Both the position numbers and the translations under genes were made by a program. 52,920 nt of DNA from Candidatus Nitrosotenuis sp. GTDB lineage: Archaea > Thermoproteota > Nitrososphaeria > Nitrososphaerales > Nitrosopumilaceae. The stretch lies in contig SCVO01000056.1 of NCBI GenBank assembly GCA_004322465.1, positions 1 to 52,920 of the forward strand. Direction: 5' to 3'. The notes under the pieces were generated by a model. That model did no database searches and was not told the DNA's origin. It saw nothing but the letters and a program-made list of their open reading frames with translations. Of the stretch, positions 1 through 52,920 are shown in pieces (the first letter of the stretch is position 1; every line of letters begins with the position of its first letter).

Positions 1-45
1 AGCGACTAAATGAGTAAAATAGAGGCACAAACTTTGGCAATACAA

Positions 46-120
46 GGGCTGGTGGTTTAGTGGTATAATGCTGCATTCGCAATGCAGAAGTCGAGGGTTC
101 AATTCCCTCCCAGTCCACCA
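46..120 (+). tRNA. tRNA-Ala (anticodon CGC), CCA encoded
   Basis: GGGCTGG...CCAGTCC acceptor stem with G3:U70 wobble, anticodon stem CTGCA-TTCGCAA-TGCAG (CGC at 78-80), T-arm GAGGG-TTCAATT-CCCTC, terminal ACCA. Confidence 0.95.
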
Positions 121-370
121 CATAAATTAAAATGAAAAAATACAGACGTCTTCAAGAATTCAGAAGATTGCCACTGTAACTTAGAAACAGTGAAAAGTTC
201 CAGTTTACAAGGCTATCAAAGCAGACATTGCAAGTTTGTTTACATAACGGCATTACATAGACGTTAGACTCATCCAGCATAATTTACATTCAGAAATAAT
301 TCTGACCAGCCCAGTCAAACCAGTACAGTTCAATTCCAGGACGCCAATCTTGTTCAATTACGGGTTTGTT

Positions 371-478
371 TTATTGTGGTACCCATCCGCCACAAGAAAG
401 GCAGATATTCATGCCGTCCTCGTTCACATATCTTTCAGATCCTGGAGGACACTTACACTGTGGGATTTGATCTTCCAT
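371..478 (-). CDS. Cys-rich miniprotein (35 aa, MEDQIPQCKCPPGSERYVNEDGMNICLSCGGWVPQ)
   Basis: Short ORF read from sequence; CxC...CxxC pattern; not in ORF track. Confidence 0.4.
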   Translation of the reverse strand: MEDQIPQCKCPPGSERYVNEDGMNICLSCGGWVPQ

Positions 479-924
479 GTGGTCTAGTATAGGTCATTCA
501 ATCTTTTAAGACTTTCAGCGATGTATGAGGGTTAAATCGAATAACTGTTTGCATAAAATATTTTGAAATTTAACTTTATTAGAATTGCTCTCCAGAATGA
601 GATAGGACGAAGCTGACTTGGCTGCAAGGCATCCTTTGCTTTGGGCAGACGGGGAGTGTCTACCGGCAAACTGGTGCCACAACAACACAGGCCTCTATGT
701 TGTGTCAGCTTCTTGTGGTATGTTACGTCACAATGAAAGATAAGGGTGTGTCTGTATTTTCTGATAACATGTTTGGCTACGAATGCGATCACTGAACAAG
801 TTTTTAATTTTGTTGGATAATTATTCAAAAAAATGAATATTTGTACAGTATTACAATATAATATTGAATATATTAATAGAAATTCTATAATTTACCATAT
901 ATATGTATAATACGTATACAGACC

Positions 925-1068
925 ATGAGCTATTGTATAGAATGTGGAGACGAAGCAGAAGTATGCTTCTGTAAGACAGAAAAAAAGCCAATTGACGAAT
1001 ACCTAGAAGCAATGAAAGAGTGTACGGAACTCAAGTGCTACTGCAGAAAGCACATGCCCAGGAGTTGA
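925..1068 (+). CDS. Cys-rich miniprotein (47 aa, MSYCIECGDEAEVCFCKTEKK...CTELKCYCRKHMPRS)
   Basis: Short ORF with CxxC/CxC motifs ending 4 nt before the Lrp-like gene, same strand. Confidence 0.55.
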   Translation: MSYCIECGDEAEVCFCKTEKKPIDEYLEAMKECTELKCYCRKHMPRS

Positions 1069-1072
1069 TTTT

Positions 1073-1312
1073 TTGTCGTCGGCATATGTTTTGATAAACT
1101 GTGATCTTGGAGCAGAGGAAAAGGTGATCTCTGAACTCAAGTCGGTTGGCAGAGTAAAGGAAATGCACGGAGTCTTTGGCGCGTACGACATCATTGCCAA
1201 AATTGAGGCACCGTCAAACGAGATGGTGCGTGACATAATCACGTCAAGGATTAGAAGGATTGACAGAATTAGGTCTACTCTTACTTTGATGGGAATAGAG
1301 GGGCAAGAGTAG
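1073..1312 (+). CDS. Stand-alone Lrp/AsnC ligand-binding (RAM/AsnC_trans_reg) domain protein
   Basis: 79 aa, SSAYVLINCDLGAEEKVISELKSVGRVKEMHGVFGAYDIIAKIEA typical of SiaR-like Lrp effector domain; no HTH. Confidence 0.85.
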   Translation: MSSAYVLINCDLGAEEKVISELKSVGRVKEMHGVFGAYDIIAKIEAPSNEMVRDIITSRIRRIDRIRSTLTLMGIEGQE

Positions 1313-1714
1313 ATGCACCTCCTTCACAAAATCCTTTATCCCGGATATGACGTAAAGTGTAAGAAGTTAACAAAAGAAAATGAAATCAGATTTGCTGGAA
1401 TAATCGACAAGGATGGCATGATAGTCGCGGGCGGATTCAAAAAGGGACTCATCCCACTTGAGAAAGACAGATTGAGGCTGGAGGAATTTATGGAATTTGT
1501 TTACGAGATTTCTCAGAGAAAGTCCTTTGACAGTTCATTGGGTCCAATAAACTATCTTGCCGCAAGAAGGGACAAGATTGTTCTGATCAGTTTTCCGCTA
1601 ACAGATCTGACATTGCTGATTTCAGCTGATCATACGATCGATATTGAAAAGCTGGCAAGCCACGTAGTAGATGTGTTTGATTCAGAGCAGTCACGATTCT
1701 CTGACGGCACATAG
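1313..1714 (+). CDS. Conserved thaumarchaeal hypothetical protein (roadblock/DUF6659-like)
   Basis: 133 aa ORF starting directly after the preceding stop codon; FAGIIDKDGMIVAGGFKKG resembles proteins common in this phylum. Confidence 0.6.
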   Translation: MHLLHKILYPGYDVKCKKLTKENEIRFAGIIDKDGMIVAGGFKKGLIPLEKDRLRLEEFMEFVYEISQRKSFDSSLGPINYLAARRDKIVLISFPLTDLTLLISADHTIDIEKLASHVVDVFDSEQSRFSDGT

Positions 1715-1809
1715 TGGGAATTCGTGCCTAAAATCATGGCTCTGGTCATAATTATTGCCCATTTCGGCTGTGTGGCAATAGTTTTTGGCAAAACACCATG
1801 TAAGAAGAA

Positions 1810-3225
1810 CTAGACGATTGATAATTGGGATATCCTTTTTCGTATTATCAGTGTGAGTATTATCGATGATATGGAAATGATCGCCGCGGTAAGAAATATC
1901 AGACTGTAGGATTCTGGGGTTGGGAAGGTTCCAGCCAGGTCCTTGATTGTACCCTGATGAGTTTGCATATACATTGCAGCAAGTGCTGGTCCTACTGAGG
2001 AACCGATTATTCTAATCAGGGTAGACATGCCCATTGATGCTCCGCTGAACTGTTTTGGAGTCAAAAGCAAAATTATGTTTGTAGCTCCCACGCCAGTCAG
2101 AGACAATCCAACAGAAAGAACCGCGAGGTTTGCAGAAACATACAATGTGTTGGAGTGGAAAAAGTACAGGCTGAAAAATCCAAGTGTTGTTATCACATTT
2201 CCCAAAAGCACTGGCTTTAGGATGCCAAGCCTTGATATGATTAGTCCAGATGTCGGGCCAAATATGAGCAGCACCAGTGCAAATGGAAGCTGTGTGTGCG
2301 CCGCATCAAGTGAGTCGCCGCCAAACCCAAACGGCGAGGGGTTTCTAACCAGGATTGGAATCGTTTGAAAGACCATAAACATTGACATGCCCACAACCAT
2401 GATCATGATGTTTGCTGCCAAAAGATTCCGGTTTGACAGCAGATTGAAATTGATGATTGGCGAGACTGCTTTTTTTTCCACTATGATAAACGAGAGCAGT
2501 GATGATACTCCTACGGTTACCGTTACAAGTAGCTGCGGCGAATGTATGTCACTTTCTACAAGTGTCAGAGAAAGCAAAAATGAGATTATGGTTACCGCAA
2601 GAACTACAGCCCCCATAATGTCAAGGCTTGGTTTTTTGCCAAGCTCTACGTGTATTGGGCTTTCAGGTATTAGCCTCATTATTATGATAACCAGCGCTAT
2701 TGCAGCAGGTATAGTAAAGAAAAATGTAAACTGCCAGCCAAATTGGTGAATGATGTTTCCTCCAAAGAGTAGCCCCATAACGGATCCCGCTGCAAACATG
2801 GATGTTATGAGACCCTGTCCAACTGCGAGCTTGTTTACTGGAAGCTGGTCCCGGATAATTCCAAATGCAATTGGAAACATAGAAATCCCAACTCCTTGCA
2901 GTGCCCTGACTGCCAGCATTGAATAGATGTTTGTTGCAAATCCTCCAAGCGATACGCCTGTCGTGTATATTATCATGATGACTAGCAGCATTTTTTTCTT
3001 GCCGTACATGTCTCCAAGCTTTCCTACAATAGGTGTCATCACCGCACCTGCAATGAGATATGTGGTAAGAATCCACGAGGACGTGCTGTACGATATGGAA
3101 AAGTCTTTGATCAGATCAGGGATTGCAGGAATCAGCATTGTCTCTGCATACATTACCATTGTTGCAATAGAAGACAGTATGACCAGTGTCTTCCATGCAG
3201 AGAGATGCGCTTTGTCTAAGGACAT
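1810..3225 (-). CDS. MFS transporter, 14-TM drug-efflux (EmrB/QacA) type
   Basis: 471 aa; multi-TM; GAVMTPIVGKLGDMYGKKKMLLV and RALQGVGISMFPIAFGIIRD motifs. Confidence 0.88.
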   Translation of the reverse strand: MSLDKAHLSAWKTLVILSSIATMVMYAETMLIPAIPDLIKDFSISYSTSSWILTTYLIAGAVMTPIVGKLGDMYGKKKMLLVIMIIYTTGVSLGGFATNIYSMLAVRALQGVGISMFPIAFGIIRDQLPVNKLAVGQGLITSMFAAGSVMGLLFGGNIIHQFGWQFTFFFTIPAAIALVIIIMRLIPESPIHVELGKKPSLDIMGAVVLAVTIISFLLSLTLVESDIHSPQLLVTVTVGVSSLLSFIIVEKKAVSPIINFNLLSNRNLLAANIMIMVVGMSMFMVFQTIPILVRNPSPFGFGGDSLDAAHTQLPFALVLLIFGPTSGLIISRLGILKPVLLGNVITTLGFFSLYFFHSNTLYVSANLAVLSVGLSLTGVGATNIILLLTPKQFSGASMGMSTLIRIIGSSVGPALAAMYMQTHQGTIKDLAGTFPTPESYSLIFLTAAIISISSIILTLIIRKRISQLSIV

Positions 3226-3275
3226 CTATGTACCTTCAGCGCTTTTTGATATCATCCACAGGTGGGATTTTGGCA

Positions 3276-4394
3276 TTATTGTGATGTGATTTCGACTAGT
3301 TTTGAATTCGTAATTTCTTTTTCCGTATTTTCTTCTGAATAAGAGGCGTTAATGGAGTATTGGCCAGGACCTACTTGCGTATTGTTGCCGTCAAGTTGGT
3401 TCCATTCCCAGTTGGTAGAGTTTCCAGGCGACAGCGCAATTAGCATCATCTTTAGTACGCCGCTTGGCGCATATTGCTCGCCATTTGGACCGGTAATAGA
3501 ATAACCCCATCCGATTGGGAAAAGCCTAGCGCTTCCAGAATTTGTGATAGTGAAATTAATTGGTTCGCCGATTGCGTATTGGTCTTTTTCCGTGGTTATT
3601 TCAAGACTTGATTGAATTGGCGTGTTGGATGATTCAGGTTTGCATTCTCCCCTGTAGTATTGCCACTCTTCGCATTTAGAGCCGTCTGAAAATACACAGA
3701 TTCCCTCTACGCCGGCATCGGTTTGACTCATTTCGATTTTTCCTCCATTATCAAAACAGTATGTAGATGCCGGATTTGGTACTTGCTTTGGGTTTTCGGT
3801 TTCTAGGTTTGCCTCTTTGAGAATTGTGCCCCAGGTACGCTCTGCAAGTATTTTTGCAGTTTCCGGTTTGACACATACTGCTGTGTCCGTCGATGCTTTT
3901 TGCACAAGCGCAAGTCCGTCATGACATACAACGTCTTGCGGCAAAACTCCGTTCGTCATTTGTTGTTTTGGAGACAGTAGACCTTCTTCCTTTGATACCA
4001 AAATAGTAGCTATATAGTCAGCAGATGTGATGTTTTTGGTGCTAGTTGGATATGGATCCATCTTGATTAAACTTATCAGATAGCCGTCAAATGAAACTGG
4101 TTTGTTGTATGCCATCGTACTCAGTGTGAGATTTCCCATTTGCTCATTGTGTATGAGGCTTAGTTGGGCTTTGGCCTCACCTGCCCAGATACAAGTGACG
4201 TCAGATGGGCACCTAGAATCTTCTATGTGGTTTAGTGTGATCTGAAGACTTTCTGATTCTAAGAATGCTGATTCGTTAACATGTAATTTGATTGGTAAAT
4301 TTAATTGCGGGAATCCTATTTGGTCCGATTCCTGACCTGCAGCAAATGGAATCGCAAACAGGCAAAGCATCCCCAGTAAAAGTAAGCCTTTCAT
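3276..4394 (-). CDS. Exported protein with DUF333-like and BsuPI-like (intracellular proteinase inhibitor) domains
   Basis: Signal peptide MKGLLLLGMLCLFAIPFAAG; CFDNGGKIEMSQTDAGVEGICVFSDGSKCEEWQYYRGEC (DUF333-like); EKDQYAIGEPINFTITNSGSARLFPIGW. Confidence 0.65.
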   Translation of the reverse strand: MKGLLLLGMLCLFAIPFAAGQESDQIGFPQLNLPIKLHVNESAFLESESLQITLNHIEDSRCPSDVTCIWAGEAKAQLSLIHNEQMGNLTLSTMAYNKPVSFDGYLISLIKMDPYPTSTKNITSADYIATILVSKEEGLLSPKQQMTNGVLPQDVVCHDGLALVQKASTDTAVCVKPETAKILAERTWGTILKEANLETENPKQVPNPASTYCFDNGGKIEMSQTDAGVEGICVFSDGSKCEEWQYYRGECKPESSNTPIQSSLEITTEKDQYAIGEPINFTITNSGSARLFPIGWGYSITGPNGEQYAPSGVLKMMLIALSPGNSTNWEWNQLDGNNTQVGPGQYSINASYSEENTEKEITNSKLVEITSQ

Positions 4395-4498
4395 GCTTGG
4401 AAAGTTTTTGTGATAAATTTAGAGTTTGCTGATAATTTATCATGGACAATGTTCTGAACTTGAAAGACCGTGTTTGATCATGACAAGATTTGGGCAGA

Positions 4499-6886
4499 CT
4501 ATCCAAGATAACGCTCAGGGTTCCACCTTTTCAGTAAAAGCGAACTTCCAGTCACAGAAACAGAGCTGGCAGCCATTGCCATTCCCGCCACAGCGGGATA
4601 GAGTAGTCCAAGTCCAGCAACCGGAATCAAGGCCGCATTATATACAAATGCGTAAAAGATATTCTGTTTTATTTTGCCGACAGTTTTTTTGCTAATCTCA
4701 AATGCAGATACGACACTTCTAAGATCGTCCCGTACTAGTACTACATTGCCCGCCTCTATTGCAATATCCGCCCCACTCCCTATTGCAATGCCGACATCTG
4801 CCTGAGTCAGTGCGGCCGCATCGTTTATTCCGTCACCTACCATCGCAACCTTGTTTTCGCGCTGTAGTTCTTTTATTGCATCCAATTTGTCCTGCGGCAA
4901 AACATTTGCAATTATCTGATTTATTCCAATCTCCTTTGCCACAGTCTGAGCTGTCTTTTCATTATCTCCAGTAAGCATTACCACTTGGATTCCCTTTTTT
5001 GTCAGCGATTCCACAGTGGCCTTTGCAGTTTGTTTTGGGATGTCGAGCAGGCTGATAATTCCAACCAGTTTTCTATTCAAGCCCACCAGAATCGTAGTTT
5101 TTCCTTGCTGCTGCAATTGCGAAATGATTTCCTGCGAGGATTTTGTTTCAATTCCTTCATCCGTCAACAACACTTGTCTTCCTACGACAATTACGGAATC
5201 ATTGTAAACTGCTTTGACTCCCTTGCCAGGAATTGCAACAAAGTCAGTCGGATCTGCAATTACACCGTTTGCCTTTTGTAGAATTGCCTTGCCAAGCGGA
5301 TGCTCTGAGTTTTTTTCTGCAATTGCGGCAATCTCCAATATTTTGCTCGAGTCAAACTCAGGATCAACTGATACGGTGTCGGTGACTTGCGGTTTTCCTT
5401 CTGTCAGTGTTCCCGTCTTGTCAAACACCATAACAGTCACCTTGCTTAGCACCTCTAATGCCTCGCCGTCCTTGAACAATACTCCGTGTTGCGCAGCTTT
5501 GCTCATTCCAACCATTACCGCAGTTGGCGTGGCAAGGCCTAGTGCGCACGGACACGCGACTACAAGAATTGCGACTGCAGGAATCAGAGCAGCTGCAACG
5601 TGCCCGCCAAACGGAACAAAGTACCATCCAAGAAACGTAGCTCCGGCAATTCCCATTACCATCAGTGCGAAGTAGCCGGCAATTTTGTCAACCAATCTCT
5701 GAATTGAGGGCTTTTTTCCCATCGCATCCTCTACCAGATTGATTATTTGGGAGAGGACTGTATCTTTTCCAATCCTTGTTGCGCGAATAACAAGTGCGCC
5801 TTCCTTGTTTACAGTTCCGCCAATCACTGGATCACCTGTTTTTTTTCCAACAGGCATTGACTCTCCGGTAACCATTGATTCATCTACTGCAGAGTGCCCA
5901 TCAACCACAATACTGTCAACTGGTATTCTTTCTCCAGGCCTAACCGTAATGAGGTTGCCAAGACTTATCTGCTCTATTGGGATCTGGACTTCGCCATTTT
6001 CTGTTTTTAGCGATGCAGTCTTTGGCTGTAACTCTAGCATTTTTTTTATGATTGACGAGGTTTTTCCCTTGGTTTTGTTTTCAAGGTATTTTCCCAGTAT
6101 GATGAATGTGATCACGACTGTAGACGCGTCATAGTAAATTTTATCCCAGGACGGGTTTGGGAATGTGTTATACAGGCTGAACAGGTATGCTGCAGTCGTT
6201 CCAACCACTACCAGAGTGTCCATGTTTGCAGACCTTAACTTGGCAATCCTGAATGCACCAGAATAGAATCTGCTTCCGGCTACAAACTGGACCACGCTTG
6301 CACATGCGAGCATCAGATATGCTGCAACGTTACTTCCGGCCAAGGGGATAAACGACAGATACTCAGGATATCCAAAAATCAAAATTGGAATTGTAAACGC
6401 GATGCCAATAACAAATAATTTTCCAAGTTTTTTTGCCTCTAGTTCCTCTGCCGATTCAGAAAGATCCTCAGACAACACATGATAGCCATTTTTTGTAATG
6501 AACTGCCTAATATCAGAAAGTGAAAGCAGTGCTGGGTTGTATTCTATTATCCCCTGGCTATTGCCATAATTTACGGATACACTCCTTACCCCGTCCAGTC
6601 TTTCCAGTTTTTTTTGAAGACTATGCGCGTCTCCAGAATCTGTGATTCCGGCAATTTTTACTGTAAGTTTTTCATAGACCACATGATACCCTGCACTTTG
6701 TATTGCTTTTTCGATTGTTTGCAGGCTGACAGCAGATGGATCAAACTCTAGATCAGCCTTTTGTGATGCGAGGTTTACTTCGCATTTTGTGACACCGACT
6801 ACCTTTGCGACGTATTTTTGGATAGAGTTTACGCATCCGGCGCAGTGCATGCCGCCAATTTTTAGCACGGTCTGCTTTGTTTCCAT
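4499..6886 (-). CDS. copA: Cu+-exporting P1B-type ATPase
   Basis: [11 protein letters not shown] motif, CPC in [40 protein letters not shown]. Confidence 0.95.
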
Positions 6887-6926
6887 TATACGGTATGATG
6901 ACTTTACAGTGTACTTAAGATCTGTA

Positions 6927-6942
6927 CTTTACAATTGTAAAG
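6927..6942. promoter_or_regulatory. Perfect 16-bp palindrome CTTTACAATTGTAAAG between copA and TRASH regulator
   Basis: Sequence equals its own reverse complement; lies between divergent genes. Confidence 0.65.
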
Positions 6943-6981
6943 CCGGTAAAACTGATAAGGACCAAAAGCCATACAGGTGTC

Positions 6982-7419
6982 ATGCCATTCAAGCTAGACG
7001 ACGTTGATTATGCAATACTTGAATCCCTAAACAAGGACGGAAGAAAGTCGTTTAGGCAGATTTCAAGAGAGGTCAAGGTAAGCACTCCAACGGTAAAGGC
7101 GCGATACGAAAGGCTGGTAAACATCGGCCTGATAAAGGCAGTTTTACCAATCATAGACTTTGGCAAGCTTGAAAACAAAACAGGCATAAAGCTAGACGAA
7201 ATACGCTCAAAAACCATCAAAAATCGCGATGTAAAGATAACAAGGGGCCTACTTGTCAAAATGTCTTGCGACTATTGCAATGGGCCGGTTCCTGAAAAAC
7301 CCAGTATTTTGAAAATTGCAAGTTTTGAGAGATTTTTTTGCTGTACATCGTGCAGGGGCTTGTATAAAGAAAAATACAAAGGTCGGATTGAAAAGTTATC
7401 AGGCAAGACTGCGATTTGA
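6982..7419 (+). CDS. Lrp/AsnC-type HTH regulator with C-terminal TRASH metal-binding domain (copper regulator)
   Basis: AsnC HTH (DDVDYAILESLNKDGRKSFRQISREVKVSTPTVKAR) plus CDYCNGPV...FFCCTSCRGLYKEKY TRASH motif; divergent from copA. Confidence 0.88.
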   Translation: MPFKLDDVDYAILESLNKDGRKSFRQISREVKVSTPTVKARYERLVNIGLIKAVLPIIDFGKLENKTGIKLDEIRSKTIKNRDVKITRGLLVKMSCDYCNGPVPEKPSILKIASFERFFCCTSCRGLYKEKYKGRIEKLSGKTAI

Positions 7420-7481
7420 TGCAGCCCAGAACGGTTTTGTAATTTTTCAAAATCTGATATGTGTGAATATCGGGATTAGTT

Positions 7482-7865
7482 CTATTCCTTCTTTTCCTCA
7501 TCGTCGTCAAGTTTTTTGTCAATTTCCTTCTGCAAATCCTTGTAACGGTCATATTTTTTGGTCCATTTGGACAGAACTATCCACTGCCTGATTCCAATTC
7601 CAAGCCACACCAGCGATATGATGAGAGGTACCATTCTTATCGGAACAAATTTGTGGTGTGGCCCATCGCGTTCCATTTTTTGGTCCATCTCAAATGGCGG
7701 CGCAAATATTGCAGTAGTGATCAGAAACGTCACAGGTGTGATTACCATTACGCTCAGTATCATGATGATGAACAGGGATTTTGTTGTATTTAGCTGGGAA
7801 ATTATTCCGTCCATGATTTTGAAGATGTTATCAGGAGATTGCTCGTCTTTGCCCTTGTCAGTCAT
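7482..7865 (-). CDS. Membrane protein, 2 predicted TM segments
   Basis: 127 aa ORF; hydrophobic segments SLFIIMILSVMVITPVTFLITTAIF and MVPLIISLVWLGIGI; charged C-terminus. Confidence 0.6.
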   Translation of the reverse strand: MTDKGKDEQSPDNIFKIMDGIISQLNTTKSLFIIMILSVMVITPVTFLITTAIFAPPFEMDQKMERDGPHHKFVPIRMVPLIISLVWLGIGIRQWIVLSKWTKKYDRYKDLQKEIDKKLDDDEEKKE

Positions 7866-7913
7866 GATTTACTGTCCTCCTTGGATTCGATTAAAAACAC
7901 TTTAGGAACTTTG

Positions 7914-8210
7914 TTACTCATCTGTTCCCACCTTTCTTGGGAATAGCTCCTCATACGGCTCCAAGAGTGCCTTTAGGATTTCTTTTCCCTTGTCTGAGAC
8001 GCGGTATTTTATTATGGCCTTGTTGCCCCACGGCTCGTCAATTCTTGTAATCATTCCCTTTTTGACCATGTCATCCAGTATTCCCTTATGCTTTACGTTG
8101 TTTAGTCCACAGTAAGTCATCAGTTTGCTCTGATTTAGCTCTCCATGTTCGTACAGTTTCAGAATGATATCTTTTCTGATATAGATTCTATCTCTGTACT
8201 CATGGACCAA
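7914..8210 (-). CDS. Winged-helix transcriptional regulator
   Basis: 98 aa; QSKLMTYCGLNNVKHKGILDDMVKKGMITRID...YRVSDKGKEILKAL. Confidence 0.75.
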   Translation of the reverse strand: MVHEYRDRIYIRKDIILKLYEHGELNQSKLMTYCGLNNVKHKGILDDMVKKGMITRIDEPWGNKAIIKYRVSDKGKEILKALLEPYEELFPRKVGTDE

Positions 8211-8311
8211 TCCAATTTCCAGTCCTTTAAATAGTAAATTAAGAGTGCGGTAACTAAGTTACCTAACATTGGTGAACAAGTGTTTTAATTCAATTTTGGT
8301 TTCTATTCCCA

Positions 8312-8839
8312 ATGACAAACTCGATCAAGAGCAAAAAAATATTCATTCCAACAATCACGGGGATAGCGCTGCTGGCAGTTGTTTTGGTAGCATTTAGTCC
8401 AATTTCTGCTATTGCGGATTCAACTAATCCAAAAATGCCACAGATAAGCGGCTCTGTAAATGTTGAAAAAACCATGAAAGACTTCATCAAGGATAACAGA
8501 ACAACATCATTTGCGGATGCCGCAACCACTGCTGAAAAGCAAGTTACAAATGGAGTAGCAGTAGGCGGCAACATTGGCGTTGTTCAGGGTTATCTTGTGT
8601 ACACATTTTGTGTAATGGATACTTCGAACGATACCAGCTACATCATAATGATTGATGCCGGAAACGGAACAGTTCTGCACAAATCGGACGGTGTATCAAT
8701 GAAAGACATTGGTAAATTCGGACATGGCTTTGGATATGGATTTGGCGGGCATGCGTTCGGTGGACATAGCTTTGGAAAGATGATGCCGCCACAGACAGGA
8801 TCTGACAAAACTGGTTCTGCAACTCCAGAAAGTCAGTAA
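8312..8839 (+). CDS. Exported PepSY-like protein with Gly/His-rich C-terminus
   Basis: N-terminal hydrophobic segment; GYLVYTFCVMDTSNDTSYIIMIDAGNGTVLHKS resembles PepSY repeat; HGFGYGFGGHAFGGHSFGKMM tail. Confidence 0.6.
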   Translation: MTNSIKSKKIFIPTITGIALLAVVLVAFSPISAIADSTNPKMPQISGSVNVEKTMKDFIKDNRTTSFADAATTAEKQVTNGVAVGGNIGVVQGYLVYTFCVMDTSNDTSYIIMIDAGNGTVLHKSDGVSMKDIGKFGHGFGYGFGGHAFGGHSFGKMMPPQTGSDKTGSATPESQ

Positions 8840-8923
8840 AGTCTTTCTTTTTTTATTTTTGAATTAAACTATTTGGTAGATCTGGAATTATCATTCCACT
8901 GATCAAAAGATTTGTTGACTTTT

Positions 8924-9238
8924 TTATTTGCCCAAAAACGACAGAATAGGCATTGCGTCCCACTGATACAGGTAGTAGTCCAGCACGTTTGAGCAAATCT
9001 TGTCATAATTGTCGTAAATTGAGTTCGCTTCTTCGTCAGTGGCCTCGAATATCGCGATTCCCGTCTTGTTGTCGCTTAATGCGCCGGACCACATTATTCT
9101 TCCTTGGGATTGCCAATCATCAACTAGGCTACTTATTTTTGGCCTTATGTTTTCTACATCTTGCTCATTTGTGGATTCTCTTAGCGTACTCACAAGAACC
9201 CACGGTTTTCTTTGAGAAATTAATTCTGTTTGACTCAT
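8924..9238 (-). CDS. YCII-like small protein
   Basis: 104 aa ORF; RPKISSLVDDWQSQGRIMWSGALSDNKTGIAIFEATDEEANSIYDNYDKI resembles YciI-type ferredoxin-like fold. Confidence 0.5.
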   Translation of the reverse strand: MSQTELISQRKPWVLVSTLRESTNEQDVENIRPKISSLVDDWQSQGRIMWSGALSDNKTGIAIFEATDEEANSIYDNYDKICSNVLDYYLYQWDAMPILSFLGK

Positions 9239-9371
9239 AAGGTAAGAACCATGGCGGAGAGAATTAAGAGTGCTGATGGTTTCATTTCGCTGTTCTTTGA
9301 TTTTGTACTAGTATAATGAAACTATGATCTGTAATGTTCGTTGTTTTTAATAATTACAAACGATTATTGGT

Positions 9372-9506
9372 TTTGATCTTGCAGCAACGGCCATCACGCC
9401 GTTAAGATCAAAGAGGATCACCAGTACAATAACCGTACAGCTTATCCACCAAATCTGGAAAATTGCTATTGGCAGATTTTGATCATTGTACTGGTGACTT
9501 CTCTTT
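9372..9506. ncRNA. Candidate structured intergenic element (three stem-loops)
   Basis: GATCTT(9375-9380)/AAGATC(9404-9409) with AACGGC(9386-9391)/GCCGTT(9398-9403); CACCAGTACAAT(9419-9430)/ATTGTACTGGTG(9485-9496) plus AAAGAG(9410-9415)/CTCTTT(9501-9506); inner AAATCTG(9451-9457)/CAGATTT(9473-9479). Confidence 0.5.
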
Positions 9507-9574
9507 AAGTCAAAGGAAAAAGTATCTTTAATGTCATGCGATTAAGATAAAAATTCTATTTCCTGCAAAGCCAA

Positions 9575-9955
9575 TCAGTCTTGCGTTGCGCCGCACTCGG
9601 TACAGAACTTGGCAGACAGAGAAATTTTGGAGCCGCACTCTGAGCAGAACTTTGTGTCAGAGTCAGATACCTTGTTTATGTTGCCATACATGCTGGTATT
9701 TCTGACAGCGCCCGTTGCTTCGAATTTGTCATCATCGATTATGTTTACTGGTGCAAAGTCTTTTTCCTCAACATATGCCATGATTCTCGGAATGGTATCG
9801 TCCTTGTTCTTTGGATCCGGTATGATGTCTGCTAGCCAGAATGAATATCTCATGAGTGTGAGTTCGGGTGTTGAAAAAGCAAGAGTGTGCGCAGACATGT
9901 AATCTTCTGCTGCAGACTTTCCGTTGAAAACTTTCATGAAAATGCTCATCCGCAT
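9575..9955 (-). CDS. Hypothetical protein with C-terminal zinc ribbon
   Basis: 126 aa; FCSECGSKISLSAKFCTECGATQD tail. Confidence 0.65.
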   Translation of the reverse strand: MRMSIFMKVFNGKSAAEDYMSAHTLAFSTPELTLMRYSFWLADIIPDPKNKDDTIPRIMAYVEEKDFAPVNIIDDDKFEATGAVRNTSMYGNINKVSDSDTKFCSECGSKISLSAKFCTECGATQD

Positions 9956-10034
9956 TAGATGTATAATGTTTACTGGAGTTTTTGGCAGTGATTTAATTCG
10001 ACTAACTACAAGTGTGCGTTAACAAAAAGTGCTC

Positions 10035-11156
10035 TCAAAGGGCTGGCTTTTGGATCAGTTTGAAGCCTTTGGCTCTAGTCATTGCAATAACTACGCCTAC
10101 AACAGACGTCATTGCAATCAGAGCACCAAATGGAAACTCTGGGACAATTTTTGCAACATCGTTCATCTTGAGCAGTATCTTGTCGATGTGTGCGCTTACC
10201 TCGGATGCCGGTGCACCTGCCTTGATCATGTTACGCAGGTCTTCGCGCATCAATTGCTCCATATCATGCGATAATTGTGGATTATTTTGTTTAACCAGTG
10301 TAGACTCTAGGTATTCAAAGTTGTCCAGATATGCCTTTGTTGCAAGACTCAGTGCGTCATCGGTATTTCCTGCAGCATACTGCTCTTTTGTTTCTTGAAG
10401 TAGTGATCTTATGTTTTCAACGTAAACTAGCAAGTCTGTTTCCTCACTTTGAACGCCCCTGACTTCGTCAAGCTCGTGAATCATCGCACCTGCCTTGGTT
10501 TCAATGTCCTCTGGGTCCGCCCTTGCCTTGTAGCCTGCCCACAGGTCAGCATAGAATTTGTCCAGCTCGTCCGCATTATGCTGAGGGATGTCGGACTTTA
10601 TCGTGTTGTAGATTTGCTCAGACCGCCAGACAAATGCGGAACCGTCCTGAAATTCAGCCATCATGTTGATCTGCCCGTTTGCGACGCCTTCGGCATATTC
10701 ATCTTTTGATGTCCCAAGCAGTCCCTGCATCAGTTGCATTTTGAAATTTGTATCCTGGCTAAGATCATCTCCAACTATTGCAGTTCTTGCAATTTCAACT
10801 ACTTCTTTTGCCTCGTCAAGTGCTTTTTGTGCGTCTTGTCGCGTTACATCTTTTCCTGTCTTCTTGCCTAGATCCATGAGAATCTGCTCCACATGAGCAT
10901 CCATCGTAGGATCATTTTTTTGAAGATCTGGCTTCATAAGCGCGTATAGTTCTGCAATTGGATGAGTGGCGTGGACAAGTGCAAGCTCTGCGTTATGATC
11001 ATCAAGGTTTTGCTCGATTGCCCAGAAATGGCCCAGCGTCTCTTCGAGATGTCCGGCAAATGCAAGTTTTTCATCGTAATCGGCATCTGCAAATGCAAGT
11101 GATGCAGATGACACAACTGCAACTAATGCGAGAACAGCGAGAATGGATTTCAACAA
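10035..11156 (-). CDS. Exported helical protein with C-terminal PEFG-CTERM-type sorting signal
   Basis: N-terminal signal peptide; C-terminus PEFPFGALIAMTSVVGVVIAMTRAKGFKL (PEFG motif, TM, basic residues). Confidence 0.8.
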   Translation of the reverse strand: MLKSILAVLALVAVVSSASLAFADADYDEKLAFAGHLEETLGHFWAIEQNLDDHNAELALVHATHPIAELYALMKPDLQKNDPTMDAHVEQILMDLGKKTGKDVTRQDAQKALDEAKEVVEIARTAIVGDDLSQDTNFKMQLMQGLLGTSKDEYAEGVANGQINMMAEFQDGSAFVWRSEQIYNTIKSDIPQHNADELDKFYADLWAGYKARADPEDIETKAGAMIHELDEVRGVQSEETDLLVYVENIRSLLQETKEQYAAGNTDDALSLATKAYLDNFEYLESTLVKQNNPQLSHDMEQLMREDLRNMIKAGAPASEVSAHIDKILLKMNDVAKIVPEFPFGALIAMTSVVGVVIAMTRAKGFKLIQKPAL

Positions 11157-11373
11157 TGTTGGTCAGTTTTATTGACTGCTTTAAACCGATGCATGGTTCC
11201 ACAGTCCTAAAACGAAATTTTATAATGAGATTTTTTGGTGTCCGTTATCTTTCTGCATAATGGTTTTCTTGATAAAAATCCATAGCAATGTTTTACAGAG
11301 TTACTAAATTATGATCAAAACCACATCAATGTGTTTTCAGATGGCAGTACTTGTTAACGACAGAGAATTACAT

Positions 11374-13086
11374 TCAGAAGAGATTGTATAATCTTGCAAG
11401 CGACACTTTGTCAACTGGATCAACAGTAGCAATTTTCCCATCTACTCTGACCTCATATGTTTCAGGATTAATCTCTATTGTTGGCGTGAGATCATTGTAA
11501 AGCATATCCTTCTTGCCAATATTTCTACAATTTTTTACTGGAACCAACTTCTTGCTTGTTTTGACTTTAGAGGACAATCCCAAATCGAGGGCAATCTGCG
11601 ACGTAAACGTAACCGATGTGGAGTGTTTTGCTCCTCCCATGGATCCAAACATTGGTCTATAGGAGATTGGTTCCGTGGTGGGTATAGATGCATTAGGATC
11701 TCCCATCAGAGAATACGCAATCATCCCTCCCTTGATTATCAGTTTGGGCTTGATGCCAAAAAACTGCGGCGTCCAAACTACAATGTCGGCAATCTTTCCA
11801 GGCTCTAATGATCCTACATATTGCGATATTCCGTGCGTAATTGCCGGATTTATTGTGATTTTGGCAAGATATCGCTTCACCCTCAGGTTATCGTTTTCTC
11901 CAGACTCTTGTGCGAGTCTGCCTTTCATTTTTTTCATCTTATCGGCAGTTTGCCAATTTCTTGTTGTGACCTCACCTACCCTGCCCATTGCCTGACTATC
12001 GGAGGACATCATGCTTAGGGCTCCAATGTCATGCAAGACATCCTCAGCTGCGATTGTCTCGCCACGAATTCTTGATTCTGCAAAGGAGACGTCTTCTGGA
12101 ACAGATGGATTGAGATGATGACACACCATCATCATGTCCAAGTGTTCGGATAACGTGTTGACAGTAAACGGTCTTGTTGGGTTTGTCGATGATGGTAAGA
12201 CGTTTTTTTCACCGGCAATCTTCATTATGTCTGGTGCATGCCCTCCGCCAGCGCCCTCAGTGTGGTATGTGTGAATGGTTCTTCCGGCTATTGCATTTAT
12301 CGTATCATCCACATACCCGCACTCGTTTAAGGTGTCAGTGTGAATTGCCACCTGGGTGTCAGTTTTGTCTGCAACCCTTAGGGCAGAGTCGATGGTGGCA
12401 GGCGTCGTACCCCAGTCCTCATGCAACTTCAAGCCGCATGCGCCGCCCTCTATTTGCTCCATCAGTGCCGCTTCTTGGGAATCATTTCCTTTCCCCAAGA
12501 AGCCAAAATTCAATGGAAGATCGTCAACGGCCTCCATCATCCTTTGAATGTTCCAAGTGCCGGGAGTGCAGGTTGTGGCGTTGGTACCGTCTGCCGGACC
12601 TGTCCCACCGCCAATCATTGTTGTGGTGCCACTACAAATTGCGTGTACGGCTTGCTGCGGCGAAATGAAATGAATGTGAGTGTCGATGGCGCCGGGAGTG
12701 CAAATCGTGTGCTCCCCCGAGATGACTTCGGTGTTTGATGAGATAATCATGTCAATTCCATCCATAATGTTTGGGTTTCCCGCATTACCAATTCCTACAA
12801 TAATCCCGTCTTTGATTCCAATGTCTCCCTTGATTATTCCCAGGAGTGGATCCAGGATTATCGCATTTGTGATTACAAGGTCAAGCGAGTTTTCTCTTTT
12901 CACGCCGCTTGCCTGGCCCAGTCCATCTCTGGCACTTTTTCCTCCGCCAAAGACCACTTCGTCCCCGTATACGAGAAGATTTTTTTCAATCTCGATTATC
13001 AAATCAGTGTCAGCGAGCCTCACTTTGTCGCCCACAGTAGGGCCAAAGAGATCGACGTACGTCTTTCGCGGTATTTTCAGAGTCAC
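11374..13086 (-). CDS. ureC: Urease alpha subunit
   Basis: 570 aa; [24 protein letters not shown] (carbamylated Lys region), [13 protein letters not shown]. Confidence 0.98.
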
Positions 13087-13442
13087 GACTTGAAACCTCT
13101 TTCCTTTGATTTGCTCAGGGCCTCTTCTCTTTTCTCATCCAGATTCCCATTGACCAGTCCAGAAAACCCAAACACGATTCTTTTTCCGGCGTATTCCACC
13201 AGTTCTACTTCTCTAGAGTCGCCCGGCTCAAATCTAACGGATGTGCCTGCAGGAATGTTTAGATGAAAACCATAGGAATCGGTTCTGGAAAAAGACAGTG
13301 CTTTGTTTGCCTCGAAAAAATGAGTGTGGGATCCAACCTGTATTGGCCTATCACCGGTATTCGTTACTAGAACTTTTACGGTCTTTCTATTTTCATTAGC
13401 GATGATTGGTTGATTTGAAATGAAATATTCTCCAGGGATCAT
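13083..13442 (-). CDS. ureB: Urease beta subunit
   Basis: [46 protein letters not shown]; adjacent to ureC. Confidence 0.97.
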
Positions 13443-13445
13443 GTC

Positions 13446-13748
13446 TTACACTATCGGGTTATGCACGGTTACGAGTTTTGTTCCGTCCTCAAACGTGGCC
13501 TCGACTTGAATTGTATGAATAAGTTCAGGCACTCCAGGCAAGACGTCGTCTTTTTTCAGCACCTTGTTTCCAGAGATCATAAGCTCTGAAACTGTTTTTC
13601 CATCCCGTGCGCCCTCAAGGATGTGATCCGTGATCAAGGCAACCGCCTCTGGGTGGTTTAGCTTCAGGCCCCGCTCCTTTCGTCTATGCGCCAATTGCGC
13701 CGCAACAAAAATACTGAGTTTATCAAGATCCTTAGGTGTAAACATCAT
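13446..13748 (-). CDS. ureA: Urease gamma subunit
   Basis: [57 protein letters not shown]...[28 protein letters not shown]. Confidence 0.98.
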
Positions 13749-13829
13749 TGCTATGGGTATGAGATCATTCTATTTATTGCTTAAACGTAAAATACGAAAA
13801 GATAACTTTGAGCATACAATAGACTTGAC

Positions 13830-14318
13830 ATGTTAAGTCAAACGGCAATTATTGGAAATATTTTTGCTAAAAGCGGATCACAAATTCTAAAGGGAAAGGC
13901 ATTTGAAAAACTGCAGATATCGCGTCACGACTTGGAGAAAAACAGGCTTCGCAGAACAACTGACAAGGGTGTTGACATTGCCATAATATTGGAACGCGGC
14001 ACCAAGTTGCAACATGGGGATATTCTAAAACATGACGAGAGTTTGGTTGTGATTGAGCAAATTCCAGAAAAAGTCATCACGATAAAAACAAAAGAAAAAG
14101 ACGGCGCCTTTGAAGTGCTGGTATTATTGGGCCACATAATTGGAAACAGGCACAGGCCGATCTCGTTAGAAGACAGGTCGGTGACGTTTCCCATACAGGC
14201 AGAATCGGAACTAGAGGTCTTTGAAAGGCTGTTTGCACCAATAATAGGAAAAATAGAGATGAGTGTCGAAGAAAAAATCTACAAGCCAGACGAGAGGATG
14301 AACGTTCATGAACACTGA
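13830..14318 (+). CDS. ureE: Urease accessory protein UreE
   Basis: Position between divergent ureA and ureF; LGHIIGNRHRPISLED motif. Confidence 0.92.
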   Translation: MLSQTAIIGNIFAKSGSQILKGKAFEKLQISRHDLEKNRLRRTTDKGVDIAIILERGTKLQHGDILKHDESLVVIEQIPEKVITIKTKEKDGAFEVLVLLGHIIGNRHRPISLEDRSVTFPIQAESELEVFERLFAPIIGKIEMSVEEKIYKPDERMNVHEH

Positions 14319-15006
14319 TGATATGGAGCAGGACCTTGGGATGATGCAGATATCAGATTCCTTCTTCCCCACAGGGCTCTATGCAAACTCAAACGGCCTT
14401 GAAAGCATATTTCAAAACAATAAAAAAATCACGCACCTTGAAGTCGCAGAAATTATTGAAGCCCAACTAAAACAACAGATCGGTCCTACAGATTTGATAG
14501 TGATGCTAAACGCATTGAAATTTGCAAGTGCAAGAGAATTTGACAAGATAACAGAGGCAGATACGAGAATCAACTCGATGAAGAACATCAAAGAGGTAAG
14601 AGAGGCCTCCAAGAGATCAGGAATCCAGTTAGCAAGATGCGTCAATGAATTTGCCAAGGATGAAATTCTTCAGAAATACTTGGAATCTCATCAAAAAGGA
14701 ACTATAGACGGGGCATACCCGGTCAGCTTTGGTCTGTGTGCTAATGCGTTGGGGATTGATTCGCAAAAGGCTGGGCTGATGTTCCTGTATGGTTTTGTAG
14801 TAAGCGTAGTAGGTGCAGCATCAAGAATGGGAATAACTCAACATTATCAGGCTCAAAAAATAATTCATGAGTTAAAGCCGCTAATTATCAGAATTGTGAG
14901 CGAGAGTCTTGATAGACCCATAAAAGATATCTGGCAATTTGCGCCCCACTTGGAGATTTTACAAATGCACCATGAGAGAATGGACTCTAAAATGTTTATT
15001 ACATAA
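14308..15006 (+). CDS. ureF: Urease accessory protein UreF
   Basis: MQISDSFFPTGLYANSNGLESIFQ typical UreF N-terminus; overlaps ureE. Confidence 0.93.
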   Translation: MNTDDMEQDLGMMQISDSFFPTGLYANSNGLESIFQNNKKITHLEVAEIIEAQLKQQIGPTDLIVMLNALKFASAREFDKITEADTRINSMKNIKEVREASKRSGIQLARCVNEFAKDEILQKYLESHQKGTIDGAYPVSFGLCANALGIDSQKAGLMFLYGFVVSVVGAASRMGITQHYQAQKIIHELKPLIIRIVSESLDRPIKDIWQFAPHLEILQMHHERMDSKMFIT

Positions 15007-15024
15007 ACAAAGGGAACTTGGCAG

Positions 15025-15690
15025 ATGACTGACAGAATACCAAGGCTTGGGATTGGTGGGCCGGTAGGCTCTGGCAAAAGCATGTTAATTGAGAGAGTTG
15101 TTCCAGTGTTGGCATCTAAAGGATACAGCATTAGCATAATTTCAAACGATGTCATCTCAAAAGAAGATGCAGACAGAATGAGAAAGAACTTGGCAACGGA
15201 TCGGGGCCTTTTGCCAGAAAATCTTGTCATCGGTATTGCCACTGGAGGATGTCCGCATACGGCAATTAGAGAAGATCCGTCAATTAACATCTCAGTGATA
15301 GAAGAAATCGAAGAAAAGCATCCCGAGCTGGACCTCATCATAATAGAAAGTGGTGGGGACAACATCACGACCACATTTAGTCCAAGCCTTGCAGACTATT
15401 TCATTTACATAATTGATGTTGCGGGCGGGGACAAATACCCAAGAAAGAGCGGCCTTGGGATAGAAAGCTGCGACCTTCTTGTGATAAACAAGATTGATCT
15501 TGCACCGCATGTAGGTGCAGACCTTAATGTAATGAAACAAGACGCAGAACGTATTCGCAAAGACAAACCGTATGTCTTTGTCAACTGCAAAAACGATACT
15601 GGAATAGATACTGTATCAGAACACATAATCAGAGATCTCCTTTTTGACAGTATGCCAAAAGTAACGCTGCCAGATAGGCAGAGGCAGTAA
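15025..15690 (+). CDS. ureG: Urease accessory GTPase UreG
   Basis: LGIGGPVGSGKSMLIE P-loop, GIATGGCPHTAIREDPSIN, VINKIDLAPHVGADL. Confidence 0.97.
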   Translation: MTDRIPRLGIGGPVGSGKSMLIERVVPVLASKGYSISIISNDVISKEDADRMRKNLATDRGLLPENLVIGIATGGCPHTAIREDPSINISVIEEIEEKHPELDLIIIESGGDNITTTFSPSLADYFIYIIDVAGGDKYPRKSGLGIESCDLLVINKIDLAPHVGADLNVMKQDAERIRKDKPYVFVNCKNDTGIDTVSEHIIRDLLFDSMPKVTLPDRQRQ

Positions 15691-15695
15691 ATAGA

Positions 15696-16616
15696 TTGGA
15701 TTTTTCAAGTACGGAAGAAACATCGACTGAAATGCTTCAGCACAATGAGGAGATAAAACAGCTTGGAGCAGGTAAGTCCGGCAAAAACGGCAAGCTGAAA
15801 ATAATTCTTGGCATAGACCTGTCTTCTGGAAGAACTAGAATAAAGGAAAAAGAATCCGCATTTCCACTTAGCGTTCAAAAGGAAATCTACTATGATCAGT
15901 TCCTGCCAAATATGACTCACGTCTATATGGTGTCCAGCTCTGGTGGAATCTTACAGGGAGACAAATACGCAATTGATGTGACTTTGGAAAAAGACGCACT
16001 AGCCCACATAACAACACAGGGGGCCACGAGAATCTACGGCATGAATGTCAGTAACGCAATTCAAGTGGTAAATGTAACGCTTGATGACGGCGCTTATCTT
16101 GAGTTTATTCCAGATCAGATAATCCCCTACAAAGACTCTAGATTCTATCAAGAAATCAGCTTTAAAGTGCATGATAACGCCACAATGATTTACTCTGAGA
16201 TAGTAAGCCCCGGAAGAATTGGCATGGGGGAGATTTTTGACTACGACATATGCTACCTCAGGTCAACAGGAAAAAATCACAAAGGCGAGCTGAGATTTAC
16301 AGATTACACCAAAATTGAGCCAAAAAAGATGAACTTGCAGAGTTTCGGATTATTAGGACAAAAGCAAATTACGGCAACCATGTACATTCTGGCAAAAACA
16401 AAAGATGTTGAAACAATAATTAAGACTTTAGAAAATCAGATTAAAAATTCTTCAGAAATTGAAATCGGTTGGTCTACGATGACAAAAGAAAACGGGGTTT
16501 TGCTACGAATCCTTGGGAGTGCGACGAGGGATGTCATTCGATTGGTTTACGACATAACAAAAATAGTCAGAAAGATAATACTTGATTCGGATTTTCATGA
16601 AATACGAAAAACTTGA
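15696..16616 (+). CDS. ureD: Urease accessory protein UreD/UreH
   Basis: 306 aa; SSGGILQGDKYAIDVTLEKDALAHITTQGATRIY, YLEFIPDQIIPYKDSRFYQE. Confidence 0.93.
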   Translation: MDFSSTEETSTEMLQHNEEIKQLGAGKSGKNGKLKIILGIDLSSGRTRIKEKESAFPLSVQKEIYYDQFLPNMTHVYMVSSSGGILQGDKYAIDVTLEKDALAHITTQGATRIYGMNVSNAIQVVNVTLDDGAYLEFIPDQIIPYKDSRFYQEISFKVHDNATMIYSEIVSPGRIGMGEIFDYDICYLRSTGKNHKGELRFTDYTKIEPKKMNLQSFGLLGQKQITATMYILAKTKDVETIIKTLENQIKNSSEIEIGWSTMTKENGVLLRILGSATRDVIRLVYDITKIVRKIILDSDFHEIRKT

Positions 16617-16628
16617 TTTTGTGCCAGC

Positions 16629-17144
16629 CTAGGTTTTTGTTCCGCACTTGGTGCAGAATTTCGCACCAGCTCTGAGATCAGCACAGCAAGACCTGCACCC
16701 ATTCTGTGAAGAGCGCGGCATCATTGCAGGATCTGGCGAAGGCAGAGTGCCTGGTGAAGAAAATGCAGCTCCTGCGGAAACAATCGACGGAGGCCTTCCA
16801 GGTGTTTGAGCAGGCATTGCCGGTACTCTTCCCATTCCACCCATCATTCCGCCCCCCATGCCAGGCATCAGTCCAGGGGATTGCGTTGTTCCAAGGTTTC
16901 CTGCACCTACTCTGTCAAGCGCCTTTTTCATCTCAAAGATTACTTTGACTGCCAAAAATTCCAATGCAGAATACGCAACCACGTAGTCTCCAAGGCTTTG
17001 AAAAAATTCCTTTTCTGAAATCTTGCCCTGCTTGTACATGGTGTTTGTATCCAAAAACGACTCGTAGTATCCCTGTGAGTCCTTGAACAAATTATCTAGT
17101 TTTTCTGCTAAAAGGTTTAGTGTGTCTACTTCACCAAGTGACAT
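16629..17144 (-). CDS. Hypothetical protein with Pro/Met/Gly-rich linker and C-terminal zinc ribbon
   Basis: 171 aa; CRSCCADLRAGAKFCTKCGTKT. Confidence 0.65.
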   Translation of the reverse strand: MSLGEVDTLNLLAEKLDNLFKDSQGYYESFLDTNTMYKQGKISEKEFFQSLGDYVVAYSALEFLAVKVIFEMKKALDRVGAGNLGTTQSPGLMPGMGGGMMGGMGRVPAMPAQTPGRPPSIVSAGAAFSSPGTLPSPDPAMMPRSSQNGCRSCCADLRAGAKFCTKCGTKT

Positions 17145-17196
17145 GTAGCAAATTCGATGGACGCTTATTAATTACTTTATGATTAAAAAAGAAGGT

Positions 17197-17553
17197 TTAG
17201 GTTTTAGAGAGCGCTCTGTCAATCATGCCCTTGTAGGATTCCTTTGATGCTGCACCAACTTGCTGAGCCAAGACTTGACCCTTGTGCATAAGCATTAGAG
17301 TTGGAATGCTAAAGATGTTGTATTTTGCGGCTAGTTCGTTTGCCTCGTCAACGTTTACTTTGACAAAGTTTACTTTGCCTTCGTAATCTTTGGCAAGCTC
17401 TTCTACCACAGGACCTACCATTCTGCATGGTCCGCACCATTCTGCCCAGAAATCTACGAATACTGGGTTTGGTGAATCTACTACTTGAGATTGCCAGTCC
17501 TTTGCGTTTGTTATATGTGCTAGAGCCATCTTTATCAAAATCGTTCTAGTCAA
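17197..17553 (-). CDS. trxA: Thioredoxin
   Basis: VDFWAEWCGPCRMVGPVVEELAKDY; cis-Pro IPTLMLMHKGQ. Confidence 0.95.
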   Translation of the reverse strand: MTRTILIKMALAHITNAKDWQSQVVDSPNPVFVDFWAEWCGPCRMVGPVVEELAKDYEGKVNFVKVNVDEANELAAKYNIFSIPTLMLMHKGQVLAQQVGAASKESYKGMIDRALSKT

Positions 17554-17630
17554 ACGTATCTAAATATGTTAAGGATTGATCCGGGACAATTCAACATATA
17601 CTTAAATGTCGTCTGGGTCTGTTCCAAAAT

Positions 17631-18371
17631 ATGAGCTCAGAGCTGCGTTTGAAAAAGCTTAGAGGTTCAGGCGGATTTGTCATGGCCCAAGTTTCAGACG
17701 ATCAGCAAAGAAAGGGCAACCTGGGCGGACCTGACTTGTTTTTGGCACCAATTGGAAGACTAGATCAGGAAAAAATTTCAAAATATTACTGCAATACATG
17801 TGAGAAGGATTACGAGGGAAGCCCGAAAATAGAATACGAAAGCCCAAATGAAGAAGTTGCGCAAAATTTGATTCTCCTAGAGCGTGGACAATACATGTGC
17901 ACGACTTGCGGTTCCACAATAGCAGAGTACAGAGAATTCCAAAAGCAAAACCAACAGGCAGACGTAGGTCTTGCAAGACCAATTTCGCCATCATCTGATC
18001 AGCCAGTTATTTCTACTGAATCAACCGTTCAACAAAGTACACAGCCAGAAATTCAGACATTTTCCTCACCGTCAGACCCACAGGGCTCATTTAGCTCCAT
18101 AGTTGGAATGTCAGTGTATAGCTCCGATGCGAAAAAAGTCGGAGTAGCAAAACAAGTCGGAGTAAATTCATCACACCAAGTGGTCTTGATTGTGACAAAA
18201 AACAACGGCTCCGATGAGACCATCGAGTGGGGAAAAATCAAAAAAATTGGCGAGATAATTCTATTGGGAGATGGAAGCCAGTCAGGAACCTCGTCACTGA
18301 AATGCTCAGGCTGTAATTACGAAAATAAGGCAGGCTCCAAGTTTTGTGAGAGTTGCGGAAGCAAGCTGTAA
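17631..18371 (+). CDS. PRC-barrel-like protein with zinc ribbons
   Basis: GMSVYSSDAKKVGVAKQVGVNSSHQVVLIVTKNN...EWGKIKKIGEIILLG; two C-X2-C pairs at N-terminal part and CSGCNYENKAGSKFCESCGSKL tail. Confidence 0.65.
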   Translation: MSSELRLKKLRGSGGFVMAQVSDDQQRKGNLGGPDLFLAPIGRLDQEKISKYYCNTCEKDYEGSPKIEYESPNEEVAQNLILLERGQYMCTTCGSTIAEYREFQKQNQQADVGLARPISPSSDQPVISTESTVQQSTQPEIQTFSSPSDPQGSFSSIVGMSVYSSDAKKVGVAKQVGVNSSHQVVLIVTKNNGSDETIEWGKIKKIGEIILLGDGSQSGTSSLKCSGCNYENKAGSKFCESCGSKL

Positions 18372-18372
18372 G

Positions 18373-19053
18373 ATGGCTTCAAGCTCAACGACAAAGACAA
18401 TCGTAAAGGACGTTATCATAGTTGCAGTTGGCGTTGCCGTAATCTGGTTTGGACTACAATTGGCGTTTGGAACACAGAATCCATTTTATGTTGTTTCTAG
18501 CGGAAGCATGATTCCAGTTTTGCAAGTATATGATGTATTAGTTGTCCAAGGACATGTGTCTTTTGACGATATCAAAATAGGTGACATCATTGTGTTTAAC
18601 AGACCAAACGGACACGACAGAGTAATAGTCCATAGAGTTGCAGAGATCTTGAACGATAATCCAAAGACGATTAGGACAAAGGGCGATGCAAACCCCGGCT
18701 CGATTCCAGGAACTGACTATCCGCTTACAAAAGACGAATACATCGGCAAAGTAGTCTATGTCGTACCGCAGATAGGGTACATAACACGGGTTCTGACGCC
18801 CCCAATCAACTACATCATAATCGCGGTAATAGTCGGCATAATGATTGTAAAGCAGTATTATGGAAAGGGCAAATCGGAAGATGCTCCAAAGTTCGGAACC
18901 GATCCCAAGTCGCCAACCGACGCAGACTTACCAAAAGAGGAATTTACAAAATCGCCAGATTCAGAATACAGCGATTCCGTTGTTGATCCAAGCCAGAACA
19001 AGAATCAAAACGACGAAGCAAAACCTAACAATTCGTCTTTATTCAAGGAATAA
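18373..19053 (+). CDS. Signal peptidase I (archaeal/ER type)
   Basis: VSSGSMIPVLQVYDVLVVQG (catalytic Ser), GDIIVFNRPNGHDRVIVHRV, TKGDANPGSIPGTDYPLTKDEYIGKV; start chosen at 18373 within the longer ORF 18346-19053. Confidence 0.9.
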   Translation: MASSSTTKTIVKDVIIVAVGVAVIWFGLQLAFGTQNPFYVVSSGSMIPVLQVYDVLVVQGHVSFDDIKIGDIIVFNRPNGHDRVIVHRVAEILNDNPKTIRTKGDANPGSIPGTDYPLTKDEYIGKVVYVVPQIGYITRVLTPPINYIIIAVIVGIMIVKQYYGKGKSEDAPKFGTDPKSPTDADLPKEEFTKSPDSEYSDSVVDPSQNKNQNDEAKPNNSSLFKE

Positions 19054-19099
19054 CTGTAAAACATTAAAGAGCATAGAAGACCAGTTAACATTCGCTATT

Positions 19100-20251
19100 A
19101 TGACCACAGCGAAAGAAGCAATGTCACTTCACAGAAGACTAAAAGGCAAGATAACAGTTGAGAGCAAAATTCGCAATCTGAAGCAAAAAGACATCAAGCT
19201 AATTTACACTCCTGGTGTCGCTTTTGTTTGCGAGGCAATTTACAGAAGGCCTTTTGAGAAATACAATCTTACCTCAAAAGGCAACAATGTCGCAATAGTG
19301 ACTGACGGGACGAGAATTCTTGGTTTGGGAAGAATTGGTCCATATGCTGCGCTTCCAGTAATGGAGGGAAAAGCAGTACTGTACAAAAAATTTGGCAACG
19401 TAAACGCATTTCCCATTTGCCTTAACATTACAGACAAAGACCAAATCATAAATACCGTTAAAGCGATCGAGCCAGTTTTTGGCGCAATAAATCTTGAAGA
19501 CATCGAGTCTCCAAAGGTGCTAGAGATTTCTGCCGAGCTTGAAAAATCTCTTTTGATTCCGGTATTTCATGACGACAGGCATGGGACCGCAGTCGTAGCA
19601 CTGGCTGCACTGATTAATTCACTCAAAATCGTCAAAAAGCAAATGTCTTCAAAGATCATACTAGCTGGTGCAGGCTCAGCAGGCTATGGAATATGCAAGC
19701 TGCTAACATTTGCAGGATGTAACAATATGACTGTAGTGGATTCTGAAGGTGCGATCTACAAGGGAAGAACCAAGCACATGAACAAATACAAAAAGGAAAT
19801 TGCCGAAATTACAAATCCAAAAAAGCAGAAAGGAATGCTGGAAGACGTTATTAAAAATTCTGATGTGTTCATTGGAGTGTCCGGTACTAAGGGTCTTCTT
19901 TCTGCTAAAATGATACAAACCATGAACGAGTCTCCGATAGTTTTTGCGCTTACAAATCCCGAGCCAGAGATAGACCCGGTAGTTGCAAAAAGATCAGGGG
20001 CAAGAATCATTGCGACTGGAAGCTACATGTATGAAAACAAGATCAATAACGCGCTTGTATTTCCATATTTGATGAGAGTTATTCTAGATAAAAAGATAAG
20101 AAGGATTACTCTTGACTTGCTGTTTGCCACCGCAAAAGCAATAGCAGACACGGTTCCCAGCAAACAACTCGCTTACAATCACATAATGCCCGAAATTGGA
20201 AATAAAAAGATACAGTACAACATCAGTCAGGCATTAAAGAAATTCAAATAA
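19100..20251 (+). CDS. Malic enzyme (NAD(P)-dependent malate dehydrogenase, decarboxylating)
   Basis: KLIYTPGVAFVCEAI, VTDGTRILGLGRIGPYAALPVMEGKAVLYKKFGNV, FHDDRHGTAVV, GAGSAGYGICKLL; start chosen at 19100 within ORF 18860-20251. Confidence 0.93.
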   Translation: MTTAKEAMSLHRRLKGKITVESKIRNLKQKDIKLIYTPGVAFVCEAIYRRPFEKYNLTSKGNNVAIVTDGTRILGLGRIGPYAALPVMEGKAVLYKKFGNVNAFPICLNITDKDQIINTVKAIEPVFGAINLEDIESPKVLEISAELEKSLLIPVFHDDRHGTAVVALAALINSLKIVKKQMSSKIILAGAGSAGYGICKLLTFAGCNNMTVVDSEGAIYKGRTKHMNKYKKEIAEITNPKKQKGMLEDVIKNSDVFIGVSGTKGLLSAKMIQTMNESPIVFALTNPEPEIDPVVAKRSGARIIATGSYMYENKINNALVFPYLMRVILDKKIRRITLDLLFATAKAIADTVPSKQLAYNHIMPEIGNKKIQYNISQALKKFK

Positions 20252-20294
20252 TCGAATTCTTATCGCGGCAAAGACACTAGACGAAATTAAAAGA

Positions 20295-21806
20295 TTATTT
20301 TTGAGGAATCTTGAATACTCGTTTAAAGTAGTCAGAGTTCTCTGGTGTTTCCTCTGCGTTTTCCTTGACGTTTGCAAGGTTCTTTGCCAGTTTTTTCTTG
20401 TATCCAAGCTGCATTTGTCGTGCAATCTGAATTCTTTGAGCTTGAGGAGAGCCTGCGCCGTGCATTGACTCTGTGAGATACCCTACCGCGTTTCGTCCAA
20501 GTGTCATGTTTTCAATTAATCGTAAAACCCGCATCCTGTTTTCAACATCTATTCCCTTTCTACCAGCAAGATACTTTTTGAGGAGGGGTCCTGCCACTGG
20601 ATGCCTAAAGTCTTGTTCAGAAGGCATTGTAACAACAAGTCCGCCTGCAATATCCTGTGCAAGCCTAGAGATTTCATATGGGAATCTAGTCACATTGTGT
20701 TTGCATACGTTTGCAAGCATGTCGTCGTTTAGCCATACGCCGGACTTCATTTCTTGCGCCTGGTATGAGGAGGCAATGCCTGCAGCATATATGGACTCGT
20801 TTAGGTGCGTCATCTCAACTAGTTTGTCTCTAATGTGAGAGACGTCTGGAATTCCATTGTAATCGGAAACTGCAGCTGATGCGCCAATCAATACATCGCC
20901 TAGTCCGGTCTTACAGACATAGCTTCTTCTATGATAACAGGTGAATCGTTCAACTAGCATTGCGGCAAATTCATACTCGCCATCCATGAAAATTTTGTCG
21001 TTTGGAATGAAAACGTCGTCAAGAATCATCAAAGCCTCCTGTCCTGCAAATTTTGAGTTTCCTGCATCGATGTCTCCGTCTTCCATGCTTCTTGTATCGC
21101 ATGACTGGCGTCCATAGATGTAGGTGATTCCAGGCGCATCTGCGGGAATTGCTCCGACAATGGCATAGTCTTTGTCTTTTTCTGTCAGCCTCATTGTAGG
21201 CATGACAATTATCCAGTGTGAGTTGATGCATCCAGTCTGGTGCGCCTTTGCCCCTTTGACATAGACTCCGTCTTTGGTTCTTTTTGTTATTCTAAGGAAC
21301 AGATCTGGATCTGCTTGCTCATGTGGGCTCTTGCCTCTGTCACCTTTGACATCAGTCATTGCTCCTCCTATGACAAAATTCTCTTCCTGCATCTGTTTGA
21401 TAAATTCTAGTAATCTTTTGTGATAACCGGTGTGATGCTTTTCATCTATTTCAAATGTGGTCGAATGAAGTGAGTTTATTGCGTCCATTCCTACACATCT
21501 TTGGAAGCACGTTCCGGTAAGCTGCCCTAGCTTTCTTTGCATCTTGTTTTGCAAAACCAAGTCCTGTGCAGATTCCGCAATATGCAAAAATCGGTTTATG
21601 TGTTTTCCTGAAATTTTTGACATTGGCGATGCCAATTCTTCTTCCCTTGCTGCCAAGTCGTACGTTTCAGCAACGGCATTAATTGAAGGGCGAATCATCG
21701 GATGATCCACAGGATCCTTTACTAGTTCTCCAAAAAGATACACTGTAAGTTTTCTACCCCTTAAGCTTTGGATATATTCCTGCCCAGTTCTTATTGGCAT
21801 GTTCAT
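20295..21806 (-). CDS. abfD: 4-hydroxybutyryl-CoA dehydratase (3HP/4HB cycle)
   Basis: 503 aa; RTGQEYIQSLRGRKLTVYLFGELV, KAHQTGCINSHWIIVMPT, FTCYHRRSYVCKTGLGDVLIGA. Confidence 0.95.
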   Translation of the reverse strand: MNMPIRTGQEYIQSLRGRKLTVYLFGELVKDPVDHPMIRPSINAVAETYDLAAREEELASPMSKISGKHINRFLHIAESAQDLVLQNKMQRKLGQLTGTCFQRCVGMDAINSLHSTTFEIDEKHHTGYHKRLLEFIKQMQEENFVIGGAMTDVKGDRGKSPHEQADPDLFLRITKRTKDGVYVKGAKAHQTGCINSHWIIVMPTMRLTEKDKDYAIVGAIPADAPGITYIYGRQSCDTRSMEDGDIDAGNSKFAGQEALMILDDVFIPNDKIFMDGEYEFAAMLVERFTCYHRRSYVCKTGLGDVLIGASAAVSDYNGIPDVSHIRDKLVEMTHLNESIYAAGIASSYQAQEMKSGVWLNDDMLANVCKHNVTRFPYEISRLAQDIAGGLVVTMPSEQDFRHPVAGPLLKKYLAGRKGIDVENRMRVLRLIENMTLGRNAVGYLTESMHGAGSPQAQRIQIARQMQLGYKKKLAKNLANVKENAEETPENSDYFKRVFKIPQK

Positions 21807-21908
21807 CCTTTGCCTGAACTGTTATAAATATTCAATATCGATCAGCCGGATCACGAATAAAATGGGCTAAATTTTAGGTCCTAAAGCATTAGGATAAACT
21901 AATCAGTT

Positions 21909-22463
21909 TTAACTTTTGTACCTAAAGCAGTTTGTAGTATGATCGTTTGTTATTCCAACTGCCTGCATAAACGCGTAACAGATTGTAGAGCCAACAAAAT
22001 TAAATCCTCTTTTCTTTAGATCCTTGCTAATTTTATCGGAAAGCGGTGTGTATGCGGGAACATCTTTTAGTTTTTTGTAGTGGTTTGTAATTGGCTTGCT
22101 GTTGACAAAATCCCAAATGTATGAGTCAAAGGAGCCAAATTCCTTTTGGACTGCAAGGAACTGTGTTGCGTTGTTTATGGCAGACAGGACTTTCAGTTTG
22201 TTTCTGATGATCCCCTCGTCTTTGAGCAATCGGTTTACATCCTTTTGTGTGTATTTTGAAACCCTGAGCGGATCAAAGTTGGAAAACGCCTTGCGATACG
22301 TTTGCCTCCTTTTTAGTACGGTAGACCATGACAGCCCAGCTTGGGCGCCCTCAAGGATTAACATCTCAAAGAGCATCTGATCATCATGTACTGGAATTCC
22401 CCATTCATTGTCGTGATATTGAACCATCAGATCATCTTTTGCCCACTCGCATCTTTGTGTCAT
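21909..22463 (-). CDS. tag: DNA-3-methyladenine glycosylase I
   Basis: RCEWAKDDLMVQYHDNEWGIPVHDDQMLFEMLILEGAQAGLSWSTVLKRR. Confidence 0.95.
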   Translation of the reverse strand: MTQRCEWAKDDLMVQYHDNEWGIPVHDDQMLFEMLILEGAQAGLSWSTVLKRRQTYRKAFSNFDPLRVSKYTQKDVNRLLKDEGIIRNKLKVLSAINNATQFLAVQKEFGSFDSYIWDFVNSKPITNHYKKLKDVPAYTPLSDKISKDLKKRGFNFVGSTICYAFMQAVGITNDHTTNCFRYKS

Positions 22464-22497
22464 TTTCTGAAAATTAGATTATTGTCAATTTATAGAA

Positions 22498-23181
22498 TTA
22501 GATTGTTTTAGCAAATTTCTTTCTGTATATTCCTGCTACAATTACTGCACCAACAAACGTTGCAGACCAATAAAGCCACAAATCATTCAAAAACCCTGAC
22601 AAGACTGCGGGAGCAAGTGCGCGTATTGGGTTCATTGATGCGCCAGAAATAAAAGATAAAAAGAGAATGTCAAGACCGACTATACCTCCAATTGCCAGAC
22701 CCGAGCCACCACGCAATCCCTTTGTATGAACCACAGCTAGGATAACTGCCAATAGCAGAATAGTGGCAAGAACTTCAACTCCGAAAATTATTGGTAGTGG
22801 ATAGGAATAGTTTGGAGCATTTGCACCAAGATTTGCATCAGTACCGATTACAAATTTTACAAACAAGCTTGCAAGAAATGCACCGATAAATTCAGCTGAA
22901 AGATAGATGAATAACTGATTTTTTGGCATGTGTTTTGTGATTAGAAATGTGATTGTGACTGCAGGATTAAAGTGGGCCATCGAGGTTTTTCCAAACGCGT
23001 AGACCATCAAAGTCACTGCAGCAAACGGCGCAAATGCCTCAAACCAGACACCAATTTGTCCTTCATGTTGTGCATTGATTACAACAGAGCCAGTAGCAAA
23101 CACGACTACCATAAAGGTTCCAACAAGTTCAGCAAAAAACCTCTTCTGATTTGAAGAAAGTTTCACTCTAGTGTTTTGCAA
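22498..23181 (-). CDS. MIP/aquaporin family channel (AqpS-like, arsenic-linked by context)
   Basis: FNPAVTITF and SGASMNPIRALAPAVLSG NPA-type boxes; six-TM pattern; overlaps arsC. Confidence 0.88.
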   Translation of the reverse strand: MQNTRVKLSSNQKRFFAELVGTFMVVVFATGSVVINAQHEGQIGVWFEAFAPFAAVTLMVYAFGKTSMAHFNPAVTITFLITKHMPKNQLFIYLSAEFIGAFLASLFVKFVIGTDANLGANAPNYSYPLPIIFGVEVLATILLLAVILAVVHTKGLRGGSGLAIGGIVGLDILFLSFISGASMNPIRALAPAVLSGFLNDLWLYWSATFVGAVIVAGIYRKKFAKTI

Positions 23182-23576
23182 AGCTCATTTATCCTTTTTT
23201 CAATCAAGTCACGAATTTTCCGTACTTCGCCAAGTGGTTTTCCTTTTGGATCTGGAATTTCCCAGTCCAAGACATTTTGAACAAATATCGCAGGACATGA
23301 TTCCTTGTCCATGCACCCCATGTTTACTATTCTAGTTGAATGTTGAATTATGGAATCTGAGATTATCTTCGGCTGCTGATTAGAAATGTCGATTCCGATT
23401 TCCTTCATTACCGCAATAGCGAGTGGGTTTATCGCATCAATTGGCTTTGTCCCCGCACTTTGTGGTTCGTACCCACGGGGCGCATATTTTCGAAAAAAGC
23501 CTTCCGCCATCTGGCTTCGGCCAGCGTTCTCTACGCACACAAACAATATTTTTTTGACATCAGGCATCAAAAACAT
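23163..23576 (-). CDS. arsC: Arsenate reductase (low-MW protein tyrosine phosphatase family)
   Basis: ILFVCVENAGRSQMAEGFFRKYAP (CX5R loop variant), NMGCMDKESCPA. Confidence 0.92.
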   Translation of the reverse strand: MFLMPDVKKILFVCVENAGRSQMAEGFFRKYAPRGYEPQSAGTKPIDAINPLAIAVMKEIGIDISNQQPKIISDSIIQHSTRIVNMGCMDKESCPAIFVQNVLDWEIPDPKGKPLGEVRKIRDLIEKRINELCKTLE

Positions 23577-23608
23577 ATAAATCTTAGTTCATATAAATTG
23601 TTATTGAT

Positions 23609-23911
23609 ATGAAAGGTGCGACCCTACTCAAATGCATTTGTGAGGAAACGCGATTTAGCATTTTGGAGATCTTACAAAAAAACAATGAAATGTCAGTAAA
23701 TGATCTTGTGACAAAACTAAAAAAAGACCAGCCTCTTGTGTCGCACCACCTACGTGCCCTCAAGGAGTGCGGCATTGTCAAGACAAGAGAAAATGGCAAG
23801 ATGGTAATGTATTCTGTCGCAAACAAGGACATCTCAAAACTGATAAGCGACATCGTCAAGACTTCAGAAAAAATGGCAACCATATGTTGCGAGATGCCAG
23901 GCTGCTGCTGA
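23609..23911 (+). CDS. arsR: ArsR-family HTH repressor
   Basis: LKCICEETRFSILEILQKNNEMSVNDLVTKLKKDQPLVSHHLRALKECGIVKTRENGKMVMYSV; C-terminal Cys cluster CCEMPGCC; divergent from arsC. Confidence 0.92.
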   Translation: MKGATLLKCICEETRFSILEILQKNNEMSVNDLVTKLKKDQPLVSHHLRALKECGIVKTRENGKMVMYSVANKDISKLISDIVKTSEKMATICCEMPGCC

Positions 23912-23921
23912 TTTTTTAAAT

Positions 23922-24335
23922 TTATTTCAAATGTTTTGAAGCCTTTTTTGCCTTGTAGAGTATTTTGAATCCTGCCTTTGACGCCTTTAGTGTTTTTACC
24001 AAGTTCACGGAAATCTTTGCAATTTTAAATCCAGCCAGAAACGGAATTAGTGCTAGCATCACAATGTCATGCCAGTGCTTTTTCAGAAACAGTTTCCAGC
24101 TGGCTAACTTTCTGTACTTGAAGTAAAGATCAAGTGCGAGCAGCCCAAATATTGCCCAGAGCAGAATTTCGAAATAGATTTCATATTCGTGAGAAATGTC
24201 AAGAAGAGATTCTGCTAGAAAAACAGACTGCGGATGAAACGACAAAAATCCAATAAAATACACTATAACCATGCCAAGCAACAAGAAATCAAGTGATTTG
24301 CCAAGTGTGCTTCTTTGTTCCATGTTCATTTCCAT
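23922..24335 (-). CDS. Small membrane protein with K-rich C-terminal helix (possible voltage-sensor-like fragment)
   Basis: 137 aa; two or three hydrophobic segments; HDIVMLALIPFLAGFKIAKISVNLVKTLKASKAGFKILYKAKK. Confidence 0.5.
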   Translation of the reverse strand: MEMNMEQRSTLGKSLDFLLLGMVIVYFIGFLSFHPQSVFLAESLLDISHEYEIYFEILLWAIFGLLALDLYFKYRKLASWKLFLKKHWHDIVMLALIPFLAGFKIAKISVNLVKTLKASKAGFKILYKAKKASKHLK

Positions 24336-24359
24336 GATTTAAAAAAAATTAAAGCATTC

Positions 24360-24527
24360 CTATGCAGTGGCTAGGAATGCCCCGATTCCAGCCCCTACGC
24401 CAATGCCAAGAACAAAGAAAAGAGCGTCCCAAGCAATGACCTTTTTGAACGGAGCATGGACTTCGTAGTGCCAATGAGTTGGCTTTTGGGTTTGTCCCAT
24501 GATTCTATGATGTTCCAAAGCGCTCAT
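24360..24527 (-). CDS. Small single-TM protein (55 aa, MSALEHHRIMGQTQKPTHWHYEVHAPFKKVIAWDALFFVLGIGVGAGIGAFLATA)
   Basis: Read from sequence; clean start/stop; not in ORF track. Confidence 0.5.
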   Translation of the reverse strand: MSALEHHRIMGQTQKPTHWHYEVHAPFKKVIAWDALFFVLGIGVGAGIGAFLATA

Positions 24528-24615
24528 AGAGTATCGTAAGCTAGTCTTATGATGAATCAGCTAAGTTGTTGAATCTAGCTAATATCGTCTGATTTCCAAC
24601 TAGTTATGAAGAAAA

Positions 24616-24816
24616 ATGCGAATTGATTTGTGCAGAAAATGTGGCCATGAGAGGAAAAAATACGAACAGTCAGAGTCATGCAAGACTTGCGGTAGGGACT
24701 TTGAGCAATTCGTCTGCCTTGGCTGCAGTGCCATTACAGAACCGCAATATCACATACACAGAATTGAGATGGAGGCTTTGACCATCAGCCCACAGGCGGT
24801 TTCTAAAAAGAGATGA
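24616..24816 (+). CDS. Small zinc-ribbon protein
   Basis: 66 aa; CRKCGHERKKYEQSESCKTCGRDFEQFVCLGC. Confidence 0.6.
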   Translation: MRIDLCRKCGHERKKYEQSESCKTCGRDFEQFVCLGCSAITEPQYHIHRIEMEALTISPQAVSKKR

Positions 24817-24935
24817 TTGAGAAAATCATTCACGGCATACAGACAAAAAGCGCAAAGCTTCCAAGACATAAAATTGGATTCTACGGGTTTGTCATTACTG
24901 CATCAGCAATAGCTGTAATTATGTCGGTTTTTTAA
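24813..24935 (+). CDS. Small TM miniprotein (40 aa, MIEKIIHGIQTKSAKLPRHKIGFYGFVITASAIAVIMSVF)
   Basis: ATGA overlap with stop of the preceding zinc-ribbon gene; one hydrophobic helix. Confidence 0.5.
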   Translation: MIEKIIHGIQTKSAKLPRHKIGFYGFVITASAIAVIMSVF

Positions 24936-27028
24936 AGTCCGATTCTGATATCAAGGATCTTGCATCCTTTGCCTTGCTCCATGACAAGCACGGGGTTCAT
25001 GTCAAGCTCTTTTATTTCCTTAAAGTCGGTTACAAGTGCAGAGAGTTTCTGAATGAGTTCTGAGAGCTTTTTCAGATCAGATGGTTTCTCTCCCCTTACC
25101 CCCTCTAGTAGTTTTTTTGTCTTGATTGAGTTTATCATGTCGTCTGCTTCCTTGTTGGTTATTGGCGCCAGTCTGAATGTGACATCCTTTAGCACCTCAA
25201 CATAGATTCCGCCCATTCCAAGCATTATGACGGGTCCAAATCCAGCCTCCAACTTTGAGCCGATTATCAGCTCCTTGCCGCCCTTTACCATCTCCTGTAC
25301 CAGAATTCCTTTGATGGTTGCTTTTTGGTTGTATTTTTTGGCGTTTTTGATTATGGTGCTAAACGCATCGCGCACGTCCTTTTCATTTGACATTCCCACC
25401 TTTACGCCGCCGGCATCTGATTTGTGGATTATCTGAGGGGATGCAATCTTCATTACAACTGGAAATCCAATCTTCTTTGCTGCCCTTACTGCGTCGTCTT
25501 CTGTTTTTGCAAGTATGCTTTGAGGTAATGGGAATCCATATGCACGCAAGACTTCCTGTCCCTCCTCTTCTAGAAGATTGGTCCTTCCTTGCTTTTTGAC
25601 TGCGTCAAAAACCTTCTTCACCTTTGCCTTGTCTGCATTGAATTTTGTAATTGTTCCATCCGTTGATTGCTGCCAGGCAGTAAACTTCAACATCGCACGC
25701 AGTGCACGAATCGCACCTTCCGCATAGGTATAGTACGGGACATCACCTGCTGCCAAAATTTCTCTGTTTTTGATTCCCTCGTCAAGTCCCATCAGGCTGG
25801 CAAGCATTGTTTTTTTGTATTTTTTTGACATTTTTACTATAACTTCTGCAAGCTTGTCATAGTCCAAGGTGGCAGATGGAGTACACATTGCGATAACAGA
25901 GCCGACGTTTTTGTGTCCCAGTACATTTTCCAGTACATTGTTGAATCGGTTGTAGTCAGCATCGCCAACTATGTCGACTGGATTTCTTGAGCTTCCCCAT
26001 GGCGGTATTACGGCATTTATTTTTGGTCTAATGTCTTCAATGCTTGCCATCTTGATTCCCATTTTGGAGCAAGCATCAGTCGAAATGATTGCAGGTCCGC
26101 CTGCGTTTGATACTATTACTAGATCGCCTTTCTCTGGAAGCGGTTGTTTTGAAAACGCAGTAGCATAATCAAATAATTCCTCCATTGTGTCCACCCGGAT
26201 TGCTCCTGCTTGGTGTAACACCGCATCATAGATTTCGTCAGAGCCCATCAATGCGCCTGTGTGCGACATTGCGGCCTTTGCACCCTCTGGGCTTCGTCCT
26301 GATTTTAACACCAGTACCGGCTTTTTGAGTTTCTTTGTTATTTGCTTGCAAATTTTAAGAAATTCTTGACCGTCTCCCATGTCTTCCAGATACATTACAA
26401 TCACTTTGGTTTGCTTGTGTTCAGCAAGTATTTTGAGAACATCAACTTCGCTCATCTCTGCCTTGTTTCCAAGGCTGATTACTGCTGAAAATCCAATTCC
26501 CTGAGCGCTTGCATCTTCCACTAATGCTGCACATATTGCTCCGCTTTGCGATATCAGGGCGATTTGGCCAGACTTGGGAGTTACTTTGAGAAACGTGGAG
26601 TTCATCATTGTCTTTGGATCAAGGTTCATCACCCCGAGGCAGTTTGGCCCGATTAGCTTGATTCCGTATTTTTTGACAATGTCTTTTAGCTGCTGTTCAA
26701 GTTTGCGTCCTTCCTCGTTTACTTCCTTGAATCCAGCAGTGATTACGATTACTCCTTTGATCTTTTTCTTGCCGCACTCCTCCAGTACTGCCGGGACAAT
26801 GTCATTTTTTGTGACAACCACTGCTAGATCGATTGGCTCTTTTACATCGAGTACGGTTTTGAATGCCTGCTTGTCAAACACTCTATCACGGGTAGGGCTG
26901 ATTGGGAAAATTTTTCCCTTGTAGCCCTTCATGATGTTTGATGTGATTGCGCGTCCTACGCTTCCTTCCTTGTCAGACGCACCGATTATTGCAATGGATT
27001 TTGGTGAAAGAAAAACAGATTCTGCCAT
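24932..27028 (-). CDS. ADP-forming acyl-CoA synthetase, likely 4-hydroxybutyryl-CoA (or 3-hydroxypropionyl-CoA) synthetase of the 3HP/4HB cycle
   Basis: 698 aa; CoA-binding GASDKEGSVGRAITSNIMKGYKGKIFPI; GPNCLGVMN; ATP-grasp PVVMKIASPQIIHKSDAGGVKVGM; about 3 kb from abfD. Confidence 0.9.
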   Translation of the reverse strand: MAESVFLSPKSIAIIGASDKEGSVGRAITSNIMKGYKGKIFPISPTRDRVFDKQAFKTVLDVKEPIDLAVVVTKNDIVPAVLEECGKKKIKGVIVITAGFKEVNEEGRKLEQQLKDIVKKYGIKLIGPNCLGVMNLDPKTMMNSTFLKVTPKSGQIALISQSGAICAALVEDASAQGIGFSAVISLGNKAEMSEVDVLKILAEHKQTKVIVMYLEDMGDGQEFLKICKQITKKLKKPVLVLKSGRSPEGAKAAMSHTGALMGSDEIYDAVLHQAGAIRVDTMEELFDYATAFSKQPLPEKGDLVIVSNAGGPAIISTDACSKMGIKMASIEDIRPKINAVIPPWGSSRNPVDIVGDADYNRFNNVLENVLGHKNVGSVIAMCTPSATLDYDKLAEVIVKMSKKYKKTMLASLMGLDEGIKNREILAAGDVPYYTYAEGAIRALRAMLKFTAWQQSTDGTITKFNADKAKVKKVFDAVKKQGRTNLLEEEGQEVLRAYGFPLPQSILAKTEDDAVRAAKKIGFPVVMKIASPQIIHKSDAGGVKVGMSNEKDVRDAFSTIIKNAKKYNQKATIKGILVQEMVKGGKELIIGSKLEAGFGPVIMLGMGGIYVEVLKDVTFRLAPITNKEADDMINSIKTKKLLEGVRGEKPSDLKKLSELIQKLSALVTDFKEIKELDMNPVLVMEQGKGCKILDIRIGL

Positions 27029-27083
27029 ATCAGATTGGGCGCATTATTTTCCATAATAAAGCTATTCACTAAAGCTTTGATCG

Positions 27084-27440
27084 CTAACTTCCAAGCATTT
27101 TGCCGGCCAAGTTTTGTGCACGCGGGATCCACGTTATTTTCAGACTCGGAATTGTCTTCATGAGAGTCCAGGATTCCCGTGCCAGCTCGCGCAACGGCTC
27201 ACTGTTTATCGCAAATTCGTGATTCAGCTGAGACACGGTATTTTTTGAGTCTGAATAGATTGTTATTTCGTCATTTGAGTGGGCAAATTTCTTCAAAGCG
27301 GAAATGATTCCAAGATATTCTGCCTGATTGTTTGTTATTCCTTGCTTTTTTTCATAAAACGACTCTCCTGTTTCCTTTACAAAATATCCGTAGCCAGAGT
27401 TTTCCCCGCCAGAACCGTCAACGTAAATGCTAAGCGTCAT
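27084..27440 (-). CDS. Ribonuclease HI family protein
   Basis: IYVDGSGGENSGYGYF, ITNNQAEYLGIISALKKF, IYSDSKNTVSQL. Confidence 0.8.
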   Translation of the reverse strand: MTLSIYVDGSGGENSGYGYFVKETGESFYEKKQGITNNQAEYLGIISALKKFAHSNDEITIYSDSKNTVSQLNHEFAINSEPLRELARESWTLMKTIPSLKITWIPRAQNLAGKMLGS

Positions 27441-27903
27441 CTTTGTACAACCTCGTAAGCTTAACCCCTAGATTAACAATAGCTAAATAGACAGTTGCAG
27501 ATATCAAGTGCGTGACTAATGAAGCCATGTACGGCTCGTAGTTAATAGTAAGGAGATAGTATTGCAGGTACCACCGTACACCCATGTACACTATCTCGCC
27601 TGCTCCAACTGACGTGACTATCTTTATGAGATCTTTTTTCAGACGCGGCGAATCGACTTGGCCAAGATCTGTTCGATATTTTTTTCTATTATCAACATAG
27701 AACAACATTCCAAATGCCGAATAAAAAACGACAAGATCTACCAACAGAGTATAGCTGCTATTTAGATAATCTTCCTGATCTGCTAAAAGCTGAGCGGCAA
27801 CCGCAGAAAATATTACTGCTACAACAATTGCCAAAAACAAGTTTTTGTTTAGCTTTACGTATTCTCTGTAGCTTTGCTTCATGAATTTTTCAAAATAATA
27901 CAA
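27430..27903 (-). CDS. Membrane protein, about 4 TM
   Basis: 157 aa hydrophobic ORF overlapping the RNase H ORF. Confidence 0.6.
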   Translation of the reverse strand: MYYFEKFMKQSYREYVKLNKNLFLAIVVAVIFSAVAAQLLADQEDYLNSSYTLLVDLVVFYSAFGMLFYVDNRKKYRTDLGQVDSPRLKKDLIKIVTSVGAGEIVYMGVRWYLQYYLLTINYEPYMASLVTHLISATVYLAIVNLGVKLTRLYKDDA

Positions 27904-27912
27904 CAGATAAAC

Positions 27913-28197
27913 CTAGTCCATTGTAATTTTCAAAAAGATCAGAATTCCTGCAAGCTCTGCTATGTGTACTCCAAGCAAATACGGAAATATTTCATGTGAG
28001 AATAGTTCGTCCATTGAGAAATACGCGTATGCCCCTATGATGTTGTGTAAAAACAGCATGACCGAAAACACAATCATGCCTAATGGCATCTGTGCCCTTG
28101 TCCTAACATACATTTTGCCAAACACAGACATCAAAATGCCGAGTACTATCATGTTAACAATTGAGACGCCTGACAGAACTGCAGAAGTTGACTCCAT
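27913..28197 (-). CDS. Membrane protein, about 3 TM
   Basis: 94 aa hydrophobic ORF. Confidence 0.6.
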   Translation of the reverse strand: MESTSAVLSGVSIVNMIVLGILMSVFGKMYVRTRAQMPLGMIVFSVMLFLHNIIGAYAYFSMDELFSHEIFPYLLGVHIAELAGILIFLKITMD

Positions 28198-28273
28198 TTA
28201 GAAAAGACCTCTTCTCATAGCTTATTTACTTTTTTCCAGTTTTCCGGCGATCTGACCACAAAAATGAGTTTCT

Positions 28274-29035
28274 TTAGTTAATACCTAGTCCAAAAAAATT
28301 CCCGCTCATTGCGATATTGTACATAATGTCAACGCCTATTATGATACTTATTGAGCCGACCGAATAACGCAGAATCTTGTTGATTCTTTCCGAATAAAGC
28401 GCAAGTGAAAACGGCAACCCTATAGCGCTGCTCACCAACATCATTCCAACTATTGAGCCTATCCCAAAAACTAGGACGAATGACAGAATGGTTTGCAGAT
28501 CATGCAATGTCGAAAGCGCCAAGACCACCAGACTCCCGCTTCCTGCCAATCCATGGATACAGCCAATGATGTACGATTTATGCCCGTGACCGTGCGCGGC
28601 ATCGTGTGCATGAGGGTGCGTGTGAATCACGCCGTCATGAGTATGAGTGTGAATGTGTTTTTCTCCAAATAATTTTCTGTTAAGATATGTAAACAATCCA
28701 AGAATTACGAGCATCATACCAACACCAAATTCAAAGTTGCCAAACATTTCATTTGGAATGCTCATCGAGAATGCAAAAATCAGCAGACTTACAAGGACTA
28801 GTGAGGATGTGTGTCCAGCTCCCCACAGTGCGCCTAGAATTGAGCTTTTGATAGCGCCGGAGCCAATTTGTCGAAAAAACGATGAAGAGTTTTTTTGCAT
28901 TGACTTTGAATTTTGGGTGGCCACGGCAACGACATGATCAGGCTCAAAAGCGTGAAAAAGGCCTATCACGAATCCAGCAACGAGGACAAAAAGCGGGGTT
29001 GCCGTTGGGAGTTGTTTGATTAGCTCATCAATCAT
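28274..29035 (-). CDS. NicO/UreH-type nickel/cobalt transporter with His-rich cytosolic loop
   Basis: FHAFEPDHVVAVATQN, HIHTHTHDGVIHTHPHAHDAAHGHGHK, CIHGLAGSGSLVVLAL. Confidence 0.85.
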   Translation of the reverse strand: MIDELIKQLPTATPLFVLVAGFVIGLFHAFEPDHVVAVATQNSKSMQKNSSSFFRQIGSGAIKSSILGALWGAGHTSSLVLVSLLIFAFSMSIPNEMFGNFEFGVGMMLVILGLFTYLNRKLFGEKHIHTHTHDGVIHTHPHAHDAAHGHGHKSYIIGCIHGLAGSGSLVVLALSTLHDLQTILSFVLVFGIGSIVGMMLVSSAIGLPFSLALYSERINKILRYSVGSISIIIGVDIMYNIAMSGNFFGLGIN

Positions 29036-29052
29036 ATCTTTCGACCTTTAAT

Positions 29053-29442
29053 TCAAGTAGACTTTAGGATATAATCCGAAATTTGGATAGGAGTGCTCAA
29101 AGTGATAATCTTCATCGGTGCATCATCAAGTGTGACCTCAAAAGACACAGTTCTCAGGGTCTCAGGAACTCCGATCATCACCTGTTCCGGACTTAGAAGA
29201 TAGGAGGCATTTGCTTGAATTCGTTCAACTGATTTGCCATCACGAAGTTCAGAAACGATAAACGAAGAGTAAACAGCGATAGCCTCGTTGATGTTGATCT
29301 TAAGATTTCTGTCCAGTCTGCCCTTTATCATCGTCACCGAGTTGGCAAAAATTTCCTCATCTGCTTTGCTCGAATATTGATAAACTTGCGTAAAAGGCGA
29401 CACGTCAGGTTCTCCTTTTATTATTATGTTGATGTGGATCAA
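29053..29442 (-). CDS. Stand-alone urease gamma subunit (UreA)-like paralog
   Basis: 129 aa; KININEAIAVYSSFIVSELRDGKSVERIQANASYLLSPEQVMIGVPETLRTVSFEVTLDDAPMKIITLSTPI aligns colinearly with the window's Ure[76 protein letters not shown] start overlaps the upstream stop (TTGA). Confidence 0.75.
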   Translation of the reverse strand: MIHINIIIKGEPDVSPFTQVYQYSSKADEEIFANSVTMIKGRLDRNLKININEAIAVYSSFIVSELRDGKSVERIQANASYLLSPEQVMIGVPETLRTVSFEVTLDDAPMKIITLSTPIQISDYILKST

Positions 29443-30557
29443 TCCCGCTTTGGAATTTTTGCGCGCGGACCATCACTGAAGTGATATGTATTTCCAGTTC
29501 CACGGTAGTTGTGCGGTCGTACTGGATCACCATCTTGCAAGCCTCTCTTAGTGAGCGACAATCCAGCTAACAGTTCTATGATGAGTCGTTGCCCAAGTCC
29601 AGAGGTGATACCTCCGTTGTATGAACTGCTATCACTTACATCGTAAGCAGGGGCTACCTCCACAAGATCCATTGCAAATCGATTAGGATCAAACGATTTT
29701 GATAGTAATCTCACCATTCTCATTCCTTCTCTTGAGGTAAGACCATTTGGTTCCGGCTCGCCAGTACCTGGCGCATAGGATGGATCAAAGGAGTCTATAT
29801 CCCAGCTAAGGTAAACTGCATCTGTTCCATCGTTAGCCCTATCTGCTATTTCCTTAGCAATCATGTCGATTCCCAATTCCTCAACATCGAGCATTGTGAA
29901 CCATTGGAAGTCCTGGTCTGCCATCCATTTGTACAAATCACGTCCTGGCCAGTATCCTCTTGGCCCTACCAAAGTGTAATTCTTTCCTTTCAAACAGCCC
30001 ATCTCCATTATTCTTCTAATGTGTGCTCCATGGTCATACTTGTAGCCAGTTAGGCCTTGCGGTGCGCAGTCAGCGTGAGTATCAAAGTGAATCATGCCGA
30101 TATTTTTGTATTTTTTAGCGAATGCACGAACGTTTGCAAATGTAATTGAATGATCTCCGCCCAACATTACAGGGATTCCCTGTGCGTCAAGAACTTCCTT
30201 GACTTTTGCCGTCATTCTTTTGTGCGACTCTATTACGTCGCCAGGCGAAACCAGTACATCGCCATAATCAACAGTTCTAAAAGTTCCAAACGGATCTGCG
30301 CCTGTTTCAATGTTAAATCGCTCATACGGTGGTGATGGAATAGTAGATGCCGCACGAATTGCGCGAGGGCCATAACGCGCACCCGGACGAATCGTGGTTC
30401 CAAAATCAAAAGGCTCTCCAATAATGGCTACATCGGGTTTTGCGTTAATCAGTTCTTGATGTGATCTTATCCAAGGCAAATGTAGGAATGTATTGATGCC
30501 AACAAACGGCGCAACGTCAGCTCCATTGTAATCATCACCGTAAAATTCCATTCCCAA
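29439..30557 (-). CDS. Ureohydrolase (arginase/agmatinase/guanidinase family)
   Basis: VMLGGDHSITF, MIHFDTHADCAPQG, LSWDIDSFDPSYAPGTGEPEPNGLTSREG metal-ligand motifs. Confidence 0.92.
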   Translation of the reverse strand: MGMEFYGDDYNGADVAPFVGINTFLHLPWIRSHQELINAKPDVAIIGEPFDFGTTIRPGARYGPRAIRAASTIPSPPYERFNIETGADPFGTFRTVDYGDVLVSPGDVIESHKRMTAKVKEVLDAQGIPVMLGGDHSITFANVRAFAKKYKNIGMIHFDTHADCAPQGLTGYKYDHGAHIRRIMEMGCLKGKNYTLVGPRGYWPGRDLYKWMADQDFQWFTMLDVEELGIDMIAKEIADRANDGTDAVYLSWDIDSFDPSYAPGTGEPEPNGLTSREGMRMVRLLSKSFDPNRFAMDLVEVAPAYDVSDSSSYNGGITSGLGQRLIIELLAGLSLTKRGLQDGDPVRPHNYRGTGNTYHFSDGPRAKIPKRD

Positions 30558-30838
30558 TGTGTATCAATTTCGATATCACAGCTAAATAATTAAACATTTC
30601 AAGTAAACTACGTATTTTATTTGTTAATTTGATAAAATGACAATGAAACGCGCAGAGAAATCAAAAATCAGTATGTGTAATTTACTTGTTTTTAATTCCA
30701 TTTTGTTCATCACAAAAAATTTTCTTGATAAAAAATTGCCGAAAAGTAAATTACAAAATTTTAATGCTAAACTAAAATTCAATTAGGCTAGAAATAATTT
30801 TACAAAATTTTTATATCTGTCAAGTGCACTACAAAGGT

Positions 30839-31090
30839 ATGACTAAGGTCAGCTCGAAAGAAGATATTGAAAGAGAATCTAAAAGAGTAATTTCTGCATT
30901 GTATGGAAATGTGAGTGATTTTCGAGTCAATGAAACATTTCAAATTCCTGAAAAAGGACCAAGAGAGGCATGGGATGTTCAGGTTAATTTCATGCTAAAT
31001 GCTCTAAAATACACGGTAGATCTTGAAATACAGGAAAAAGACGGTCAAGTCACTAATGCAAGATTGCTAGATACAAAGACTCCGCTTTAA
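30839..31090 (+). CDS. Hypothetical protein
   Basis: ORF with TATA-like TTTTTATAT about 25-30 nt upstream of ATG 30839 (start chosen inside ORF 30824-31090). Confidence 0.6.
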   Translation: MTKVSSKEDIERESKRVISALYGNVSDFRVNETFQIPEKGPREAWDVQVNFMLNALKYTVDLEIQEKDGQVTNARLLDTKTPL

Positions 31091-31653
31091 CTTTTTTTGG
31101 TATTTTTAAAATCCAAAGTACTAGAAAAATTGGTTAGTGTTAGAATTTCCTTTGCGGCTTTGACTTTATTAAATAATTCATTAAGGCACGCGTCAGCAAA
31201 TTTTTCAAATGTCGGTATTGGGTACTTCAGCTTACTACTGGCTTTAAATTTCACATATTCTTCTTGAAGCCATTCAAAATCAGATTCTTTTAACCTAATC
31301 ACATGATTTTGAGTATCAAGTTTTGATTCAAACAGGTTTGCCAGAAAATAACTGGTAAATGTAGTAAAACACTTGACATGATACTTTTGTTCATATTTTT
31401 CCTTCAGTTCTGCATAGTTTTCTTTTAACCACTCATCCACATCAAGTCTAATAGTAATAGAGCTGTAGCGTCCAGACGAATCTAATTTGATATTATGAGA
31501 ATTTACACTGTAATACCCACGTTTAACCTCATTCATCATGATTATCAGCGTGCTAGGAAGAAACATGCCAGGATAATACGTATTTGTAATGTTCTGCAAT
31601 CTCGCTAGCAGGTCAGGCTTTAATCCAATGGTAGAGTAACCTTTACCGGGCAC
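31087..31653 (-). CDS. Putative DNA-binding protein with three RHH-like modules
   Basis: 188 aa; STIGLKPDLLARLQNI...; SITIRLDVDEWLKENY...; HVIRLKESDFEWLQEEY... each beta-strand followed by two helices. Confidence 0.5.
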   Translation of the reverse strand: MPGKGYSTIGLKPDLLARLQNITNTYYPGMFLPSTLIIMMNEVKRGYYSVNSHNIKLDSSGRYSSITIRLDVDEWLKENYAELKEKYEQKYHVKCFTTFTSYFLANLFESKLDTQNHVIRLKESDFEWLQEEYVKFKASSKLKYPIPTFEKFADACLNELFNKVKAAKEILTLTNFSSTLDFKNTKKS

Positions 31654-32017
31654 ATGACATACTTGGAATAGAAGTTTATATAATTTTCACATTAATGAAT
31701 GAAATAAAATTTTTGACATTTTAAAAATAACCAAAGCGATGCAACCCGAATTATGTCGCGATATGTTTTGTGTAAAAGGAATGAGTGTCCAGAGCGCAGT
31801 TAGAGAAACAAAATCGCCGCAAGACAGTTTGCTTTTGGTGAGTTATTTGCAGAGATCAGATGCAGATTTAGAAATCAAGTAAAAAATGTGAAGAGGTTTG
31901 GAAGATTCTGATCTTATCAACATTGCATAATTTTTGATATAATATGCGGTTTTTAGATGAATTGTAGGCACAAATTTTGCGATATGATGCAAATTACTCA
32001 GTTAGAGATCATATAGC

Positions 32018-32239
32018 TTATTTCTTTTTCAGGTCTCGTATTATGAGAAGAACTATCCACATTGATGCAATTGCGATTGTCCCTACGCCAAGCCCCACAG
32101 TAAAGGGTTCTTGAGGCCTAAATTGAGTCAGTCCAACTCCCAACAAAATTAATATCACTGCAACCATGTTTTGCTTGCTTACCATCGAAAAGCATGGCAT
32201 TGCCAAGCTAATAAAACTTCCAGCACGGTTACCCAGCAC
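32018..32239 (-). CDS. Small membrane protein
   Basis: 73 aa; two hydrophobic segments; KKK C-terminus. Confidence 0.4.
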   Translation of the reverse strand: MLGNRAGSFISLAMPCFSMVSKQNMVAVILILLGVGLTQFRPQEPFTVGLGVGTIAIASMWIVLLIIRDLKKK

Positions 32240-32340
32240 ATTGATGCAATGAAAAAATTCTTGAATTTAATAAAATTTGTAGCCAGATTATCAACGGGTG
32301 GAAAATAAATCTTCAATAAGCTTTGACACTACCAATATTC

Positions 32341-33372
32341 ATGAATGGTAGATCTGTAAAAAAATCAGACGAAATAATCAGTAAAGGGATATCTTTTTCT
32401 GAAAAAAATAATTTCGAAAAGGCAATAACATGTTTTGAGACAGTTCTAGAGAAAGAACCTGACAATTCCAACGCGTTGTACAACAAAGGACTTGCACTGG
32501 GCAAGCTTGGAAGAAACGATGAAGCCCTAACATGTTTTAACAGTGTGCTAGAAAAAGAGCAGGACAACTCCAATGCGTTGTACAACAAAGGACTTGCACT
32601 GGGCAAGCTTGGAAGAAACGATGAGGCGGTATCATGCATAGATAGATCGATAGACATGCAATACAGTAATTCTTTAAATTTGTACGACGAGGGCAACGAG
32701 CTAAAGAGACGTGGTAAATATGATGAGGCGCTTTCTTTTTACACCAAAGCCTTGGAAAACAATCCAAGCAACGTCCGTGCTTTAATCGCAAAGGGCTTTG
32801 TACTTGACTTGCTCGGAGTTCCGCCAAAAGGAGTTACGCCATTTTTTGACAAAGCGCTGGAAATCGATCCAAGTAATGTTGAGCCCCATATTCACAAAGG
32901 CCTCTTGTACAATAGAATAGGAAAACACCAGGAGGCAATAGCATATTTTGAGAAAGCGTTGGAAATTGAGCCCGATAACGTTCGCGCCTTATATAGTAAA
33001 GGAGTAGCCCTGCATTTTTTAAAAAAATATGAAGATGCAGTATCACAGTGCGGCAGGGCACTAGAAATTGATCCAAGACATTCCAAGGCACTAACCACGA
33101 TGGTTTGGGTTTTGGCCCATCAGAAAAAATACGAATCTGCAATGATTTACTGCGATAGAGCTATTGAGGTAGAGCCGGAATACGTGTATGCGCTAAGTTA
33201 CAAGGCCTATTTGCTTTTTGAATCCGGTAGATTGGATGAGGCCTTGAAATATTACAACAGAGCGCTAGAAATTGATCCAAGCAACGCCAGATCATTACAT
33301 TATAAAAACAAAATACTATCCAGAATAGAGAAGAGTAAAAAAGCATCATTCCTTAACAGATTAAGACTTTGA
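32341..33372 (+). CDS. TPR-repeat protein
   Basis: 34-aa repeats such as ALYNKGLALGKLGRNDEALTCFNSVLEKEQDNSN; start chosen at 32341 in ORF 32323-33372. Confidence 0.93.
   Translation: MNGRSVKKSDEIISKGISFSEKNNFEKAITCFETVLEKEPDNSNALYNKGLALGKLGRNDEALTCFNSVLEKEQDNSNALYNKGLALGKLGRNDEAVSCIDRSIDMQYSNSLNLYDEGNELKRRGKYDEALSFYTKALENNPSNVRALIAKGFVLDLLGVPPKGVTPFFDKALEIDPSNVEPHIHKGLLYNRIGKHQEAIAYFEKALEIEPDNVRALYSKGVALHFLKKYEDAVSQCGRALEIDPRHSKALTTMVWVLAHQKKYESAMIYCDRAIEVEPEYVYALSYKAYLLFESGRLDEALKYYNRALEIDPSNARSLHYKNKILSRIEKSKKASFLNRLRL
32461..32630 (+). repeat. Near-identical 102-bp tandem repeat within TPR gene
   Basis: GACAAYTCCAAYGCGTTGTACAACAAAGGACTTGCACTGGGCAAGCTTGGAAGAAACGATGA at 32461 and again at 32563. 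Confidence 0.9.
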
Positions 33373-33450
33373 TGTTTCAATAGCTAGTCAGATAGAAATT
33401 CAGCTACAAGTTTGTGGTAATTTCGGTTCAATGGGAATTAAGGGCATTAG

Positions 33451-34980
33451 TTATTTGCTTCCAGGTGTAGTAGCATGGAAATGTTTCAAGTCCTCGCCCG
33501 ATACAAGATCCTCTTCTGGGGGAACATAGTCGTTGACATCGTGTCTTTCTTTGCCCGGCCATTTCTTCTGAGTTGCAAGAGCCACTATGATAAAGAGTGC
33601 AAAAGAAATTGGCGGTGGTATCATTGTATCTAGACCGGCCAACTCAGGTGGGATGACAAAGAACATTAGCAATCGAAGTAACGAGCCAACGATGAGTGAT
33701 ACCAAAGCTGCAGGCATGTTAGATTTTTTCCAGAATAACCCCAATGTCAGTGGGGCAAGAGCTCCAGCAAACACAATATCAAATGCGAGAATCAGATAAA
33801 CTCCCGGTTGCGGTATAAAGTAACCAAGAGTGAGTGCAGATACCATAACTGGGATAACACATAGTCGAGTTATCATGAGCAACTTGGAATCATTCCAAGA
33901 TTCCTTACCTAACAGCCTTCGCCTGATAACTCTTTGAAGTAGGTTCCTAGAAATTACGCTCGATATGGCAAGCAGACCTCCGTTCGCAGTAGACATTGAG
34001 GCTCCAAGCACTCCCATCAGGATTCCTGCGCCTATCGCAAACGGCATATGGTTGAGAGCTAATTCAGGTAGCGCAAGATACGGATCCGTGAGGTCAGGCA
34101 GAAAATGAAATGCTATAATTCCAAGCATGCCAACTGGTATCACAGTAAATAATGTGAGTCCAGCTCCCATGAAAGCTCCTCGACGCACAGTCTTTGGATC
34201 TTTCGCTGCAAATACTCTTTCCATAAAGTCAAGTGCAACTATATCACCTAATCCCAATGCCAGGATTCCAGCCCAATTAATCAAAGCACCGTTTGCAGTG
34301 TCAAACAGTCCAGAAAGATCAAGGTATCCTGCTGGAGCACTAGCTAGTATTGTGTCAAATGAAACACCAGAAAATCCGCCCGCAAAGAAAAGAAATGCCG
34401 CCCAGAAGGAGCCAATTGCGAGGTATATCTGGAAAATATCAGTGTATGCAGAAGCAAATAATCCTCCCGCAATAGTATACGTTAAGACCACCAATGCCGC
34501 AATAATAATACCTAGTAGGAACGGTATCCCCAAGACAGTCTGTAAGATGAAACCACTGGCTGCAAAATTCCCAGCAACTAGTACAACGAAACTTATTATC
34601 ATCAAGACTCCAGAAATTCCTTCCGAGGCATTTCCAAATCTTCTGAAATAATAGTCAGGCAAAGTAAACATGGACATTTTGTTGAGCTTTTTTCCATAAA
34701 ACGCGCCGGTGAGAATAAGGCAAATACCCAGCCCAATCGGTATCACAGCTCCTGCCCAGAAACCATATTGGTAAATGAGTGCAACAGCCCCAAGTGACGA
34801 ATTGCCATCAACTGATTGTGCCACAAGCATTGTCCCAACCATAAATAAGGGCAGGCTTTTCCCCGCAACGATTAATCTTCTACCGCTTTTTTGTACAAGC
34901 TTGTATGTCAGAGTCCCAATTACTAATGATGCGACAAGAAAACCAATTACGGCCACCCCATAACCGTTTATCTCCACCAT
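33451..34980 (-). CDS. SSS-family sodium:solute symporter, Dur3/urea-transporter-like
   Basis: 509 aa; AQSVDGNSSLGAVALIYQYGFWAGAVIPIG, TLPDYYFRRFG, YTIAGGLFASAYTDIFQ. Confidence 0.85.
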   Translation of the reverse strand: MVEINGYGVAVIGFLVASLVIGTLTYKLVQKSGRRLIVAGKSLPLFMVGTMLVAQSVDGNSSLGAVALIYQYGFWAGAVIPIGLGICLILTGAFYGKKLNKMSMFTLPDYYFRRFGNASEGISGVLMIISFVVLVAGNFAASGFILQTVLGIPFLLGIIIAALVVLTYTIAGGLFASAYTDIFQIYLAIGSFWAAFLFFAGGFSGVSFDTILASAPAGYLDLSGLFDTANGALINWAGILALGLGDIVALDFMERVFAAKDPKTVRRGAFMGAGLTLFTVIPVGMLGIIAFHFLPDLTDPYLALPELALNHMPFAIGAGILMGVLGASMSTANGGLLAISSVISRNLLQRVIRRRLLGKESWNDSKLLMITRLCVIPVMVSALTLGYFIPQPGVYLILAFDIVFAGALAPLTLGLFWKKSNMPAALVSLIVGSLLRLLMFFVIPPELAGLDTMIPPPISFALFIIVALATQKKWPGKERHDVNDYVPPEEDLVSGEDLKHFHATTPGSK

Positions 34981-35024
34981 GACTTTGCGTTAAATTAAAA
35001 ATTATTTAAGCATTAAAAAAATTA

Positions 35025-35123
35025 AGTATTATACGTTTTATGATTGTAAAATAATACAAAGAACACATCTTTATTAGAAAAAAATACAATAATTACCAAA
35101 AAATTACGTATTATACGTTTTAT
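35025..35123. promoter_or_regulatory. Two operator-like copies of RTATTATACGTTTTAT upstream of SSS transporter
   Basis: GTATTATACGTTTTAT at 35026-35041 and 35108-35123 (82 bp apart); second copy contains palindrome CGTAT-T-ATACG (35107-35117). Confidence 0.55.
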
Positions 35124-35503
35124 AAGTAAAAACAATATCATTGCACAATTTACCAGGAAAAAAATTCAGATAATTACTAAAGAATGGCAATATGAAAAAG
35201 AAGACTGCCTATTTTTTGCTCCAGATTGCGCAGCAGAAGACTTGTAGATATGTGGTCCAATGGCTTCTCTTCATGAGATAATGTCAAAGATCTTGCAGTT
35301 TAAGAACAGTATGAATTTGACTAATGGATCAGACACAGTATCAGATAACGCAAAGTAAAACACAATCAAGATTTTGTTGAAAATTAATTTTTGAAAAAAT
35401 GCTGTTGCTTAGCACTGTAACATGAATGCCAATATGCTTTGGATTTTTAGCAGTTAAATTTTTGGCAGATATACTTTAATATTTTAAGAAACACCTCAAT
35501 TGA

Positions 35504-37198
35504 ATGAAGTATCCCGGTCTACTCAATCATGATACAGCGCGGGTCGGAACAGAAGAATCCAGAAAATTAAATTTGATTGTGGGCGGAATGGTTACGGATG
35601 TAATCAAGACATCACTTGGCCCTCGTGGGATGGAAAAAGTTTTCATCGATATTCTTGGCGAGGATACCATCACAAAACACGGCGGAGCATTTTTGAGAAA
35701 AATTGATGTTAAGCATCCGGTGGCAAAAGCCATCATCGAGGGAGTCAACACGGTTGATACTCATGTGGGCGATGGGACCGTCTCTACAGCCATCTTAATT
35801 GGAATGTTACTGAAAAAATCACAAGAGTTACTAAAGATGGAAATAGCGCCGGCGACAATTATCAGGGGTTATGAGAAAGGTTTAGAATTTGCATTAGACG
35901 TCCTTGATGAAATTAAGAAGGAAAAAAGTACTACCGACAGAAAAATCATGTCTAATCTTGTCACATCATGCTTAACAGGAAAGGCGATGACTAGTTTGGT
36001 ACCTGAGGACGTATCCATTACGGATCTAATTGTAGATGCAGTTTGCAGCGTGGCCAATTTACACAAAAAAGAGATAGACGTAGACGACATAAAGATTGAG
36101 GAAAAAGCAGGAAATGCGAACAGCATTCAACTGGTAAGAGGAACTGTAATCGACAAGACGATTGATAATGCAGCCATGCCGCGAAGTATCGAAAACGCAA
36201 AAATCCTCCTATTAAATGAGCCCCTAGAAATGATGCGCCCAAAAACAGACGAACAAATCGAAATAAACTCACCTGAGCAGATGATGCTTTTTCTGAATCA
36301 GGAAACAGTAGACATTCGTGCAAAGGTAAAAAAAATTGTCGACTCCGGAGCTAACGTCGTAATATCCAGAAAGGGAATCAACGCCATCGCGCAGGAATAT
36401 CTCTCAAAAGAAGGAATAATGTCCATGCGGAGAGTAAAGATGAACGACCTTTCATGGCTTGAAAGATCCACAGGGGCTAAAACGTGCGAGAGTTTAGAGA
36501 ATATTTCCAAGGATGAGATAGGATTTGCAAGAAAAGTATACGAGAAAAACGTTGGCGGCGACAAGATGGTGTTCATAGAAGGAGGCATAAACCCCAAATC
36601 CGTAACTATTTTGCTGAGATGCAACTCCAAGCGCTATCTTGACGAGTTTCATAGGAACACGTTGAACGCGATTTATGTCCTACGGAACTTTATCGAGAGC
36701 TCGTTCATTGTTCGCGGCGGAGGTTCGACTGAGGCGATTATCGCAGACAGAATCAGAGAACGGAGCACATCAATTACAGGGCGGGAACAGATTGTGATTG
36801 AAAGATTTGCCGAATCCATTGAGGAAATCCCAATAACCCTGGCAAGAAACGTAGGCATGGATCCAATAGATACACTGACTCAGCTGAGAGCAAGGTATGC
36901 AAACAGTGACAAGGGCATACTCAAATGGTACGGCATAGATTCTGAAAAAAGAAAGGTTTCAGAAATATTTCCAAACGAGGTCATTGAGACATCAGTAGTA
37001 AAACAACAGATGATCAAAACAGGAGTTGCAGTAACTAACATGATACTAAATGTCAATGACATATTCATGAAGGATGAAATCGACAATACGCACTGCCATA
37101 TTGATGGAACAGTTCATGCGCATCATGATGGTGGAAAAGCACACAACCACTTTGAGCAAGAGGGGTTAGAACAACGACAAATGCACCACTACTACTAA
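35504..37198 (+). CDS. Group II chaperonin (thermosome) subunit, divergent, with His-rich C-terminus
   Basis: VTDVIKTSLGPRGMEKVFIDILGEDTITKHGGAFLRKIDVKHPVAKAIIEG, HVGDGTVST; C-terminal HCHIDGTVHAHHDGGKAHNHFEQEGLEQRQMHHYY. Confidence 0.92.
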   Translation: MKYPGLLNHDTARVGTEESRKLNLIVGGMVTDVIKTSLGPRGMEKVFIDILGEDTITKHGGAFLRKIDVKHPVAKAIIEGVNTVDTHVGDGTVSTAILIGMLLKKSQELLKMEIAPATIIRGYEKGLEFALDVLDEIKKEKSTTDRKIMSNLVTSCLTGKAMTSLVPEDVSITDLIVDAVCSVANLHKKEIDVDDIKIEEKAGNANSIQLVRGTVIDKTIDNAAMPRSIENAKILLLNEPLEMMRPKTDEQIEINSPEQMMLFLNQETVDIRAKVKKIVDSGANVVISRKGINAIAQEYLSKEGIMSMRRVKMNDLSWLERSTGAKTCESLENISKDEIGFARKVYEKNVGGDKMVFIEGGINPKSVTILLRCNSKRYLDEFHRNTLNAIYVLRNFIESSFIVRGGGSTEAIIADRIRERSTSITGREQIVIERFAESIEEIPITLARNVGMDPIDTLTQLRARYANSDKGILKWYGIDSEKRKVSEIFPNEVIETSVVKQQMIKTGVAVTNMILNVNDIFMKDEIDNTHCHIDGTVHAHHDGGKAHNHFEQEGLEQRQMHHYY

Positions 37199-37257
37199 AA
37201 TCAAAAAATACTGCCATAACAAAGGTTTAAGATTCAAATCAATAGAAGAAATGAGCC

Positions 37258-37491
37258 ATGGGTATTGAGAATGACAATTTGGCAAGATATGATGATATTT
37301 TTGGTTTCATAAACGAGCACAAGCCGGACTGGGAGAGACTGATAGACGGCGATAAGGTCAAAATTAAGACTAATGAGCATACGGTAAAACTTGAATTTCT
37401 GGAGCAGCTAAAGAAAAAATATGACCTCAGGGTCACCGAAGTGTCATTTTCCGATTATTATGGCATTGTATTTGCAATAGAAAGACAGTAG
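37258..37491 (+). CDS. Hypothetical protein
   Basis: 77 aa ORF, clean start and stop. Confidence 0.6.
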   Translation: MGIENDNLARYDDIFGFINEHKPDWERLIDGDKVKIKTNEHTVKLEFLEQLKKKYDLRVTEVSFSDYYGIVFAIERQ

Positions 37492-37675
37492 AAAATTAAT
37501 TTTCTGCCGAGATACAGTTTGTTGATATTTTTTGTTGAAACAGATTTTTGTCAACAAGTTGCTTTTAGAATTATTCGTAATGTACGAATATCATGTCTAA
37601 AACACTACAGGTATTATACCGGTAACAAATTTTGCAAGAGCAACATATTTAGATAAAAGAGACTTTCTTTTCAGC

Positions 37676-38086
37676 ATGAAACCAATCAAGAAAATTCTTG
37701 TTGCAGTTGGAAACGAATCTAGTTTAAACAGATGTTTGAATGTGGCAATTCCAATAGCTAAGGGCATTGGTGCCTCGATTACAGGAATTTACGTTCTCGC
37801 TCCTTATCCTAGAAACCTGTATGTTGCTTTAGAACAGCGTTGGAGAAAACATGAAAAGGAAAACGCTGAAAAGTATTTGGAAATCGCAAAAGAAAAGTGC
37901 AAAGAAAATGGAATAGAATTTGCGCAGATTATTGCAAAAGGACAGCCAAGAGAAACACTGTTAGAACATGAAAAAGAATTCGATCTCATTGTGTTGGGCA
38001 GAGCTGATTGGGGCTCTAAATTGCTCGGCAGTGTCTCAAATGGTGTTGTGTCTAATTCAAAAAAAGACGTTCTGCTCGTAAAATAA
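37676..38086 (+). CDS. Universal stress protein (UspA family)
   Basis: KKILVAVGNESSLNRCLNVAIPIAKGIGASITGIYVL...DLIVLGRADWGSKLLGSVSNGVVSNSKKDVLLVK. Confidence 0.9.
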   Translation: MKPIKKILVAVGNESSLNRCLNVAIPIAKGIGASITGIYVLAPYPRNLYVALEQRWRKHEKENAEKYLEIAKEKCKENGIEFAQIIAKGQPRETLLEHEKEFDLIVLGRADWGSKLLGSVSNGVVSNSKKDVLLVK

Positions 38087-38108
38087 CTTGTTCGTAATTC
38101 CCTCTTAG

Positions 38109-39044
38109 CTATTTTATTCTAGCAAGAAGTGCGGAATAAAGAAACGGCAAGATTGTAGTTATCTCAGCATGTATCGTAGTTTGTTTTGCATTCTGGGTAA
38201 CCTTGCCCCATGAAATTGCCTCTCTTACCAGGGCACCGCTCAGGCTTCCGTCAAATTCCTGCGCAGTGGTAATGTAGACAGCATAGTCAAGTCCATCCCG
38301 GTATTGGTTCCACCAAAGAGTATGGTGTTTTGATATACCGCCGCCTAGCATAAGGGCGCCCGATTTTTTTGCTTTAAAAATAAGTGACGATAAAACCTCG
38401 CTATCAGCTACAACGTTGAGTTTGAAATCACTGTGTTTTTGGGTAAACATCCAGATCTGACTACCTACCGCGCCATCTACGATTCCAGGCACTATCACAG
38501 GTATGTTGTTCTTGTATGCCCAATACAGGAACGAGCCCTCGCCTAGGTTTTCGCCTATCATTCTTGTAATGTCTGCAGTAGACATTTCTTTTCTGCCGGA
38601 TTTGTAAGCTGCCTCTAAGAACATCTGCATCTTTTCTTCGATTATTGGCCCATAGCTTTCCATAGGGACAAGCACGTTGCCCAATCTGTGGATGTTCTTT
38701 TCTAAGAGCTCCGCATCATCCAGGGTAAATGATCCTTCCAGATAATTTGAAAAATATCTTGCAATATCGTGATCTAGTGCACCACATGTAGTAATGACAA
38801 CATCAAACATTTTTTTCTTAAGCATGTCAGCGATTATTCCTCGAAGGCCAGTAGATGTAATCGCTGCGACAAACGAAAGAAACTTGACACAGTCCTTATC
38901 ATTCATCATTGTCGAGAGAATTTCAAGGCCTTCAGCAAGATTTCGCGATTCAAAACCGCCTGATGTTGATAGCTGATCAAAGATACTTTGAATATTATCG
39001 CCATTTTTTATTGAAATATCTTTTACTGCTCTGTTATGTTCCAT
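38109..39044 (-). CDS. dys: Deoxyhypusine synthase family protein (paralog 1)
   Basis: FLSFVAAITSTGLRGIIADMLKKKMFDVVITTCGALDHDIAR; SGALVREAISWGKV with catalytic-type Lys. Confidence 0.88.
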   Translation of the reverse strand: MEHNRAVKDISIKNGDNIQSIFDQLSTSGGFESRNLAEGLEILSTMMNDKDCVKFLSFVAAITSTGLRGIIADMLKKKMFDVVITTCGALDHDIARYFSNYLEGSFTLDDAELLEKNIHRLGNVLVPMESYGPIIEEKMQMFLEAAYKSGRKEMSTADITRMIGENLGEGSFLYWAYKNNIPVIVPGIVDGAVGSQIWMFTQKHSDFKLNVVADSEVLSSLIFKAKKSGALMLGGGISKHHTLWWNQYRDGLDYAVYITTAQEFDGSLSGALVREAISWGKVTQNAKQTTIHAEITTILPFLYSALLARIK

Positions 39045-39134
39045 TCTGTTCTAATTTGGCTTGTAGTATAAATTTCTTGAAATTTCATTTTTTCCCTAAA
39101 AAGATTTTATATACCATTCAGGCCTACTTGTGGG

Positions 39135-39686
39135 ATGCTGGATCTGGTTCCCAAAAAAATGTTCTTCACAAAAGGCAAAGGAGTGCATCAGGATCAGCTT
39201 ACAAGCTTTGAGTATGCGTTACGGGATGCTGGCATTCCAAACACGAACTTGGTGCTAGTTTCAAGCATACTTCCACCAGGAGCGGAAATAATTTCTCGTG
39301 CAGAGGGATTAAAGATGATACGTCCAGGCAGCGTACAATTTGTCATCTATGCGCGCCAACAGTCCAATGAACCTCACAGGTTGATGGCAGCTTCGGTAGG
39401 GTTGGCAGAGCCAGTGAACAAGAAAAGATGGGGATATCTATCAGAGTACCACTCTTTTGGAGAAACTGAAAAAGAAGCCGGCGATTATGCCGAAGACATT
39501 GCAGCCCAGATGTTAGCCTCATCTCTAGGAATACCATTCGATGTTGACAAGAACTGGGACGAAAAAAGGCACCAATGGAAAGTCTCTAAGCAGATATACA
39601 GAACCAGAAACATAACTCAGAGCGCAGTCGGAGATCTAAAGGAAAGATGGACTACAGTTTTTGCAGCAGCAGTCTTGATACTCTGA
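39135..39686 (+). CDS. pdaD: Pyruvoyl-dependent arginine decarboxylase
   Basis: LVLVSSILPPGAEI (Ser-Ser self-cleavage site), RPGSVQFVIYARQQSNEPHRLMAASVGLAEP. Confidence 0.93.
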   Translation: MLDLVPKKMFFTKGKGVHQDQLTSFEYALRDAGIPNTNLVLVSSILPPGAEIISRAEGLKMIRPGSVQFVIYARQQSNEPHRLMAASVGLAEPVNKKRWGYLSEYHSFGETEKEAGDYAEDIAAQMLASSLGIPFDVDKNWDEKRHQWKVSKQIYRTRNITQSAVGDLKERWTTVFAAAVLIL

Positions 39687-39716
39687 ATAATTTTATAAGA
39701 AAAGACGAACAGGCAA

Positions 39717-40793
39717 TTATGGCTGCTTTAATTTATTTTTGTTAAAATAGGTCTCAGAAAGATCCTCGTAATATTGTCCTAATTTCTTGTACAGTCGTTT
39801 TGGTTTTCGTGGGCTTTCCATACTAAGCGCATACAAGCACAAGACAGGAAACGCTATTGTGGCGTCGGCATAGACTACAATTACATCTTCGTGAGAATCC
39901 TTTACTTTTCCCCAAGACTTGCCTTCTTGAAGGGTAGCCCCAGACAGGCCTCCGGTATCTGGCCTAGCATCAGTAATTTGGATAATGTAATTCTGTCCTC
40001 CATGACCAAGGCCCAAGATCTGGTCCAATAACGGACCAGTCTGCTGTGCAGTGTTTTTTGGGACGCCGCCGCCTATCTCTACAATTCCCGCTTTTTTCGA
40101 ATTATATAAAATCGCTGCCTGCTCAATTATCTCCCTTACAAAGTCAAGCGAAAACGGCTTGTTGGCAAGTCTGAGGGGCGCCAGATCAAGGGCAAGTGAA
40201 GAATCCTTCAGTGTTGAAATGTAAAGCGGCACGTCATGATCATATGCAGAGACAACAAAACTTCTTTCTGGATGTTTTGAGTGCTCCTTTGAATATTTGC
40301 CCATCCAGTTTGCAAACTCCGCAGTGGTGAATGGTTTTTCAAACAGATTGTTTTCAAACATTTTTTGCACGATTGTATCCTGTTTTTTCAGTGTTTCCTC
40401 GCCTTTGATGTAGACGTCCCTTATCCTGACAATGTCTTTCTGATACAGGATCATGTCATCTACCTCAAAATGCCCTTGTTTTACGGGTAAATTCCATGCA
40501 AAATGATCTTCGTGGTACAGATTGGAGCCTGTAGATATTATCCAGTCAACAAACCCCTTTTCGATTAGAGATTTGAATAAACCGCCAAATCCGACTGGCG
40601 TCATGGCGCCAGCAATGGTAAGACAAATTGTTGCATCATCCTCAATCATCTTGCGGAATAATTTTGCAGCTTCCCCAAGCTGTCTTGCGTTGTAACCTGA
40701 GCTCGCATAAATTTCGACAAGATCATCAATTTTCATGTCAGGATTAACTTCTATGTGAGGAATGTTTTTTCCACGGAAATTGTGATAATCCAT
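39717..40793 (-). CDS. Deoxyhypusine synthase family protein (paralog 2)
   Basis: CLTIAGAMTPVGFGGLFKSLIEKGFVDWIISTGSNLYHEDHF; GGLSGATLQEGKSWGKVK. Confidence 0.88.
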   Translation of the reverse strand: MDYHNFRGKNIPHIEVNPDMKIDDLVEIYASSGYNARQLGEAAKLFRKMIEDDATICLTIAGAMTPVGFGGLFKSLIEKGFVDWIISTGSNLYHEDHFAWNLPVKQGHFEVDDMILYQKDIVRIRDVYIKGEETLKKQDTIVQKMFENNLFEKPFTTAEFANWMGKYSKEHSKHPERSFVVSAYDHDVPLYISTLKDSSLALDLAPLRLANKPFSLDFVREIIEQAAILYNSKKAGIVEIGGGVPKNTAQQTGPLLDQILGLGHGGQNYIIQITDARPDTGGLSGATLQEGKSWGKVKDSHEDVIVVYADATIAFPVLCLYALSMESPRKPKRLYKKLGQYYEDLSETYFNKNKLKQP

Positions 40794-41050
40794 ATCCCAT
40801 AACCAAGATTCTACTAGATAATATATCTAATGCTGTCAATTATTTTGATAAAATTTTATTGGACAAAGAGTACACATTAAAAACAATTGCAAAAAATTTG
40901 CAGTGAAAAATCATTAGCGATCTCAGATCCAGGTAATTTTTGTAATTAATTTCTAAATATTCAGATAATTAGTCAACTGAAATTTGGTAAATTACGTATA
41001 CTGGAAAGTTATAGGATGTGGATCGTCGCAATAAAGATCCGTGTGAAATT

Positions 41051-41173
41051 CTAATCGAATTTTATTTCTTCTTGTTGCGCTGACGCATTACAGTGTGCGC
41101 ATTTTTCCGATGAGGTTTTGAAATATACCATGTGGCATTGTTTGCAGGCTCTCAGATCACTTAGTTTAACCAT
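41051..41173 (-). CDS. Zinc-ribbon miniprotein (40 aa, MVKLSDLRACKQCHMVYFKTSSEKCAHCNASAQQEEIKFD)
   Basis: Read from sequence; CxxC...CxxC, reminiscent of an Spt4/RpoE2 zinc ribbon; not in ORF track. Confidence 0.55.
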   Translation of the reverse strand: MVKLSDLRACKQCHMVYFKTSSEKCAHCNASAQQEEIKFD

Positions 41174-41288
41174 ACCAATCTAACTTCTGACAGCCATACA
41201 AAAATCTTATTTTTATCACATACTCATTATCAGAGGAAGCGTAACCGAATCTTATCGAATATTCCAGTTAGAAAAAGCCCTTGGATCG

Positions 41289-41588
41289 CTATTTTTTTTC
41301 CAGCTTTCCAGCAATCTCGTTAAATGAATCCATGTTAACCTCAAGGAAATTTGATATGAAGTAGGTGACATTGTATTTTTCTCCGACTTTGGTTACGATG
41401 TTGTTTTTCTCAAGAACCTGTATGTGGTGCTGGATTGCCTTGTAGTCAAGGCTCAATTCCTTTGCAAGCTGGTTTGCGTTGAGCGGCGTGTTTTTCAGTA
41501 CGGAGACAAGCCTCAATCGATTCAACCCGCCCCTTGAGCCTGCAAATACGAACCACAGGAGCCGCTTCGCGTATGGATCATTTGCCAT
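41289..41588 (-). CDS. ArsR-like winged-helix regulator
   Basis: 99 aa; NRLRLVSVLKNTPLNANQLAKELSLDYKAIQHHIQVLEKNNIVTKVG. Confidence 0.85.
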   Translation of the reverse strand: MANDPYAKRLLWFVFAGSRGGLNRLRLVSVLKNTPLNANQLAKELSLDYKAIQHHIQVLEKNNIVTKVGEKYNVTYFISNFLEVNMDSFNEIAGKLEKK

Positions 41589-41665
41589 TATGAATCAAGT
41601 TTTTGTGTGACTAGAAAAAGATGCTTGTGACTGCAAAAATAATATAGCAAATTGACCAAGATACG

Positions 41666-42559
41666 GTGTATAAAATCATGATGCTAAACTATTCCTATCC
41701 ACTGTATAGGCCTCCATCTGAGGCAGATTCGCTGATATTTCAGGTCACGTTGGGATGCTCGTTTAACGAGTGCTCGTTTTGTGACATGTACAGATCAAAA
41801 GAATATTCGGAAAGACCGTGGGAAGAGGTAAAAGCAGAAATTGACATCATGTCAAAGACACTGCCAGAAACTCGCAGAATTTTTCTTGCGGATGGAGATG
41901 CGCTAAATCTAGAGACTGACTATATGGAAAAGATTGTAAAGTATCTTTATGAAAAATTCCCAAACTTGGAGAGAGTTTCATGCTATGCAATGCCGATGAA
42001 CGTTCTCAAAAAGACTCCAGAGGAACTCAAGTCGTTAAGAGATTCAGGACTGAACATGTTTTATTTGGGAATTGAGAGCGGTTCCGATCTTATTTTAAAA
42101 AAGGTGACAAAGGGAGCTACTGCTGCAACCATAATTCGGGCTTGTAAAAAGGCAATGGATGTCGGATACATTTTGTCATGCATGATAATTTTGGGACTGG
42201 GCGGCAAGACACATTCCAAGGAACACATCAGGGGAACGGCGGAGGTGATAAATGCATCAGCACCGCATTATGTTGGAGCTTTAACATTATACTTGGAAAA
42301 TGGAATTAAAGAGGAGTTTAAGACAAAGTTTGGAGAGCCGTTTATTCCAGTAAACGATTCCGAATCACTGGATGAGCTTGAGGATTTGATAGGACGTATT
42401 GATGTGAAGAACGAGGTGATTTTTAGGGCAAACCACGGCTCCAATGCATACACCATCAAGGGAACGTTCCCCCAAGACAAGCAGACGATGCTAGACAAGA
42501 TATCGTGGATGAAGCAGCATCCAGAAGTGGTAAGGCCGACAGGCCTTAGAGGATTCTAG
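41666..42559 (+). CDS. Radical SAM protein
   Basis: LGCSFNECSFCDMYRSKEYS cluster motif (CX4CX2C); FYLGIESGSDLILKKVTKGAT. Confidence 0.88.
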   Translation: MYKIMMLNYSYPLYRPPSEADSLIFQVTLGCSFNECSFCDMYRSKEYSERPWEEVKAEIDIMSKTLPETRRIFLADGDALNLETDYMEKIVKYLYEKFPNLERVSCYAMPMNVLKKTPEELKSLRDSGLNMFYLGIESGSDLILKKVTKGATAATIIRACKKAMDVGYILSCMIILGLGGKTHSKEHIRGTAEVINASAPHYVGALTLYLENGIKEEFKTKFGEPFIPVNDSESLDELEDLIGRIDVKNEVIFRANHGSNAYTIKGTFPQDKQTMLDKISWMKQHPEVVRPTGLRGF

Positions 42560-42661
42560 TTCAGTTTTGTCAGCTAAGAATGCGTAAAAATGAACGTGTG
42601 AATGGGTCGGCATTTTACACGGAGAAACTCAGAGACGGACCGCAGATTCGGCAGAGCCCAT

Positions 42662-42925
42662 CTACAGACTATCAATTATCGGTTTTAGATGATCGGGAAG
42701 GTCCGGTAGTTCGGTGTGACTAGTGTTGTTTTCCAAGATTTCAGGTCCGATTCTTCGCACTCGCTGTGTCCCAATCAGCGTATCAATGCTTCGTTGTGCA
42801 TCTTTTTCTGACAAGACAGTCTTGAGCTTTTCAATCAATATTGCTTCATTTTCGTACTTTTGGATTGCAAACTGGACCAAAACCATCTTGTCGTTAAATG
42901 TCAAGTCTGCCATTTCTTTTATCAT
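42662..42925 (-). CDS. Hypothetical protein
   Basis: 87 aa ORF with clean start. Confidence 0.5.
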   Translation of the reverse strand: MIKEMADLTFNDKMVLVQFAIQKYENEAILIEKLKTVLSEKDAQRSIDTLIGTQRVRRIGPEILENNTSHTELPDLPDHLKPIIDSL

Positions 42926-43015
42926 TTTTTGTCCGTAAAAAAGATTTTTGGAGGAATGGTGGCGAACAGATGTCCATTTTACGCCTAACCAGAATCACAG
43001 AATAGTAGATATTAC

Positions 43016-43516
43016 TTGGAAGAAAATACAGATTGCTTGAGTGCAAAAAGCGCAACCGAATCCAAAGTCGAAGTAATCACCCGAATGTTTCCATCTGATG
43101 CAAATCCGGCAGGAAATGTGTTCGGCGGCGAGATTCTAAAGCAAATTGATATTGTGGCAGGAATTGTAGCCCAAAGACACTGCGGAGCAAATGCAGTGAC
43201 GGCAAGCATAGACAAAGTTGATTTTCTCAAGCCAGTTTTTGTCGGAGACTTGCTAATTCTTAATGCAAGGCTAAACTGCATCAAGAATTCGTCAATGGAA
43301 ATCGAAGTCAGGGTCGAATCTGAAAATTTGAGAAACGGGGCAAGAACCCTGACTGGAACTGCTTTTGTGACATCGGTTGCCCTTGACGACAACGGTAGAC
43401 CGACATCTGTTCCGAAGCTATTGCTCCAAACTGAAGAGGATAAGAAGAAATTTGCCGAAGGACTAGCCAGGATGGAGCAAAGATCCAAAGAAAGACACAG
43501 AGAAAGAACGCATTGA
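43016..43516 (+). CDS. Hotdog-fold acyl-CoA thioesterase (YciA/BACH-like)
   Basis: MFPSDANPAGNVFGGEILKQIDIVAGIVAQRHCGANAVTASIDKVDFLKPVFVGD. Confidence 0.9.
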   Translation: MEENTDCLSAKSATESKVEVITRMFPSDANPAGNVFGGEILKQIDIVAGIVAQRHCGANAVTASIDKVDFLKPVFVGDLLILNARLNCIKNSSMEIEVRVESENLRNGARTLTGTAFVTSVALDDNGRPTSVPKLLLQTEEDKKKFAEGLARMEQRSKERHRERTH

Positions 43517-43610
43517 CTTTCTACTACGTTGCAAATAGTAGAAACATGCCATGAACGATGCTGCGGTTTTATTGGAAACTGGTTTAATACCTTGAATTGC
43601 AATATGAGAC

Positions 43611-44063
43611 ATGAAGAACATCAAAATCAGAAAAGCAAGCAAAAAAGATCTTGATGAAATTTTAAATCTTTTATACCAATTACAAAGGCCAAGACCAAAA
43701 ACCAGCTCAGAACATACTGCGTTTAGAAAACGAATTTTCCAGTATCTCGATGAGAACGACAAGAAGATCATCGTATCTGAGTGCAATTCCAAGATTATTG
43801 GTCTTGTAAGCATAATGTTGCTCCCAAGACTAAATCGCACCAAATTGGAATTATACATTCCAGAGCTCGTCGTATCAGAAGATCACAGAGGGTTAGGAGT
43901 GGGAAAATCTCTCATTAAGTCGTGTGTCAACATAGCCAAAAAGAAAAAATGTTTCAGAATAAGGCTAGAATCCGGAAATCAAAGAAAGGACGCTCATCAA
44001 TTCTACAAAAAGATTGGATTTGAGCAATCTGCATTGAGCTATACCATGACAATTGAGCAGTAG
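43611..44063 (+). CDS. GNAT N-acetyltransferase
   Basis: LYIPELVVSEDHRGLGVGKSLIKSCVNIAKKKKCFRIRLESGNQRKDAHQFYKKIGFEQ. Confidence 0.92.
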   Translation: MKNIKIRKASKKDLDEILNLLYQLQRPRPKTSSEHTAFRKRIFQYLDENDKKIIVSECNSKIIGLVSIMLLPRLNRTKLELYIPELVVSEDHRGLGVGKSLIKSCVNIAKKKKCFRIRLESGNQRKDAHQFYKKIGFEQSALSYTMTIEQ

Positions 44064-44071
44064 AAATTCAA

Positions 44072-44476
44072 CTAGTCATTTGCCGCTGCCCGGATTTGTA
44101 CAGTATCTGCATATTGCCTAAACAGAATTATTTTGTCGTTTTTGATTGTGTACACATGGGCAAATGGCGACGTGAATGCATTCCTTGACTTTTTTGACAC
44201 CATTTCATATTTTCCAAGAACAGCTATCATGTGTCCGGCGTCAAGGAACTCTTCAGGAACTGCATGAAACTCTGCAAAATTTGAAAAGAGATGTCGAAAG
44301 TATTTCTCAAAGACTGCCGTTTTTCCAATATATATGGCGCCGCCGCCAGGCATGCCGTCCAATACTTGCCACTCTATGTTATCGGCACATAACTGAAGAT
44401 AGGTTTGCTTATCTTTAGCCTTGAAAGAACTGTAGAATTTTTTTACTAAATCAACATTTGAAGTCATTTTTCCCAA
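44072..44476 (-). CDS. SnoaL-like / NTF2-fold protein
   Basis: VDLVKKFYSSFKAKDKQTYLQLCADNIEWQVLDGMPGGGAIYIGKTAVFEKYFRHLF. Confidence 0.85.
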   Translation of the reverse strand: MGKMTSNVDLVKKFYSSFKAKDKQTYLQLCADNIEWQVLDGMPGGGAIYIGKTAVFEKYFRHLFSNFAEFHAVPEEFLDAGHMIAVLGKYEMVSKKSRNAFTSPFAHVYTIKNDKIILFRQYADTVQIRAAAND

Positions 44477-44549
44477 GACGCACGATAAAGATCATTGTTT
44501 TTCTATATCAACATAGGATTGCGTTACTAAAAAATATTTTTGCAAACGG

Positions 44550-44762
44550 CTATTTTGCTAGCTTGCACTGAAACTCTACAATCTCCAGATTTTTTCCATC
44601 GATTTTCACTTTTGTTATTTTTGAGTGATAGTTTGGCTGATCTTTTGGTGGTACTGTAGAGCCTGCTGCTGCGTGCGCATCAGCAATTGTGGATATGGTC
44701 ATTGCCAACATCATTACAAGTATCACGTATGCTTTCATGCCGATAACTAGCCACTTTATCAT
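44550..44762 (-). CDS. Small exported hypothetical protein
   Basis: 70 aa; N-terminal hydrophobic signal-like segment. Confidence 0.5.
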   Translation of the reverse strand: MIKWLVIGMKAYVILVMMLAMTISTIADAHAAAGSTVPPKDQPNYHSKITKVKIDGKNLEIVEFQCKLAK

Positions 44763-44896
44763 TAAAGCAAGATGGAACTATTTTGAAAATCATGCTTCCA
44801 ATGAGGAAATTTCAGAATGGAATGGTACCGAATCGGCAGAATCAGACACGGTGAAAAACACTACAAAAGATTTTTCAGAGACCTTTCTGAAGGTAG

Positions 44897-46339
44897 TTGA
44901 TGACCGCGTCTTCTGACCACATCCAATCAACTAACAAAAAAACAGCCATAGGACTGCTGCTTCTAAGTGTTCTTTCCATTCTGATTTGGATCGTTCCTGG
45001 AATGATCGGGTTTGACGCAAGCGTTTCCTTGCGTCTTTTGGCCATAGTTCTGCTTTCAATATACGTCGCACTTGCGTTTGAAATTGTTCATAGAACCGTA
45101 ATTGTGATAGTTGCAGCTACCATTGCAATCATAATTGGCATTGCCACGGGCCTTTTTTCAGCTGACAAAAGTTTTGAATTTGCGGTTCACTCCATTGACT
45201 TTAACACAATAGGACTTTTGCTGGGAATGATGATCATTGTGGCCATTCTAGCTGAGACAGGCATCTTCCAGTATATTGGAATCAAAATGAGCAAGGCATC
45301 CAAGGGAAACATGTGGAAGCTGCTGGTCATGATGAGCGTGTTTACCGCAGTGACGTCCATGTTCATAGATAATGTTACAACGATTCTGCTTATGCTACCT
45401 GTCACAATTTCCATATTCAGAGCTTTTCGCCTATCGCCCGTTCCATTCATACTAGCAGAAATACTTGCGTCAAACATAGGCGGAACTGCCACTCTCATCG
45501 GGGATCCACCCAACATAATGATAGGCTCAGCTGCCAACATTGACTTTAATTCGTTTTTGTTCCACATGGGACCTACGATTGGGCTTTCGTTAATAGCATC
45601 GCTGATTCTGTTCAGAGTGTTTTTTAGAAAGGATCTCAAGGCAACGCCGCAAAATCTTGAAGAAGTAATGAGTCAGGACGAGAGATCTTTTATCAAAGAC
45701 AGACCATTGTTGAAAAAATCATTACTGGTGTTGTTCAGCGTCATAGCGCTTTTTGTTATTCATGGAATTTTGCATGTCGAGCCTTCAATCATTGCCCTTG
45801 GCGGTGCAGGTGTTTTGTTACTAATATCAAAAATAAAACCTGAAAAAATATTGCATGAGGTTGACTGGACCACCCTCATATTCTTTGCAGGCCTTTTCAT
45901 CACAATCAGCGTAGGGAGAGAATCAGGAATGATTGACGCATTGGCAAAGACTGCACTTGGCATTACGGGCGGAAATCCATGGGCAAGCTTCTTCATGATA
46001 ACGTGGGTATCGGCCATTGCAAGTTCCTTTGTAGACAACATTCCATTTGCGGCAACCATGATACCCCTAATCGAGATCCTAAATCAAAATCCCACCATTG
46101 CTACAGCGTTTAATTATGCAATCAGTCCATTGTGGTGGGCACTATCCTTGGGAGTAGGACTTGGCGGGAACGGCACGCTTATCGGATCCAGCGCAGGAGT
46201 CATTGCCATCGGATTGTCGGAAAAGTACGGCCACAAGATTACCTTCAATCAGTTCTTCAAAGTCGGATTCCCATTCATGATAATAACGGTGGCAGTAGGA
46301 AGCGTTGTTTTGATGATCGATATCATACTACGGCTGTAA
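44897..46339 (+). CDS. ArsB/NhaD/SLC13-type ion transporter superfamily protein
   Basis: 480 aa; NIGGTATLIGDPPNIMIGSAANIDFNSF; FVDNIPFAATMIPLI; LGGNGTLIGSSAGVIAIG. Confidence 0.88.
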   Translation: MMTASSDHIQSTNKKTAIGLLLLSVLSILIWIVPGMIGFDASVSLRLLAIVLLSIYVALAFEIVHRTVIVIVAATIAIIIGIATGLFSADKSFEFAVHSIDFNTIGLLLGMMIIVAILAETGIFQYIGIKMSKASKGNMWKLLVMMSVFTAVTSMFIDNVTTILLMLPVTISIFRAFRLSPVPFILAEILASNIGGTATLIGDPPNIMIGSAANIDFNSFLFHMGPTIGLSLIASLILFRVFFRKDLKATPQNLEEVMSQDERSFIKDRPLLKKSLLVLFSVIALFVIHGILHVEPSIIALGGAGVLLLISKIKPEKILHEVDWTTLIFFAGLFITISVGRESGMIDALAKTALGITGGNPWASFFMITWVSAIASSFVDNIPFAATMIPLIEILNQNPTIATAFNYAISPLWWALSLGVGLGGNGTLIGSSAGVIAIGLSEKYGHKITFNQFFKVGFPFMIITVAVGSVVLMIDIILRL

Positions 46340-46378
46340 TTGGAATGGCCGTGATAGAGTCAGCTAATTACGTATGTA

Positions 46379-46453
46379 TGGGCCCACAGGGATTTGAACC
46401 CTGGATTTTCGCCGTGTAAGGGCGACGTCATAACCGATCTGGACCATGAGCCC
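46379..46453 (-). tRNA. tRNA-Val (anticodon TAC)
   Basis: Reverse complement GGGCTCATGGTCCAGATCGGTTATGACGTCGCCCTTACACGGCGAAAATCCAGGGTTCAAATCCCTGTGGGCCCA; anticodon stem TCGCC-CTTACAC-GGCGA. Confidence 0.95.
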
Positions 46454-46510
46454 AGCGAAATTCCTTCTCAGAAACCATTTAAACTTTGAGAAATCGAATA
46501 AGATGAATCA

Positions 46511-47536
46511 TTGACTGACAAACTAGATGTCGGGTTTTTCTGTAGTCCCACTGGATTGGGTCATGCTACACGCGATATTGCAATTGCTCAGCATTTTGAT
46601 GGCATTTTAGCAAAATTTGTAACTGGAAATGGTGCTGCCAAGTTATTTGCAGAATATGGATTTTCAGTAAATGACTCTTATGTTACTCCAAAGTTTAAAA
46701 TTGAAAACGGAGTGCTTCAAAAACCTCTCAAATGGCTTTTCACATACTACCAATATTACAAAAAATGCAGTGTTATCGCAAAAGAATTTGTGAGAAAGGA
46801 AAATCCCAAGGTAATCGTAAGTGATGAAGATTTTGCGTCACTTGTCATAGCGCAACAAAACAAAATTCCGTCCATTCTAATCACGGACATCTTAGAGACA
46901 AAATTCACAAGAGGAATTGGCTCACTCATCGAAAAAAAGATGAACCAGTCCATGAGAGAAATCATACAAAAATGTAATGTTGTGATAATGCCGGAATTTG
47001 GTCAGGATCAGGACAACATCAAAAGGGTTGGACCGATAGTACGAACTACAAAATATAGTAGAGATGAATTAAGGAAACAATTCTCATTTTCCAAAAAGAC
47101 AATCACGCTAAGTGTCGGTGGAAGTGATGCAGGCAGATTTCTAATTGAGAAAACAATCGACGTATTTTCAAAGCTAAAGATTGATGCGGACCTGGTGGTT
47201 GTGCCAGGGCCGTCTCTTAAACTAGATACACAAAACATCAGAAATCTTGGGTTTGTCAACAATTTACACGAGATAATTTATGCGTCAGACCTTGTCATTT
47301 CGCTTGCAGGAAAATCCACCATCGATGAGGCAAGAGCGTATGGAACTCCTGGAATTTTCATTCCAGTCAAGAATCATTTTGAGCAGGAGGACAACGCAAA
47401 ACAAGAGGGATATCAGTACGATGATGTGCTTCGTCTAGGCACACTAATTCCCCAAAAACTAGAATCGGCAAGAGCGCCTGTAGAAACAAATGGTGCAAGC
47501 CGCGCTTATGAAATAATCAGGAAATATCTGGCATAG
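46511..47536 (+). CDS. MurG-like glycosyltransferase family protein
   Basis: GFFCSPTGLGHATRDIAIAQHF; LVISLAGKSTIDEARAYGTPGIFIPVKNHFEQEDNA. Confidence 0.8.
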   Translation: MTDKLDVGFFCSPTGLGHATRDIAIAQHFDGILAKFVTGNGAAKLFAEYGFSVNDSYVTPKFKIENGVLQKPLKWLFTYYQYYKKCSVIAKEFVRKENPKVIVSDEDFASLVIAQQNKIPSILITDILETKFTRGIGSLIEKKMNQSMREIIQKCNVVIMPEFGQDQDNIKRVGPIVRTTKYSRDELRKQFSFSKKTITLSVGGSDAGRFLIEKTIDVFSKLKIDADLVVVPGPSLKLDTQNIRNLGFVNNLHEIIYASDLVISLAGKSTIDEARAYGTPGIFIPVKNHFEQEDNAKQEGYQYDDVLRLGTLIPQKLESARAPVETNGASRAYEIIRKYLA

Positions 47537-47580
47537 GCGCTAATGCTTAAAAGAGGATTTGGGTTTTTGAAAACTGCGAA

Positions 47581-48996
47581 TTGGAAAAATTAGCTGTTGC
47601 AAAATTTGGTGGTAGCGCAAGCGGAATTGATGGAGAGCACATATCAGACATAATCAATCGCGTAAAAGAACTAAAGAGAGATTCCAAAGTGATTACAGTT
47701 TTTTCTGCCCCCCTAACCATACATGAGGGAAAGAGAAAGTCGTTAACCGACTTGGCACTCCTCCTTGGAAGAAAGGCGGAGGAGGGAAACACACCAGACA
47801 TCAGCGATATCCGAAAACCATATGAGAAGATTCTCAGCTTGGTATCAGAGCTATACAAGACAGAATGCAAAAGGGTAATCGATTCGTTTTTGGAAAAGAC
47901 CCAGCAGGCATTCAGCGAGGCAAAGCGTAGACACTCGTTCGCGGACGAGGTACGCTCAAGAGCACTTGCATTTTCAGGCGAAATTCTCATGTCATACATG
48001 ATGAACTACATCATGAGAAGCAACGGCATAAAATCAGACGTGGTCTCGTACGATATCTGGCCAATCATAACGGACAATAACATAGAATCAACGAATTTTC
48101 TTGCATCAGAGTCCCTAAAGAGAATAGAGCCAGTTGAGCGACTCCTAAGGGAAAACGATGTTCTGTCATTTGGCGGATTCATCGGAAAGACTGTCGACGG
48201 TACAGAAACTACGTATGAGCGCGGAGGCTCTGACAGAACAGCTGCCGATCTAGGTATACTGTTTCACAAAAAATACGACACCAGAATCGATTTTGAAAAG
48301 GACAGCGCTGTCGTGTCAGCCGATCCAAGGGTTGTTTCAGAAGAATTGGAAGACATTTCTCAGCTTTCATACAATGAGGCAAGGCTTGCAGGAATGTTTG
48401 GAATGAAGATTCTAGACCCAATTGCGATCAAGGAAATTTTGGAAAATGGAGTAGACATGCCAATCATGATAACAAACATGAAAAATCCGCAGAAAATAAC
48501 AACCATAAAGCGAAGATCAGATAGCCAAAACGGTCACCCGCTAAAAATTGTGACAGGTAAAAAACACTGCGCAATACTAAAAATCGAAAGTGAAGCTGTG
48601 CAAAGACTGCTTGAATCTCTGGAAAAAGACAAAAGATACAGCGAGTTTGTCATACTTTCCCCATTTACAAAAGACGACATCGAGTTTACAAGGATTCTGT
48701 TTTTGGATTCTGACTATGTGAAACGAAACGAGAGATACATTTTGGGATTTGACTCCCTTGCAACAATCACGTATAATCGCGGAGTCATTACACTGATTGG
48801 GGATGAGATGTGGCGGGTCCATCAAATCGTGTCAAAGGCAAGTGCACGAATAGGCGATGCTGGTCTTAACATCTTGAACATGGACGCGCAGGAAGAGACA
48901 TCGCGGGTGATAATAGTAACTGATGATTCTGATGACAACATTGAGAAAGCAATTCGTGCAGTGCATTCAGAAAGATCGAAAATTACATTCACCTAA
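47581..48996 (+). CDS. lysC: Aspartate kinase
   Basis: VAKFGGSASG; FGGFIGKTVDGTETTYERGGSDRTAADLG; C-terminal ACT repeats; TTG start. Confidence 0.93.
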   Translation: MEKLAVAKFGGSASGIDGEHISDIINRVKELKRDSKVITVFSAPLTIHEGKRKSLTDLALLLGRKAEEGNTPDISDIRKPYEKILSLVSELYKTECKRVIDSFLEKTQQAFSEAKRRHSFADEVRSRALAFSGEILMSYMMNYIMRSNGIKSDVVSYDIWPIITDNNIESTNFLASESLKRIEPVERLLRENDVLSFGGFIGKTVDGTETTYERGGSDRTAADLGILFHKKYDTRIDFEKDSAVVSADPRVVSEELEDISQLSYNEARLAGMFGMKILDPIAIKEILENGVDMPIMITNMKNPQKITTIKRRSDSQNGHPLKIVTGKKHCAILKIESEAVQRLLESLEKDKRYSEFVILSPFTKDDIEFTRILFLDSDYVKRNERYILGFDSLATITYNRGVITLIGDEMWRVHQIVSKASARIGDAGLNILNMDAQEETSRVIIVTDDSDDNIEKAIRAVHSERSKITFT

Positions 48997-49011
48997 AAAC
49001 AAAATCGCAAA

Positions 49012-49097
49012 TGGCCCTTCAGGGTTGTCCCGTCAGAGCCACGCTGGGTTTGTTCTTGGACCATTTATCTAGATTCAGTCCGGCGTTACCCAAAACA
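49012..49097. ncRNA. Candidate structured GC-rich RNA (two hairpins, ACA-like 3' end)
   Basis: TGGC(49012-49015)/GCCA(49038-49041) with GGG(49022-49024)/CCC(49029-49031); TGGGT(49045-49049)/ACCCA(49088-49092) with GGAC(49058-49061)/GTCC(49078-49081); ACA at 49095. Confidence 0.35.
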
Positions 49098-49206
49098 CGC
49101 ACTGTTTATTATTGATCGAGGCAATATTTAGACCTGATCTATATAGTCTATCAAGTCCACGCCTGACTTTGAGCAAATACAATTACAATGTTTGATTACT
49201 GCTGAG

Positions 49207-49437
49207 TCATTGCCCGAATTTTCCGCCTGCCGCATACCACAGCACAAGGCCTGCGCCAATCATTACGTACCACTTGATGTTTCTCTTGTCGGTAAACACA
49301 TTTTTTGGGTTCAGTTCTTCATCGGTTTTAACGGAGTTTCGTATTTTTCTCATCTCAAATCCCTGGCCAATAAGACCGCCAACAAGAAGTGCCACCGCTA
49401 CAATCGGGATGATTGGTTCCATGTATTTAGTGCGCAC
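49207..49437 (-). CDS. Small membrane-anchored hypothetical protein
   Basis: 76 aa; two hydrophobic segments. Confidence 0.5.
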   Translation of the reverse strand: MRTKYMEPIIPIVAVALLVGGLIGQGFEMRKIRNSVKTDEELNPKNVFTDKRNIKWYVMIGAGLVLWYAAGGKFGQ

Positions 49438-49491
49438 TGTAGGTATTTAGTCCTGTTCCCAAATCATACGGGATAACTCTTTAAATTACGA

Positions 49492-50424
49492 ATGTTTATG
49501 CATCATTCCATGAAAGAAGTAGGCAAGATCTGGATGAATGGCAAGCTAGTACCATTCAAGGACGCAAAGGTCCATGTCTTAACTCACGCATTACATTATT
49601 CAACTGCAATTTTTGAAGGAATCAGATGCTATGACACGCCAAATGGCTCTGCCATTTTTAGACTTCCAGAGCATGTGGACAGATTATTCAGATCAGCAAA
49701 AATGTATTCAATGAAAATGCAGTTTTCAAAAGATCAGATTACAGACGGAATAATAAAAACAGTAAAGGCAAGCAGCCTTAGGGAATGCTACATCAGACCG
49801 TTGGCATACTATGGATACGGCACCATGGGACTGACTCCTACTCCAAACAAGGTAGACGTGTCCATCGCATGTTGGGAATGGAAGCTTGGCGAGTCAAAAG
49901 CAGGAAAACTAACAGGCGCAAGATGCAAAATTTCAAGCTGGCTTCGAATCGACTCCAGAGCACAGCCAATGCAGGCAAAGGCTGCATCAAACTATGCTAA
50001 TGCGGCACTTGCAAGAGTAGAGGCGCTAAACAATGGGTATGACGAAGCAATAATGCTAAACTATCATGGAAAGATCACGGAGGGTAGCGCAGAAAACATC
50101 TTTGTTATAAGAAACGGCGAAATTTTCACACCGCCACTTACATCCGGAATACTGGAAGGAATAACTCGGGACAGCGTAATTCAGATACTTCGTGCAGACG
50201 GACAAAACGTAATTGAAAAAGAGCTTGACAGAGATGACCTTTATTCCGCAGACGAGATATTCATGACCGGTACCGCTGCAGAGGTAAAGTCAGTAGCTCA
50301 GGTAGATGACGTGTCCATTGGAGACGGGAAGATAGGCAAGACCACAAAACAGCTGCAAAAATCGTTCATGGATGTGGCAATGGGCAATGACGAGCGATTT
50401 GTTCACTGGCTAAAATACATCTAG
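49492..50424 (+). CDS. ilvE: Branched-chain amino acid aminotransferase
   Basis: GKIWMNGKLVPFKDAKVHVLTHALHYSTAIFEGIRCYDT; YANAALARVEALNNGYDEAIMLNYHGKITEGSAENIFVIRNGE. Confidence 0.95.
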   Translation: MFMHHSMKEVGKIWMNGKLVPFKDAKVHVLTHALHYSTAIFEGIRCYDTPNGSAIFRLPEHVDRLFRSAKMYSMKMQFSKDQITDGIIKTVKASSLRECYIRPLAYYGYGTMGLTPTPNKVDVSIACWEWKLGESKAGKLTGARCKISSWLRIDSRAQPMQAKAASNYANAALARVEALNNGYDEAIMLNYHGKITEGSAENIFVIRNGEIFTPPLTSGILEGITRDSVIQILRADGQNVIEKELDRDDLYSADEIFMTGTAAEVKSVAQVDDVSIGDGKIGKTTKQLQKSFMDVAMGNDERFVHWLKYI

Positions 50425-50460
50425 AACTAGGTTTTTTAGAGATTTTATCATACCATAATC

Positions 50461-50625
50461 ATGGATTCTTGTTCGGTCGGAGGAACAAATGAGGGAATTT
50501 GCTGGTTTTGCAAAAAAGGCAGGCATTCAGAATGCATGAAGGAAATTCCAACCGATGCAAAATCCGAAGGCCCTCACGACTGCACCTTTGATACCAAGAT
50601 GGTTCCCTGCAAATGCGTCCACTGA
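50461..50625 (+). CDS. Cys-rich miniprotein (54 aa, MDSCSVGGTNEGICWFCKKGRHSECMKEIPTDAKSEGPHDCTFDTKMVPCKCVH)
   Basis: Read from sequence; 7 Cys and 3 His; not in ORF track. Confidence 0.6.
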   Translation: MDSCSVGGTNEGICWFCKKGRHSECMKEIPTDAKSEGPHDCTFDTKMVPCKCVH

Positions 50626-50660
50626 TTAATATCAAATACAACATACTTTGAGATTCTGCA

Positions 50661-51221
50661 TTGAGCAATACAGAATATTGGAATCAGTACGCAGAAAGCT
50701 CTGATTCAAACTACAACGAAGAGATGGCAAAGTTCATCCGAGATCTTGCCACGTCACTGAGATCTCAGAATGTACTTGAGGTCGGATGCAACTCTGGAAA
50801 CGATTTAAAATTATTCTCAAAAGATTTTGATGTTTCCGGAATTGATCCAAATGAATCTGCAATTAGGAATGCGGGGCAAAATCTACCTCATTTCAAGTTC
50901 AAAGTAGGCTCCATTACTGAATTGCCGTTTGAGGATTCTTCCTTTGACTTTGTATTTACGAGAAATGTCCTAAACCACATTGACAGTTCAGACATGGAAA
51001 AATCAGTAAATGAGATATTCAGAGTTTCTCGAAAATACATTTTGAATGTTGAATTCTTTTCGGAAAACGAAGATCAGATAGAAGATTCCCCCATTCCAAT
51101 ATGGGGCAGAAACATGTACAAGCGCTGGCAAGAATTCAAGGTAAAGATAATCAGTAACGTAGACATGCATGAAGAGATTGATCCAAAAAAGCCAAAATTT
51201 ACTCTAGTAAGAAAAATTTAG
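50661..51221 (+). CDS. SAM-dependent methyltransferase (class I)
   Basis: NVLEVGCNSGNDLKLFSKDFDVSGIDPNESAIRNA; LPFEDSSFDFVFTRNVLNHI; TTG start. Confidence 0.9.
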   Translation: MSNTEYWNQYAESSDSNYNEEMAKFIRDLATSLRSQNVLEVGCNSGNDLKLFSKDFDVSGIDPNESAIRNAGQNLPHFKFKVGSITELPFEDSSFDFVFTRNVLNHIDSSDMEKSVNEIFRVSRKYILNVEFFSENEDQIEDSPIPIWGRNMYKRWQEFKVKIISNVDMHEEIDPKKPKFTLVRKI

Positions 51222-51239
51222 TATGTAGCAGTTTTTGTC

Positions 51240-52619
51240 TTACTTGCTACTTGTGGTTGGTTTTACAGTCGTTGGTTTTACAGTTTTTTTTACTGTAGGT
51301 TTTACAGTTTGCTTTGTAGTTGGCTTTGGTTTTTTCTCAGTTGTCTTCTTTGTGTCCTTTGTTGTAGATTTCTTAGGTTCTATCTTTGCTGCGTCTGTCT
51401 TTTTTGCATCCTTTTTTGAGACATCTGTTTTGGTAGTGTTTGTTTTTGCTGTGTCTGTTTTGGTTGATGATTTTGTGAGATCCAAACTGACTACTGGTTT
51501 TGACTGATATTTCCATATCTGTTCTCCGTCGTATGTGAGTTTACTCAAGGCTTGTTTGTCAAGCTCTTGTACTGCTGGAGGCAGAGGCACGTACAGCAAT
51601 GGTTTTGAGAACTTTTGTCCATCAGTCACCATCCAGTTAATCATATGCACGAGTGTTTTTGCCGTGTCCTTGTCAGATACAGCTTGGTTTAGGTTCTGAT
51701 ATACAAGAAGATATGTGAAGCTTGCTATCGGATACGCGTTTGGTCCTGGTGCGTTAGTCATGCTTACAGAACTCCAATCTGCTTCAGGTTTTGGGAGCTT
51801 GTCTATTGGGAACGCCTTTACTGCGTCAAATACGGTATCAAAGTTCGGCTCAATAAAGCCAGTTTTGTCCGCGTTTTGCAAGTATGCATATGTCATCCCA
51901 TTTTGGTACGCATATGCTAATTCAACATAGCCAATCGCATATTTCGTGTTTCTTGTTGCCCATGCGACTCCCTCGTTTCCTGCAGCTCCAACACCGGTCG
52001 GCCATGGAACGCTTTTTCCCGTACCTACCTTAGTTGCCCAGTCCTTGCTTATCTTTGACAGATAGTCCGTGAACACATATGTGGTTCCTGATCCATCTGA
52101 TCGTCTAACAACAAGTATTGGCCTGTCAGGCATTTTGGTATCAGGGTTTAGCTCGGTAATTTTTGGATCATTCCATTTCTTTATTTTTCCAAGATAGATA
52201 TCAGATACAATTTCGCCAGTTAGTTTGAGTCCAGACTTTGGAACTTCGGGCAAGTAATATGCCAGAACTACAGATCCAATTGCTTCTGGAATGTGTAATG
52301 TGCCTGAAGCAAGAGTGTATTCATCTGTCGTAAGTGGTGCATCCGATGCGCCAAAGTTAACAGTTTTTTCTGTGTGTTGTTTTACCCCTCCGCCACTGCC
52401 AATTGACTGATAATTTAGATTTACATTTGGATACAGCTTGTTGTATTCCACTCTCCATGTGTCAATTAGAGGAAATGGGAATGTAGCTCCTGCTCCATTT
52501 ATCGCAAATTTCTTTTCAGACTTTGGCGGATCTGGTCCCTGTGCTGCACTTGCAGACAACGGTACAAAGACACTTGCAATAAGAATTAGGCTGAGTGTTA
52601 TTGAAAGTATTTTCTTCAT
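51240..52619 (-). CDS. pstS: Phosphate ABC transporter substrate-binding protein PstS with Lys/Thr-rich C-terminal tail
   Basis: Signal peptide; INGAGATFPFPLIDTWRVEYNKLYPNVNLNYQSIGSGGGVKQ; VRRSDGSGTTYVFTDYLS; K/T-rich tail of about 80 aa. Confidence 0.95.
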   Translation of the reverse strand: MKKILSITLSLILIASVFVPLSASAAQGPDPPKSEKKFAINGAGATFPFPLIDTWRVEYNKLYPNVNLNYQSIGSGGGVKQHTEKTVNFGASDAPLTTDEYTLASGTLHIPEAIGSVVLAYYLPEVPKSGLKLTGEIVSDIYLGKIKKWNDPKITELNPDTKMPDRPILVVRRSDGSGTTYVFTDYLSKISKDWATKVGTGKSVPWPTGVGAAGNEGVAWATRNTKYAIGYVELAYAYQNGMTYAYLQNADKTGFIEPNFDTVFDAVKAFPIDKLPKPEADWSSVSMTNAPGPNAYPIASFTYLLVYQNLNQAVSDKDTAKTLVHMINWMVTDGQKFSKPLLYVPLPPAVQELDKQALSKLTYDGEQIWKYQSKPVVSLDLTKSSTKTDTAKTNTTKTDVSKKDAKKTDAAKIEPKKSTTKDTKKTTEKKPKPTTKQTVKPTVKKTVKPTTVKPTTSSK

Positions 52620-52692
52620 TGATCATTGAGGTTGTGATTTGTTATATACAAATAATCGACATAGATTACGTTTCATCCGTAAATCTTCATAC

Positions 52693-52826
52693 ACTATATA
52701 GATTTGATTAAGTATAAACTAATTTATTATGAATTGGATTTAGTTTTCCAGAATTAGATTTAGTTTTCCAGAATTAGATTGCTATTTTATGCGTAAACCG
52801 AAAATTAGAATTCTAATCTATATAGT
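52693..52826. repeat. Inverted repeat (ACTATATAGATT / AATCTATATAGT) enclosing a 20-bp tandem repeat upstream of pstS
   Basis: 52693-52704 and 52815-52826 are reverse complements; GAATTRGATTTAGTTTTCCA at 52731-52750 and 52751-52770 plus a partial third copy. Confidence 0.7.
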
Positions 52827-52920
52827 CTATGATATTCACCGTATAATACGCAATCAATATGGAAACTTCTTTATTATTTGCACATCAAAATGGCATCAAT
52901 GATGAAAAACAAAACAATAA

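Follow-up and report, generated by a model that had tools for sequence, protein, structure and literature searches.

The strongly folding sequence between two minus-strand genes of a Candidatus Nitrosotenuis genome raises the question of what it encodes, since the preliminary description of the locus proposed either a structured RNA or a MITE-like relic. The window, which is the whole stretch of DNA that was analysed, comprises 52,920 nucleotides of a MAG of 1.68 Mb that is 91.7% complete.

The element and its fold

The element occupies positions 9372-9508 of the plus strand and lies, as had been claimed, between two genes of the minus strand, one encoding a 104-aa protein (8924-9238) and the other a zinc-ribbon protein (9575-9955). 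The whole of it was assigned as a structured small RNA gene on the basis of a match to covariance model R1, matches in congeners and in other genera, and covariation. Stem-loop A (9372-9412, plus strand) is the bulged first hairpin described earlier, in which GATCTT and AAGATC fall within an outer stem (9372-9380/9404-9412) and AACGGC and GCCGTT form an inner stem (9386-9391/9398-9403). The long closing stem B (9413-9503, plus strand), in which 9413-9429 pairs with 9486-9503, is likewise present. The third hairpin of the preliminary description, the inner hairpin C (9451-9479, plus strand), stands in part: its arms AAATCTG and CAGATTT exist on the plus strand at 9451-9457 and 9473-9479, but the hairpin is absent from the minimum-energy fold of this strand. 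In relatives, the site is closed by another stem, GACCA/UGGUC. Folding gave energies far below chance for both strands, namely -45.6 kcal/mol on the plus strand (z = -6.4) and -53.0 kcal/mol on the minus strand (z = -6.2), and none of 200 shuffles reached the value for either strand. The element contains no ORF of at least 60 aa, in agreement with the statement that no protein explains the structure. A switch between alternative folds, as had been suggested, is not required.

Covariation, which had been named as a check on the structure, was assessed in an alignment of 39 hits, 31 of them distinct, that had been fitted to the model, and was evident as two-sided changes at 24 of the 28 pairs. 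The proportion of cells paired was 86.9%, compared with 51.3% and 45.2% when one arm was slid by one column, and none of 500 shuffles reached any of five covariation measures; these numbers lean in favour of the structure, because the alignment was fitted to it. Two-sided changes were found at 7 of 9 pairs in helix 1 (stem A) and at 13 of 15 pairs in helix 2 (stem B). Helix 2 was 94% paired, and helix 3, the equivalent of hairpin C in relatives, was 74% paired, the lowest of the three. Nitrosotenuis (GAG..UCACCAGUACAA) and Nitrosopumilus (UCAUUGGAAAAAUUGG) share almost none of the sequence of stem B, and both forms pair. This divergence with pairing kept cannot be a product of alignment fitting. 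The hairpins of the element are confirmed, and the conserved secondary structure that characterises a trans-encoded base-pairing small RNA is present.

A further motif, UCUGACA..UUUACAAG, is conserved in the single-stranded loop of stem A in copies from outside Nitrosotenuis (A6/A7) and has no recognisable counterpart in Nitrosotenuis.

Distribution, gene neighbourhood and strand

BLAST found the element as a single copy in its own Nitrosotenuis genome (G000). Five congeners carry it at the same address with 79-89% identity and a nearly invariant core; it was not found by BLAST or by model R1 in 11 other Nitrosotenuis congeners. Model R1, built from six Nitrosotenuis sequences, gave two weak matches in other genera, both positioned head-to-head with a homologue of the 104-aa gene, and this position supports the matches because the models had no knowledge of the gene. 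Weak minus-strand matches to R1 also occurred, as a consequence of the palindromic nature of stem B. A search for the linked gene in named genomes yielded 13 loci, at 11 of which, spanning Nitrosotenuis, Nitrosopumilus and Nitrosarchaeum, the RNA lay upstream and divergent. A second covariance model, R2, detected the element in 27 of the 250 genomes searched within the family, and a search of 400 genomes of the class gave no match beyond the family. When the regions upstream of further copies of the linked gene were inspected, seven genomes proved to carry weaker homologues, and G072 a second copy. In total, models and inspection yielded 46 copies in 40 Nitrosopumilaceae genomes, and 28 of the 38 model-found copies, the six from Nitrosotenuis included, are head-to-head with the same gene of approximately 100 aa at a distance of 108-170 bp. 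Additional copies, all of them local or single duplicates, were seen in just a few genomes of Nitrosopumilus (G118, G154, G182, G072). At each of two loci of G118, a second and shorter RNA copy with the same loop core lies beyond the linked gene (L115:2990-3117 and L116:2990-3120, both minus strand). No family of Rfam 15 matches the element, even at E ≤ 10; matches to the U4-like and ST7 families (E 0.015-6.2) fall outside the element, far under their gathering scores, and were rejected.

The linked 104-aa gene (8924-9238, minus strand), which keeps the same head-to-head arrangement with the RNA across genera, was present in 86 of 250 Nitrosopumilaceae genomes and is therefore spread more widely than the RNA. 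Its product belongs to no Pfam or NCBIfam family and is predicted to adopt a ferredoxin-like alpha/beta fold, the nearest structures to the model being muconolactone-isomerase-like proteins and HI0828 of Haemophilus influenzae. A weak Pfam match to Intron_maturas2, under the cut-off, was taken as spurious. Elsewhere in the window, at 4499-7419, a heavy-metal P-type ATPase gene and a divergent gene for an AsnC-type HTH regulator that carries a TRASH-like metal-binding domain lie side by side and probably constitute a metal export pair.

A TATA-like promoter element, TTTTTAATAAT (9344-9354, plus strand), precedes the first stem by about 23-26 nt. An element at about this fixed spacing from stem A occurs in nearly all homologues, with the sequence TTTTTAATAAT in Nitrosotenuis and usually CTATAATAATTT in other genera. 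At the opposite end, the U-rich run UUCUCUUU (9499-9506, plus strand) is a probable oligo-U termination site, and a similar run closes stem B at the matching place in most homologues. In the plus orientation, the alignment held 66 G-U cells against 31 A-C cells. Together, the TATA element, the U-run and the excess of G-U indicate that the plus strand is probably the one transcribed. An RNA from the minus strand would fold equally well, but is disfavoured by the same three features. The TATA spacing, the 3' U-run and the lack of an internal ORF are those of a stand-alone noncoding gene. Of the two origins proposed for the element, a structured RNA is supported by the shared address, compensatory change, and conserved promoter and 3' U-run, and the existence of an RNA gene is well supported. 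It constitutes a new RNA family, probably of a known kind, that of trans-acting antisense sRNAs, and no earlier description of the family was found in the open-licence literature.

Complementarity to ferredoxin gene starts

The loop segment 9454-9474 has one weak match in most congeners, which is the start of a ferredoxin gene read on the opposite strand. This match, absent from the preliminary description, is the principal clue to function. Complete assemblies encode two paralogous 2x[4Fe-4S] ferredoxins, Fd1 and Fd2 (Fer4 above the gathering score). Fd1 starts AUGCCAAUAGCAAUACUUCCAGAC, and Fd2 starts AUGCCAGUAGGAAUUAUUCC in most genera and AUGCCAGUAGCAAUUUUACC in Nitrosotenuis. Neither gene is contained in the incomplete assembly of the window's own organism, and the pairing proposed for this organism therefore rests on its congeners.

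The most conserved 10-mer of the element, CUAUUGGCAU, is located in the inner hairpin; its reverse complement, AUGCCAAUAG, makes up bases 1-10 of the Fd1 gene, and the Fd2 start (AUGCCAGUAG) pairs with the 10-mer through a G-U. In the RNA alignment, the best conserved 10-mer, CTATTGGCAT, is the reverse complement of ATGCCAATAG of Fd1. It contains the near-invariant seed 8-mer CUAUUGGC (9466-9473, plus strand), itself the reverse complement of GCCAAUAG within the Fd1 start and present in 38 of 46 copies. The seed U opposite position 7 is able to pair with both targets, which have A (Fd1) or G (Fd2) there. Most copies are able to pair with the Fd1 AUG, and their duplex with the Fd1 start comprises 15-19 pairs out of 20. 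In the Nitrosotenuis copies, that of the window included, the last seed base is G and not U, so that the A of the AUG is not paired directly. The predicted target-binding region extends over 9444-9483 of the plus strand and would pair with the ferredoxin starts, with Fd2 as the strongest partner (-39.6 kcal/mol), as judged from the energies of duplexes between the loop found in the window and Fd2 and Fd1 of congeners and from the background ranking in G008. In the RNA, a conserved seed is complementary to the site at which translation of an unlinked mRNA starts.

The pairing was compared with a background of 20 stretches of 20 kb (400 kb) in each of two genomes, G045 (Nitrosopumilus) and G008 (Nitrosotenuis). 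When scored without gaps against G045, the Nitrosopumilus consensus loop, which differs from the loop of that genome, gave 42.0 for Fd1 and 33.6 for Fd2, the best of 473 other gene starts reaching 27.0, and 0 of 300 shuffled loops were as good. The 20-nt Nitrosotenuis loop gave 35.8 for Fd2 and 31.0 for Fd1 in G008, with 27.8 for the best of 623 others and 2 of 300 shuffled loops as good. With a longer Nitrosotenuis loop, one sampled start scored 33.8, above the 31.0 of Fd1, and 12 of 300 shuffled loops matched Fd2. Gapped energies in G008 were -39.6 kcal/mol for Fd2, with 0 of 19,960 background windows as low, and -34.8 kcal/mol for Fd1, with one as low. Those in G045 were unexceptional, 99 (Fd1) and 426 (Fd2) of 19,960 background windows being as low; the 99 belong to an energy of -25.8, and the loop of G045 itself has drifted. 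Nitrosotenuis loops yielded energies of -32 to -40 with Fd2 of their own clade and of -22 to -27 with Fd2 of the Nitrosopumilus type. At loop position 11, where U, C, A and G all occur, the base tracks the targets inconsistently, some copies being mismatched to both, and a clean trans-covariation of this position with Fd2 was not upheld.

In eight genomes, searched throughout, every match to the antisense pattern with 0-1 mismatches was the Fd1 start, the RNA gene itself apart. Because loop and targets are both conserved, genomes do not represent independent trials. Weaker matches (within 3 mismatches), besides Fd2 and the RNA gene, were scattered and mostly located inside genes. Congeners in which no RNA was detected have an equally invariant Fd1 start, and conservation of the target is therefore no evidence of selection for pairing. 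As a prediction from complementarity, the ferredoxin target is moderately supported.

The TATA elements of the target genes precede the AUG by some 30-40 bases, a position which suggests that the ferredoxin mRNAs have short or absent leaders. Two further features of these genes were observed. The first approximately 24 coding bases of Fd1 are invariant across genera, synonymous sites included and also in genomes in which the RNA was not found (L060-L073). Upstream of the TATA box, both ferredoxin genes possess palindrome-like TAACNNNGTTA motifs (L064-L073, L076-L079), exemplified by TAACACTGTTA for Fd1 and by TAACAGCGTTA and TAACGCCGTTA for Fd2, which may represent a shared operator.

Predicted mode of action, alternatives and significance

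The most conserved stretch of the RNA is the reverse complement of the ferredoxin starts, and the RNA therefore probably lowers ferredoxin production. The reading preferred here, with a probability of roughly 0.6, is that it is a trans-acting antisense sRNA that masks ferredoxin start codons and so reduces ferredoxin synthesis. An independent plus-strand transcript, of about 135 nt here and about 150-160 nt in other genera, would use stem A and the long stem B as a scaffold, and the inner hairpin would present a loop antisense to the first ~20 coding bases, start codon included, of both ferredoxin mRNAs. Since the leaders are probably short or absent, pairing over these bases would cover the initiation site, and translation initiation on such short-leader or leaderless messages would be blocked, resulting in less ferredoxin. 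Transcription, binding in the cell and repression instead of activation are what we infer from the sequences; iron, redox or copper supply would be a natural guess for the signal. More tentatively, a G-U-tolerant seed in a single loop may mask the AUG of Fd1 as well as that of Fd2 on mRNAs with almost no leader, which would make this the first regulatory sRNA family of ammonia-oxidizing archaea with a predicted target.

The strongest alternative, although itself rather unlikely, is a structured sRNA whose loop has another role, either as a protein-binding site or in pairing with other targets, the ferredoxin match being a coincidence or the relic of an origin from a ferredoxin 5' end. The structure, the promoter and the conservation are all independent of the target, the motif in the loop of stem A makes more than one conserved single-stranded element, loop position 11 is uncompensated, and the target scan covered sampled gene starts only. 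Such a role would nevertheless leave it to chance or descent that the 10-mer with the highest conservation falls on both ferredoxin start codons, that Fd1 and Fd2 are the two best ungapped starts in both clades with the 20-nt loop, and that near-exact antisense matches in eight genomes, besides the RNA gene, all fall on the Fd1 start. Far less probable is a cis-acting leader, a riboswitch or attenuator of a neighbouring gene, as might be supposed from the intergenic position and from G033, where a gene on the same strand begins about 110 nt downstream. The conserved neighbour is divergent and on the opposite strand, and not a same-strand gene preceded by the element; the downstream gene is convergent in Nitrosotenuis, downstream genes vary between genomes, and the U-run ends the RNA. 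The other half of the original proposal, a MITE-like or palindromic relic with no RNA function, is the least credible: long inverted repeats do close a short AT-rich insert, and a few extra copies exist in some Nitrosopumilus genomes, but genome-wide BLAST found one copy in G000 and not the dispersed copies expected of a mobile element, the address is conserved, stem sequences change with pairing kept, the loop and not the termini is most conserved, and a plasmid origin was rejected as the element has no plasmid match.

Antisense masking of the kind preferred here resembles known systems in some respects. In bacteria, iron-sparing sRNAs of the RyhB type pair close to the mRNA start and in this way lower iron-sulfur protein synthesis. 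The likeness to these sRNAs (RyhB paralogs: PMC9860832) is one of action only; homology is not claimed and control of the present RNA by iron is not implied. Among archaea, sRNA162 of Methanosarcina mazei (PMC3510493) is described as a trans-acting RNA with an exposed single-stranded region that masks the translation start region of its target, specifically a ribosome binding site in a bicistronic message, and it also has a cis target. Masking of a translation start by a trans-acting archaeal sRNA is proposed in both cases, whereas the predicted site here is the start codon of ferredoxin mRNAs, probably with short leaders, in another phylum. The sRNA132 of Haloferax volcanii (PMC6560208) is likewise an intergenic archaeal sRNA, involved in nutrient-supply regulation through a phosphate ABC transporter operon, and differs in lineage and target. 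Both RNAs are likened to the present one by these descriptions, not by sequence. A search of the open-licence literature for thaumarchaeal sRNAs yielded nothing relevant, and no described regulatory sRNA was found there for ammonia-oxidizing archaea.

In the ocean and in soils, ammonia-oxidizing archaea belong to the most abundant microbes. The predicted target lies in central electron transfer, which makes sRNA control in this phylum testable in cultured strains. If true, the proposal would mean post-transcriptional control of iron-sulfur electron carriers in these archaea, and would show how antisense control can act on messages with little or no leader.
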